Assembly (NCBI GenBank): GCA_003563005.1
Contig: PWTC01000001.1
Coordinates: 1 to 47,008, forward strand
Reading direction: 5' to 3'
From: Candidatus Acetothermia bacterium
Lineage (GTDB): Bacteria > Bipolaricaulota > Bipolaricaulia > Bipolaricaulales > Bipolaricaulaceae
Length of the DNA: 47,008 bases
The notes beneath the pieces are model-generated. The model had not been told where the DNA came from and ran no database searches. It worked only from the letters and a program-made list of their open reading frames with translations. The translations under genes were made by a program, and so were the position numbers. Positions within the stretch are counted from its first letter, which is position 1. Each line of letters begins with the position of its first letter. This document shows positions 1-47,008 of this stretch, piece by piece.

Positions 1-8
1 AACTGTGG

Positions 9-41
9 AAGGAGGTGATGTCTCGGAGGAACGTGGGTTGA
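9..41 (+). other. Possible 7-codon leader ORF with a full-length Shine-Dalgarno
   Basis: Bases 9-19 read AAGGAGGTGAT, the exact complement of the usual 16S rRNA 3' tail, and run into an ATG at 18 that opens a 7-codon frame (MSRRNVG) ending with TGA at 39-41. It lies 45 bases before the start of the BMP binding-protein gene. It could be a translated leader, the 5' end of the transcript, or chance. Nothing upstream is visible because the window begins here. Confidence 0.25.
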
Positions 42-86
42 GCTAGGAGTTCCGAAGTGGACGTGCAGCCCATAAGGAGGTATGCA

Positions 87-1127
87 ATGCGTAAGCTGTT
101 GGTTTTGCTAGCTGTTATGGTATTCGCGACGGCCATGGCCGTCGCCCATCCGAAGATTGGCCTCATCCTCGCCACGGGTGGGCTCGGAGACCTATCGTTC
201 AACGACCAGGGATTCAAGGGCGCCATGGACGCGGCGACAGTGATTGCCGAGCAGTACGGCGTGACCCCGCAAGCTGTGTTGGACTACGTGGAGCCGACGT
301 CTATCGCCGAATACGAGGGCTTCCAGCTGCAGTTCGCCGACTCGGGTGACTACGATGTCATCATCTGCATCGGCTTCGACCAGGCCTCGGCGCTGGAGAC
401 GGTCGCTCCACAGTATCCGGAACAGAGGTTCGTCATCGTGGACATGGTCGTGATCGGTGACAACATCGCTTCGGTGATCACCAACGACTGGGAGAGCGCA
501 TTTCTGTGTGGTGTCACCGCTGGGATGATGACCGAGACCCGGAGGATTGGGTTCCTCGGTGGAATGGAGATCCCACTCATCGTCCGTTTCCTACAGGGCT
601 ACACGCAGGGTGCGCTGTGGGCGAACCCAGACATGTCAGAGGCGGATGTCGTGGCCAGGTACGTGGGCGACTGGGCCAACCCCACGCTGGGCGCCGAGCT
701 CTCCCGCGAGATGTACAACGCTGGCGTTGACATCATCTATGGGGCGGCGGGCAAGTCGCACCTTGGCGTGTTTGCGGCTGCCGAGGAGAACCCCAACTGG
801 TGGGCGCTGGGCACGGATGTGGACCAAGCACTGACCGCGCCCGAGCACGCCGACGTGATCATCGCCAGCGGTCTCAAGCGTGTCGACCTGGCTGTGGAGG
901 CTGAGATCTTGCAGGTCGTCGATGGCACGTGGGAGCCGGGCATCCGCAGCTACGGGATCGCCACCGAGTTCGGCTTCGGCACCGGCATCGCGATCGGGCC
1001 AGAGGATATCAACGAGTACGTGCGTGCGAGCGCCTCTGAGGTCGAGGTGCCCTGCAGCGTGATCGTGAAGCTGGCAGAAGCGGCCAGAGGCATCGCCGAC
1101 GGCAGCATCGAGATCATCATCGACTAG
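87..1127 (+). CDS. BMP-family ABC transporter substrate-binding protein (nucleoside type)
   Basis: Extracytoplasmic binding protein of the BmpA/PnrA/Med family, which typically captures purine or other nucleosides for an ABC importer. The start is the ATG at 87 because AAGGAGG lies at 74-80; the frame stays open upstream to a GTG at 57 with no ribosome site. Residues 1-20 form a signal peptide (MRKLLVLLAVMVF, then AMAVA before HPKIG). There is no lipobox Cys, so it should be a soluble periplasmic protein rather than the lipoprotein usual in Gram-positives and spirochaetes. The family N-terminal signature GGLGDLSFNDQGFKGA follows at about residues 31-46. It has 346 aa, a normal length. It is the first gene of an importer operon with the ATPase 6 bases downstream. 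Nucleoside specificity is inferred from the family and from the downstream salvage enzymes. Confidence 0.9.
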   Translation: MRKLLVLLAVMVFATAMAVAHPKIGLILATGGLGDLSFNDQGFKGAMDAATVIAEQYGVTPQAVLDYVEPTSIAEYEGFQLQFADSGDYDVIICIGFDQASALETVAPQYPEQRFVIVDMVVIGDNIASVITNDWESAFLCGVTAGMMTETRRIGFLGGMEIPLIVRFLQGYTQGALWANPDMSEADVVARYVGDWANPTLGAELSREMYNAGVDIIYGAAGKSHLGVFAAAEENPNWWALGTDVDQALTAPEHADVIIASGLKRVDLAVEAEILQVVDGTWEPGIRSYGIATEFGFGTGIAIGPEDINEYVRASASEVEVPCSVIVKLAEAARGIADGSIEIIID

Positions 1128-1133
1128 ACGTCC

Positions 1134-2699
1134 ATGACCTCGGACCAGGGCGGGGCGATGGCTGAGTTGGCTGTCCGTATGGAGGGGATTGTCAAACGAT
1201 TACCCGGTGTGGTTGCCAACGATGGCATCGACTTCGCCCTGGAACGGGGCGAGATCCACGGGCTTCTCGGGGAGAATGGTGCTGGGAAGACTGTGCTCAT
1301 GAGTGTCCTGTACGGGCTCTACCATCCCGACGCTGGAACGATAGCGGTTCGGGGCAGAAAGCAGTCCATGACCAGCCCCTCCAAGGCCATCCGCCTTGGA
1401 ATCGGGATGGTCCACCAGCACTTCATGCTCGTTCCCCGCCTCACCGTCACGGAGAACATCATGCTCGGCAGTGAGCCCATGAAGGGAGGCCTGTTCCTTG
1501 ATGAACGCGCCGCGAGACGGGCCATCACTGAGCTTGCTGAGCAGTACGGTCTGCCCGTTGAGCCGAAGGCCCGGGTGGAGCAGCTCTCTGTCGGGCACCA
1601 GCAGCGTGTGGAGATCATCAAGGCGCTCTATCGCGGTGCAGAGACCCTGATTCTTGACGAACCGACGGCAGTGCTCACCGAGCAGGAGGTGGAGCACCTC
1701 AGCGCAGCGCTGCGGAAGCTCAGAGGAGAGGAGAAGTCCACGGTCTTCATCACCCATAAACTGAGCGAGGCGCTCGCTCTGTGTGATCGCATTACGGTCC
1801 TACGCAAGGGAAAGGTTGTGGGCACCGTCCGGGCGAAGGAGACGAGCGAGCGGGAGCTTGCAGAGATGATGGTGGGACGTGAGGTTGTGTTCACAGTGCG
1901 CCGGCGGGAAGCTACTTCCGGGCAGGAGACAGCACTCAGGGTCGAAGATGTAGAAGCGGACGACGATCGTGCTCTTCCGGCGCTCAAAGGGATCAGCTTC
2001 GAGCTCCGCAAGCAGGAGATCCTCGGCATCGCGGGGGTCGAGGGGAACGGCCAGGCAGAGCTGGCCGAGGTGCTGACCGGCCTGCGTCCGGCGAAGTCCG
2101 GCAGGATCCTGTTGGGTGGTGTGGACCTCTCCGGGAAGAAGGCGCACGATTACATTGCAAGGGGGATTGCCCACATCCCGGCGGACCGCCAGCGCCGGGG
2201 GCTGGTGCTGAGCTTCACACTCAAGGAGAACGCCGTGCTCGGCCAGCACAGGAACCCCAGGTTCTCCGTGGGACCGTTCTGGCAGAAGCAGCGCGCCATC
2301 GGGGTCTACACGCAGGAGATCATGGATGCCTACAACGTCAAAGCGCCCTCTCCCAGTGCGCTGGCCCAGAACCTCTCCGGGGGAAATCAGCAGAGGTTGA
2401 TCATCGGGCGGGAGTTTTCCAAGAGCCCGCAGGTGATCGTCGCCTCCCAGCCGACGCGTGGGTTGGACGTAGGGGGCATCGAGTATGTGCGTGAGCAGCT
2501 CCTCAACATGCGTGACAAGGGCGCCGCTGTGCTCCTGATCTCGATGGACCTTGACGAGATCCTGATGCTCAGCGATCGCATCGCCGTCATCTACGACGGG
2601 CGCATCGTGGCGATCAAGGATCCCGAGGAGACCGATCGGCAGGAACTGGGAGAGCTGATGCTGCGTGGCGCAGGGGAGATGGCGGGGAGGGCCGGATGA
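1134..2699 (+). CDS. Nucleoside/sugar ABC importer, fused double ATP-binding subunit
   Basis: Cytoplasmic ATPase of a BMP-type importer (NupO/YufO-like, related to RbsA/MglA). It has two ABC domains in 521 aa. The first has Walker A GENGAGKT (residues 46-53), signature LSVGHQQR and Walker B LILDEPTA. The second has the degenerate P-loop GVEGNGQAEL typical of this family, signature LSGGNQQR and a Walker B-like VIVASQPTRGL where the usual DEP is changed. The start is ATG 1134, 6 bases after the binding-protein stop. An in-frame ATG at 1158 (MAELAVRMEG) is an equally possible start and better matches family N-termini. The stop overlaps the first permease gene by 4 bases (ATGA). Confidence 0.93.
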   Translation: MTSDQGGAMAELAVRMEGIVKRLPGVVANDGIDFALERGEIHGLLGENGAGKTVLMSVLYGLYHPDAGTIAVRGRKQSMTSPSKAIRLGIGMVHQHFMLVPRLTVTENIMLGSEPMKGGLFLDERAARRAITELAEQYGLPVEPKARVEQLSVGHQQRVEIIKALYRGAETLILDEPTAVLTEQEVEHLSAALRKLRGEEKSTVFITHKLSEALALCDRITVLRKGKVVGTVRAKETSERELAEMMVGREVVFTVRRREATSGQETALRVEDVEADDDRALPALKGISFELRKQEILGIAGVEGNGQAELAEVLTGLRPAKSGRILLGGVDLSGKKAHDYIARGIAHIPADRQRRGLVLSFTLKENAVLGQHRNPRFSVGPFWQKQRAIGVYTQEIMDAYNVKAPSPSALAQNLSGGNQQRLIIGREFSKSPQVIVASQPTRGLDVGGIEYVREQLLNMRDKGAAVLLISMDLDEILMLSDRIAVIYDGRIVAIKDPEETDRQELGELMLRGAGEMAGRAG

Positions 2700-3760
2700 G
2701 GCAGCGCCTGAGGGGATGGTTGGGCACAGCGTTGGTCAGGGAGACGGGCCTGACGCTGTTGGCGGTCGCCCTGGCCTTTGCCGTAGGCACACTGATCATC
2801 TGGGCGGCTGGATTCTCGATCAGCGCGGTGTTCACGAACCTGTGGCGCGGGGCCTTCGGAAATAGGATCTCCTTGGGCCAGACCCTGACGCAGGCCACCC
2901 CGATCATCTTCACCTCGCTTTCGTTCTTGATCGCGTTCCGCTGCGGCCTGTTCAACATCGGAGCCGAGGGGCAGCTGTATGTGGGGGCCATGGCTGCTGC
3001 CGTGGTCGGCACGGTACTCCGCGTTCCGGCGTGGCTTGGCGTTCCGTTGTGCCTTGCCGCCGGGGGGCTGGCCGGTGCATTCTGGGGCTGGATCCCTGGT
3101 CTTCTCAAGGCCAGGCGCGGTGTGAACGAGTTCGTGACCACGATGATGCTCTCCTACGTGGCGATCGAGCTGACCAACTTCCTCGTGGCTCCCCGAGGGC
3201 CGCTCCATGACCGTACCGCGTGGTCCAACCAGACGGTTCGCATCGCCACGACCGCCATGCTCCCGCGGATCATGCGGCCGACCCAGGTCTCGATGGCCCT
3301 GGTCATCGCGGGGATCGCGGCGATTGTGGTGTGGTATTTCTTGTTTCGCACCCCATCCGGATACGAGCTTCGCAGTGTGGGGCAGAGTCCGGCGGCGGCT
3401 GAGTACGGGGGCATCAGGACCCCGCGGAAGATCGTCCTGGCACTGACCCTTGCCGGGTTTCTGGCGGGGCTTGGCGGTGCGGGAGAGGTACTCGGTACGC
3501 ACTATCGTTTCATCGCGGGCTTCTCGCCTGGCTACGGATGGGACGGGATCGCCGGGGGGCTGATAGCCCGTGCGCATCCGGTGGCAGCCGTATTCGCAGG
3601 GCTTCTCATGGGCGCGTTACGGGCGGGCGGCATGCAGGTCCAACGTGCCCGCGCGGCCCCAGGGGACATCGCCACTGTACTGCAGGGATTGGTGATCTTT
3701 TTCATCATCGCTCCGATGCTGATCCGGCGCCTGCTGATCTGGAAAAGGAGGAGGAACTAG
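2696..3760 (+). CDS. Nucleoside ABC importer permease 1
   Basis: Inner-membrane permease of the BPD_transp_2 family (NupP/YufP-like, 354 aa) with about nine hydrophobic segments. The motif FNIGAEGQLYVGAM at about residue 83 is the family's conserved coupling region, and a second conserved stretch, GYGWDGIAGGLIAR, lies near residue 280. The ATG overlaps the ATPase stop as ATGA, so translation is coupled. It should form a heterodimer with the next permease and be driven by the double ATPase. Confidence 0.92.
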   Translation: MRQRLRGWLGTALVRETGLTLLAVALAFAVGTLIIWAAGFSISAVFTNLWRGAFGNRISLGQTLTQATPIIFTSLSFLIAFRCGLFNIGAEGQLYVGAMAAAVVGTVLRVPAWLGVPLCLAAGGLAGAFWGWIPGLLKARRGVNEFVTTMMLSYVAIELTNFLVAPRGPLHDRTAWSNQTVRIATTAMLPRIMRPTQVSMALVIAGIAAIVVWYFLFRTPSGYELRSVGQSPAAAEYGGIRTPRKIVLALTLAGFLAGLGGAGEVLGTHYRFIAGFSPGYGWDGIAGGLIARAHPVAAVFAGLLMGALRAGGMQVQRARAAPGDIATVLQGLVIFFIIAPMLIRRLLIWKRRRN

Positions 3761-3763
3761 GGT

Positions 3764-4615
3764 ATGGACATCTTCACGGTGGCTCTGCTCCTTTCCACGC
3801 TCCGCCTGGCGACGCCCGTCGCGCTCATTGCCCTTGGTGAGACGTTCTCGGAGCGCGCGGGGATTATCAACGTCGGTGTCGAGGGGACGGCAACCCTTGG
3901 AGCTCTCGTCGTTGCACTGATCTCCTTCTATACCCGTTCTCCATGGCTCGCGCTCTTCGCGGCCCTCGTTGCGGGAGGATTGGCCGGTGCCTTGCACGCG
4001 CTGTGGTGCATCCGCTGGCGTGCCAACCACGTGGTCTCGGGGATCGGGATCAACATCTTGGTCGGAGGCCTGGCCATGTTCATCACTGGGGCCGTGTGGG
4101 GCTGGCGTGGGACGTCTCCCTCCGCCCCGACGCTCAACCCATGGATCATCGTCATCGCTGGGTTTGTGATCATCTGCGTGGCCCAGGTCTACTTGTTCCG
4201 CACGCGCTGGGGCCTCCGCCTGCGCGTAGTCGGCGAGAAGCCCGAGGCTGCGGACACTGCAGGCGTCAACGTCCACCTGACCCAGTACTTCTACACGATC
4301 TTGAACGGAGTACTGTGTGGGTTGGCCGGGGCGTTCTTCTTCAACAATCTGGGGCGCTTCACGTTCGGCATGGTTGGCGGACGGGGATTCATCGGGATCG
4401 CGGCCATGGTGATCGGAAACTACAGTCCCCTGGGCGGGCTCGGGGCGGCCCTGCTGTTTGGGTTTGTGGATGCCCTCCAGATGCGGCTGCAGGCGCACAT
4501 TCCGAACCAGTTCTCGATCATGCTCCCCTATCTGCTGACAGTGGTCGTGCTCGCGGCCTTCATCCGGCGCGCGAACGTACCTGCGGCGTTGGGTCGGCAC
4601 TACGTCAAGCAATGA
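3764..4615 (+). CDS. Nucleoside ABC importer permease 2
   Basis: Second membrane subunit of the importer (NupQ/YufQ-like, 283 aa, slightly shorter than the usual 300-320). It has the family signature ETFSERAGIINVGVEGTAT near residues 26-44 and GGRGFIGIAAMVIGNYSPLGG near the middle of the C-terminal half. A strong AAAAGGAGG lies at 3743-3751, about 12 bases before the ATG. It follows permease 1 by 3 bases and its TGA overlaps the mtnA ATG, so all six genes to deoA could be read as a run, although deoA appears to have its own promoter. Confidence 0.92.
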   Translation: MDIFTVALLLSTLRLATPVALIALGETFSERAGIINVGVEGTATLGALVVALISFYTRSPWLALFAALVAGGLAGALHALWCIRWRANHVVSGIGINILVGGLAMFITGAVWGWRGTSPSAPTLNPWIIVIAGFVIICVAQVYLFRTRWGLRLRVVGEKPEAADTAGVNVHLTQYFYTILNGVLCGLAGAFFFNNLGRFTFGMVGGRGFIGIAAMVIGNYSPLGGLGAALLFGFVDALQMRLQAHIPNQFSIMLPYLLTVVVLAAFIRRANVPAALGRHYVKQ

Positions 4616-5667
4616 CGTCCCGAATCCCGTCCTTCGATAGTGTGCTCTCTCCCCTTGACTACAGGGATGACCACGTGGCTCTCATTGACCAGACCGCACT
4701 CCCGGGTCGGCTTGAGGTGCTCAGGATTGCTACAGTTTCTGAGATGGTCGTGGCCATACAGCGGCTCGCCGTACGCGGTGCACCGGCGATCGGGATCGCC
4801 GCCGCCTATGGGATGGTCTTGGCCAGCCGGGCATCGTGCGCTCCCGAGCACATGGCGGAGGCGGCCGAGGCACTCCGCGCGGCACGTCCCACCGCGGTGA
4901 ACCTCGGCTGGGCGCTCGACCGCATGTTGGGCGTCTTCCGCGCTCACGAAGGCCGATCTCAGAGCGAGCTACGCGCAGCGCTGCTTGAAGAGGCGCGCAG
5001 GATCCACGCTGAGGACATCGAGGGGAACAAACAGATCGGGCGTTTCGGTGCCGACCTGCTTCCGAACGGGTGCTCTGTGCTCACCATCTGCAACACGGGG
5101 GCGCTCGCGACCGGCGGTTACGGCACCGCTTTGGGCGTGGTCCGCGCGGCGTGGGCGCAGAAGAAGCTCACGAGGGTCTACGCCTGCGAGACGCGGCCTT
5201 TGCTCCAAGGAGCGCGCCTCAACGCCTGGGAACTCCTCCAGGAAGGGATCCCGTTCCGTGTTCTTGTCGACTCCGCGGCCGGGGCGTTGCTCGCTCAGGG
5301 ACGCGTCCAGGCGGTGCTTGTCGGCGCTGACCGGATCGCGCGCAACGGCGACACCGCCAACAAGATCGGCACCTATACCCTGGCTGTGCTCGCAGCGCGC
5401 CACCGTGTGCCCTTCTATGTGGTGGCCCCTGCTTCGACGGTGGATCTCAGGGCAGCCTCCGGCGAGGCCATCCCCATCGAAGAACGCGGTCCAGAGGAGG
5501 TGCTCGCGGCCCTCGGAAGACAAGTGGCGCCTCAGGGCGCGGAAGCGTGGAATCCAGCGTTCGATGTCACGCCCGCCGAGCTGATCGCTGGGATCGTGTC
5601 CGAGCACGGGGTGCTCCGCCCTCCCTATGAAGAGACGATCCCGGCAGCGTGCGCCCCGCGCGCCTGA
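4612..5667 (+). CDS. mtnA: S-methyl-5-thioribose-1-phosphate isomerase family (MtnA)
   Basis: Cytoplasmic aldose-ketose isomerase of the MtnA/eIF2B-like family, 351 aa. The family converts 5-methylthioribose-1-phosphate to the ribulose form in methionine salvage; relatives act on 5-deoxyribose-1-phosphate or ribose-1,5-bisphosphate. The catalytic Cys160 (TICNTGALATGGYGT) and Asp240 (VGADRIARNGDTANKIGTY) are present at the numbering known for the Bacillus enzyme. The start is the ATG at 4612 inside the permease stop (ATGA). The open frame extends far upstream but that part is a shadow of the permease. No other methionine-salvage gene is in the window. Its position between a nucleoside importer and a nucleoside phosphorylase suggests its substrate may be a pentose-1-phosphate released from imported nucleosides; this is inference. 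Confidence 0.9.
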   Translation: MTSRIPSFDSVLSPLDYRDDHVALIDQTALPGRLEVLRIATVSEMVVAIQRLAVRGAPAIGIAAAYGMVLASRASCAPEHMAEAAEALRAARPTAVNLGWALDRMLGVFRAHEGRSQSELRAALLEEARRIHAEDIEGNKQIGRFGADLLPNGCSVLTICNTGALATGGYGTALGVVRAAWAQKKLTRVYACETRPLLQGARLNAWELLQEGIPFRVLVDSAAGALLAQGRVQAVLVGADRIARNGDTANKIGTYTLAVLAARHRVPFYVVAPASTVDLRAASGEAIPIEERGPEEVLAALGRQVAPQGAEAWNPAFDVTPAELIAGIVSEHGVLRPPYEETIPAACAPRA

Positions 5668-5713
5668 GTGGCCCACCGTCACACTTCGCTGGTGCGAGTT
5701 CCTCCTGCCAGAG

Positions 5714-5719
5714 TAAGAT
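5714..5719 (+). promoter_or_regulatory. -10-like hexamer directly before deoA
   Basis: TAAGAT ends 7 bases before the ATG at 5727, the distance expected for a transcript starting at or next to the initiation codon. There is no Shine-Dalgarno sequence before that ATG and no clear -35 box. Confidence 0.45.
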
Positions 5720-5726
5720 CCCTGCG

Positions 5727-7040
5727 ATGGCCACGATGCGTGCGGTGGACCTGATCGAGCGCAAGCGCGACGGCGGGGAGCTCTCCTCGGAAGAGATCCG
5801 GTGGTTGCTGGATGGGTACGTCAAGGGCGACGTCCCGGACTATCAGATGGCTGCCTGGCTGATGGCGGTGTGTGTCCGCGGCATGTCGGAGGGGGAGACG
5901 GTCGCCCTGACACGCGCGATGGTGGAAAGCGGCGGCCAAATCGACCTCTCCTCTCTCCCCGGCAGGAAGGTGGACAAGCACTCCACCGGGGGGGGCGGGG
6001 ACACCGTCACCCTTGTGCTCGTTCCCCTCATGGCGGCTGCGGGGCTCGTGTGTGTGAAGATGTCCGGTCGGTCCCTTGGCCACACCGGGGGCACGATCGA
6101 CAAGCTTGAAGCGATCCCAGGGCTGAGGACTGAGCTGACCATGGCCGAACTCCTCTCCCAGGCGGACCGCTTGGGCTGTGTGGTCGCCGACCATACATCT
6201 GAGCTCGTGCCGGCGGATCGGTTGCTGTACGAACTTCGCGACGTGACGGGGACGGTCCCTTCCATCCCGTTGATCGCAGGCTCCATCCTTTCCAAGAAAC
6301 TGGCCGGCGGTGCTGACGCCATCGTGCTGGACGTGAAGTGCGGAGATGGAGCGTTCATGCGCCGCCACGAGGACGCGCGAGAGCTGGCCCGCACGCTTGT
6401 CTCCGTGGGGAACCGACTGGGGAAGATGTTCTCGGCGCTGATCACCTCCATGGAACAGCCGTTAGGGAGAATGGCTGGAAACGCGCTCGAGGTGCGCCAG
6501 GCGATCGACGTCCTGACAGGTGCGGGGCCTGGCGACCTGCGTGAGGTGGTGCTGGCCCTCGGGGGAGAGCTACTCGTCCTCTCTGGGGAGGCACGCTCCG
6601 CGGACGAGGCACGGGAGCGCCTGGTGAGCCTGCTGGAGGGACAAGAAGCCTGGAACAAGTTCCGCTCGCTCGTTGTGGCCCAAGGGGGGGATGTGGAGGC
6701 GGTCGACAACCCCGAGCTCCTGCCGCGGGCGATGAGAGTCGTCGAGGTCAGGGCCGAGCGTGGGGGCTACGTCGAGAAGCTGGCCGCGCGTGCGGTGGGC
6801 CAGGCCGCGGGTATGGTCGGCGCCGGCCGTGAGGTCAAAGGACAGGCAGTCGACCTTGGGGCCGGTGTCGAGCTTCTGGCCAAGGTCGGAGACGAGGTGG
6901 TGCGGGGACAGCCGTTGGCCCGCCTCCACATCGGCCGTCCGGACCGATACGAGGAGGCACACGCGGTGCTGGAAGGGGCTTTTCGGATCGCCTCTGAGCG
7001 TCCTGGACCACCCGCGCTTGTGATCGAGCGCCTCCCCTGA
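5727..7040 (+). CDS. deoA: Thymidine / pyrimidine-nucleoside phosphorylase
   Basis: Cytoplasmic phosphorolysis of thymidine, and in the broader family also uridine or deoxyuridine, to base plus (deoxy)ribose-1-phosphate. It has 437 aa, a normal length. The family signature SGRSLGHTGGTIDKLEAIPG lies near residues 114-133. The phosphate loop KHSTGGGGDTVT has GG for the usual GV and T for K/V in GDxxS. The pyrimidine-binding YELRDVTGTVPSIPLIAGSI with its Arg and Ser, and the following KKLAGG Lys, are kept. The ATG at 5727 is preferred; a second in-frame ATG lies at 5736. The open frame begins at 5649 but that part overlaps mtnA. It is 59 bases downstream of mtnA with its own putative promoter, and converges on the minus-strand gene ending at 7052. 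Confidence 0.92.
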   Translation: MATMRAVDLIERKRDGGELSSEEIRWLLDGYVKGDVPDYQMAAWLMAVCVRGMSEGETVALTRAMVESGGQIDLSSLPGRKVDKHSTGGGGDTVTLVLVPLMAAAGLVCVKMSGRSLGHTGGTIDKLEAIPGLRTELTMAELLSQADRLGCVVADHTSELVPADRLLYELRDVTGTVPSIPLIAGSILSKKLAGGADAIVLDVKCGDGAFMRRHEDARELARTLVSVGNRLGKMFSALITSMEQPLGRMAGNALEVRQAIDVLTGAGPGDLREVVLALGGELLVLSGEARSADEARERLVSLLEGQEAWNKFRSLVVAQGGDVEAVDNPELLPRAMRVVEVRAERGGYVEKLAARAVGQAAGMVGAGREVKGQAVDLGAGVELLAKVGDEVVRGQPLARLHIGRPDRYEEAHAVLEGAFRIASERPGPPALVIERLP

Positions 7041-7051
7041 CTCTTGAACGC

Positions 7052-7402
7052 TTAGCCTCGTAGCAGCGGGCGCTCGTACCACAAGTAGCTCAGCAGTCGC
7101 AGTACGGGCTGCCACGCTCCGACCAGGAGGATGAGCACGCCCTCGGCCACGCTACCCAGCCCGAGAAGTAGCCCCCCGCCTACGGCCCCCACCAACCCGC
7201 TCGCCCAGGCTGTGAAGTTCCCCCAGCCGTGGTTGATCGGGGTTCCCCGGGTGAGGAAGTGGTGCCCCGCACGCTGCTGCTCACGTGCATAGCAGGCGGC
7301 GTGATAGGGACGTAGACTGAAGCCGAGCACCGAGACGACCATGAGGTCCCCGGTGCTCGGGACCGGTACGCCACACCTCTGGCAGATGGTTCCGGAAGGC
7401 AT
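7052..7402 (-). CDS. Small membrane protein with N-terminal zinc-ribbon-like motif
   Basis: Not recognised as a named family. The 116-aa product begins with CQRC (Cys7, Cys10) followed by YHAAC (His34, Cys37), a CxxC...HxxC set that could bind one zinc. The second half has two hydrophobic stretches, roughly residues 63-85 and 87-105, then a basic tail. It starts 1 base after the clpP stop, so it is very likely cotranscribed with tig-clpP. A role in protein quality control at the membrane is only guilt by association. Confidence 0.65.
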   Translation of the reverse strand: MPSGTICQRCGVPVPSTGDLMVVSVLGFSLRPYHAACYAREQQRAGHHFLTRGTPINHGWGNFTAWASGLVGAVGGGLLLGLGSVAEGVLILLVGAWQPVLRLLSYLWYERPLLRG

Positions 7403-7403
7403 G

Positions 7404-8045
7404 TCAACGCTTGGTCTTCCTCGCGGCCGGAGACAGCACTTCGTCCACGATGCCGTACTCCTTGGCCTCCACTGGGATCATCCAGAAGTCCCGGTCCGTA
7501 TCGCGCTCGATCCGCTCCTTGGGCTGGCCTGTGTGGAAGGCGAGGATCTCGTTGATGCGATCGCGGTCCTTCATGATCTGTTCGGCGGCGATGCGCATGT
7601 CCGTGGCCTGCCCCTGAATCCCGCCCCACGGTTGGTGCATCATGATCTTCGCGTTGGGTAGCGCGGAGCGCTTGCCCGGTGCCCCCGCCGCCAGGAGGAC
7701 CGCGCCCATGCTAGCGGCCATCCCCACGCAGGTCGTGCGCACATCGCACTTGATGAACTGCATCGTGTCGTAGATCGCAAGCCCCGCAGATACGTCACCT
7801 CCGGGAGAGTCGATGTACAGGTTGATGTCCTTCTCCGGGTCGATGGACTCGAGATACAGCAGTCCTCCGATCAGGAAGTCCGCGGCGGCAGATGTGATGA
7901 ACGGCCTGCCTCCCTGATCCACCGAGTGGACGATCAGGCAGGCCGAGGAGATGAACAGGATCCTCTCCTCGAGGAGCTTGCGAAAGAAGATAGACTGAAG
8001 GTCGGTCTCTGACTTCTGCTCATAGATGATCCGCTCGGGGCTCAT
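7404..8045 (-). CDS. clpP: ATP-dependent Clp protease proteolytic subunit
   Basis: Serine protease that forms the tetradecameric chamber of ClpXP/ClpAP. The 213-aa product has the nucleophile Ser112 (GMAASMGAVLLAAG), His137 (KIMMHQPWGG) and the Asp near residue 186 in the DRDFW region. The start is the ATG at 8045, which overlaps the trigger-factor TGA (ATGA) and has AAGGAG just upstream. An unusual point is the stretch between RILF (residue 28) and PEKDI (residue 70), which is about 14 residues longer than in the E. coli protein and contains HSVDQGGRPFITS. No clpX or clpA is in the window. Confidence 0.95.
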   Translation of the reverse strand: MSPERIIYEQKSETDLQSIFFRKLLEERILFISSACLIVHSVDQGGRPFITSAAADFLIGGLLYLESIDPEKDINLYIDSPGGDVSAGLAIYDTMQFIKCDVRTTCVGMAASMGAVLLAAGAPGKRSALPNAKIMMHQPWGGIQGQATDMRIAAEQIMKDRDRINEILAFHTGQPKERIERDTDRDFWMIPVEAKEYGIVDEVLSPAARKTKR

Positions 8046-9148
8046 GATGCGCTCCTTCCCCTCTCGAGTATCCAGTCTGCGGCCCGCTGCAGGAGCCATC
8101 GGCCGCGCACGGTCTCCGGGTCTTCATCCGATTCCCTCGCCTGTGCCTCGATGTCCTCCTGCGAAGGGGTCAGGCCTTTCTGCTTGCAGATGAGGTTCGC
8201 CAAGATCTCACGTCGAATACGGCGCCGCACCGCATGCTCGATCTCCTCGCGAAGCTGTGGCTTGGCGCCGAAGCGCTTCATCTCCTCGTCCACGACCTCC
8301 GATAGGAATCCGGGCGGTGGCTCCAGCCCCACGGCATCCGCCAGGGCGTCCAACGCGGCCGACCGACGGCGCCCTTCCGCTTCAGCCGTGGCCTGTGCGA
8401 GCAGCTTGTCGCGCACGTCCTCCCGAAGCGCCTCCCAGGAATCCTGACCGAAGTGCCGCGCGGCCTCCTCCGGCTCGGGAGGGATCAGTTGGTAGACCCC
8501 TTCGATGACGAACTCCTGTGTGGCCTCTTCGTGCCTCAGTGTGATTGTTGCGCCGGACTGCGCTCCGACCAGCTGTGCTCCCACGTCCCCTTCGGGGTCG
8601 ACCTCGGCTTCCCACACTTGTTCGCCACGGCGGATGCGGATGACATCGCCTGCTTCGGCACCGGACTCCTTGGGCTGAAGGACCGACGCCCTCTTCCTTA
8701 GGTCCTCGAGGACACCCTCCAGTTCCTCTTCGGTGATCTCGGGCTTGTCCTCTTTCGGAAGGGCAAGATCGGGCGTGTCAGGGATCTCGATCTCCGGGAG
8801 GATCTCGAAGGTGGCCTTGAAGGAGAATGGAGCGTCGGGTGCGAATGAGAGGGTTTCCACCACAGGCGTTGTCAGCGGTGCAAGGGCCTCCTCTCGGAGG
8901 GCATGTCCAAGATGCTCCTGGACCAGTTCCTCGCGGAGGTCCTCGCGAAAGGCAGCCTCTCCGTAGCGGGAAAGGGCCAGGTGAGGGGGGGCTTTGCCCG
9001 GGCGGAACCCGGGAACACGAACGTGCTGGCGGACCGTGCGCAGCAGTTTCTGCTCTGCCTGTCGTACGGATTCCCTGTCGACCGTGACCGTTACTTCCAC
9101 GGACGTTCCGTCGTGCTTCACTTGCAGGTGCTCTTTGGACTCGTTCAC
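8042..9148 (-). CDS. tig: Trigger factor with reduced PPIase region
   Basis: Ribosome-associated chaperone that meets nascent chains at the exit tunnel. The N-terminal ribosome-binding loop GFRPGKAP is at residues 47-54. The C-terminal helical arms are recognisable (EEARRHFGQDSW region to the end). The product has 368 aa against the usual 430-480. The missing part is mainly in the FKBP-type PPIase domain, where only about 60 residues (160-225) remain and the usual glycine-rich active-site strands are gone. The start is the GTG at 9148; in-frame sequence upstream carries no other plausible start. TACAAT sits 6 bases before the GTG and no Shine-Dalgarno is visible. It is coupled to clpP by an ATGA overlap. 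Confidence 0.92.
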   Translation of the reverse strand: MNESKEHLQVKHDGTSVEVTVTVDRESVRQAEQKLLRTVRQHVRVPGFRPGKAPPHLALSRYGEAAFREDLREELVQEHLGHALREEALAPLTTPVVETLSFAPDAPFSFKATFEILPEIEIPDTPDLALPKEDKPEITEEELEGVLEDLRKRASVLQPKESGAEAGDVIRIRRGEQVWEAEVDPEGDVGAQLVGAQSGATITLRHEEATQEFVIEGVYQLIPPEPEEAARHFGQDSWEALREDVRDKLLAQATAEAEGRRRSAALDALADAVGLEPPPGFLSEVVDEEMKRFGAKPQLREEIEHAVRRRIRREILANLICKQKGLTPSQEDIEAQARESDEDPETVRGRWLLQRAADWILERGRSAS

Positions 9149-9154
9149 GCAGCC

Positions 9155-9160
9155 ATTGTA
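9155..9160 (-). promoter_or_regulatory. -10-like hexamer directly before tig
   Basis: On the minus strand TACAAT ends 6 bases before the GTG start of tig. No ribosome-binding site lies between, so a leaderless message is likely. No convincing -35 box is seen. Confidence 0.5.
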
Positions 9161-9200
9161 ACCACAGTGTGAGGAAGCCTCCGCGATCGACGCGCGGCGA

Positions 9201-9863
9201 TCAGCGGAGGAACCCCGCGAGCCGCAGCCAATCGATGCCCGCCAGCTGGATCCAGATGTTCTGCGCCACCTGGAACACCAATCGCAGGCCTCCCAAGACG
9301 AGCAGTCCGAACACGATGAACATGCCGTAAGGTTCCAGTTGGGCCATGCTGCGCCGCCACTGGGGCGGTAGGAAGTAGGCGAGCACCCGGGAGCCGTCCA
9401 GCGGCGGTACCGGGACGAGGTTGAACAACCCCAGAACCAGCGAGAGCAGGACCACATAAGCGAGGAAGTAGAGCAACCATCCCGAGGCGAGGCCCAACGC
9501 GATCAGGCCCCTCCCCAGTCCGGCGGCTACCAGGGCCATGGCGAAGTTCGTGCCGGGTCCCGCAAGACTTACCCACAACATGCCCCGCTGCGGATCTCGG
9601 AACAGATAGGGATTCACCGGGACCGGCTTGGCCCAACCGAAGATGAGCCCAAAACCGGTCACAAGTCTCAGGACGAGCATCGTTGCCGGGAGCAGCAGGG
9701 AGCCGATGGGATCGAGGTGGGGCAAAGGGTTTAGGGTGAGCCGCCCCGCCGCTTTGGCCGTGGGGTCTCCCATCTTCCACGCCACGAACCCGTGGGCGAC
9801 CTCATGAGGGATAATGCAGACGAGCAGCGCCAACAGCAAGATGAGGGTCTCAAGGAGCACCAT
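9201..9863 (-). CDS. Site-2 protease family (M50) integral membrane metalloprotease
   Basis: Zinc protease within the membrane, of the short SREBP/S2P-like group that lacks a PDZ domain. The HEVAH zinc motif is at residues 20-24 inside the first hydrophobic helix. The third ligand motif LVPVPPLDGSRV (the NPxDG-type motif) follows at about residues 137-148. There are five or six hydrophobic segments and 220 aa, normal for this group. The ATG at 9863 overlaps the stop of the upstream gene (TGATG); a GTG three bases earlier (9866) is an alternative. Substrate unknown. The tight coupling to rqcH and closeness to tig-clpP suggest a protein-quality function, but this is inference. Confidence 0.88.
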   Translation of the reverse strand: MVLLETLILLLALLVCIIPHEVAHGFVAWKMGDPTAKAAGRLTLNPLPHLDPIGSLLLPATMLVLRLVTGFGLIFGWAKPVPVNPYLFRDPQRGMLWVSLAGPGTNFAMALVAAGLGRGLIALGLASGWLLYFLAYVVLLSLVLGLFNLVPVPPLDGSRVLAYFLPPQWRRSMAQLEPYGMFIVFGLLVLGGLRLVFQVAQNIWIQLAGIDWLRLAGFLR

Positions 9864-11314
9864 CACGGACCCCGCTGGCCTGACACACGCAGGACCGATT
9901 CGAAGCGCATGGTCACCATCCCGCGAGGGGCCTTTCTCGGTTTGCGTACATGGCGGCCTTCAGTGTAGCTCACCGGGACACGCTGCTCACCTCGGGCCCG
10001 TGAGTGCCATGCGGCGAGTTCGGCGGCCCGCTCGAGCACGTGGCGTGGCACTTCCCGCCCACTGGCCTTGACGATCACGTGTGCCCCGGGAACTCCGCGA
10101 GCGTGTAGCCAGACGTCGTCCGGTCTGACACTACGGACAAGGCGATCGTTCTCCTCGGCCGATCGGCCTACCTGGACGAGAAAGCCTTCCACCTCGAAGG
10201 CGCGGCCCCCGTGGGGCTGCCGTGGGGGAGCCTCGGGGGCCCGTGGCAAGACCGGGGGAGGGATGTAGGGGGCCATCTCCGGTTGCTCCCGCACGGCCGC
10301 AAGAAGCTCCGTCAGGCGCGCGATCTCCGCTTCGAGTGCGGCTCGCCGCGTGGGAAGCTGCTCGAGGCGGCGCCGGAGCTTGCCCGCCCGGCGGTAGAGC
10401 TGTTGTGCGTACCGCGCCGGGGGAAGGCTCGGATCGAGCTCGATCGTCGTGGGCGTCCCATCGAAGTCCTCCACCACGGCCTCGGCTGCCTTGGGGGGGA
10501 TGTCGGAGAGCCGGGCAAGGATGAGATCTGCGCGCCCCTTCAGTTCCTCCCACGCGGTTGCTTCTTCGGCGCCCCGTTCGAGGACGGCCAGAGTTCGTCT
10601 GTGCCGCTCCAAGATGGTGCGTAGTCGGGTCGCCTGCGTGCGCGCCTGGTCCGCGGCGAGACGCTGCTCCAGCGTCCGGTCGAGGGCTTGCCACAGGCTG
10701 GAGAGAGTCTCCACGTGCTCGCCGAGATCCGGCCGGGGCGCAGGTGAGGCGACGAGACTCCCCTCTCTCCTGCAAAGGTAGCCTCTGACCGGAGCACTCA
10801 GGAGCGAGGCCGCGAACCATCGCAGCTCCGCCTCGGAACTGGCTTCTCCTGACGAGGCCCGCGCGGCCTTGCGCAGCGCGGGACCGATCCCCTCAAGCGG
10901 GTCGCCGTCGGTCCCGAACTGGGTAACTCGGGGTTCTCCGGGACGGAGGGACACGCTCCCGCCTTCGCGCCAGTGCAGGAAGAGATTGCCCTTCCTGGGC
11001 CTTAGGTCGAGCACCAGATCTCCGCCTGGGAACCGGAGCCGCACGACTCGATCGAATCCCGCCTGCTCGAGGGCGACGAGCGGCTGCCCGCTTAGCTTGC
11101 GCACCAGCTGACAGAACGCTGGTGGAGAATCGGGAGTGGGCGGCCGCAGTCCGGTCCGGTGGATCGCCTTTCCGGTTGGATCCAGCGCCAGCGCGCCCGA
11201 AGGCCCGTAGAACCGAAGGAACAACACGTCTCCCACCTGGTGTACCTTGCCCAACCGCGCGCCCACGAGGTCCCGCGCTTCTTGCAGAGCCAGCCGGATT
11301 TCGATCCCTTCCAT
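9863..11314 (-). CDS. rqcH: NFACT / Rqc2 homologue (RqcH family)
   Basis: Ribosome quality-control factor of the NFACT family (also annotated as fibronectin-binding protein A). Bacterial RqcH binds stalled 50S subunits with peptidyl-tRNA and recruits tRNA-Ala to add alanine tails. The sequence shows an NFACT-N domain with the conserved Asp-Arg pair D88-R89 (GFDRVVRL), a coiled middle rich in Arg/Glu/Leu (about residues 200-350), and an NFACT-R domain with DVWLHARGVPGAHVIVKA near residues 395-412. The 483 aa are clearly fewer than the roughly 570 of the Bacillus protein. The start is the ATG at 11314, preceded on the minus strand by TACAAT with 8 bases between and no Shine-Dalgarno. Confidence 0.88.
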   Translation of the reverse strand: MEGIEIRLALQEARDLVGARLGKVHQVGDVLFLRFYGPSGALALDPTGKAIHRTGLRPPTPDSPPAFCQLVRKLSGQPLVALEQAGFDRVVRLRFPGGDLVLDLRPRKGNLFLHWREGGSVSLRPGEPRVTQFGTDGDPLEGIGPALRKAARASSGEASSEAELRWFAASLLSAPVRGYLCRREGSLVASPAPRPDLGEHVETLSSLWQALDRTLEQRLAADQARTQATRLRTILERHRRTLAVLERGAEEATAWEELKGRADLILARLSDIPPKAAEAVVEDFDGTPTTIELDPSLPPARYAQQLYRRAGKLRRRLEQLPTRRAALEAEIARLTELLAAVREQPEMAPYIPPPVLPRAPEAPPRQPHGGRAFEVEGFLVQVGRSAEENDRLVRSVRPDDVWLHARGVPGAHVIVKASGREVPRHVLERAAELAAWHSRARGEQRVPVSYTEGRHVRKPRKAPRGMVTMRFESVLRVSGQRGP

Positions 11315-11322
11315 GATGTCGG

Positions 11323-11328
11323 ATTGTA
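11323..11328 (-). promoter_or_regulatory. -10-like hexamer directly before rqcH
   Basis: Minus-strand TACAAT ends 8 bases before the ATG at 11314. No ribosome-binding site is present in the gap, so this fits a leaderless start. Confidence 0.5.
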
Positions 11329-11389
11329 AACGGCACGCGGAACGAAAGGGGAGCGAGCGGAAGCGTCGAGCCTGACAGCACCTGACCCG

Positions 11390-11418
11390 TTGCAGCCCTC
11401 AACCCACGGGGATATGAT
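11390..11418 (+). promoter_or_regulatory. Sigma-70-type promoter of tRNA-Thr
   Basis: TTGCAG (11390-11395) and TATGAT (11413-11418) are separated by 17 bases, an ideal housekeeping spacing, 35 bases before the tRNA gene. Confidence 0.75.
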
Positions 11419-11453
11419 GATCGTACTGCGAGGCAGTGTTCGCCTCATCGCAC

Positions 11454-11529
11454 GCCGGCGTAGCTCAGCAGGCAGAGCAGCGGTTTCGTAAACCGCAGGC
11501 CGGAGGTTCGAATCCTCCCGCCGGCTCCA
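11454..11529 (+). tRNA. tRNA-Thr (anticodon CGT)
   Basis: A complete cloverleaf of 76 bases including an encoded CCA (11527-11529). The acceptor stem pairs GCCGGCG with CGCCGGC. The anticodon loop is TTCGTAA between GCGGT and ACCGC, giving anticodon CGT, which reads the Thr codon ACG. The T loop is GTTCGAATC. It lies alone between divergent and convergent protein genes. Confidence 0.96.
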
Positions 11530-11659
11530 GGTTCGCCAGGTACCGCTTCTGCGGTGTGTGCTGTGCCATGCAGCCCAGAGGCATCTCGCTGCTCACAGCA
11601 TCCCTACCAAGATCGCGAAGGGAACGGCCACTTCTTCCTGTGATGGAGTCCGGAGTGGC

Positions 11660-11685
11660 CCCAGCCGGATCATAATCGGGCTGGG
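11660..11685 (-). terminator. Hairpin downstream of the RHH gene
   Basis: CCCAGCC (11660-11666) pairs with GGCTGGG (11679-11685), with an inner GAT/ATC pairing and one G-G mismatch. It begins 16 bases beyond the stop of the minus-strand RHH gene and on the + strand follows tRNA-Thr. No T run follows on either strand, so a terminator role is only suggested. Confidence 0.35.
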
Positions 11686-11701
11686 TGCCGGAGCGCCGTG
11701 T

Positions 11702-11884
11702 CTACTTCTTCTCCTCCCGATCCAGGTACTGGATGATGGCCTCGACGACCATGTAGTTGATCGAGCGGTCCTTCTTGGTGCCCAGCTTGCGGAGTCGCTC
11801 CATCACGTTCTTGTCGGCTTTCTTCTCCGGGATGTACACAGAGATCTTGTCCAGCGTCTTCGGTGCCTGCCTTGCCCTTGGCAT
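11702..11884 (-). CDS. Small ribbon-helix-helix DNA-binding protein
   Basis: A 60-aa CopG/Arc-type protein: a basic N-terminus (MPRARQAPKTLDK), the strand ISVYIPE (residues 14-20), a first helix through KNVMERLRKLG, and a second helix RSINYMVVEAIIQYLDREEKK. The last is the typical RHH dimer-forming helix preceded by the Ser/Asn cap. Such proteins are repressors or antitoxins. No toxin gene is adjacent: the neighbours are tRNA-Thr and divergent pdxS. Start ATG 11884 has AAAGGGGGA upstream and a promoter behind it. Confidence 0.8.
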   Translation of the reverse strand: MPRARQAPKTLDKISVYIPEKKADKNVMERLRKLGTKKDRSINYMVVEAIIQYLDREEKK

Positions 11885-11902
11885 GGATTCCCCCTTTGCC
11901 TG

Positions 11903-11932
11903 ATTCTACACTTTTGCATGGAGTGAAGGCAA
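11903..11932 (-). promoter_or_regulatory. Promoter of the RHH gene
   Basis: On the minus strand TTGCCT (11927-11932) and TAGAAT (11903-11908) are 18 bases apart. The start codon lies 18 bases further with a Shine-Dalgarno between, so this is a normal leadered unit. Confidence 0.55.
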
Positions 11933-11995
11933 CCGGGGGCGTCCCTGTGGACTTGTGCGACCTACGTGCACCCTTGAGGAGTGGCGCGCTTCCGC

Positions 11996-12038
11996 GTGGC
12001 TCGACGGGACAGAGCCACTGGAGCGCGGTGACACCGCG
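11996..12038. repeat. Two adjacent inverted repeats in the RHH-pdxS spacer
   Basis: GTGGCTC (11996-12002) and GAGCCAC (12012-12018) form a 7-bp hairpin with a 9-base loop. CGCGGTG A CACCGCG (12024-12038) is a perfect 15-base palindrome around one A. They lie upstream of both the minus-strand RHH promoter and the pdxS -10, so they may be operator sites or a transcriptional boundary. Confidence 0.45.
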
Positions 12039-12086
12039 TGAAGAGGGCCCTATGGGCTGAACCCGTGCGGCTTCGTGTACCGGCGG

Positions 12087-12092
12087 TATAAT
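12087..12092 (+). promoter_or_regulatory. -10 box of the pdxST-gap operon
   Basis: A consensus TATAAT 38 bases before the pdxS ATG. The leader in between contains GAGGTGAG at about 12119, a usable ribosome site. No good -35 box is seen. Confidence 0.55.
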
Positions 12093-12130
12093 GCTGAAGG
12101 GAGTCTGTTTTCCCCTGTGAGGTGAGGGTC

Positions 12131-13006
12131 ATGGAGAAGGGCACCTACCGAGTCAAGACGGGCTTTTCCGAGATGTTCAAGGGAGGCGTCATCATGGACG
12201 TCACCACAGCTGAGCAGGCGGCGATCGCCGAATCGGCTGGCGCGGTGGCCGTGATGGCGCTCGAGCGGGTGCCGGCCGACATCCGTGCCCAAGGCGGCGT
12301 GGCGCGGATGGCAGATCCCAAGAGGATCAAGGCCATCCAGAAGGCTGTCTCCATTCCCGTCATGGCCAAGGTCCGCATCGGGCATCTCGCCGAGGCCAGG
12401 ATCCTCGAACAGCTGGGTGTGGACTTCATCGATGAATCTGAGGTTCTTACCCCAGCCGATCCGTTCAACCACGTCGACAAGTGGGCATTCCGAGTACCGT
12501 TTGTCTGTGGTTGCCGCAACCTTGGCGAAGCAGCGCGCCGGATAGCCGAGGGCGCGGCTATGATGCGCACCAAGGGAGAAGCCGGCACCGGGAACATCAT
12601 CGAGGCAGTGCGCCACATGCGGGTCCTCAACGCTGAGATCGCAAGACTCCGTGGGATGTCCTACGCCGAGCTCGTGGTCTACGGCAAAGAGCTGGGTGCG
12701 CCGCCCGAGACCCTCGCGGCCATCCAGGAGCAAGGTCGCCTGCCGGTGGTCAACTTCGCCGCTGGCGGTGTGGCCACGCCAGCCGACGCTGCGCTCATGC
12801 GGATGCTCGGCGCTGATGGCGTATTCGTCGGGTCGGGCATCTTCAAGAGCGAGGATCCAGACCGCCGAGCACGTGCCATCGTCGCCGCATGTACGCACTT
12901 CGAGGACGCCGCCCGTGTGTCCGAAGCCTCGGAGGGGCTTGGCGAGGCTATGCCTGGTCTGGTGATCGACGACATACCTGAACACGAGTTGATGCAGCAC
13001 CGATGA
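12131..13006 (+). CDS. pdxS: Pyridoxal 5'-phosphate synthase, synthase subunit
   Basis: Makes PLP directly from ribose-5-phosphate, glyceraldehyde-3-phosphate and ammonia, in a 12-mer that binds PdxT. The 291-aa sequence is a near-textbook Pdx[25 protein letters not shown] at the N-terminus, the first catalytic lysine Lys80 in [13 protein letters not shown], the second lysine in [12 protein letters not shown], and the phosphate-binding [15 protein letters not shown] 12131 is chosen over the in-frame GTG at 12122 because it matches the family N-terminus. It overlaps pdxT by 4 bases. PLP made here would serve cysK and the desulfhydrase further right. Confidence 0.98.
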
Positions 13007-13572
13007 CCATAGGCGTACTGGCGGTCCAGGGGGATGTGCGCGAGCACGTGAGCGTCCTGGATCGGCTCGGCACCGAGACGCGCCGCGTGCTGCGCCCGGA
13101 GCATCTGGAAGGGCTGTCGGGCATTGTGTTCCCTGGCGGTGAGTCCACGGCCATGTGGCGGCTGATCGATCACGGAGGTCTCGCGGGATCGCTCTCCGAG
13201 GCGCTCCGTGGTGGGCTGCCTGCGCTAGGAACCTGTGCGGGGATGATTCTCCTTGCCAGGGAGATCACCAACTGGCACGAGCGGTACTTGGAGATCATGG
13301 ACATTGCGGTCGAGCGGAACGCCAGCGGCAGGCAAGTGGACTCCTTCGAGCGCGTCATCTCCTGCGACGGGCTGGGCACACTGCCTGCGGTGTTCATCCG
13401 AGCCCCTTACGTGCGCCGCCTGGGTGCGGGGGTTAAGGTGTTGGGAAGCATGGGAGACTTGCCTGTACTGGTGCGGGAGGGGAACTGGCTCGCGGCCAGC
13501 TTTCACCCTGAGTTGACCGGGGATACACGTGTGCACGGCTACTTCCTTGATATGTGCCGAAAGGAGCGATGA
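13003..13572 (+). CDS. pdxT: Pyridoxal 5'-phosphate synthase, glutaminase subunit
   Basis: Class I glutaminase that feeds ammonia to PdxS. In 189 aa it has the nucleophile loop [13 protein letters not shown], the oxyanion-forming [11 protein letters not shown], and the His/Glu pair in [17 protein letters not shown]. Its ATG lies inside the pdxS stop (ATGA), as in most pdxST operons. Its TGA overlaps the gap start region. Confidence 0.97.
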
Positions 13573-14600
13573 TGACAGCGAAACTTGCGATCAACGGGTT
13601 CGGCCGCATCGGTCGGGTGACTCTTCGGATCTTGTCCAAGCGCGGTTGGCCTATGGAGCTCGTGGCGATCAACGACCCCTTTCTGTCCTTGGAGCAAGCG
13701 GCACACCTCGTGAAGTATGACTCCGTATACGGGCGAGCGCCGTTTTCGGTCGAGGCGGACACCGAAGGTAGAGCCCTGGTCGTCGATGGAAGGCGTATCA
13801 CGTATCTGGCGGAGAAGTCGCCGGCGAGCCTGCCGTGGAATGCGCACGGTGTGCACACGGTCATCGAGGCGACCGGCGTGTTCCGCGATCCCGACGATGC
13901 CGAGGGGCATCTCAAGGCGGGAGCAAAGCGTGTGCTCCTGTCGGCTCCGCCGCGGGGTGCGCGCAAGGATGAGGTACCACAGATCCTGTGGCGGATGAAC
14001 GACAGCGCGTTCGATCCGGATGTGCACAGGATCGTCTCGGCCGCGTCGTGCACGACGAACTCCCTCGGGCCCGTGGTCAAGGTACTGCACGAGGCGTTTG
14101 GCATCGAGACGGGCTTCCTGACCACCGTGCACGCCTACACCGCGGATCAGCGCCTGCATGATGCGCCGCACAAAGACCTGGCCCGGGCCCGGGCGGCGGC
14201 GGCCAATATCATCCCCACGGATACAGGGGCCGCCCGGTCGGTCCCCAAGGTGTTCCCCGACCTCGAAGGGAAATTGGACGGAATGGCCATGCGAGTTCCT
14301 GTGGCGTGTGGGAGCGTGTCGGATTTCACCGTGACGCTTCGGCGTGCGGCGGACAAGGGAGAGGTCAACGCGGCGTTCGAGGCCGCTGCACGGGGTCCGT
14401 TGGGCGAAGTCATGCTTGTGACGAAGGACCGCATCGTGTCGAGTGATGTGATCGGAGAAGATCACTCTGCGGTGGTGGCGCTCGACTACACGATGGTGAT
14501 GAAGAAGGATGGCAAGACCGTGAAGGTGCTCTCGTTCTACGACAATGAGTGGGGCTACGCGTGCCGGCTGCTCGACGTGGCCAGGCACGTTTCCCGCTGA
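13572..14600 (+). CDS. gap: Glyceraldehyde-3-phosphate dehydrogenase, type I
   Basis: Phosphorylating glycolytic/gluconeogenic dehydrogenase, 342 aa. It has the NAD-binding NGFGRIGR (residues 8-15), Asp35 in INDPF favouring NAD over NADP, and the catalytic Cys160 in SAASCTTNSLGPVVK. The C-terminal SFYDNEWGYACRLLDV is standard. The segment DEVPQILWRMND replaces the common xxIVxGVNH, a mild divergence. ATG 13572 is preferred to 13569 because AGGAG at 13562-13566 is then 5 bases away; the gene overlaps the last base of pdxT. Product and substrate G3P link it to PdxS. Confidence 0.95.
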   Translation: MTAKLAINGFGRIGRVTLRILSKRGWPMELVAINDPFLSLEQAAHLVKYDSVYGRAPFSVEADTEGRALVVDGRRITYLAEKSPASLPWNAHGVHTVIEATGVFRDPDDAEGHLKAGAKRVLLSAPPRGARKDEVPQILWRMNDSAFDPDVHRIVSAASCTTNSLGPVVKVLHEAFGIETGFLTTVHAYTADQRLHDAPHKDLARARAAAANIIPTDTGAARSVPKVFPDLEGKLDGMAMRVPVACGSVSDFTVTLRRAADKGEVNAAFEAAARGPLGEVMLVTKDRIVSSDVIGEDHSAVVALDYTMVMKKDGKTVKVLSFYDNEWGYACRLLDVARHVSR

Positions 14601-14667
14601 GCTGCGCCGGTCTCCATCGGATGGCGCGGGGGTGGGCGTGAGGAGCCGATGGGAACGAGGAGCGGGT

Positions 14668-15342
14668 GTGATCGTCGGGCTGGTGGCCCGGCCGTCTTGT
14701 TATCTGTGCTCGGGCGATGTCCGGGGTCTCGCTCCCGTCTGCGGGGTCTGTCTCTCCGAGCTGCCCCGCTGGCAGAGCTCGGTGTGCGAGGTGTGCGGGC
14801 TCCCGGTCGATCCCGATGTGGATCTATGCCGCGACTGCGCGCTCGAGGGGCGACCCTACGCTTGGGCCCGTTCGTTGGGCCCTTACAGAGGGACCATGAT
14901 CGACGTGGTCCGCGGCCTCAAGTACGCGGGCGAACGTGCCCTGGCACGTCCGCTTGCAAGCATGATGGCGCCTTTGTGCGATGCCCAGGCGCGCTGGGTG
15001 ACGTGTGTGCCCGCGGACCCGCGGCGATACAGGCAGCGCGGCCACCACGCAGCGCGGGAGTTGGCGGTGTGCTTGGCAGGCCGATTGGACATGCCGTTCC
15101 GTGACCTGTTGGTCAAGCGCTGCGCCTCGCCCCCCCAGACCGGGCGACCGTGGGACCAACGTCGGGATGCCCTCCGGGGGATGTTCCGCGCGCGCCGCCC
15201 TGGCGCGGGCGAGGGGGTGGTGCTGGTGGATGACGTGCTGACGAGTGGTGCGACGGTGGATGAGGCCGTTCGGGCGCTACGGTGCGCGGATTACGGCGAC
15301 GTGTACGTCCTAACAGTGGCACGGACGCGCGATGCGGGTTGA
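14668..15342 (+). CDS. ComF-family amidophosphoribosyltransferase-like protein
   Basis: A 224-aa protein of the ComF/GntX family, associated with DNA uptake or related processes in some bacteria, biochemical role unsettled. It has an N-terminal double zinc ribbon (CYLC...CGVC and CEVC...CRDC within the first 60 residues) followed by a type I PRTase fold with the PRPP loop VVLVDDVLTSGATVDEA. The start is GTG 14668, which has GAGGAG 5 bases upstream; the open frame continues to 14545 inside gap but without a ribosome site. The stop overlaps the MBL gene by 11 bases. Confidence 0.85.
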   Translation: MIVGLVARPSCYLCSGDVRGLAPVCGVCLSELPRWQSSVCEVCGLPVDPDVDLCRDCALEGRPYAWARSLGPYRGTMIDVVRGLKYAGERALARPLASMMAPLCDAQARWVTCVPADPRRYRQRGHHAARELAVCLAGRLDMPFRDLLVKRCASPPQTGRPWDQRRDALRGMFRARRPGAGEGVVLVDDVLTSGATVDEAVRALRCADYGDVYVLTVARTRDAG

Positions 15343-15934
15343 CACCTTTCCCGTCGGTGCCCTCTTGGCGAACGCCTTTGTCCTCACGTCACGAGAGGAG
15401 GCGGTGGTGGTGGATCCGGGAGGCGTCTCCGACGAGCTTCGGCGCGCGCTCGACGGCGTTTCCGTGGTCTACCTGCTCTTGACGCACAGCCACTTCGATC
15501 ACACGGACGGTGCACTCGAGCTCCAGCGCCTCACGGGTGCCGGAATCGCCTATCCCCCCGCCGAGCGTCCCGTGTTCACAGCCATGGGTCAGGATCCCTT
15601 GCCGCTTGACCGTGCCCTTGAGGAAGGCACCCGGCTATCGGTAGGCGGCGAGGAGCTGGTTGTATGGCACCTCCCAGGGCATTCGCCCGGCTCTGTGGCG
15701 TATGTGTGGGAGACCGGCAAGACGGTGCTCTGCGGAGATGTTGTGTTCGCCGGATCGGTGGGACGCTCCGATCTTCCCGGCGGGGATTGGCCGATCCTGG
15801 CACGTTCCTTGCGGCGGCTGCTCTCACTTCCGGACGATTGGGTTCTCCTGCCGGGGCACGGACCGCGGACGACCGTCGGCTTCGAGAGAAAGGAGAACCC
15901 GTTCCTTCGAGGGATCGACGATGGCACGCCCTGA
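15332..15934 (+). CDS. MBL-fold metallo-hydrolase (glyoxalase II-like)
   Basis: A 200-aa metallo-beta-lactamase fold enzyme. The metal motif THSHFDHTDG lies near residues 51-60, HLPGHSPGS near 112-120, GDVVFAGSVGRSD near 134-146 and LPGHGP near 173-178, which together supply the usual His/Asp ligands. This pattern matches the YcbL/glyoxalase II-like group; the substrate cannot be read from the sequence. It overlaps comF upstream and dnaG downstream (14 bases), so it lies in the dnaG-rpoD operon. Confidence 0.88.
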   Translation: MRVDTFPVGALLANAFVLTSREEAVVVDPGGVSDELRRALDGVSVVYLLLTHSHFDHTDGALELQRLTGAGIAYPPAERPVFTAMGQDPLPLDRALEEGTRLSVGGEELVVWHLPGHSPGSVAYVWETGKTVLCGDVVFAGSVGRSDLPGGDWPILARSLRRLLSLPDDWVLLPGHGPRTTVGFERKENPFLRGIDDGTP

Positions 15935-17636
15935 GGTGGAAACGGTCAAGGAGAAGCTCGATATCGTGGCCCTCATCGGGCGCTACGTGACCCTCGCGCC
16001 GTCGGGCAAGGCGTACAAGGGCAGGTGCCCGTTCCATGCCGATAGCAGCCCGTCGATGACGGTCTCCCCGGAGAAGGGACTGTGGCACTGCTTCGGCTGC
16101 GGGGCCGGGGGCGACGCGATTGGGTTCATCATGCGGGCCGAGCGGCTGAGCTTCGGCGAGGCGCTGGCGCGGCTGGCCGAGGAGGTCGGGGTCGAGCTCT
16201 CCGGAGGGGGCGAAAAACAGCGTCTTCTAGAGGCATGTGCTCATGTGGAGGCCTACTTTGGCCGGCAGCTCAGGGCGCGCGCTGCTGCCAAGGCGCGGGC
16301 CTATCTCCTCGAGAGAGGCCTGGACGAGGCGACCTGGGCCCGCTGGGGAATCGGCTACGCGCCCCCTGGATGGGACCGTCTCACGCGTGACCTCGGGGAC
16401 GTGGGCCGGCCGATGCTCGAGCGGCTGGGACTTCTTGTGCAGGGAGAGAAGGGCATCTACAGTCGTTTTCGCGATCGGATCATGTTCCCCCTTAGGGATC
16501 CTCAGGGGCGCCCGGTGGCCTTCGCCGGGCGTGCGCTGGAAGGAGAACCGAAGTACCTGAACGTTCCCAACACAGAGCTCTTCACCAAGGGCACACTGCT
16601 GTACGGGATGGACGTCGCCCGGGAACCCGCCAGGGTGCGAGGACATATGGTTCTCGTCGAGGGGTACACGGACGTGATCAGCCTTCATGAGTCGGGGATC
16701 GACCAGGCTGTCGGCTCGATGGGGACAGCGCTTACGGAAGCGCAGGCGCGGCTGCTGGCCCGCTATACGGATCGGGTGGTCATCGCCTTTGACAGGGATG
16801 CCGCCGGCTCGGCCGCGTCGCTACGGGGCATGGGAATCCTGCGATCTGCAGGACTTGCGGTTGACGTGGCCCAGCTTCCCCCGGGAGAGGATCCCGATAC
16901 GCTCGTGCGGGACCAAGGAGCAGATGGCTTCCGGGGCGTGATCGAGGATGCCCGACCCTTTCATCGTTTCTTCCTGGCGTCGCTGGGAGAGCGGTACGAT
17001 CTTCAGAGCATCGAGGGAAAGGAACGGGCGCTCGACGAGGCACGTGAACTCTGGAAGAGGATCGAGAGCATCCCTCTGCGCCACGAACTCGGGCAAGGGC
17101 TCGCGCGCACCCTTGATCTCCCCGAAGAGGAGGTGCTGGGTGTGCTGAGGGGGGCATCGCGGGCACGCCCTGCGGAAGCGCAGGATGAGCGGGCGCTGGA
17201 CGCCGAGGACATCGTGGTGCACTTCCTGCTGGCCGGGGCGTTACCTGAGGAGGTGATCGTTGACCTTGAGATGGGGCAGTTCTCCCCGGAATATCGGTCT
17301 ATAGTGGAACGGTGGTTGGAGCTCTGGCGTTCCGGAGGAACGCCTTCCGTCGGGGCGGTATCCGAGAACCTTGACGAGGAGACCTCGTCCAGAGTGGCGC
17401 GGACGGTCATGCTCGACCTCGTCTTCGACGACGAGCGGCGTGCCATGGAAGATGCGGTGCGACGTTTCCTGTATCTTCCCAGACTAGAAGAGGAGATCCG
17501 CTCTACGCTCAAGGAGCTCTCTCAAGCGGAGGCATGCGGCGACGATGAGACGATGATCGCGCTGACCCGAAGGTATCAAGAGCTCTGCCGCGCGAGACTG
17601 CGAGGGGGGAGGCAGCGTGAACCCGAAGCCGGTTGA
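15921..17636 (+). CDS. dnaG: DNA primase
   Basis: Makes RNA primers at the replication fork. The 571-aa protein has an N-terminal CHC2 zinc finger with Cys36, His39, Cys57 and Cys60 ([11 protein letters not shown]... [10 protein letters not shown]), and the primase core ending in a TOPRIM domain near residues 240-300 ([15 protein letters not shown], then [14 protein letters not shown]). The C-terminal part is the DnaB-binding helical region. The ATG at 15921 has GAGGG 7 bases upstream. The stop overlaps rpoD by 20 bases, giving the widespread dnaG-rpoD macromolecular-synthesis pair. Confidence 0.96.
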
Positions 17637-18705
17637 ACCGCGCGATCCGAGACTCGAACATGAGCTTGGCACGGAGGAGAGTTTCTCCGAGGAACTCCTG
17701 GACACCTTGCCCCTCCTGGAGGAGCTCGCCGAGGCCACCGAGCCCGAGCCCCAGGACTGGCCGGACGAGGACCCGGAGGAGCGGGGTAAAGACCTAGTTC
17801 GCACGTACTTGCGTGAGATCGGCCGTGTCCCACTGCTCACCAAGGAGCAGGAGATCGAGCTCGCACAGGGAATCGAGGCGGGGAACGCGGCGCTCGAGGC
17901 GCTGAAAGGGGACGGACTGTCCCCGGAACGTGAAGAGCAGCTTCGCCAGCAGGCGGCGGCGGGACAGGCTGCCCATGAGCAACTGACGGTGGCCAACCTG
18001 CGGCTGGTCGTGTCCATCGCCAAGCGCTACATGCACCGAGGAGTCTCGTTTCTCGACCTCATCCAAGAGGGAAACATGGGACTTATGAGGGCGGTGGAGA
18101 AGTTCGACTGGCGCAAGGGGTACAAGTTCTCGACCTACGCCACCTGGTGGATCCGGCAGTCCATCACTCGAGCCATTGCTGATCAGGCACGCACCATACG
18201 CGTGCCGGTGCACACGGTGGAGGCGCTTCAAGAGCTGCGGAGACTTCGGCGTGAGCACATCCAGCGTCACGGAAGGGCGCCGACTTATGAGGAGCTGGCC
18301 GTGCAGCTGGGCACTAGTGTGGACCGCGTGAAGAAGATCGACCAGGCGGCCTCGTACACAGCCTCTCTGGAGCGCCCTCTGTCCGAGGACGACGACGATA
18401 CGCTCGGGGACTTTCTTGCCGATGCGTCCATCCCTTCTCCCGCCAGGGAAGCCCTGCGCTCCAAGCTCAAGGAGGAACTCCAGAAGGTCCTGCTGGGCTT
18501 GGAGCAGCGCGAACGCGAGATCCTCGAGTTGCGCTACGGGCTGTCCGATGGGCATCCCCGTACCCTGAAGGAGGTCGCGGCCATGTTCGACGTGACCCGG
18601 GAGCGTGTACGCCAGATCGAGATCAAGGCGCTGGAGAAGCTCAAACACCCCGCACGGCAGCAGTCCCTAAGGCGCTTTCGGAACCTCCTCTCGGCGGAAG
18701 AGTGA
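17617..18705 (+). CDS. rpoD: Primary RNA polymerase sigma factor (sigma-70)
   Basis: Housekeeping sigma factor, 362 aa. The N-terminus is acidic and short, so a full region 1.1 is lacking. Region 1.2 begins near residue 57 ([17 protein letters not shown]). Region 2 with the -10-reading helix is [20 protein letters not shown]. Region 4.2 has the helix-turn-helix [20 protein letters not shown] near the C-terminus. Start GTG 17617 has GGGGGAGG upstream and overlaps dnaG. Its canonical region 2.4 fits the TANNNT-type -10 boxes seen at many genes in this window. The stop overlaps miaA (GTGA). Confidence 0.96.
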
Positions 18706-19625
18706 CCGTCCTGCTCCTCACCGGCCCGACGGCCTCGGGCAAGTCACGCATCGCGCTCTGGTTGGCCAAGCGGACGCAGGCGGAGATCATCTCGGCTGAT
18801 GCAAGGGTGGTGTACAGAGGTCTTGTGATCGGGACGGACCGGCCTGCGGAGGACGAGCTGGCCAGCGTCCCACATCACCTCATCGGTATACTGGATCCTT
18901 ATGAGATTTACGATGCGGCGCGTTTCCGGGCTGACTGCGAGCGGCTGGTCGAGGGAATCCACCACCGAGGGCGGCGCGCCATCGTCGCGGGCGGGAGCAC
19001 GCTATACGTACGGGCGCTCACCCGAGGGCTGTTCCCCGGCCCGTCCGCCGACCGTGCCCTGCGCCAGGAGCTTTCGGCATTACCGGATGATGCGCTGCAC
19101 GCTCAGCTACAACGGGTCGACCCTGAGGCCTCCGCCAGGATCGGCCCGACCGATCGTGTGCGGATGATCCGAGCGCTCGAGATTTACCGGGCGACGGGGG
19201 TCCCCCAGTCAGTTCACTTCGGAAAGGAGACCCCGTTCCCGTGGCCGCTTCTTAGAGTCGGTGTGCACGTGGAACGGGACGAACTCCAACAGCGCATCGA
19301 GCGCCGGGTGGAGCACATGTTCTCGGCCGGCCTTGTAGACGAAGCCCGTGCCCTGTGGGCGCGGGATCTCCCCCCTGAGGCACCCGCACGGCGGACGATC
19401 GGCTACCAGGAGTTGTTCTCCCATTTCCGTGGCGAGATGCCGCTGGAGGAGGCACGAAAGAAGATCGTTGCTCGTACGAAGGCCTACGCCAGACGTCAGA
19501 TGGCCTGGTTAAGAAAGGAAGACCTGATATGGATCGATGCGACCGGGCGCGAGATGGCGGAGGTCGGTAGGGAGATCCTCGCGATGTGGGAGGAGCGGGC
19601 CAGCGGTACCCCTGACCGCGGATAG
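18702..19625 (+). CDS. miaA: tRNA dimethylallyltransferase
   Basis: Adds a dimethylallyl group to N6 of A37 in tRNAs that read UNN codons. In 307 aa: P-loop GPTASGKS (residues 8-15), [11 protein letters not shown] near residue 32 (where most homologues have SxDSxQVY; here DARV), [10 protein letters not shown] near 93, and the Arg-rich IGYQE and [13 protein letters not shown] segments in the C-terminal half. The GTG start overlaps the rpoD stop by 4 bases, so expression is tied to the dnaG-rpoD operon. Confidence 0.95.
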
Positions 19626-19670
19626 AGGAGCTTCCCGAAGCTCTCTGGGGCACTTGCGTGGTGCGTGCGC

Positions 19671-19676
19671 TAGAAT
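19671..19676 (+). promoter_or_regulatory. -10-like hexamer directly before the NAD(P)HX repair gene
   Basis: TAGAAT ends 10 bases before ATG 19687. An in-frame ATG at 19675 overlaps this hexamer and therefore could not be translated from it, which favours the 19687 start. No Shine-Dalgarno is present. Confidence 0.45.
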
Positions 19677-19686
19677 GAGCCCTGTC

Positions 19687-21243
19687 ATGTATGTCCTCAC
19701 AGCGGACGCGATCCAGGCACTCGACGAGCGGGCCGAGGCGCTGGGGGTGTCCCGCGAACTGCTCATGGAGTCTGCGGCACGCGAGGGTGCCGAGCATCTT
19801 CGCGGCTGGCTCGGGGAGATCCGAGGCACAAGGATTGCGGCGCTCTGCGGGACCGGCGGGAACGGGGGTGATGCGCTCGGCGCGCTCCGCTGGCTTTCCC
19901 TGTGGGGCGCGGACACCTTTGCGATCTTGCTGGGGGAGACGAGCGGGGCCGTCCACGCGCAGGAGAAGGCGTATCGGGCGACGTGTCCGGAGAGGCTCGT
20001 CAGGGTGACCGGAGCACATGAACTCTCCCTCTTCGAAGGGGAGCTCGCGGAGGTTGATCTCATCCTGGACGGGATCCTAGGGGTGGGAGTCCGCGGTCCG
20101 GCGCGCGGCATCTCCAAGGATGCCATCGAGCTGATCCGGCGCACAAGGGTCCCTGTCGTGTCGGTGGACCTCCCCTCGGGCTTGGCTGCGGATACGGGGG
20201 TCATCCAAGATCCGGCGGTGCGGGCGGACCTCACCCTGGCTATGGGGGCGCTCAAGCCTTGCCATGTGCTGCCCCCGGCTGCTGATCTCTGTGGTCAGGT
20301 GGAACTCGTGCCCGTGGCCTATCCACCTGCGCTGTGGGGGGAAGCCACCCCGTCGGCCGAGGTGATCACTGCTGCGCGCTGTGCCCGGCTCTTGCCGGAG
20401 CGCCCCGGGCGCGGGCACAAGGGCACGTTTGGCCGCGTGCTGGTGGTCGGCGGCGCGGTGGGGATGGCGGGTGCGATCGTCCTGGCTGCGGAAGGTGCAA
20501 TGCGCGCCGGCGCCGGACTGGTGCACGTCGTGTGCCCTGGCTCCGTCTACCAGATCGTGGCAGGGGCGATCCCCGATGCTCTCGTGCATCCCGCACCCGC
20601 CGACCCGGATGGTGGGCTCGCGCCCCAATCCGTGGCCGAGGTGATCCGCCGAGCCCAGGAGGCAGACGTGGTGTTGGTCGGCCCTGGGCTCGGCCGGGGA
20701 GAAGGCGCTGTCACGCTCATCCGTGCTCTGTGCAGCTCAGACATCGAGCGCCTGCTTATCGATGCCGATGGGTTGTACGCGTTGGCTCAGGAGCCGACGT
20801 TGCTTCCCCGCGGTGCCGGGAAGCTCGTCCTCACACCACATCTTGGGGAGTTCGCCCGACTGGCGGGCGCGGGTGCCGACGAAGCGGCCAGCGATAAGCT
20901 CGCGTGGGCACGGGAGGCCTCCCGTCGTTTGGAAGGAGTGGTGGTGCTCAAAGGACCTCCCACTGCGATCGGGAGTCCTGAGGGCGAGGTGTACCTGACG
21001 AACACGGGCAACACGGCCCTGGCCCACGGCGGCTCGGGCGACATCCTAGCCGGAGTGATCGCCGGCTTGTGGGCCGGGGGAGCTTCCGCATTCGCCGCGT
21101 CCACGGCAGCAGCCTATGTGCATGGCCTGGCCGCCGAACTCGCCGTCGCAGGCTCCTGCGAGCGAGCGGTGACGCCGACGGATCTTCTGAGGACTCTCGG
21201 GGCGAGCTTCGATCGCATCGAACGGCGGGAGGTGTCGTCATGA
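19687..21243 (+). CDS. nnr: Bifunctional NAD(P)HX epimerase / ADP- or ATP-dependent dehydratase
   Basis: Repairs hydrated NADH and NADPH. The N-terminal YjeF_N epimerase domain has GTGGNGGDALGALRWL (residues 55-70). The C-terminal carbohydrate-kinase-like dehydratase domain starts at about residue 238 with GHKGTFGRVLVVGGAVGMAG and has the catalytic Asp in NTGNTALAHGGSGDILAG near residues 438-455. The 518 aa are normal for the fused form. It stands 61 bases after miaA with its own -10, and ends in a TGA that overlaps the tatD ATG. Confidence 0.94.
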   Translation: MYVLTADAIQALDERAEALGVSRELLMESAAREGAEHLRGWLGEIRGTRIAALCGTGGNGGDALGALRWLSLWGADTFAILLGETSGAVHAQEKAYRATCPERLVRVTGAHELSLFEGELAEVDLILDGILGVGVRGPARGISKDAIELIRRTRVPVVSVDLPSGLAADTGVIQDPAVRADLTLAMGALKPCHVLPPAADLCGQVELVPVAYPPALWGEATPSAEVITAARCARLLPERPGRGHKGTFGRVLVVGGAVGMAGAIVLAAEGAMRAGAGLVHVVCPGSVYQIVAGAIPDALVHPAPADPDGGLAPQSVAEVIRRAQEADVVLVGPGLGRGEGAVTLIRALCSSDIERLLIDADGLYALAQEPTLLPRGAGKLVLTPHLGEFARLAGAGADEAASDKLAWAREASRRLEGVVVLKGPPTAIGSPEGEVYLTNTGNTALAHGGSGDILAGVIAGLWAGGASAFAASTAAAYVHGLAAELAVAGSCERAVTPTDLLRTLGASFDRIERREVSS

Positions 21244-22007
21244 AGCTCCTCGACACGCACGCGCACCTCGACTTCCCCCAGTACGACGACGACCGCCCTG
21301 CGCTGGTCGAAGCGTTGCGCGAGAGCAGTGTCGGCGTCATCAACGTCGGTGCCGATCTGCCTTCGTCTGCTGCATCGCTCGAGCTGGCACGACGGCACAC
21401 GCACGTGTTGGCGACCTGCGGGGTGCACCCGCACGAAGCCAGGAAGCTGGATGGGGCAGCGCTGGAGCGGCTGGAGGGGTTGCTGTCGTGCGGGGCCGTT
21501 GCGGTGGGCGAGTGCGGGCTCGACTTCTACCGCGACCGTTCCCCTCGCCCAAGGCAGATCGAGGCTTTCCGTGCACAGTTGCGCCTGGCACGGAAGCTGG
21601 ACCTACCTGTGGTGCTGCACCAGCGGGAGGCGTGGGACACGTTTCTTGCTGTGCTGCGTGAGGAGGGACCCGTGCAGGGGGTCGTGCACGCCTTCTCCGG
21701 CGGGCTCGCTGAGGCGGGCGAGGTGGTGGCCCTCGGGCTTCATCTGGGGATCGGTGGACCCATCACCTACCCCAAGAACAACCGCCTGCGGGAGGCTGTG
21801 CGCGCTGTCCCCCTTTCCAGGCTACTGCTGGAGACGGACGCGCCATATCTGCCGCCGCAGCCCTTCCGGGGCAGGCGCAACGACCCGCTCAAGGTGAGGC
21901 TCGTGGCACATGAACTCGCCGAGTTGCTGTCTCTGTCCGTCGAGGAGATCGCCGATCGCACCTGGACGAGCGCCTGCGCCCTGTTCGAGCACGCGCCCAG
22001 CTTCTAG
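21240..22007 (+). CDS. tatD: TatD-family metal-dependent hydrolase
   Basis: TIM-barrel metallo-hydrolase, a 3'-5' DNA/RNA exonuclease in characterised members. In 255 aa it has THAHLDF with His7 and His9, GECGLDFYRD near residues 88-97, the His ligands in VVLHQREAWDTF and GVVHAFSGG, and LLETDAPYLPPQPFRG. The ATG lies in the stop of the preceding gene (ATGA) with GGAGGTG 7 bases before it. Confidence 0.94.
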   Translation: MKLLDTHAHLDFPQYDDDRPALVEALRESSVGVINVGADLPSSAASLELARRHTHVLATCGVHPHEARKLDGAALERLEGLLSCGAVAVGECGLDFYRDRSPRPRQIEAFRAQLRLARKLDLPVVLHQREAWDTFLAVLREEGPVQGVVHAFSGGLAEAGEVVALGLHLGIGGPITYPKNNRLREAVRAVPLSRLLLETDAPYLPPQPFRGRRNDPLKVRLVAHELAELLSLSVEEIADRTWTSACALFEHAPSF

Positions 22008-22084
22008 CCGCCCTCTCGCTCTGTGTTTCCCCAAGACAGGCGTTCTCTGGCTTCGGCCCGGGTTCAGTTCTCTCCTTCGTCCTT

Positions 22085-22113
22085 TTGACGGGCGAGGGTG
22101 ACGGCTGTACCAT
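22085..22113 (+). promoter_or_regulatory. Sigma-70-type promoter of the trkA-trkH operon
   Basis: TTGACG (22085-22090), a 17-base spacer and TACCAT (22108-22113). The -10 ends 8 bases before the ATG at 22122 with no Shine-Dalgarno, making this the clearest leaderless promoter in the window. Confidence 0.75.
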
Positions 22114-22121
22114 GATCGATT

Positions 22122-22784
22122 ATGTACCTAATCGTGGTGGGCGCAGGCGGCATTGGATCTGCGCTGATCGACCTCTCCCTGCGGGATCGCCACAACGTTG
22201 CCGTTATCGAGCGGGATCCGCGTAAGGCCGAGAGCGTGACCCGGCGGTACGACGTGCTGGTGATCAACGCGGACGCGGCGTTCACCGAGGTCATCCGTGA
22301 GGCGGGCGGCGAACGCGCCGATGCCCTTATCACGACGACGCACGACGATGCGACGAACCTGATGGTCATCGCCGCAGCGGCAGACCTGGGCATCCCCTCG
22401 ATCGTGTCCGTGGTCAACGTGAAGGAGCATGCGGAGCTGTTTCGCCGACTGGGGGCGCACGTGATCGAAAACCCAGACGTGATCGTGGCCGAGTCGCTCT
22501 ACAACTCTGCCCGGAAGAAGAAGCTTGCCGACCTCGTGACCATGGCGGGCGGGGCGCAGGTGTTCAAGCTCGTCATCACCGACAAGTCACCGCTCGTCGG
22601 TAAGGCGCTTCGGGAGTGCGGAGAAGAGGGGTTGATCCCGTCGGGGATTCTCTTTGCGGCCTTGGAGCGGGCGGGCGAACTCATGATCCCCGTCGGGTCG
22701 ACCGTGCTGGAACCGGGAGATCGTCTTACGGTCTACACCAAAGAGCATGTGAGCGACGCACTGATCGAGCGGTTGGCGGGCTAA
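22122..22784 (+). CDS. TrkA/KtrA-type potassium channel regulatory subunit
   Basis: Cytoplasmic gating-ring protein. In 220 aa it has a Rossmann RCK_N domain with VGAGGIGSALIDL (residues 6-18) and the acidic end of strand 2 in VIERD, which selects NAD(H)/nucleotides. A TrkA_C domain follows from about residue 140 (FKLVITDKSPLVGKALRECG ... LEPGDRLTVYTK). It is the single-RCK form, like KtrA, rather than the double form of E. coli TrkA. The membrane subunit starts 2 bases downstream. Confidence 0.92.
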   Translation: MYLIVVGAGGIGSALIDLSLRDRHNVAVIERDPRKAESVTRRYDVLVINADAAFTEVIREAGGERADALITTTHDDATNLMVIAAAADLGIPSIVSVVNVKEHAELFRRLGAHVIENPDVIVAESLYNSARKKKLADLVTMAGGAQVFKLVITDKSPLVGKALRECGEEGLIPSGILFAALERAGELMIPVGSTVLEPGDRLTVYTKEHVSDALIERLAG

Positions 22785-22786
22785 CC

Positions 22787-24265
22787 ATGTTTCCCCGTGA
22801 TCTGAGGATCGTCCTGCGAGGCCTCGGCCTCCTCGTCCCCATGGTGGGCCTCATGGCAGCGTTGTCGGTTCCGGTCGCGCTGTGGTTTGGGGAGCACTTC
22901 GCCCTGTGGCCGCTTGGGCTGACGGTGGGGGTTGCCATGGGGCTCGGCCTGCTCCTGTACCTCCCCTTTCGCCGCGCCGGAGAGGCGCAGCTCAAGCACG
23001 CGCTCCTGATCGCGGCGCTCGGCTGGCTGTTGATCGCCGTGGTCGGAGCGCTTCCCTTCTGGCTTATGTCCGTCCTGCAGGCAGGGGGAGAGGCCTTGCC
23101 TTATGCGGACTTCAGCGCCGCGTTCTTCGAGTCCGTTTCCGGCTACACGAGCACCGGCCTCACCATGGCTGAGCGGCCGGATCTCCTGCCGCGCACGCTC
23201 CAGTGGTGGCGTTCGTTCACCGAATGGATCGGCGGGATGGGCGTCATTGTCCTCATGCTAACCGTGATGGCCGGTCCGGGCAGGACCACCATGAGTCTGT
23301 ACCTGGCCGAGGCGCGCACGGAGAAGATCCATCCCTCGGTTGTGTCGACCGTGCGGACCATGTGGTGGATCTTCGTGGTGCTGACCGGCGGGGCCGTCGT
23401 GGCCTTCTGGGCGGGGGGCATGCCACTGTGGGAGGCCGTGAACCACGGGATGACCGGCCTGGCCACGGGAGGTTTCACGTTGTGGCCCGAGTCCATAGGA
23501 CACTACAACTCCGTGGGTCTGGAGCTGGTGGTCATGCTCGTCATGATTGCAGGTTCGGTGAGCTTCGTAGTGCATCACCGAGCCGTGCAACGAGGACCGC
23601 GCCACTACCTGCGTGACATCCAGACGCGATGGTTCTTGGGGTTCCTGGTGGGCGGGTCGGTGCTCGTCGCGCTTCAGGCCTTGGCGCAGCTCATGCCAGG
23701 CCAGGCATTTCGCCATGGGTTCTTCCAGTACGTGTCGGCGATGACGTGCACAGGTTTCGCGACGAGCCCGGTTGTCGCATGGTCCGACGCGGCCAAACTC
23801 ATGCTCTCCTTTGGCATGATCGTGGGTGGAGCAGCCGGCTCTACGACGGGGGGGATCAAGGTCATGCGGTTCCTGCTCTTGCTGCGCGGGGTCGGTTGGC
23901 ACCTTCGAAAGGCGGTCAAGCCTGCCGACGCGCTGGTGCCGTTCCGTCTCGGGGGGCATGTGTTCGCCGAAGGAGAGGCCTACCGCAGGCTTGAAGAGGC
24001 CTCCACGATCACGTTCCTGTGGCTGGGCTTCTTCCTAGCGGCGGTGCTGGCCTTAGCCCAGTTCGTCCCCCCCGAACACGGGCTCGCGGACGTCCTGTTC
24101 GAGGTCGCCTCGGCCCAGGGCAACGTGGGGCTCTCAGTGGGAATCACCAACCCCGCCATGCCCACGCCTGCCAAGCTCATCCTGTCCTTCAGCATGTGGG
24201 TCGGACGGCTGGAGATCATCCCTGTGCTGATGCTCGTGCGGAGCCTGGTGCGCGGCATGCGTTGA
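22787..24265 (+). CDS. TrkH/KtrB-type potassium uptake membrane subunit
   Basis: A 492-aa ion-conducting subunit with four membrane-pore-membrane repeats. The four filter-like segments are readable: SVSGYTSTGLTM, GMTGLATGGFTL, SAMTCTGFATSP and ASAQGNVGLSVG. The TrkH-type length and N-terminal extra helices are present. The start ATG 22787 directly follows the regulator stop; the open frame upstream is a shadow of the regulator gene. Imports K+ (or Na+-coupled K+) under control of the preceding RCK protein. Confidence 0.94.
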   Translation: MFPRDLRIVLRGLGLLVPMVGLMAALSVPVALWFGEHFALWPLGLTVGVAMGLGLLLYLPFRRAGEAQLKHALLIAALGWLLIAVVGALPFWLMSVLQAGGEALPYADFSAAFFESVSGYTSTGLTMAERPDLLPRTLQWWRSFTEWIGGMGVIVLMLTVMAGPGRTTMSLYLAEARTEKIHPSVVSTVRTMWWIFVVLTGGAVVAFWAGGMPLWEAVNHGMTGLATGGFTLWPESIGHYNSVGLELVVMLVMIAGSVSFVVHHRAVQRGPRHYLRDIQTRWFLGFLVGGSVLVALQALAQLMPGQAFRHGFFQYVSAMTCTGFATSPVVAWSDAAKLMLSFGMIVGGAAGSTTGGIKVMRFLLLLRGVGWHLRKAVKPADALVPFRLGGHVFAEGEAYRRLEEASTITFLWLGFFLAAVLALAQFVPPEHGLADVLFEVASAQGNVGLSVGITNPAMPTPAKLILSFSMWVGRLEIIPVLMLVRSLVRGMR

Positions 24266-24288
24266 GGGCACCGGAGGAGCGTGGCCCG

Positions 24289-24294
24289 TACAAT
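24289..24294 (+). promoter_or_regulatory. -10 box before the biotin carboxyl carrier gene
   Basis: TACAAT 20 bases before the TTG start, with the strong ribosome site AAGGGAGGG in between. No clear -35 box. Confidence 0.4.
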
Positions 24295-24314
24295 AGCCAA
24301 GAAGGGAGGGAGCC

Positions 24315-24704
24315 TTGGATCTGGACGAGCTTCGCAAGTTATGCGCCCTGCTACGAGAGGAAGGCCTGTCCGAGCTGACCATCTGGGAGGAGGACGGCCG
24401 GAGGATCACGCTGCGCCGCGCCGCGGCATCCGTGCCTGTGGCCTCGGTCCAAGAGACGACCGAGGCGCTGCTTGTGCGCTCTCCGGTGGTGGGCACGTTC
24501 TGGAGGGGACCGTCGCCCGGTGGGCCGCCGTTCGTCGAGGTGGGGGAGCGGGTGGAACCGGGCAAGGTGATGTGCATCGTCGAGGCGATGAAGGTGATGA
24601 ACGAAGTGCGGGCCGATCAGGCGTGTACCGTGGAGGAAATCTTGGTCGAGGACGGGAAGCCCGTGGAGTACGGGCAACCCCTGTTCCGCGTGCGCGTGGA
24701 GTGA
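24315..24704 (+). CDS. accB: Biotin carboxyl carrier protein
   Basis: Carries carboxybiotin between biotin carboxylase and a carboxyltransferase. The 129-aa sequence starts with a short helix region (MDLDELRKLCALLREEGLSE), a brief linker, and a biotinyl domain with the modified Lys93 in VEAMKVMNEV. It is a little shorter than E. coli BCCP. The start is TTG 24315 with AAGGGAGGG (24302-24310) 4 bases before it; no ATG or GTG is available. It sits 1 base upstream of accC. No carboxyltransferase (accA/accD) gene is in the window. Confidence 0.9.
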   Translation: MDLDELRKLCALLREEGLSELTIWEEDGRRITLRRAAASVPVASVQETTEALLVRSPVVGTFWRGPSPGGPPFVEVGERVEPGKVMCIVEAMKVMNEVRADQACTVEEILVEDGKPVEYGQPLFRVRVE

Positions 24705-24705
24705 G

Positions 24706-26034
24706 TTGGAAAAGGTCCTGATTGCAAACCGTGACGAGATCGCCCTGCGCATCATCGACGCGTGCAGGGAGACAGGCCTGTCCGCTGTCGCTGTGTACTC
24801 TGATGTGGAGCGCAACGCGCTCCATGTGCGCGAGGCCCCGGAGGCTGTCTGCATAGGGCCGGCGGAACCGAGCCGGTCGTACCTATCCACGCCCACTCTG
24901 ATGGCGGCCTGTGAGACCACGGGTGCCGATGCACTGCACCCCGGATACGGTTTCCTCTCCGAGAGCGTGGACCTCGCCGATGTCTGCCGTGAGCACGGGA
25001 TCACGTTTGTCGGCCCGCCCGCACATGTGCTGGCGGTGGCGGGCGACAAAGCGGAGGCCAAACGACGCGTGGCTGAGGCAGGGATCCCCGTGCTTGAGGG
25101 CTCCGAGCCGCTCAAGGACATAGCTGCGCTCGCCGAGGCGGCGCGGGCGGTGGGCTACCCGCTACTCCTCAAAGCGGTAGCGGGCGGTGGAGGACGGGGT
25201 ATCCGGGTGGTTCGGGCCGAGGTCGAGCTCGCCGATGCCTTTAGGCGTGCTCAAGAGGAGGCTTCGGCTGCGTTCGGGGATGGGCGTGTCTTTCTCGAGC
25301 GCTTCGTGCCCTCGCCAAGGCACGTGGAAGTGCAGATACTCGCCGACCAAAGCGGCAACGTGGTCCATTGGGGGACACGAGACTGCACCGTGCAGCGCCG
25401 GCATCAGAAGCTGGTCGAGGAGTCGCCTGCACCGGGGCTCACCGCGGTGCAACGGCGGCGCCTGGCAGAGGCTGGGGTGGAGGCAGCCCGGGCGCTGGCG
25501 TACATCGGTATCGGCACGGTCGAGTTTCTCGTCGACAACGGCACGTTCTACTTCATCGAGATCAACGCCCGTATCCAGGTCGAGCACCCGGTCTCGGAGG
25601 TGCTGGTCGGCCACAATCTGGTCCAAGAACAGCTCCGGATCACACAGGGAGAGGCCCTTGGCTATACCCAGTCTCAGATCGAGTTCTGGGGACATGCGAT
25701 CGAGTGCCGCATCAACGCCGAGGACCCCGCGCGCGGGTTCCTGCCCTCCTCGGGGCGGGTCTGCATCGATCATCTTCCCGGCGGAATGGGTGTGCGCTTG
25801 GACACGGCCATGTACCAAGGGATGCCGGTGCTCCCCTACTACGATCCCCTGCTCGCCAAGTTGATCACCTACGGAGAGACCCGCGAGGAAGCGCGCATCC
25901 GCATGTACGGGGCCCTGCGACGGTTCCGCATCCACGGTGTCACCACGAACAAGGAGCTCCTCACAGAGGTCGTCTCCCATCCCGACTTTGCTGCCGGGAG
26001 GATGACCACGGACTTCCTTGAGCGCATCGCCTAG
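24706..26034 (+). CDS. accC: Biotin carboxylase
   Basis: ATP-grasp enzyme that carboxylates biotin on the carrier protein using bicarbonate. In 442 aa: N-terminal KVLIANRDEIALRII, where Asp replaces the nearly invariant Gly of NRGEIA; HPGYGFLSES; glycine loop KAVAGGGGRGIRVV; DCTVQRRHQKLVEESPAP; and the catalytic FIEINARIQVEHPVSE. The C-terminal domain is complete. The start is TTG 24706, 1 base after the accB stop. It could serve acetyl-CoA, propionyl-CoA or pyruvate carboxylation, depending on a carboxyltransferase encoded elsewhere. Confidence 0.93.
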   Translation: MEKVLIANRDEIALRIIDACRETGLSAVAVYSDVERNALHVREAPEAVCIGPAEPSRSYLSTPTLMAACETTGADALHPGYGFLSESVDLADVCREHGITFVGPPAHVLAVAGDKAEAKRRVAEAGIPVLEGSEPLKDIAALAEAARAVGYPLLLKAVAGGGGRGIRVVRAEVELADAFRRAQEEASAAFGDGRVFLERFVPSPRHVEVQILADQSGNVVHWGTRDCTVQRRHQKLVEESPAPGLTAVQRRRLAEAGVEAARALAYIGIGTVEFLVDNGTFYFIEINARIQVEHPVSEVLVGHNLVQEQLRITQGEALGYTQSQIEFWGHAIECRINAEDPARGFLPSSGRVCIDHLPGGMGVRLDTAMYQGMPVLPYYDPLLAKLITYGETREEARIRMYGALRRFRIHGVTTNKELLTEVVSHPDFAAGRMTTDFLERIA

Positions 26035-26046
26035 TCTCCGTAGACT
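26033..26046 (+). promoter_or_regulatory. -10-like hexamer before ffh inside a small hairpin
   Basis: AGTCT CCGT AGACT (26033-26046) is a 5-bp hairpin that begins within the accC stop codon. Its right half includes TAGACT (26041-26046), which ends 6 bases before the GTG of ffh. No Shine-Dalgarno precedes that GTG. Confidence 0.4.
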
Positions 26047-26052
26047 CCTAGC

Positions 26053-27351
26053 GTGTTCGAATCTCTCACGCAGCGACTGACCCAGGTTTTCCAGAAGCTC
26101 AAAGGGCAAGGCTATCTTACCGAGGCCGACGTCCGGGCGGGCTTGCGGGAGATCCGCCTGGCGCTCCTGGCCGCCGATGTGCATTACCAGGCGGTCAAGG
26201 AGATCCTTGCGGATATCGAACGCGAGGCCACCGGCAAGCGTGTGCTCGGATCACTGAGTCCAGGACAGCAGCTTGTGGGCGTGGTACGCGAGTGCCTCGC
26301 CCGGGTGATGGGCGGGCAACGACAGGCGCTCCACCTCACCGGGCGGCCTGCGGGCATCCTTGTGGTGGGGCCCGCCGGCGGGGGCAAGACGACCACCGTG
26401 GCCAAACTTGGCCACATGCTCAAGAAGAGGGGTAAGTCGGTGGCGCTGGTCTGTGCTGACCCTCGCAGGTCGGCGGCGGCCGATCAACTCAGGTCCCACG
26501 CGGAGCGACTGGGGGTGGCATTCCGTGATGCCACACGGGATCCGCTGAGCGAGACCATGTCGGTCCGCGCGGAGGCCAAGAAGGCTCTGTGGGATGTGGT
26601 GATCGTCGACACCTCGGGTGTCCCCCCGGGTGAGTCGCCCCCCCCTGCCCTGAGCGAGCTGGCGGAAGCTCTCTCTGCTGGCGACACGCTTCTTGTGCTG
26701 GACGCCCTGGTCGGTCAGGAAGCGGCGCACATCGCTGAGGCGTTCTTGCCGCTTGGGGTGACGGGCGTCGTGCTCAGCAAGCTCGACGGCGACGCTCGCG
26801 GCGGGGCGGCCCTCTCCGTGCCTGCTCGCACCGGGAGGCCTGTCCTGTTCGTCGGCATGGGGGAACGTCCCGAGGACCTGGAGTCCTTCCATCCCGAGCG
26901 CATGGCGGATCGCATCTTGGGCCTAGGCGACCTGCAGGGACTCGCCGAGCAGATGACGGATGTGGGCATCCCGCAGGTGGAAGCGGCCAAGGTTCGGGAG
27001 GGCTCGCTTACGCTCGATGACTTCCTCCAGCAGTTGGAGTCTGTGCAGCGCGCGGGGCCGATCTCGCAGTTCCTCTCACGTATCCCGGGGTTCAAGGCGC
27101 AGGCGGATGATGATGAGCTGGAGCGTGGTGTGCGACGGTCCCGGGCGATCCTCCAGTCGATGACGGTTGAGGAGCGACGAAATCCCAATATAATCGGGGC
27201 CAGCCGCAAGCGACGCATCGCGCGCGGCTCCGGCACATCCGTCCAGGAGGTCAACCGCCTTCTTGCCCAGTACGAGGGGGCCGTTCGGCTGGCCCGGCAA
27301 CTCGGTCGCCGGCGGATGCCGCCAGGGTTCGAGAATCTCGGTTTGGGGTGA
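26053..27351 (+). CDS. ffh: Signal recognition particle GTPase Ffh with divergent G3 motif
   Basis: Binds 4.5S RNA and signal peptides and pairs with FtsY to deliver ribosomes to the membrane. In 432 aa: N domain, G1 GPAGGGKTTT (106-115), G2 DPRRSAA (136-142; usually D.YRPAA), G3 DTSGV (186-190; usually DTAGR), G4 SKLDGDARGG, and closing-loop GMGERPEDLESFHPERMADRILGLGD. The M domain follows with MTVEERRNPNIIG and the RNA-binding RKRRIARGSGTSVQEVNRLL. Loss of the G3 Arg and the altered following helix are unusual. GTG 26053 is the start, with a -10 hexamer 6 bases upstream. First gene of the rpsP-trmD-rplS block. Confidence 0.94.
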   Translation: MFESLTQRLTQVFQKLKGQGYLTEADVRAGLREIRLALLAADVHYQAVKEILADIEREATGKRVLGSLSPGQQLVGVVRECLARVMGGQRQALHLTGRPAGILVVGPAGGGKTTTVAKLGHMLKKRGKSVALVCADPRRSAAADQLRSHAERLGVAFRDATRDPLSETMSVRAEAKKALWDVVIVDTSGVPPGESPPPALSELAEALSAGDTLLVLDALVGQEAAHIAEAFLPLGVTGVVLSKLDGDARGGAALSVPARTGRPVLFVGMGERPEDLESFHPERMADRILGLGDLQGLAEQMTDVGIPQVEAAKVREGSLTLDDFLQQLESVQRAGPISQFLSRIPGFKAQADDDELERGVRRSRAILQSMTVEERRNPNIIGASRKRRIARGSGTSVQEVNRLLAQYEGAVRLARQLGRRRMPPGFENLGLG

Positions 27352-27355
27352 TGGT

Positions 27356-27649
27356 ATGGCGTTGAAGATCAGACTCAAGCGTACAGGCAAGAAGAAGCAG
27401 GCGAGCTTCCGTATCGTGGTGGTGGAGAGCGCCGCGAAGCGTGATGGTCGGTCGGTGGCGGAGATCGGGCACTACTTCCCTCACAGCGAGCCGGCCGAGG
27501 TCAACGTGGATCGCGACGCGGCGCTCGAGTGGTTGGGCAAGGGTGCTCAGCCGACGCCAGCATCCCGCCGTCTTCTCTCCCGACTTGGGGTCATGCAGGC
27601 ATGGCATGAGCAGCGCTACGCACCTGCAGGCAGAGAAGAAGCTAGCTGA
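27356..27649 (+). CDS. rpsP: 30S ribosomal protein S16
   Basis: Small-subunit protein, 97 aa, with the standard N-terminus MALKIRLKRTGKKKQASFRIVVV and a central GHYFPHSEPAEVNVDRDAALEWLGKGAQPT. It begins 4 bases after ffh. Its 3' end overlaps the next small gene by 44 bases in another frame. Confidence 0.97.
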   Translation: MALKIRLKRTGKKKQASFRIVVVESAAKRDGRSVAEIGHYFPHSEPAEVNVDRDAALEWLGKGAQPTPASRRLLSRLGVMQAWHEQRYAPAGREEAS

Positions 27650-27854
27650 CCTCGCGCTGCTCGTGCTCCGTGCTGTGGTCCCCTCGCCCGACCAGGCGAA
27701 GGTGGATCACATCTGGACACCCACGTTGCAGCTGCTCGTCCTGAGGCCCGGAGGGCGCGGCGCTCTGCGCCCGCGCGATGCGGAGGCCGTGGTCGAGTTC
27801 TTGGAACACATCGTCGAACGCCTTGGTTGCCAGGTCCTGGTGGATCTCGAATGA
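27606..27854 (+). CDS. KhpA-like KH-domain protein, degenerate
   Basis: An 82-aa product in the slot between rpsP and trmD normally held by khpA (and rimM). Its outline matches KhpA: an N-terminal helix KLADLALLVLRAVVPSPDQAKV, a strand TLQLLVLRPG, then the loop and a helix AVVEFLEHIVERLG followed by QVLVDLE. The expected GKxGR nucleic-acid loop is absent, replaced by GGRGALRPRD. The ATG at 27606 gives the KhpA length but overlaps rpsP by 44 bases; no ribosome site is evident. The stop overlaps trmD (ATGA). Identity rests mainly on position and fold-like pattern. Confidence 0.6.
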   Translation: MSSATHLQAEKKLADLALLVLRAVVPSPDQAKVDHIWTPTLQLLVLRPGGRGALRPRDAEAVVEFLEHIVERLGCQVLVDLE

Positions 27855-28579
27855 GATTGGACATTGTCTCGCTCCACCCCAGCATGGTGGAAGCGTTCGT
27901 CAGGGAGGGTGTGCTGTGGGCGGCCCAGCAGCGGGGCTTGATCGACGTGCACACGCACGATATACGGGCTTTTGTGCAGGACGCCCAGGGCCTTGCGGAC
28001 GACCGCCCCTTCGGGGGTGGGGCGGGGATGGTGATGCGACCCGAGCCGTTCGCGCGGGCTGTCGATGCCCTGACACGTGAGGTAGGGCGCAAGCCGTACG
28101 TGGTACTCCTTTCCGCACAAGGCAAGCTGCTCACGCAGGATCTGGCGCGACAAATGGCACGCCAGCGTGCCCTCACGCTCCTGTGCGGCCGCTACGAGGG
28201 TGTGGACGAACGCGTCACGGAGGGGTGCGATCTAGAGCTCTCCATCGGCGACTACGTCCTGGCCGGTGGAGAGGTGGCCGCCTCGGTAGTGCTGGAGTGT
28301 GTTGCGCGGATGGTGCCCGGGGTGGTCGGCCGGCATGCGTCGGCGGCTACGGACTCGTTCTACGCCGGACCGCTGCTGGGCTATCCTCAGTACACGCGAC
28401 CGCGCACGTTCGAAGGTCGCGGCGTGCCGGAGGTGCTGCTCTCGGGCGATCACGCCAAGATCCGGCGTTGGCGTGCCGTGCAAGCATGGCAGAAGACGTT
28501 GCGCAACCGCCCGGAACTTCTCGGCCTTGTGTCTCCGCGTGCAGAGTTGCCCAAGAGCGCAACGGAAGGAGAAGTGTGA
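27851..28579 (+). CDS. trmD: tRNA (guanine37-N1)-methyltransferase
   Basis: SPOUT enzyme that methylates G37 of tRNAs reading CNN-type codons to prevent frameshifting. In 242 aa: MRLDIVSLHPSMVEAF at the N-terminus, FGGGAGMVMRPEPF near residue 56, the knot region LLCGRYEGVDERV and SIGDYVLAGGEVAA, and the C-terminal RRWRAVQAW helix. The ATG overlaps the preceding stop. The usual upstream rimM gene is missing from this operon. Confidence 0.97.
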   Translation: MRLDIVSLHPSMVEAFVREGVLWAAQQRGLIDVHTHDIRAFVQDAQGLADDRPFGGGAGMVMRPEPFARAVDALTREVGRKPYVVLLSAQGKLLTQDLARQMARQRALTLLCGRYEGVDERVTEGCDLELSIGDYVLAGGEVAASVVLECVARMVPGVVGRHASAATDSFYAGPLLGYPQYTRPRTFEGRGVPEVLLSGDHAKIRRWRAVQAWQKTLRNRPELLGLVSPRAELPKSATEGEV

Positions 28580-28660
28580 GGCGCATCGTGGAGGCCAGCG
28601 GCGGAGGGTGGTTCCGACCCCGCATGCCCGGATGCGGTGTTCAGCAACCTGAACCTGTAG

Positions 28661-28714
28661 CGTCGCAGCTTGTCTGCGACGTTCGGGAGGAGCTTGTCTG
28701 CGGCGTTCGGGAGA
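28661..28714. repeat. Two tandem 24-bp repeats with a palindrome
   Basis: Bases 28667-28690 and 28691-28714 are 22/24 identical (AGCTTGTCTGCGACGTTCGG-type unit), and a decayed third copy may follow. CGTCGCAG (28661-28668) and CTGCGACG (28674-28681) form a perfect 8-bp hairpin with loop CTTGT over the first unit. It looks like a REP-type intergenic repeat. It fills the middle of the 193-base spacer between trmD and the SPOUT gene. Confidence 0.65.
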
Positions 28715-28772
28715 AGCTAGCCCTCCACGTTCCGACGTATCTTGTGCGCGGTGTGCGCTCCGTCGTCGTACC

Positions 28773-29336
28773 ATGAGTCTCTATGTCGCGTTGTTGCACT
28801 TCCCCATGCTGAACCGGCGGGGCGAGATCGTGGCCACCGCGCTCACCTCGATGGATGTGCCAGACATCGCACGCACGGCGCGGACCTACGGGGCACGCCG
28901 ATATTTCATCGCCACGCCGATGGCCAGTCAGAGGGCGATCGCCACCACACTGCGGGACTTCTGGCTTACTGAGGAGGAAACCTCCACCCGGCGTCAGGCC
29001 ATGGAACTCGTACACATCTGCGAGGATCTTGCTGACTGCTTCGATGAAGTCGCGCGGCTCGAGGGGACCGAGCCTCTGGTGCTTGGCACGAGTGCCCGTG
29101 GTGGTTTACCCTATCGCTCGGTGGGCTGGCCCGAGGCCACACAGATGCTCCGGTGCCGCCCGGTGCTCGTGTGTTTCGGGACCGGGCATGGCATGGCCAA
29201 CGAGCTTCTAGAGGCCTGTGACGGGCTGCTGCCGCCGGTGCGTGCTGCTGTGGGCTATAACCACCTGTCTGTGCGCGCAGCGGTGGCCATCATATTGGAC
29301 CGGCTAAAAGGAGAAGACGATGCCAGGGATGGATGA
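28773..29336 (+). CDS. SPOUT RNA methyltransferase (SAM-dependent, PF09936 type)
   Basis: A 187-aa trefoil-knot methyltransferase, the uncharacterised family often found between trmD and rplS in Thermotogae, Aquificae and Deltaproteobacteria. N-terminal SLYVALLHFPMLNRRGEIVATALTS and DIARTARTYGARRYFI are family hallmarks. The knot is VLVCFGTGHGMANELLEACDG then YNHLSVRAAVAIILDRL. Target RNA unknown. The ATG at 28773 has no clear ribosome site; a TATCTT lies 29 bases upstream. It overlaps rplS by 17 bases. Confidence 0.85.
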   Translation: MSLYVALLHFPMLNRRGEIVATALTSMDVPDIARTARTYGARRYFIATPMASQRAIATTLRDFWLTEEETSTRRQAMELVHICEDLADCFDEVARLEGTEPLVLGTSARGGLPYRSVGWPEATQMLRCRPVLVCFGTGHGMANELLEACDGLLPPVRAAVGYNHLSVRAAVAIILDRLKGEDDARDG

Positions 29337-29655
29337 TCTGATTCGTGCGGTGGAGCCGGAGGCGGCTCTCGAGATTCCGGAGTTCGAGCCGGGAGATATC
29401 ATACGTGTCTACGAGCGGATATCCGAGGGGACACGGGAGCGACTTCAGCCGTTCGAAGGCGTGGTGCTGAGACGTTCGGGTGGCGGGGCCCGCAAGATGG
29501 TCACCGTCCGCAAGATCGCGGCGGGCGTGGGAGTGGAACGCACCTTCCCGCTCCACCACAAGATCGAGCGCATCGAGGTGGTCAGGCGCAACAGCATCCG
29601 CCAGGCGCGCCCCTACTGGCTGCGTCGGGTGACACGCCTCCATAAGATAGGATGA
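29320..29655 (+). CDS. rplS: 50S ribosomal protein L19
   Basis: Large-subunit protein at the 30S interface, 111 aa. Hallmarks are IPEFEPGDIIRVYERISEGTRERLQPFEGVVLRR, TVRKIAAGVGVERTFPLHHKIERIEVVRR and a C-terminal ARPYWLRRVTRL that is slightly shorter than usual. AAAAGGAG at 29306-29313 supports the ATG at 29320; an in-frame ATG at 29329 is possible. The TGA overlaps lepB (ATGA). Confidence 0.97.
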   Translation: MPGMDDLIRAVEPEAALEIPEFEPGDIIRVYERISEGTRERLQPFEGVVLRRSGGGARKMVTVRKIAAGVGVERTFPLHHKIERIEVVRRNSIRQARPYWLRRVTRLHKIG

Positions 29656-30551
29656 AGAGACGCCCCTGGCCTTTCCGGCGCCGCAAGAAGGAGCCCAAGC
29701 CGCCCTGGATCGTGCGGCTGCTCCGGAGGCGCGGCGTCCGGCTCTCGCCTCGGGGCGAGTGGGCGCTGGGGTGGCTGGAGACCCTGGTCTTCGCCGGCGT
29801 CGCGGCTTTCCTGATCATCTCGTTTGTGACGGTGCGCATGAGTGTGCCCACCGGATCGATGATCCCTTCTGTCCTCCCGGGGGATTCGTTCTTCGTCGAC
29901 CGGATCTCTTACTACTTCACCGAGCCGGACGTGGGCGACATCATCGTGTTCTGGTTCCTGGAGGAGCTGCGCGTGCAGTCGGTCGAGAGGGGAACAGCGG
30001 CATCTCAGGCGGGGATCCTTCCAGGCGACGTGATACGCACGCTGGAGGGTGAGCCTGTCGCCAGCATGCTCACCGTGGCGCGGCGCATCGAAGCCGCGCG
30101 CGGGGGCGAGCTCTCCATGGTTCTGCTGCGCCAGGGTAGATTCGTGGAGACGGCCGTGCGTGTGCCCGCTGACGCGTCCGAACTGCGGTCGCTGGGGATC
30201 GCCCATTCGGCGCGGCGTGTGCGCTACGTGAAGCGGCTGATCGCAGTGGGGGGGCAGACGGTGCACCTCGAGGGCGGCAACGTGCTCTTGGACGGCGTAA
30301 TCTTGGAGGACGTGGCTGAGCTTGGGCTCTCCTACTGGACAGGGGACGCCGGGATGCGCTACGGTGTGCGCCCTACTGAGGTCCCCGAGGGCCATTACTT
30401 CGTGCTCGGCGACAACACGCGCGACTCGTACGACTCGCGCTACTGGGGTTTCGTGCCGGTGGAGGAGCTCATCGGGGCCCCGTTCTTCCGCATCTGGCCG
30501 CTGGGGCGATTCGGCCCCATGAACGGCTACTTCTGGTCCTCGCGCCTCTGA
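29652..30551 (+). CDS. lepB: Signal peptidase I with an inserted PDZ-like domain
   Basis: Membrane serine protease that removes signal peptides. A basic cytoplasmic N-terminus precedes one TM helix (about residues 45-61). The catalytic Ser69 is in PTGSMIPSVLPGD and the general-base Lys194 in RYVKRLIAVGGQTV. The C-terminal box GDNTRDSYDSRYWGFVP is intact. Between the Ser-side strand VGDIIVFW (94-101) and the Lys box lie about 85 residues (104-188) that read as a PDZ domain: VERGTAASQAGILPGDVIRTLEGEPVAS, then ARRIEAARGGELSMVLLRQG. Ordinary bacterial signal peptidases have only a few residues here. The total of 299 aa reflects this insert. Its ATG overlaps the rplS stop. Confidence 0.93.
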   Translation: MKRRPWPFRRRKKEPKPPWIVRLLRRRGVRLSPRGEWALGWLETLVFAGVAAFLIISFVTVRMSVPTGSMIPSVLPGDSFFVDRISYYFTEPDVGDIIVFWFLEELRVQSVERGTAASQAGILPGDVIRTLEGEPVASMLTVARRIEAARGGELSMVLLRQGRFVETAVRVPADASELRSLGIAHSARRVRYVKRLIAVGGQTVHLEGGNVLLDGVILEDVAELGLSYWTGDAGMRYGVRPTEVPEGHYFVLGDNTRDSYDSRYWGFVPVEELIGAPFFRIWPLGRFGPMNGYFWSSRL

Positions 30552-30660
30552 GAGAGATTTCGACACGGAATGGCTTGACGCCTTCAGCAAAGTGTTTCAC
30601 AGGAACGTCCATGTAATGCCTGCTATGCCGCGTTGCCGATCCCACGATGGCACGCCGCCG

Positions 30661-30666
30661 TATAAT
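30661..30666 (+). promoter_or_regulatory. -10 box before the exported-protein pair
   Basis: Consensus TATAAT 20 bases before ATG 30687, with GGGAGGCG between as ribosome site. The 135-base spacer after lepB also holds a TTGACG at 30575-30580, too far away to pair with this -10. Confidence 0.5.
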
Positions 30667-30686
30667 GGAAACTCCGGGAGGCGAAG

Positions 30687-31979
30687 ATGAGGAACGTGCT
30701 GCTAGCTGTACTGGCGTTGTGCATTGTGCCGGCGATTGCCGCGGAGATCACGTTTGAGCCCATCCCACGTATAGACGGGGCGTTTGTCGTAGTCTTAGAA
30801 GGGGTAGAAGGAATCGGCCAGATCACGCTGCTGAATCTGGACACCGATGAGGTGATCAGAGTCGCGCTGAGACGCGAGGGAGACCAGCTGATCACGGAGT
30901 CGATCGCGGCGCGGCGGACATGCCGGTGCACCGACTACCCGGCCGGCATCGAGCTGGTCGTCGAGGCCGGGCACACGCTCGTTGCGGCGACGACGCTTGG
31001 TGGGGGGCTATCGACTGCGGTTGTAGTGGGGCCTCGCACCCCGCGTCCGGGGGAACCTGTGCTGGCACTCCGCGCAGGGGAGGAGTTCGCCTCTGACTCT
31101 CCGGCTGACAGAGCCCTTCGCACGGGGATCCATCTGATCGAAGTTCATGACGCCCAGGAGGACACCACCTGCGGCCATGACGAGGTCCGTGTGCTCGGGG
31201 TCTTGGGGAGCGAGGCGTTCTATGTGACACTGCAGGAGGCAGGCGCCACGAGCGGTCGGTTCACCTGCCCGGTTCGCCTTGACATCGTGCCGGATGGCGT
31301 CGAACTGCGGGTTGTCCTCTCGGATCTTCAAGGAGGCATCCTTGCTGATGTCGTCTGGCACTCGGGCATCGAGCTTGCGCTACACTACGGTGACCAAGAG
31401 CTCGTCAGGGCCGTGGAACCGCTTACGGTCCTGCTCTCGCACGAAGACCTCGTGCTTCCGGTCGACTGCAAGGGGGATCTCTGCGTCCGCAAGCCGGAGT
31501 CGTTCGACGAGGTCCGCTGGTACATAGGGGCACAGCTCGAAGCGCATGACGGCGCTTGTCTGCGGCTCGGCGGCTTCAGGGCACATCCCCCAACGATCGT
31601 GACCGTGCAGGTGCGTACGGGGATCGCATGGGGAACAGCCTGGATCGACTACGAGATCATCCCTCGCGCCTCCGTGAGTTTTGTGCCGGCTGACATGGAA
31701 AGGCCTGCCGATACGCCGTGGTCGCTAAGCTCCCCCCTCCGCGTACGCCTCGAGCATGTGCATGGGGATCCTGCCCCACGTGTGCTGGTTGGGCGACTCG
31801 GAGGCACACAGGTGATGGAGCTCGAACTTGCTCCGGTCGAGAGAGAACGTGGGGTGTTCCAGAGCGCCCCTCTGACGCCATGTGGGTTGAACGCGGGCCC
31901 AGGGGATGTCATCTACGTGCAGTACAAGGATCCCACGTGTCACCATAACCATACCCATCGTACCCTGCCCATCCGGTGA
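30687..31979 (+). CDS. Exported Cys-rich protein with repeated beta modules
   Basis: Function unknown. The 430-aa protein has a signal peptide (MRNVLLAVLALCIVPAIAA before EITFEP). At least two stretches, about residues 150-220 and 350-420, follow the pattern hydrophobic strand, E.xx.L.E, xxGxF, then GD.I.V.Y.D, a module common in large bacterial and archaeal surface proteins. There are several Cys residues (TCRC, TCGHDE, FTCPV, DCKGDLC, GACL) and the C-terminus is His-rich (DPTCHHNHTHRTLPIR), which could bind metal. It is followed by another exported protein with a GTGATG overlap. Likely periplasmic or cell-surface. Confidence 0.75.
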   Translation: MRNVLLAVLALCIVPAIAAEITFEPIPRIDGAFVVVLEGVEGIGQITLLNLDTDEVIRVALRREGDQLITESIAARRTCRCTDYPAGIELVVEAGHTLVAATTLGGGLSTAVVVGPRTPRPGEPVLALRAGEEFASDSPADRALRTGIHLIEVHDAQEDTTCGHDEVRVLGVLGSEAFYVTLQEAGATSGRFTCPVRLDIVPDGVELRVVLSDLQGGILADVVWHSGIELALHYGDQELVRAVEPLTVLLSHEDLVLPVDCKGDLCVRKPESFDEVRWYIGAQLEAHDGACLRLGGFRAHPPTIVTVQVRTGIAWGTAWIDYEIIPRASVSFVPADMERPADTPWSLSSPLRVRLEHVHGDPAPRVLVGRLGGTQVMELELAPVERERGVFQSAPLTPCGLNAGPGDVIYVQYKDPTCHHNHTHRTLPIR

Positions 31980-32959
31980 TGCGCGGCATAGGGCTTGCGG
32001 TGATGGTCCTGCTGCAAGGGGTGCAGGCCGTCGCTTTCGAGCCTGTGCACGTGGTCTACTTCGCGTCCGAGCCGGTGACGGTGCGCATGGACCGGGAGTG
32101 CGCGCCGGAGGTCCGATTCCAAGGCGAGCTGTACCGGAGTGTCTGGGACGTTCAACAGAGTCGTGAGGGTTACACATGGTCGACTGAGCTTCCCGCCGAT
32201 GCCCCTTTGGGGATCTGGCAGGTGTGCGCCCCCGGGGGAGCCTGCGTCTCCATCTTGCGGGTGGCCGACGATCGTGCCTTGCTCAAGGTGGAAGCGGAGC
32301 TTGGGGCGGAGATCTCGGTGGGAGGGCAGGTTCGGCTGACCGATGCCCTCGGGCGTGCCTGGTTCGTGCTCGCTCCGGGTTCCTACCGAGCCGCGGCGTG
32401 GGTCCCGGCGAAGACAGATCCCATGGAGCGACAGGTCGATCTCCGCCAAGGGAAGCGCACGCTCCTGAGCCTGGTGGCGCTCAGTGCGGATGCCTCGTCA
32501 ACCCATGCGTTGCCGGGAAGCACGGTGACGCTGACGGCTGGAGTGATATTTCCTGGAGCGATCCTTCCCCAACTCTCGCTGACCGCGCCCGATGGCTGGA
32601 CGATCGAGCGGCTTCCGATCTCGGCGGCCCGCCGAGGATGCTGGAGTGTCGTGGTGCCGGAGGGTTTCCTGGGGACGGGCGTGTTCGAAGTGAAGGCTCC
32701 TGAGCTCGGGCTAGAGGCGCGGGCGGAGCTGACTGTGCGCCCCTGGCTTCCACCTGAGGTGGTGATCGCGCACTGGGATCTCGAACGTGATGAGCTGGAC
32801 CTAGCCTCCCCCGGTGCGATCACCTACGAGCGCCTGCTCTGGGCGTCTGCCTGGATCGGCCACGAGCTTCCGCACACAGGAAGAACACTTGCGCGCGCCG
32901 AGGTCGAAGAGCTTGCCCGTTCCTGGGCAGATGACGAAGAGAGAGCGACTCGGCCATGA
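31976..32959 (+). CDS. Exported protein of unknown function
   Basis: A 327-aa product with signal peptide (MMRGIGLAVMVLLQGVQAVA before FEPVH). A domain near residues 100-160 (LGAEISVGGQVRLTDALGRAWFVLAPGSYRAAAWV) resembles a carboxypeptidase-regulatory/beta-sandwich fold, and residues 175-255 look like a second sandwich ending before PWLPPEVV. The last 60 residues (IAHWDLERDELDLAS... to the end) are helical and Trp-rich. The GTG at 31976 or ATG at 31979 are both possible starts; both overlap the upstream stop. Presumably works with the upstream exported protein. Confidence 0.72.
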   Translation: MMRGIGLAVMVLLQGVQAVAFEPVHVVYFASEPVTVRMDRECAPEVRFQGELYRSVWDVQQSREGYTWSTELPADAPLGIWQVCAPGGACVSILRVADDRALLKVEAELGAEISVGGQVRLTDALGRAWFVLAPGSYRAAAWVPAKTDPMERQVDLRQGKRTLLSLVALSADASSTHALPGSTVTLTAGVIFPGAILPQLSLTAPDGWTIERLPISAARRGCWSVVVPEGFLGTGVFEVKAPELGLEARAELTVRPWLPPEVVIAHWDLERDELDLASPGAITYERLLWASAWIGHELPHTGRTLARAEVEELARSWADDEERATRP

Positions 32960-32968
32960 GGGGTGCGC

Positions 32969-32974
32969 TATAAT
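32969..32974 (+). promoter_or_regulatory. Consensus -10 box directly before the nitroreductase gene
   Basis: TATAAT ends 8 bases before ATG 32983, with GGTGTGCC between and no Shine-Dalgarno. This would place the transcription start at the initiation codon. Confidence 0.6.
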
Positions 32975-32982
32975 GGTGTGCC

Positions 32983-33492
32983 ATGGACATGTCGAAGAAC
33001 CCGTTGCTGGAAGCCATTCGCACTCGTCGCACCGTGCGGGCGTTCCGTCCCGATGCTATCGCGCCGGACGTGCTGGAGGAAGTGCTTGACGCGGGCCGGT
33101 GGGCCCCGTCGGGCAAGAACACCCAACCGTGGCGGTTCGTCGTAGTCACCTCGCCCGAGGCTCGCGAGGAACTGGGCCGGCTCGTGACGCAGGGCAACAT
33201 GGTGCGTTCCGCCCCCGTGACGATCGCCGTGTTGCTCGACAAGAACGCCGGTTATGACGCCACCAAGGATGCGCAAGGCATCGGAGCGTGTGCGCAGAAC
33301 ATGTTGCTTGCCGCGCACGCCCTTGGCCTAGGGGCCTGTTGGATCGGCCGCACGCGCGACCCGGAAGTCGAGCGGCTGATCGGCGCATCAGAGAGCGAGG
33401 AGTTGATGCTGCTTCTTCCGATCGGATACCCGAGCGAGACGCCCAAGGCGGGCCAGCGGCGGCCGTTGGAGGAGATGGTCAGGAGAGTCTGA
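32983..33492 (+). CDS. Nitroreductase-family FMN oxidoreductase
   Basis: A 169-aa flavoprotein of the short nitroreductase fold. The FMN-binding IRTRRTVRAFRPDAI (residues 11-25) and APSGKNTQPWRFVVVT (about 40-55) are typical, as is GACAQNMLLAAHALGLGACWIG with DPEVERLIG following. The physiological substrate cannot be read. A second in-frame ATG lies at 32989. The stop overlaps the next small gene (TGATG). Confidence 0.88.
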   Translation: MDMSKNPLLEAIRTRRTVRAFRPDAIAPDVLEEVLDAGRWAPSGKNTQPWRFVVVTSPEAREELGRLVTQGNMVRSAPVTIAVLLDKNAGYDATKDAQGIGACAQNMLLAAHALGLGACWIGRTRDPEVERLIGASESEELMLLLPIGYPSETPKAGQRRPLEEMVRRV

Positions 33493-33734
33493 TGGCGTCC
33501 TTGACGGCGTTGGTGGCGCTCTTGTTGACGATCCCCGCGGCCGGGCTCGGGCTGGTCACCGTGGCGCTTGTGCTCCTGGTCGCGATCATGGTCGGGTTGA
33601 CCTCTCTCGCTCTTGGGGCCACAGGATGCCTGATCAACTGGATCCTGGCGGGGCTCGCTCTGGGGGTCTCTTGCAGGCTTGTGCAGCGCGGGCGGCGGCT
33701 CATCGAGCGGCTGCGCCAGGCGATCGCCATCTGA
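33492..33734 (+). CDS. Small hydrophobic membrane protein
   Basis: An 80-aa product not recognised as a family member. It has one very hydrophobic stretch through about residues 4-40 (LTALVALLLTIPAAGLGLVTVALVL onward) and a second to about residue 58, then an Arg-rich tail (RLVQRGRRLIERLRQAIAI) that should be cytoplasmic. The ATG overlaps the nitroreductase stop, which argues for a real coupled gene. It is followed by a hairpin. Confidence 0.6.
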   Translation: MASLTALVALLLTIPAAGLGLVTVALVLLVAIMVGLTSLALGATGCLINWILAGLALGVSCRLVQRGRRLIERLRQAIAI

Positions 33735-33749
33735 CCCACCGGCGGTGGG
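33735..33749 (+). terminator. Short GC-rich hairpin after the small membrane protein
   Basis: CCCACC GGC GGTGGG directly follows the TGA. A 6-bp perfect stem with a 3-base loop; no T run follows, so termination is only suggested. Confidence 0.35.
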
Positions 33750-33793
33750 CAGAACCCCGTGTGCCGAGGCTGGTTGGCCTGTGTCGAGCTCGC

Positions 33794-33799
33794 TATAAT
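33794..33799 (+). promoter_or_regulatory. -10 box before the CNNM/CBS gene
   Basis: TATAAT 38 bases before GTG 33838. The leader contains AGGTGA at 33824-33829, so this is a leadered unit. Confidence 0.5.
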
Positions 33800-33837
33800 C
33801 GCCATCTGTACGTGCTGTTATCGAGGTGAACGAGAGA

Positions 33838-35136
33838 GTGACAACAGGATCGCAAGGTCTGATACTGTTCCTTCTGCTTCTGCTTTCAGCGTACTTCTCA
33901 GGCTCGGAGACCGCAGTCACGTCATTGTCGGAGCTGCGTGTTCGCCATCTGATCGATCGTCATCCCAAGAAGAAGCGTGCGCTCGAGCACCTGCTGAGTG
34001 AGCCGAACGACTTCATCACATGCCTACTCATCTTGAACAACCTGGTGAACGTGGGCGCGTCGGCGATGGCTACGCTTCTGTTCTTGCGCCTGCTCCCGGC
34101 GGGGTTGTCTCAATACGTCTCGGCGCTCATTACCACGGTGATCATGACCGCAACGCTGCTCATCTTCGGTGAGATCACGCCCAAGACCGTGGCCAAGAAC
34201 CGGGCCGAGGGCGTGACCTTGGCCGTGGTGGGGACGGTGTGGCGGCTGACCTCATGGTTGCATCCGCTGGTGGCAGGCCTCCGCCGGATCTCCGCGCTCA
34301 TCCTGCGGCCGCTGGGCGACCGCGTGCTTGTGCGCGAGGAGTCGGGCGTGTCCGAGGATCACCTCATCACGCTGATCGAGCAGGGGGAAGAACGGGGTGT
34401 GATCGCCGCACAAGACGGAGACATGATCCGACGGGTGCTGGCGCTCGACGAGACGACCGCGGAGGACGTCATGGTCCCCCGCACGGACATGCAGGCCATC
34501 GAGGTGAACACACCCCTTGAGGACGTGCTCAAGTTCGTCATCGAGGACGGGCACTCCCGTTACCCTGTCTACGAGAACGACCGAGACAACGTGCTGGGCC
34601 TTCTGTACGTCAAGGATCTGCTGTCGCTGATGGCCAACGGGGAGGAAGGCCTCCGGGAGCTGCGCGATATCCTGCGCCCTGTCTACTACGCCCCGGTGAC
34701 CAAGCCGAGCAACATGCTCCTTGGGGAGTTCCAGCGCGAGCGGGTTCACATGGCGGTGGTGGTGGACGAGTACGGTGGCGTGGCCGGGATCGTCACCCTG
34801 GAGGACATCCTCGAGGAGATCGTGGGGGAGATTGAAGACGAGTTCGACGAGCCCAGAACAGGTAAGCTGATAAGGCGGCTTTCGGCCACCGAGGCCATCG
34901 TCGACGGTGATGCCGAGGTACGGGTGGTCGATCACATGTTGGATCTGGAGCTCTCGGACAACGAAGCGGTAACCGTGGCCGGGTTGATCTTGGAGGAGCT
35001 TGGCGACATCCCTGAACCCGGAGCGCGCGTGCGCCTGGGGCGTGCGGTGTTCGAGGTCGAGGAGGCCACGGAGCGAGAGATCCTCTCTGTGAGGATCACC
35101 GTGCTCCCCAAGGAAGCCGACATGTACGACGAGTGA
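33838..35136 (+). CDS. CNNM/CorC-family transporter-like protein with CBS pair
   Basis: A 432-aa membrane protein of the HlyC/CorC (CNNM) family, linked to Mg2+ or other divalent-ion efflux in characterised members. The CNNM membrane domain opens with LLSAYFSGSETAVTSL, followed by EPNDFITCLLILNNLVNV and FGEITPKTVAKN. A CBS pair spans about residues 185-310 (EDVMVPRTDMQAI, HSRYPVYEND, VVVDEYGGVAGIVTLEDILEEIVGEIEDE). A CorC_HlyC domain forms the C-terminus. GTG 33838 is preferred because AGGTGA lies 8 bases before it; an in-frame GTG at 33826 lacks a ribosome site. Confidence 0.9.
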   Translation: MTTGSQGLILFLLLLLSAYFSGSETAVTSLSELRVRHLIDRHPKKKRALEHLLSEPNDFITCLLILNNLVNVGASAMATLLFLRLLPAGLSQYVSALITTVIMTATLLIFGEITPKTVAKNRAEGVTLAVVGTVWRLTSWLHPLVAGLRRISALILRPLGDRVLVREESGVSEDHLITLIEQGEERGVIAAQDGDMIRRVLALDETTAEDVMVPRTDMQAIEVNTPLEDVLKFVIEDGHSRYPVYENDRDNVLGLLYVKDLLSLMANGEEGLRELRDILRPVYYAPVTKPSNMLLGEFQRERVHMAVVVDEYGGVAGIVTLEDILEEIVGEIEDEFDEPRTGKLIRRLSATEAIVDGDAEVRVVDHMLDLELSDNEAVTVAGLILEELGDIPEPGARVRLGRAVFEVEEATEREILSVRITVLPKEADMYDE

Positions 35137-35147
35137 GGGGGTACCCG

Positions 35148-37799
35148 ATGCGCAAGCTGAAGTCTCTCAGCGCAGTTCTTTTTTTGTTCGCCGTCTCCGC
35201 GACGGCCCAGCACGAGATCGACGTGCGGTTCGATCCTGAGACTCATGTGTTGTACGGTGTTCAGGTCATCGCTTGGGAGGAGACGCCTGCGGTAGCATGG
35301 TTCTCGCTCCCGGCGAACCTCGATCGAGAGCCGAATCCCTATCTAGGCGGGCGGGCCATCGATCAGAGGTATGCCTGGGGCTTCGATCCGGCCTGGACGG
35401 AGATCGACGCGGTGTCCTGGGTGAACGGCGAGGACGTAACAGAGCTCGAATACGCGCTCTTGCCTGCTGCGAAGACCACCCAGACGTACTCGTTGCAGGA
35501 TGGCCTGTTGCGCATCGATCTTCCTGCGACGCCGGGAAAACTGAAGATCGAGTTCCGTACACGCTTTCCTCACCTTCGCTATGGTGAGCCGGGACGCATC
35601 GGCAGGATCTACCAGTGGAGGTTTGGCTGGCATCCGATGCCTGTGCTTCCTGCCGACGGCGAGTACTGGCCGCACGTGATGCTCGCGCATGACTACCACG
35701 TCCGACTCGCCCTTCCTGAAGGGTGGGAGGCCATACTGCCGGGCACTGTCGAACGTTGGGAGGAAGAGGACTTGGTGATCTACGGAACCACGTTCGGCCA
35801 GCCTGTACGGTCGGTGATGCTTCTCTTCGCCCCGGAGGGCACGTATACCTCGGCGGTGCTGCCTTCAAGGTCGGTCGACATCGAGGTTGCCGCCCTGGCC
35901 GACCACGAGGACAAGCTACGGGCTATGGGCTCGTACGTCGAGGAGATCCTTACCTACTACGGAGAGCGCTACGGCCCGTATCCGTTCGAGCGAATCCTGC
36001 TTGTCGAGCATCCCTCCCAAGTGGGGATCGCGTACGCTGCCGATGGTGTGGCCTGCATGCCGCAGTGGCTGTTCCGGCGGGCAGATCTGACCGCGCCGGG
36101 TGTAATGAGCAGGTACGGGCGGTTCATCCTCGCCCATGAACTCGCCCATCAGTGGTGGGGCCTGGGCATCGGGGTGGACCTCGACGCGGAGAACTGGCTC
36201 TCGGAGGCGTTCAGTCACTATTTGGCCGTCCGCTGGTACGAGGACCGGTACGGCGAGGAGGGTGGCAATGTCTTCAAGATGGAGCGGCCGGGGCTGGGGG
36301 CGGCCATGGTCAACTCCATGATCGGGTTCGTCAACCTGCGAGAGCATCTCGTGGAACTACCCTATCTGAGCACGGTGTTCCTCGGCTTCGACGAGGCCAT
36401 CGTCAAGCCGACCTCCGAAGTCGATTATCTCCAGGCCAGCGGCGTGAGGCTGTACGAGAAGGGGTACCTCGTCCTGCGGGCGCTGGGAGGGCTGGTGGGG
36501 GAGGAAGCGTTGGATGAAGCCCTGCAGCTTGCACACGAGAGGTTCCGAGGTGCGTGGCTCACGGTGGACGCCTTTCAGGGGCTGGTCGAGGAGACGTCGG
36601 AGCAGGAGCTGTCGGACTTCTTCGACCACTGGGTGTGGGGCGATGCCTGGGCCGACTACCGGGTGGACCGCCTTGTCCGGGCACGTGACGGGGAACTCCA
36701 TGTGACGGAGGCGCATGTCTCCCGTGCTGGAAGGGGGTTTCTCCCGGTGGTCGTTGAGGCACGGGGAGCCGAGGGCGAGCGGGCGCGTGTCGTCTGGGGG
36801 CCTGACGACCCCGACGAGCATGTGATCGTCTTCGAGACGGACTTTCCGGTTCGCCGCGTCTCGCTAGATCCCGATCACCATGTGCTCGATGTCGACCGGC
36901 TCAACAACCACATGCCGCGCAGGTTCGTGGTGGCCATGGAGCGCGCTGAGCTTCCCCTGGACGCTTATCTGATCGAGGCTGATCCCATGACGCAAGGGCT
37001 CTCGCTTCGTTATCTGGACAGATTTGGATGGGAGATCCATCCGCAGTTCCAGGCAGCAGCGGCATGGATCCGCTACGGGCGAGAGGCAACCTTGTCTGGC
37101 TGGGCCCAGGTGACGGACACGCTCGTCGGCCAGGTGTCGTTCACACGGCACCTCTGGTCGACCCCCGCTCTGGGCTCCACGGGGACCTACTGGACGCACT
37201 CGGGGGACCTCACGCTCACCGTGGCCCGGATGCCGACGCTCGCCTTTGAGCTCTCGGCACAGTGGCAGGACCTCATCAGGCGTGGGGAGGCCTTTGCGGG
37301 TTCGCTTCTCTATCTTTCCGGCTACGGGGGCCGTGTTGTGGGCGCAGCACTCACCGAAACGCGGTTGTGGCCGCACACCTACCTGCAGTTCATCGCGCGC
37401 GGGGGGATGGCCGATGAGGGGCTACCCGACCCGTTCAAGTTCCGTCTCTCGGAGTTCAACAGCATCGGGACGTCCCCCATCGCGCCTCCGGCGCCGATCG
37501 GACGCAACACAGGCTCCGTTACTGCTTCCCTGTGGCTCCCCGAGGCTGAGCCCGACTACATGCTCGGAGGCATTGCGCTTGTCGACCAGGTTCTCGGTCG
37601 GGGGTATGCGACGGCCGGAAAGGTGTGGGACGAGCCGGGCGACTGGAGCACCGCACCGCTCTACCTCGAGGCGGGTGGCGAGCTGTGGATCGGGTTGGAT
37701 GCTCTGGGGGGGTTGATGCGCCTTTATCTGGTTCTGGGGGCGGCGTGGCCGATTTCCCCGAGCGGGCCCGGGGTGATCTACCTCGGGTTCGGGATGTAG
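35148..37799 (+). CDS. Exported M1-type metallopeptidase with barrel-like C-terminus
   Basis: An 883-aa protein with a signal peptide (MRKLKSLSAVLFLFAVSATA). The gluzincin site is HELAHQWWG with His330, Glu331 and His334, and the third ligand Glu353 in NWLSEAFSHY, the HEXXH-X18-E spacing of M1 aminopeptidases. The typical GxMEN exopeptidase motif is not recognisable, so exact activity is open. After about residue 520 come beta-sandwich and then alternating amphipathic strands (TYWTHSGDLTLTVARMP, VVGAALTETRLWPHTYLQFIARGG) ending in VIYLGFGM, which resemble outer-membrane beta-barrel strands. The ATG 35148 has GAGGGGGT upstream; the frame also opens at GTG 35133. Confidence 0.85.
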   Translation: MRKLKSLSAVLFLFAVSATAQHEIDVRFDPETHVLYGVQVIAWEETPAVAWFSLPANLDREPNPYLGGRAIDQRYAWGFDPAWTEIDAVSWVNGEDVTELEYALLPAAKTTQTYSLQDGLLRIDLPATPGKLKIEFRTRFPHLRYGEPGRIGRIYQWRFGWHPMPVLPADGEYWPHVMLAHDYHVRLALPEGWEAILPGTVERWEEEDLVIYGTTFGQPVRSVMLLFAPEGTYTSAVLPSRSVDIEVAALADHEDKLRAMGSYVEEILTYYGERYGPYPFERILLVEHPSQVGIAYAADGVACMPQWLFRRADLTAPGVMSRYGRFILAHELAHQWWGLGIGVDLDAENWLSEAFSHYLAVRWYEDRYGEEGGNVFKMERPGLGAAMVNSMIGFVNLREHLVELPYLSTVFLGFDEAIVKPTSEVDYLQASGVRLYEKGYLVLRALGGLVGEEALDEALQLAHERFRGAWLTVDAFQGLVEETSEQELSDFFDHWVWGDAWADYRVDRLVRARDGELHVTEAHVSRAGRGFLPVVVEARGAEGERARVVWGPDDPDEHVIVFETDFPVRRVSLDPDHHVLDVDRLNNHMPRRFVVAMERAELPLDAYLIEADPMTQGLSLRYLDRFGWEIHPQFQAAAAWIRYGREATLSGWAQVTDTLVGQVSFTRHLWSTPALGSTGTYWTHSGDLTLTVARMPTLAFELSAQWQDLIRRGEAFAGSLLYLSGYGGRVVGAALTETRLWPHTYLQFIARGGMADEGLPDPFKFRLSEFNSIGTSPIAPPAPIGRNTGSVTASLWLPEAEPDYMLGGIALVDQVLGRGYATAGKVWDEPGDWSTAPLYLEAGGELWIGLDALGGLMRLYLVLGAAWPISPSGPGVIYLGFGM

Positions 37800-37819
37800 C
37801 CCGCAGGAGACGTGACGGC

Positions 37820-40165
37820 ATGCGAGTATCCAAACGATGGTTGAACGAGTATGTGGACACGAACGACATCGGCGATGTCGAACTCGCTGAGCGCTTGACG
37901 CTGGCGGGCATCGAGGTCGAGTCGGTCGAGGCGGTGCAGGACTACCCCGGTGTGGTCGTGGGCCGGGTTCTGTCTGTGGAGGAGCATCCCAACGCAGACC
38001 GACTGAGGGTATGCCAGGTCCAGGCTGGAAGTGGCGAGGGAGGCTCCCCACAGGTCGTCTGTGGGGCCCCCAACGTGCGACCTGGGCTGATGGCACCGTT
38101 CGCCTTGCCTGGGGCACAGCTGCCGGGCGGCGAGGTGACGCGCACCAAGTTGCGTGGAGTGGACAGCTGCGGGATGCTGCTTTCCCGCGCTGAACTGGGG
38201 CTTGAGGCTCGTTCAGAAGGCCTGTGGGAGCTTCCGGAGGGATTGCTGCCCGGCCAGACTCTGTCCGAACTGCTTGAGGCACCGGATACGGTGTTCGACC
38301 TCAAGATCACCTCCAACCGCCCTGATCTTCTTGGCCTCCACGGCGTGGCGCGGGAGGTGGCCGTCCTCCTGGACCGGCCGCTGCGTGAGCCCCTGCTCGA
38401 CTATCCGGAAAGTTCACCGGCTGCGGCGGAGTTCTTGGAGCTCGTTGTCGAGGTGCCGGAGGAGTGCCCTCGGTACATCGCGCGGGTGATTCGTGGCCTC
38501 TCGGACGGGCACGCGCCGCTGTGGATGGCCGCGCGACTGACCAAGGCCGGCATGCGGCCCGTGTCGCTCGTGGTGGACATCACCAACTACACGATGCTTG
38601 AGCTTGGACATCCCTTGCATGCGTTCGACCGGGAACGCCTTCCGGGGAGACGTATCGGTGTGCGGCGTGCCCGACAGGGGGAGCGGTTGCGCACCCTGGA
38701 CGGTGTCGAACGAGAGCTTGGGCCGGAGGTGCTGCTCATCACCGCCGATGACGCGCCGATTGCGCTTGCGGGGGTGATGGGAGGGGAGGCGACCGAGATG
38801 GGGGCCCAGTCGTCGTCGCTCGTCCTCGAGGCGGCGTGCTTCGACCCGATCTGCGTGCGCCGTTCTGCGAGGGCGGTTGGGCTGCGAAGCGAGGCGTCGC
38901 TTCGCTTCGAACGCGGCCTTTCTCCTGAAGCGGCCGATCGGGCGTCACGGCGCTGCTGCGCCCTGTTGGCCGAGCTCGGGGGAGGGGTGATCGCTTCTGG
39001 TGAGGAGGATGCCTACCCGCGCCCCGCGGATCGGCGCATCGTGAAGCTGCGGCGCGGTCGGGTGTCCGAAGTGGTGGGTGCGGAGATCTCCGAGGAAGAG
39101 AATGCGCGCGTTCTTGGGGCGCTGGGCCTCAAGATGCGCCCTGGATTGGACGGGTGGACTGTGGAGGTGCCCTGGTGGCGGGGTGATCTCGAACGGGAGA
39201 TCGACCTCGTGGAGGAGGTAGCCCGCGTATACGGGTTCCACCGGATTGGCCCCGTCCCACCACGCGTGCCGCCTGCACTTGGCGGCAAGGACGATGTGGA
39301 GCGTTACATAGACCGGGCACGCAGCGTGTGCGCTTCGCTGGGGCTGGACGAGGCGATCACCTGGCCCCTCGCGCCGGAAGCGGAAGCCGAGGTGCTCATT
39401 CGCAACCCCATGGCACGCGGCGAGGAAGGGCTGCGTGCGTCGCTCCTTCCGGGGCTCATGAAGGTCGTGCGCACGACGTTCGAGGCGCAGGCCCCTGGGG
39501 CAGCCCTCTTCGAAGTGGGACGTGTGTTCCTTTCGCGTGGCGAGGAGATCGTCGAGCGCGAGCGGCTCGGCGTCGTGCTCGCCGGACGTTCCGGCCTTCC
39601 TCTAGCGGGCAAGGAGATCTACAAACTGGAGGAAGCCAAGGGACTGCTCGATGCGCTTCTTGCGGCCCTGCGCGTTCCCGAGCTTGAGGTCGCCCCGTGC
39701 GCGGACGTCCGGCTGCACCCAGGGCGCCGGGCGGCGCTCACGTTGGACGGTGAGAGCATCGGCTGGATCGGCGAGGTGGCGCCGGAACTGTGTGCGGAGC
39801 TGCCGGGCAGACGGAGGGTCTTCGCGTTCGAGCTTGAGCTTGCGCCGCTTCTCTCCGCTGTGCAGTCGGTCGATGTGCGCCCCGTCCCCAGTTTTCCCGT
39901 CGCCAAGCGCGATCTCTCGCTTGTCGCGCCGCGGCAGGTCGCGGAGGCGACTGTGCGAGCGGCTGTGCGCTCCGAGCCACTCGTCGAGCAGTGCGTGCTC
40001 TACGACCTCTACGAGGGGGAAGGAATGGAACCGGGTGTGCGGAGCCTTACGTACGAGATCACGTTCCGCCATCCCGAGCGGACGCTCTCCTCAGAAGAGG
40101 TCGAGGGCGCGATCGGGCGCATCGTGGAGCGGCTCAGGCAGCACGACGTGAGGCTGCGGACCTAG
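37820..40165 (+). CDS. pheT: Phenylalanyl-tRNA synthetase beta subunit
   Basis: A 781-aa subunit of the alpha2-beta2 enzyme. Domains in order: B1 (MRVSKRWLNEYVD), the tRNA-binding EMAP-like domain (VGRVLSVEEHPNADRLRVCQV, about residues 45-150), B3/B4 with editing-site residues (GVMGGEATEMG), B5, the catalytic-like core, and a C-terminal FDX-ACB domain (FPVAKRDLSLVAPRQV to the end). AGGAGA at 37804-37809 supports ATG 37820; the open frame upstream is a shadow of the peptidase gene. The usual upstream partner pheS is absent here. Confidence 0.96.
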   Translation: MRVSKRWLNEYVDTNDIGDVELAERLTLAGIEVESVEAVQDYPGVVVGRVLSVEEHPNADRLRVCQVQAGSGEGGSPQVVCGAPNVRPGLMAPFALPGAQLPGGEVTRTKLRGVDSCGMLLSRAELGLEARSEGLWELPEGLLPGQTLSELLEAPDTVFDLKITSNRPDLLGLHGVAREVAVLLDRPLREPLLDYPESSPAAAEFLELVVEVPEECPRYIARVIRGLSDGHAPLWMAARLTKAGMRPVSLVVDITNYTMLELGHPLHAFDRERLPGRRIGVRRARQGERLRTLDGVERELGPEVLLITADDAPIALAGVMGGEATEMGAQSSSLVLEAACFDPICVRRSARAVGLRSEASLRFERGLSPEAADRASRRCCALLAELGGGVIASGEEDAYPRPADRRIVKLRRGRVSEVVGAEISEEENARVLGALGLKMRPGLDGWTVEVPWWRGDLEREIDLVEEVARVYGFHRIGPVPPRVPPALGGKDDVERYIDRARSVCASLGLDEAITWPLAPEAEAEVLIRNPMARGEEGLRASLLPGLMKVVRTTFEAQAPGAALFEVGRVFLSRGEEIVERERLGVVLAGRSGLPLAGKEIYKLEEAKGLLDALLAALRVPELEVAPCADVRLHPGRRAALTLDGESIGWIGEVAPELCAELPGRRRVFAFELELAPLLSAVQSVDVRPVPSFPVAKRDLSLVAPRQVAEATVRAAVRSEPLVEQCVLYDLYEGEGMEPGVRSLTYEITFRHPERTLSSEEVEGAIGRIVERLRQHDVRLRT

Positions 40166-40591
40166 ATGGAAAGAACTGCTGTCAGCGACAGCCCCGAGGA
40201 CACGGCACGCCTCGGCGAGGAGCTGGCCGCTCGCCTGCGCTGCGGCGATGTGGTGGCGCTGGTGGGGGATCTTGGGGCCGGCAAGACCACGTTTGTCCAG
40301 GGGATGGCTCGAGGGCTGTTCGTTTCCGAGGCGGTCCTCTCGCCGAGCTATGTGCTGGCACGTCGCTACGACGGCCGGCTTCCGCTTCATCACCTCGACG
40401 CCTACCGGATCGGCGAACCGCGGGAACTCATCGAAGCCGGCTTGAGGGAGGTCCTCCCGAGCGAGGACGGGATCACCGTTGTCGAGTGGGCCGACCGCGT
40501 CGCCGAGCTTCTTCCCTCGGCGACTGTCTGGGTAGAGCTGACGCTGCTCGAGGGCGAGCGCCGCCGCATCGCCATCACCGCGCCCGCCTGA
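40166..40591 (+). CDS. tsaE: tRNA t6A biosynthesis ATPase TsaE
   Basis: A P-loop protein of 141 aa that assists TsaB-TsaD in making threonylcarbamoyl-A37. It has the Walker A GDLGAGKTTFVQG near residues 34-46, SPSYVLARRY and HHLDAYRI (Walker B-like), and the conserved VEWADRV. The ATG directly abuts the pheT stop. With miaA elsewhere in the window it is one of two A37-modification genes. Confidence 0.94.
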   Translation: MERTAVSDSPEDTARLGEELAARLRCGDVVALVGDLGAGKTTFVQGMARGLFVSEAVLSPSYVLARRYDGRLPLHHLDAYRIGEPRELIEAGLREVLPSEDGITVVEWADRVAELLPSATVWVELTLLEGERRRIAITAPA

Positions 40592-40616
40592 GGTCCTGCC
40601 ACTGGGAGTGTTGAAG

Positions 40617-40994
40617 ATGCGAAAGCAGTATCATTTCCGTCGTTCCGCTGACGGGTTGCTTGCCTGGGATGTCGATCGGTTGGTAGAGCTCGCATCCGGA
40701 TGCGAGCCGTTCGACCTGCCGCTAACACAGATTCGTGAGCTTGACGAGACGTTCTGGTTCGACACCGAGGGCGACGAGCCCACCTGTCGCCGGATTGCTC
40801 TCCATGCGAAGCTGATCCTGCAAGCAGACCTGAGCTACCCCATCATCCTGTCGCAGGATGGGCGGGTGATGGACGGGATGCACCGGGCATGCAAGGCGCT
40901 GATCGAAGGTAAGGAGACGATCCGGGCCGTTCAGCTCACAGAAGATCCTGCGCCTGACTACACAGATGTTCGGCCTGATGAGCTGCCCTATTAG
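40617..40994 (+). CDS. Conserved small protein with ParB-like DGxHR motif
   Basis: A 125-aa protein with no assigned function; I recall close relatives as conserved hypotheticals in proteobacteria. Features: MRKQYHFRRSADGLLAWDVDRLV, IRELDETFWFD, PTCRRIALHAKLILQADLSYPIILSQ, and DGRVMDGMHRACKALIEG, which resembles the ParB/sulfiredoxin nucleotide-binding motif. It ends with PDYTDVRPDELPY. ATG 40617 has GGGAG 8 bases upstream; GTG 40608 and TTG 40611 are in frame but less likely. Confidence 0.72.
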   Translation: MRKQYHFRRSADGLLAWDVDRLVELASGCEPFDLPLTQIRELDETFWFDTEGDEPTCRRIALHAKLILQADLSYPIILSQDGRVMDGMHRACKALIEGKETIRAVQLTEDPAPDYTDVRPDELPY

Positions 40995-41054
40995 GCAGAG
41001 GATACGTGCTCGATCTTGGCATGCTTGGTGCGTGCATCGGAGACTGACATCCCC

Positions 41055-41060
41055 TAACCT
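41055..41060 (+). promoter_or_regulatory. -10-like hexamer directly before the PLD gene
   Basis: TAACCT ends 9 bases before ATG 41070. There is no Shine-Dalgarno, so it fits the leaderless pattern, but the hexamer is a weak match. Confidence 0.3.
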
Positions 41061-41069
41061 CGAAGCGCC

Positions 41070-42191
41070 ATGAAGGCCCGGCGAGGGTTGGCCGTGCTGC
41101 TTGCGTTCTGGGTCGGGGTCGTGGGATGTGCGGTCACGATCACACCGCTTCCCACCGAGCCGGGGTACCCTCACTACCTCGAAGCGGTCGTGGCACTCCT
41201 GGAGCGGGCCGAGTCCGAGGTGCTCGTCATGATCTCCGATCTTCGCTACTACGGGCCCGAGGAGCCTGCCAGCGCCCCTGCGGCCGCGCTCGCCGTCGCG
41301 GCGGCGCGAGGATTGGAGGTCCGCGCACTCGTGAACCTCTGGCGCGATCCCTGGCCCTCACAGCAGCGCGCACGTGAGCTTCTAGAAGAGGCAGGTGGCC
41401 AGTTCCGCTGGTGGCACGACCCCGATGCTTCGCTCCACGCCAAGGCGCTGGTCGTAGACGGCCGTTGGGTGCTCGTCGGGTCGAGCCATTGGACGTGGAA
41501 CGCGCTACTGGAAAGCGTTCAGGTCGATCTTCTGATCGAATGCGAGGAGCTCGCGGCGCATTTCTCGGATCTGTTCGAGCTCCTCTGGGAAGGAGAGGGT
41601 CCGATCGAGGTCGAGCTCTCGCCCCCACCCTGGCCCAGACCGTCGATGATCCCGCTCCCTCAGCCCCCTCGAAGCGAACTCCACGTGGAGGTTTTGTCCG
41701 ACCTCATCGCCGGTGCAGAGTTCACCGTGGAGGCGCTGCTCTACAGGATGGCCCGGTACCCAGCTGCCTGGGACAGCCCCTCGAACCGACTGGTCGATGC
41801 GCTTAGCGGCGCGGCGGGGCGTGGTGTCCACGTGCGCGTCGTGCTCGAGGGCGGCGAGGACTTCATGGACGAGACGACCGTGCGCGCCAACCGGGAAGCC
41901 GCGGCCTACCTGTTCCTTTCTGGGGTGGACGCACGCCTCGACCGGCCAGGGGAGACGATGCACGCCAAGTGCCTGATCCTCGACGGGCGCCACGTGGTCG
42001 TGACTTCTGCCAACTGGTCCTACTACTCGCTGGCCCGCCACGCAGAGGCTGGCGTGGTCCTGCTCGACGTGCCGGAGGTCGCTGCCCAGCTTCAGGTGCT
42101 GTTCGAGCGTGTCTGGGAACGCGCGTCGGGGCTCTCTTCGGGCGCGATGAGGACGGAGAGGTCAGTCTGTACACTGGCCGGGCCGGGCTGA
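41070..42191 (+). CDS. Phospholipase D-like lipoprotein
   Basis: A 373-aa protein with a lipoprotein signal: basic MKARR, hydrophobic core and lipobox VGVVGC with Cys20 as the lipidation site. It has two PLD/HKD repeats, each with an HxKxxxxD motif: LHAKALVVDGRWVLVGSSHWTW near residue 125 and MHAKCLILDGRHVVVTSANWSY near residue 297. This is the pattern of PLD-like nucleases and phospholipases. As an envelope lipoprotein it could act on lipids or on DNA outside the cytoplasm; the substrate is not determined. Confidence 0.85.
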   Translation: MKARRGLAVLLAFWVGVVGCAVTITPLPTEPGYPHYLEAVVALLERAESEVLVMISDLRYYGPEEPASAPAAALAVAAARGLEVRALVNLWRDPWPSQQRARELLEEAGGQFRWWHDPDASLHAKALVVDGRWVLVGSSHWTWNALLESVQVDLLIECEELAAHFSDLFELLWEGEGPIEVELSPPPWPRPSMIPLPQPPRSELHVEVLSDLIAGAEFTVEALLYRMARYPAAWDSPSNRLVDALSGAAGRGVHVRVVLEGGEDFMDETTVRANREAAAYLFLSGVDARLDRPGETMHAKCLILDGRHVVVTSANWSYYSLARHAEAGVVLLDVPEVAAQLQVLFERVWERASGLSSGAMRTERSVCTLAGPG

Positions 42192-42213
42192 TGGCCGGCC
42201 GAGGAGGGCTTGA

Positions 42214-43239
42214 ATGCAGATTGGAGAGGTGAGGCGGAAGCGACTGGCGCTGCTCCCCAGTCCCTTGCAGGAACTCCCGGCGTTGTCCCGGGAGCTGGGA
42301 GGACCGCGCCTGTTCGTCAAGCGTGACGACCTCACGGGCCTCGCGCTTGGGGGAAACAAGCTGCGCAAGCTCGAGTATGCGCTGGCCGAGGCCGAGGAAT
42401 TTGGTGCTACCTGTGTGATCACAAGCGGCGCGGTGCAGAGCAACCACTGCCGGCTTACCGCAGCGGCTTGCGCCGTGGTGGGGCTGCCGTGCCACCTCGT
42501 GCTGGCCGGCGACGAACCTGCGGCCCCGAGCGGGAACCTTTTCCTGGACGAGATCCTTGATGTGGCCTCGTTACGGTTCGTGCCAAGGGGCCCCGATCAG
42601 AAGGAGCCCCCCGAGCGGCCTGGCCCGGTGGGCATGGCGGTCGAAGCGCTGCAGCAGGAACTCGAGCACGCCGGCGAGCGACCGTACGTCATCCCCAACG
42701 GGTGCCGTGCGCTCCACGGGGCGCTGGGGTATGCCCCGTGCGTTCAGGAGCTCGTCTGGCAACTGCACGAGATCAACCTGTCTCCGAACTGGATCGTCAG
42801 CGCCTGCGGCACCACCAGCACGCAGGGTGGCCTTATTCTCGGCAGTGAGCTCTACTGTGGTGGGGAGGTGCGCGTGGCGGGGATCAGCGTCTCGCGGGCG
42901 GGCGCACGGCTGGTCCCCCGCATCTGCGAGGGGCTAGGCGAGGCGTACGCGTTCCTCGGCCGAGCTGAACCCGAGCACGAGATCCTGATCTACGACGCAT
43001 ATGTCGGGCCGGGCTATGGCCTGCCGACGTCAGAGATGGCTGAGGCTGTCAGGCTCACAGCACGGCTCGAGGGCCTGATCCTTGACCCCGTCTACACAGG
43101 AAAGGCGATGGCGGGGCTCATCGATCTCGCGCGCCAAGGGATGTGGGGCCGCGACGAGATCGTGGTGTTCCTCCACACAGGGGGAATCCCCGCTCTGTTC
43201 GTCCCCGAGAAGATCGATGACTTGCGCAGCGCTCGTTGA
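42214..43239 (+). CDS. PLP-dependent D-cysteine desulfhydrase / ACC deaminase family enzyme
   Basis: A 341-aa fold-type II PLP enzyme. It has the cofactor lysine Lys49 in LALGGNKLRKLEY, SGAVQSNHCRLTAAAC, the glycine-rich phosphate loop around ACGTTSTQGGLILGS, and DPVYTGKAMAGLIDL. These fit DcyD/YedO-like D-cysteine desulfhydrases, which release pyruvate, H2S and ammonia; ACC deaminase is a close alternative. GAGGAGGG lies about 5 bases before the ATG and a TACACT at 42170-42175 may be its -10. Placed just before cysK and cysE, it fits sulfur amino-acid metabolism. Confidence 0.85.
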   Translation: MQIGEVRRKRLALLPSPLQELPALSRELGGPRLFVKRDDLTGLALGGNKLRKLEYALAEAEEFGATCVITSGAVQSNHCRLTAAACAVVGLPCHLVLAGDEPAAPSGNLFLDEILDVASLRFVPRGPDQKEPPERPGPVGMAVEALQQELEHAGERPYVIPNGCRALHGALGYAPCVQELVWQLHEINLSPNWIVSACGTTSTQGGLILGSELYCGGEVRVAGISVSRAGARLVPRICEGLGEAYAFLGRAEPEHEILIYDAYVGPGYGLPTSEMAEAVRLTARLEGLILDPVYTGKAMAGLIDLARQGMWGRDEIVVFLHTGGIPALFVPEKIDDLRSAR

Positions 43240-43466
43240 CAGGGAGCCTGCTTGAGCGTAAGGTGGCCCATCCGCGAGAGTTGGGGGTGAGCTTGATGAG
43301 GGAAGTTCACATGCAAAGCGTAGGTGGTCGCCTTTGTCCTCGCTCCATGTGTGTCGCTCGAGCCCCGCGCAGCCCAGCTTGACCTTCTGCTTACCCTCAC
43401 TTTGAACGGCCGCTGCCCACGGAAGGGCCCGCTCCGTGCGCGGCGTCACGTCTCCAGGAGGTACGG

Positions 43467-44393
43467 ATGATGTCCTATGCTGTGACCCAGCTGATCGGAG
43501 AGTCCCCACTCGTGCGGCTGGATCGCCTGACGGTGGGTCTTACCGGCACGCTCCTGGGGAAGCTGGAGGCCCGCAACCCGGGAGGCTCGGTCAAGGACAG
43601 GATCGCCCTGGCGATGATCGAGGAGGCCGAGGCCCACGGGACCCTCCGGCCAGGCGGCACGGTCGTCGAGCCCACCTCGGGCAACACGGGGATCGGCCTG
43701 GCCCTCGTCTGTGCTGTCCGGGGCTACCGCCTTGTCCTGACGATGCCCGACACGATGTCCGCCGAACGGCGGGCGCTCCTTGTGGCCTATGGGGCGGAGC
43801 TTGAGCTTACCGCGGGGGAGGAGGGGATGCGCGGGGCGGTTGACCGCGCGCGGGAGCTCTCAGTGGAGCTCGGAGCGTTCTTGCCGCTGCAGTTCGACAA
43901 CCCCGCCAATCCTGAGGTGCACCGCCGCACCACTGCTGAGGAGATCTGGCGCGATACCGGAGGCATGGTTGATCTCTTCGTGGCCGGGGTGGGGACGGGG
44001 GGCACGATCACCGGAGTCGGTCAGGTGCTCAAAGCACGCCGACCGGGGGTACGTGTGGTGGCGGTGGAGCCGGCAGCCTCGCCCGTCCTCTCCGGTGGCC
44101 AGCCAGGCAAACACCGCATCCAGGGGATAGGACCTGGGTTCGTACCGGGGGTGCTGGATACGAGGGTGATCGACGATGTGATCCCCGTGCGGGATTGCGA
44201 GGCGGCCACCATGGCACGGCGGCTGGCACGCGAGGAGGGGCTGCTTGTCGGTATCTCCTCTGGAGCCGCAGTGCACGCCGCGCTCCAGGCGATGAGCCGT
44301 CGTGCAAGGGCCGAGACGGTGGCCGTGGTCGTCCTTCCCGACACGGGCGAGCGATACCTGTCCACCGGACTATTCGGAGGGGAGGATGCTTGA
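43467..44393 (+). CDS. cysK: Cysteine synthase (O-acetylserine sulfhydrylase)
   Basis: Makes cysteine from O-acetylserine and sulfide with PLP. In 308 aa it has Lys43 in [16 protein letters not shown], the substrate loop [10 protein letters not shown], the phosphate loop [13 protein letters not shown], and [23 protein letters not shown] precedes the tandem ATGs at 43467 and 43470. The stop overlaps cysE by 8 bases. The 227-base spacer upstream holds no gene and no riboswitch I can recognise. Confidence 0.95.
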
Positions 44394-44949
44394 GCAGTTG
44401 CGAGAGGACATCGCCGCGATCCGCAGGCGCGACCCGGCGGCGCGGGGGGCCTGGGAGGTGCTGCTTTGCTATCCGGGGATGCATGCCCTGTGGGCACACC
44501 GAATCTGGCATCTCCTGTGGACGCTTGGGTTACGGCTTCCAGCACGGCTGCTGGCCCACATCACGCGGGCGTTGACCGGAGTCGAGATCCACCCAGGCGC
44601 TCGCCTCGGCCGACGGGTCACCATCGACCATGGAATGGGCACGGTGATCGGCGAGACGGCGGAGATCGGCGATGACGTGCACATGTACTCCGGGGTGGTG
44701 GTGGGGGCGGTCTCCCGACGTCCGGGCAAGCGACATCCCACAGTAGGCTCTGGGGTAACGATCGGCGCGAACGCCGTATTGCTGGGACCCATCGTTGTCG
44801 GGGAGCGGGCACGCATCGGAGCGGGCGCAGTGGTGCGCGAGAGCGTGCCCGCTGGTGCGCGGGTGCGCGCGCAGCCCAACACCGTCGATCATCCGAGGGG
44901 GCAGCTGCCCAGGTCCGTCGAGGAGCCTACGGCCGGTCAGTCGCTGTAG
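44386..44949 (+). CDS. cysE: Serine O-acetyltransferase
   Basis: Provides O-acetylserine for CysK. The 187-aa protein has the N-terminal helical part ([21 protein letters not shown]) shortened as in EpsC/short CysE forms, and the left-handed beta-helix with [33 protein letters not shown] carrying the catalytic His/Asp. [22 protein letters not shown] completes the coils. GGAGGGGAGG lies directly before the ATG, which is inside cysK. Its 3' end overlaps the convergent lytic transglycosylase by 13 bases. Confidence 0.95.
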
Positions 44950-46661
44950 AGCCAGCGGTAGACGAGCCAGGTGTGGAGTACCTTGCTCACGTATTCGCGG
45001 GTTTCCACCGAGCCGAGTGCAGCCGGGAGGTCGTGAAGGGGAAGCTCGGGGTGGGTCCAGCGCCTGAGGTTCCCTTGTCCGCCGTTGTAGGCCGCCACCG
45101 CCCAGGCCCTATCTTGGGGAAACTGTTCTCCCAAGTAACCCAGGTACCACGTACCGAGGCGTATGTTGAACGTCGGCTCGAACAACGACCCTGTGCCGAA
45201 AAGGATCCCCAGCCGATCCTCGGCGATCCACCGCGCCGTCGTAGGGAGGAGCTGCATGACCCCGCGCGCATCGGAACCGGAGATGGCCTGTGCCCTGAAG
45301 TGGCTCTCCTCGCGCATGACAGCCCAGACCACGAGGGGATCTACGCCGTACTCGTCGGCCCAACGAGTTACTTCCCCGGCCCAGGCCTGGGGGTAGGCGA
45401 GGCGGTAGGCGCGGAGCGATGGCCGCTCGGAGAGTACGGCGACCCCCACACGGCAGGCTGCGGCGTAGTCCCCGTGGGCGAGATACCACTCCCCGATGGC
45501 GAGCCGATCCGCTGGTGAGGCCCCGCGCAGGGCCACCTCAAGCTCGGCCTGGGCCCAACCCCACGCCTCCTCCACTGGGAGGTAGGCCAACAGACGGTCG
45601 GCCATCTCCACGGCGCGTGGCTTGGTCCGTGGGGGGTCGGATCGAGGGGAGGGAACGGGGATGCCCACGTCCCGCCCTAGGAGATAGCGCGCTGCAGGAG
45701 GGAGACTCTCCAACATGGAGCGTGTCTCCTGCCGGTCTCCGCGCTGGGAAAGGAGGATGTAGGCCCGTAGGGCTGCATCGTCCCATACGCGGTGTTCTCC
45801 GCCGGCAAGGGTTCGGTACAGCGACAGTGCCTCGGAAGCATGCCCCGTACGCTCGAGCAGGACTGCTGCCCGCCACATGGCCTCGGGGTCGGTCGAACTC
45901 CGATAGGACTGGATCGCCTCCTCGGTCCGCCCCAGGGACTCGAGCAGCCGTCCTGCCGCCAGTCCCCCGGCCGCCCCGGCGGCACGGTACGCGTTCAGCG
46001 CTGCCTCGAGCTCGCCAGACCGCTCCAAGAGGCGCCCCAGCTCGGCCTGTGCCGGGCGATCGGGCGTGCTACGAAGGTAGTCTCGGTAGGCGGAGATCGC
46101 CTCAGGCAGGCTCCCCAGCCCTGCAAGGGCACGTGCCGCTTCCAGCTTGCCAGCGTTCGTGCTCAGCGTTGAAGCCAGTTCGAGTGCCTGCGCGTGCACG
46201 CCGCGGCGGTTCAGGAGCTGCGCGGCCTCGAGCGAATCGCCTGCCAGGCGCACCACGGCCCGCGCGGCGTCCTCCCTGGGCAGGAGCAGCTCCCATTGGT
46301 GCAGTGCCTGCGCATAGCTGCCGGAAGCCTCCAATGCGCGCGCATAGCCGAGTCGAACCTCTGCCGTCGGCCAGAGCGCCAGCGCCCGGGCAAGCCAGAC
46401 GGACGCTTGCGCGTACTCTCCTCGTTGGGCCCGCGCGCTCCCTGCAGCGCGAGCGGCCTGCCAGCCCAGGCCGTCGTCTCTCTGTGCCAGCTCCTCGAGA
46501 ACAGCCAGGGCTCCGGTGTCCATCGCTGACCAGAGCTGCTCATAGTCTCCCAGCCTGGCAGGAGGTTGCTGCACCGGCCACAAGGCCAGGGCACCTGCCG
46601 CAGCCAGCGCTCCTAGGAGAAGCACAGCTCCCAGCAAGGCCCATCTCTGGAGGTCCGTCAT
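44937..46661 (-). CDS. Membrane-anchored lytic transglycosylase with TPR-like repeats
   Basis: Cleaves peptidoglycan between MurNAc and GlcNAc with anhydro-product formation. The 574-aa protein has an N-terminal TM anchor (residues 8-30), a long alpha-solenoid of Ala/Leu-rich TPR-like repeats (about 45-400), and a C-terminal SLT domain with [34 protein letters not shown], including the catalytic Glu, and [13 protein letters not shown]. This is the Slt70-like architecture. The start is ATG 46661; the open frame reads on through the inverted-repeat element into tRNA-Val, which is not coding. TACGCT lies 6 bases before the ATG with no ribosome site. Confidence 0.9.
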
Positions 46662-46667
46662 GGCGCG

Positions 46668-46673
46668 AGCGTA
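46668..46673 (-). promoter_or_regulatory. -10-like hexamer directly before the lytic transglycosylase
   Basis: Minus-strand TACGCT ends 6 bases before ATG 46661. No Shine-Dalgarno is present. It lies 26 bases from the inverted-repeat element. Confidence 0.35.
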
Positions 46674-46699
46674 ACCCGTCCGCCCCCCACCGACAACAA

Positions 46700-46885
46700 A
46701 AAAGGGGACAGGCTTCATTTTCGTCCTGTCCAGCCGAGGTATCGGAGATGAGCGTTGGTCGGACCCGCCCGATGGATCGCTGCTGGGGCCTGCCCGCACT
46801 CCGGGTTCCATCGGAGGACGCTCAGGACTGGTGGGGAGCCAGAAGTCACTGTAGATCGGGACGAAAATGAAGCCTGTCCCCTTTT
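46700..46885. mobile_element. MITE/REPIN-like element with 27-bp perfect terminal inverted repeats
   Basis: Bases 46700-46726 (starting AAAAGGGGACAGGCTTCATT) are the exact reverse complement of 46859-46885. The 132-bp interior has further nested inverted matches (TGAGCGT/ACGCTCA and CGATGGA/TCCATCG) and no credible gene. Termini of the AAAAGGGGACAGGCT type are, to my knowledge, common in REP elements mobilised by Y1 (RAYT) transposases. No transposase is nearby, so it would be non-autonomous. It ends 3 bases from the tRNA-Val 3' end. On the minus strand it finishes with a T6 run, so it may also terminate the tRNA transcript. Confidence 0.75.
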
Positions 46886-46888
46886 CTG

Positions 46889-46961
46889 TGGGTGGTGCAG
46901 GAATCGAACCTGCGACCTCATGCACGTCAAGCATGCGCTCTACCAATTGAGCTAACCACCC
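46889..46961 (-). tRNA. tRNA-Val (anticodon GAC)
   Basis: A 73-base cloverleaf: acceptor GGGTGGT/ACCACCC, anticodon loop TTGACGT flanked by CATGC and GCATG giving anticodon GAC for Val, and T arm GCAGG-TTCGATT-CCTGC. No CCA is encoded; the discriminator A is followed by CAG and then the inverted-repeat element. It follows tRNA-Cys with no spacer. Confidence 0.95.
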
Positions 46962-47008
46962 TGGAGGCGGCGCCCGGATTCGAACCGGGGAATAAGGGAT
47001 TTGCAGTC
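46962..47008 (-). tRNA. tRNA-Cys (anticodon GCA), 3' part only
   Basis: The window end cuts this gene. The visible minus-strand 47 bases include the anticodon loop CTGCAAA (GCA, Cys), the variable region, the T arm CCCCGG-TTCGAAT-CCGGG, the 3' acceptor strand and an encoded CCA. The 5' half lies beyond base 47008. It is upstream of and directly adjacent to tRNA-Val. Confidence 0.9.

Follow-up and report, generated by a model that had tools for sequence, protein, structure and literature searches.

The window analysed here, a stretch of 47,008 nucleotides from a Bipolaricaulota MAG (1.40 Mb, 88% complete), contains an open reading frame on the forward strand (35133–37799) that raises the question of what an M1-type peptidase does with an additional C-terminal domain. 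A first-pass annotation, made from the letters of the window, had proposed that the protein is a peptidase fused to an outer-membrane beta-barrel and that it faces either the surface or the periplasm. With ATG 35148 as the likely start, the frame encodes a protein of 883 aa (hereafter P0001), on which the following features were placed.

35148..35210, + strand: Sec signal peptide, residues ~1–21 (MRKLKSLSAVLFLFAVSATAQ), read by eye from the translation
35205..36914, + strand: M1 gluzincin unit, residues ~20–589, placed from the PF01433 match, the extent of the matches to M1 relatives and the model strands
36024..36047, + strand: degenerate GxMEN site, residues 293–300 (GIAYAADG), from alignment columns
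36135..36149, + strand: HELAH zinc-binding motif, residues 330–334, from the 95-row alignment
36204..36206, + strand: third zinc ligand, E353, from the 95-row alignment
36453..36455, + strand: Y436 of YEKG, from the 95-row alignment
36915..37796, + strand: putative C-terminal Omp85-type beta-barrel domain, residues 590–883, from HHalign, VIA-align and the strands in two low-confidence models
37434..37469, + strand: counterpart of the BamA VRG region, residues 763–774 (FKFRLSEFNSIG), from the HHalign alignment, with the motif itself degenerate

The N-terminus, read by eye from the translation, is a Sec-type signal peptide without a lipobox. Pfam placed Peptidase_M1 (PF01433) at residues 266–495 with 49.3 bits, well over the gathering score of 27.7, and the family was also matched by all four members of set A1; at E 1, no other Pfam family was found on P0001, including POTRA and patatin domains. 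The M1 unit consists of an N-terminal beta domain, a catalytic domain and terminal strands at residues 503–575, where the model has six strands that close the unit (pLDDT mostly 64–85 in this part). The long matches to M1 relatives of other phyla mostly end at residues 575–600, apart from a few tblastn segments at 604–635, and thus the extra domain starts at a clean domain border. None of 10 tails of other M1 relatives looked barrel-like by eye. The first-pass annotation had described C-terminal strands running from about residue 520 to VIYLGFGM; the chain does end in VIYLGFGM, but the start has to be moved, since residues 503–575 belong to the M1 unit and the putative barrel spans residues ~590–883 (294 aa, with approximately 15–16 strands estimated by eye from two low-confidence models). 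Omp85 barrels are closed and have 16 strands.

For the nature of this domain, a profile of 92 C-terminal sequences, each of at least 230 residues, was set against one of 28 BamA barrels from the same phylum in HHalign. When columns with less than 70% occupancy were removed, the two profiles aligned over 207 columns (57–290 on 79–294) with a score of 45.2, a probability of 81 and a P of 1.2e-5, and the alignment was colinear and reached near both C-termini. The M1 profile and the reversed profile, used as controls, scored 16.4 and 20.2, respectively, while 200 parity-keeping block shuffles and 200 free shuffles reached at most 29.7 and 25.9, respectively, with none of the 400 above 30. Without the last 30 columns the BamA match dropped to a score of 28.8 (P 0.003), inside the shuffle range, so that a large share of it comes from the C-terminal strands. 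The untrimmed comparison in the other direction was weaker (probability 49, P 1.8e-4). In untrimmed HHalign, where the real score was 44.1, parity-keeping shuffles at 134–141, higher than the real score, occurred in 1 of 150 and 3 of 300 cases; the three among the 300 align only 6, 34 and 39 columns to the very last column, and we took these three to be an artefact of gap-rich columns shuffled into the alignment end.

In the HHalign alignment, FKFRLSEFNSIG falls on the stretch that carries the VRG motif in BamA (loop L6), and the motif itself is lost there. Five strands follow the VRG region in BamA, and the domain model has five main strands, plus a short one of 3 residues, downstream of FKFRLSEFNSIG. 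Pfam was run singly on 77 of the domains (set A3, i.e., the window and 76 others, omitting 15 of the 92 rows, some of them near-duplicates and the others the most divergent). None of the 77 matched PF01103 (Omp85) at E 1, and the term ‘Omp85-type’ therefore denotes a distant relative rather than a filed member; the autotransporter families were likewise unmatched among the 77, and the scan returned only four stray families, one member each, none of them Omp85 (best E 0.013). The C-terminal profile against PDB sequences gave a single match (E 0.09), which was taken for chance.

Outside the phylum, two proteins were matched. Among 50 genomes, the C-terminal profile found three assigned to Bipolaricaulota/Acetothermia, each at E 1.2e-83 or below, and a single one of the other 47 (E 6.6e-4), the latter match lying in a PD40-propeller protein with Pfam Omp85 over the cut-off (33.4 bits). 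In 297 genomes of the phylum of this propeller protein, two proteins passed E 0.001, near the level of chance, namely the propeller protein itself and a TPR-like protein whose end has Omp85 as its best Pfam family at 18.2 bits, below the cut-off. A fusion with an M1 unit was found in none of the 47 and 297 genomes, which are overlapping sets, a small sample, and were searched with the barrel profile only. Two scans of viral contigs found no further relatives.

AlphaFold was run on four sequences, both for the whole protein and for the C-terminal domain alone, and the mean pLDDT values were 46.3 and 47.0, respectively, so that these models count as weak evidence. Foldseek returned nothing at E <=0.001, and its best 50 rows were nearly all outer-membrane barrels by title. 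When the list was re-examined with VIA-align (Z 9.5–12.0), all 50 rows shown were transmembrane beta-barrels, of which one was designed and another belongs to a mitochondrial complex. Frequent among them, at 7–15% identity, were BamA and TamA, such as Deinococcus radiodurans BamA (Z 11.6, rmsd 4.5, 159 aligned, 15% identity, model 115–298 on 645–844) and Escherichia coli TamA (Z 9.8, rmsd 5.6, 160 aligned). Autotransporter domains tied with BamA within 1 Z (BrkA, Z 11.8; NalP, Z 11.6), and the BamA rows fell into two registers, with the best of them (7r1v) on the first half of the barrel and most others on the second half. The structural comparison thus backs a barrel, and only the sequence profile backs Omp85. 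Taken as profile evidence, the match supports the C-terminal domain as a homologue of Omp85/BamA-type barrels.

Could the domain instead be soluble and beta-rich, which would make P0001 a free periplasmic or secreted peptidase? The low model confidence, the missing Pfam Omp85 match and the dependence of the profile match on the last strands would all fit such a protein, as would the strand alternation, which is no stronger than in a soluble M1 beta domain (z of 3.4 for the C-terminal domain, compared with 3.6 for the first M1 domain, which is soluble, and 6.6 for BamA) and does not discriminate. The coupling analysis (effective number of sequences, 65) was uninformative, its top pairs being long-range and forming no hairpin ladders. 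We nevertheless consider a soluble domain very improbable, because no shuffle reached the trimmed BamA match, the structural rows shown were transmembrane barrels throughout, both matches outside the phylum lie in proteins with an Omp85 Pfam end (one above and one below the cut-off), and the domain is less acidic than the M1 unit (9.0 and 14.6% acidic residues, respectively; 10.8% in BamA barrels). The proposed fusion of a peptidase with an outer-membrane barrel is therefore supported by the BamA profile match and the structural rows, and no soluble beta-sandwich C-terminus was found.

A barrel of this kind might also serve for surface display, with the M1 unit passing through or alongside it as in an autotransporter and digesting environmental proteins for uptake. 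The tie of the BrkA and NalP beta-domains with BamA in VIA-align agrees with this, as do the tails of M1 relatives in other phyla, which by eye resemble secretion or anchoring modules. As for classical autotransporters, the structural rows include their 12-strand beta-domains, obtained with a low-confidence model. Display seems unlikely to us all the same: the sequence link goes to BamA, where the N-terminal domains lie on the periplasmic side, and a barrel of ~290 residues would have to handle a bulky folded passenger of ~570. In the related enzyme fusion PlpD (patatin-Omp85), moreover, the lipase domain has been found to be periplasmic (PMC11116518). Of the two orientations named in the first-pass annotation, the periplasm-facing one is thus the likelier.

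The active site was compared in an alignment of 95 rows, from which matches with E >1e-40 and duplicate loci were dropped and which includes the second copies of two genomes (L227 and L228). The first-pass annotation had read HEXXH-X18-E in the sequence, and this is exact: H330-E-L-A-H334 is followed by 18 residues and E353. H330 and E331 were kept in 90 rows (one X, four gaps), H334 and E353 in 91 rows each (four gaps each), and Y436, which we take to be the catalytic Tyr position of M1, in 92 (three gaps). Apart from the one X, the zinc ligands, the general-base Glu (E331) and the Tyr thus never vary in rows without a gap at these positions.

The GxMEN motif behaved differently. In M1 aminopeptidases it binds the free N-terminus of the substrate, and with its Glu it marks the M1 aminopeptidase as an exopeptidase; it is absent from P0001 and its orthologues. 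In agreement with the earlier observation that the motif was not visible in P0001, the column of its Glu (residue 297) held A in 55, T in 27 and S in 7 of the 95 rows, with six gaps, i.e., one of these three residues in 89 of the 89 rows with a letter. One row had a Glu at the Met position of the motif (residue 296). Residue 297 was Glu in all 15 rows of motif-keeping relatives in a joint alignment, in which some sequences occur twice (P0002 is L237), and by eye the Glu was kept in 29 of 35 other M1 relatives, a set that includes the second M1 of the same genome; three of the 29 are members of the same phylum without a barrel. Its loss therefore marks the family of P0001 but is not unique to it. 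Two residues on, residue 299 was D in 83 rows, E in 5 and P in 1 (six gaps), so that 88 of the 89 rows have an acid there. Asp299 would lie on the same face as the lost Glu, provided that the strand continues to this point.

The family is spread throughout the phylum. The nearest named relatives of P0001 (L003–L005) are from Bipolaricaulota/Acetothermia and are 48–51% identical over residues 23–881 or more. The whole protein was matched in 59 of 60 genomes, including its own, in some only as contig-end fragments, while a search with just the C-terminal domain gave matches in 94 of 100 genomes of the phylum and in 37 of the 38 with a completeness of 90% or more and a contamination of no more than 5%. 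The genes on either side were assigned by Pfam as follows.

33826..35136, + strand: upstream neighbour, CNNM/CBS/CorC_HlyC protein
37820..40165, + strand: downstream neighbour, pheT, with the start placed by eye
40166–40591, + strand: tsaE, following pheT

CNNM lay upstream in all 30 loci, including that of the window, and in 17 of 20 loci of other families, and pheT lay downstream in 28 of the 30 (the other two break off inside the gene at a contig end) and in 16 of the 20. The order CNNM/CorC, M1-barrel, pheT, tsaE (33826–40591, + strand) is thus widely kept in the phylum, and the functions of these genes look unrelated. The near-universal presence and the kept order give the appearance of a vertically kept core gene. 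Further along the same strand, the frame at 41070–42191 has two PLD-like domains (PF13091) and, by eye, a lipoprotein-like N-terminus (VVGC), and possibly encodes an exported phospholipase D-like lipoprotein. Upstream, two adjacent sizeable frames (30687–31979 and 31976–32959, + strand) had no Pfam match at E 0.001.

The first-pass annotation had suggested looking for BamA and LPS genes. The genome of the window has an Omp85 gene, at a contig edge, and counting this genome such a gene was found in 29 of the 30 searched; a monoderm genome without BamA was accordingly not what we found. LpxC was not found in this 88%-complete genome, nor was TamB, which was sought there only. The genome thus appears to specify an outer membrane without LPS and without a detected TamB. 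The missing LpxC fits the first closed genome of the phylum, which was described as lacking LPS genes and as perhaps having a Thermotoga-like outer membrane, with the existence of a true outer membrane in Bipolaricaulota left open (PMC6092417). The present finding supports a true one.

A second family of the same phylum (P0002, i.e., L237, with L238 and L239) also joins an M1 unit to a barrel-like C-terminal domain of ~300 aa. It occurs in 8 of 100 genomes (match of at least 600 residues, at least 41% identity), where six of the eight reach the C-terminus and two are interrupted frames. The C-terminal domain of P0002 (six sequences) matched the BamA barrels over 121 columns (score 32.7, P 9e-4) and the C-terminal domain of P0001 over 91 columns (score 37.8, P 1.1e-4); neither match was reached by any of 150 shuffles. 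All eight sequences seen keep the exopeptidase Glu, as (G/F/I)A(M/V)EY. The P0002 family therefore differs from that of P0001 in being rarer, in keeping the Glu and in a far diverged barrel sequence.

From these observations we consider P0001 to be probably an outer-membrane-anchored zinc peptidase, with an Omp85-type anchor and a periplasm-facing M1 unit that does not act as a standard aminopeptidase. The protein would be exported via Sec, and BamA would fold its C-terminal ~290 residues into an Omp85-type barrel, so that the M1 unit would stand where BamA has its POTRA domains and would stay on the periplasmic face. Since HEXXH, the Glu ligand and the Tyr are intact, cleavage of peptide bonds is expected; since the GxMEN Glu is lost, ordinary one-residue aminopeptidase activity is not. 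The unit may be an endopeptidase, or it may still be an exopeptidase in which the conserved Asp299 holds the N-terminus of the substrate one step further away. The near-universal presence and fixed gene place suggest a housekeeping role, which most simply would be to break down damaged proteins of the envelope, or else peptides at the outer membrane; this role is a guess.

The same features could be read in terms of a translocase or assembly factor of the Omp85 type. Here the M1 unit would take over from POTRA and would handle substrates more than cleave them, and the protein would stand in the place of TamA where TamB was not detected. The Omp85 homology, the near-universal and syntenic occurrence and the TamB result for this genome would be compatible with such a factor. 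We regard it as highly doubtful, because the VRG region is degenerate, the strictly kept catalytic residues would be needless for a mere scaffold, and the search for TamB covered a single genome, 88% complete. Extending the preferred reading, a membrane-bound peptidase, to the whole phylum, we tentatively suggest an Omp85-type class with an active M1-derived module and a changed hold on the substrate (Glu lost, Asp299 gained), possibly a periplasmic, outer-membrane-bound endopeptidase or dipeptidyl-type peptidase of an LPS-less envelope. If this is true, a phylum whose outer membrane apparently lacks LPS would gain a core protease fixed to that membrane. The family is also a clear example from nature of an M1 enzyme in which the zinc site was kept and the exopeptidase anchor lost.

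Among known systems, the nearest solved structures by sequence were 6a8z (E 2.1e-5) and 3q7j (E 2e-4). The M1 aminopeptidases (PepN, tricorn F3) and the zinc metalloprotease 6a8z have PF01433, HEXXH-X18-E and the catalytic Tyr in common with P0001, whereas P0001 lacks the GxMEN Glu and is fused to a barrel. The envelope proteases BepA and DegP serve in periplasmic protein quality control, the kind of role that P0001 may have, and belong to peptidase families other than M1. The literature searched, whose coverage excludes most subscription journals, held no account of an M1 or aminopeptidase fusion with Omp85 or a barrel. Words beginning with ‘peptidase’ or ‘aminopeptidase’ do not occur in the main text of PMC4104836, and the enzyme-Omp85 fusions described comprise a lipase (PlpD) and a class with a phosphoesterase-type domain, besides propeller fusions (PMC11116518, PMC4104836). 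PlpD and FplA (type Vd) resemble P0001 in carrying an N-terminal enzyme on a C-terminal Omp85-type barrel, and differ in that P0001 has an M1 peptidase instead of a patatin lipase, with no POTRA detected. A further comparison concerns PF00149 (Pfam name Metallophos), a phosphoesterase family and, unlike the M1 unit of P0001, not a peptidase. The ‘Metallo’ class, for which periplasmic quality control was suggested, is tied to PF00149 (PMC4104836); the published class name (metalloprotease), which rests on PF00149, seems to be a mislabel. Members of the Omp85 superfamily are described as having at least one POTRA domain (PMC11116518), and classes without POTRA exist (PMC4104836). Heinz and Lithgow (2014) distinguished ten Omp85/TpsB subfamilies, some of them with non-POTRA N-termini (WD40-Omp85, ‘Metallo’ and noNterm; PMC4104836), and P0001 resembles these non-POTRA subfamilies, which likewise put a different N-terminal domain in front of a barrel of this type.
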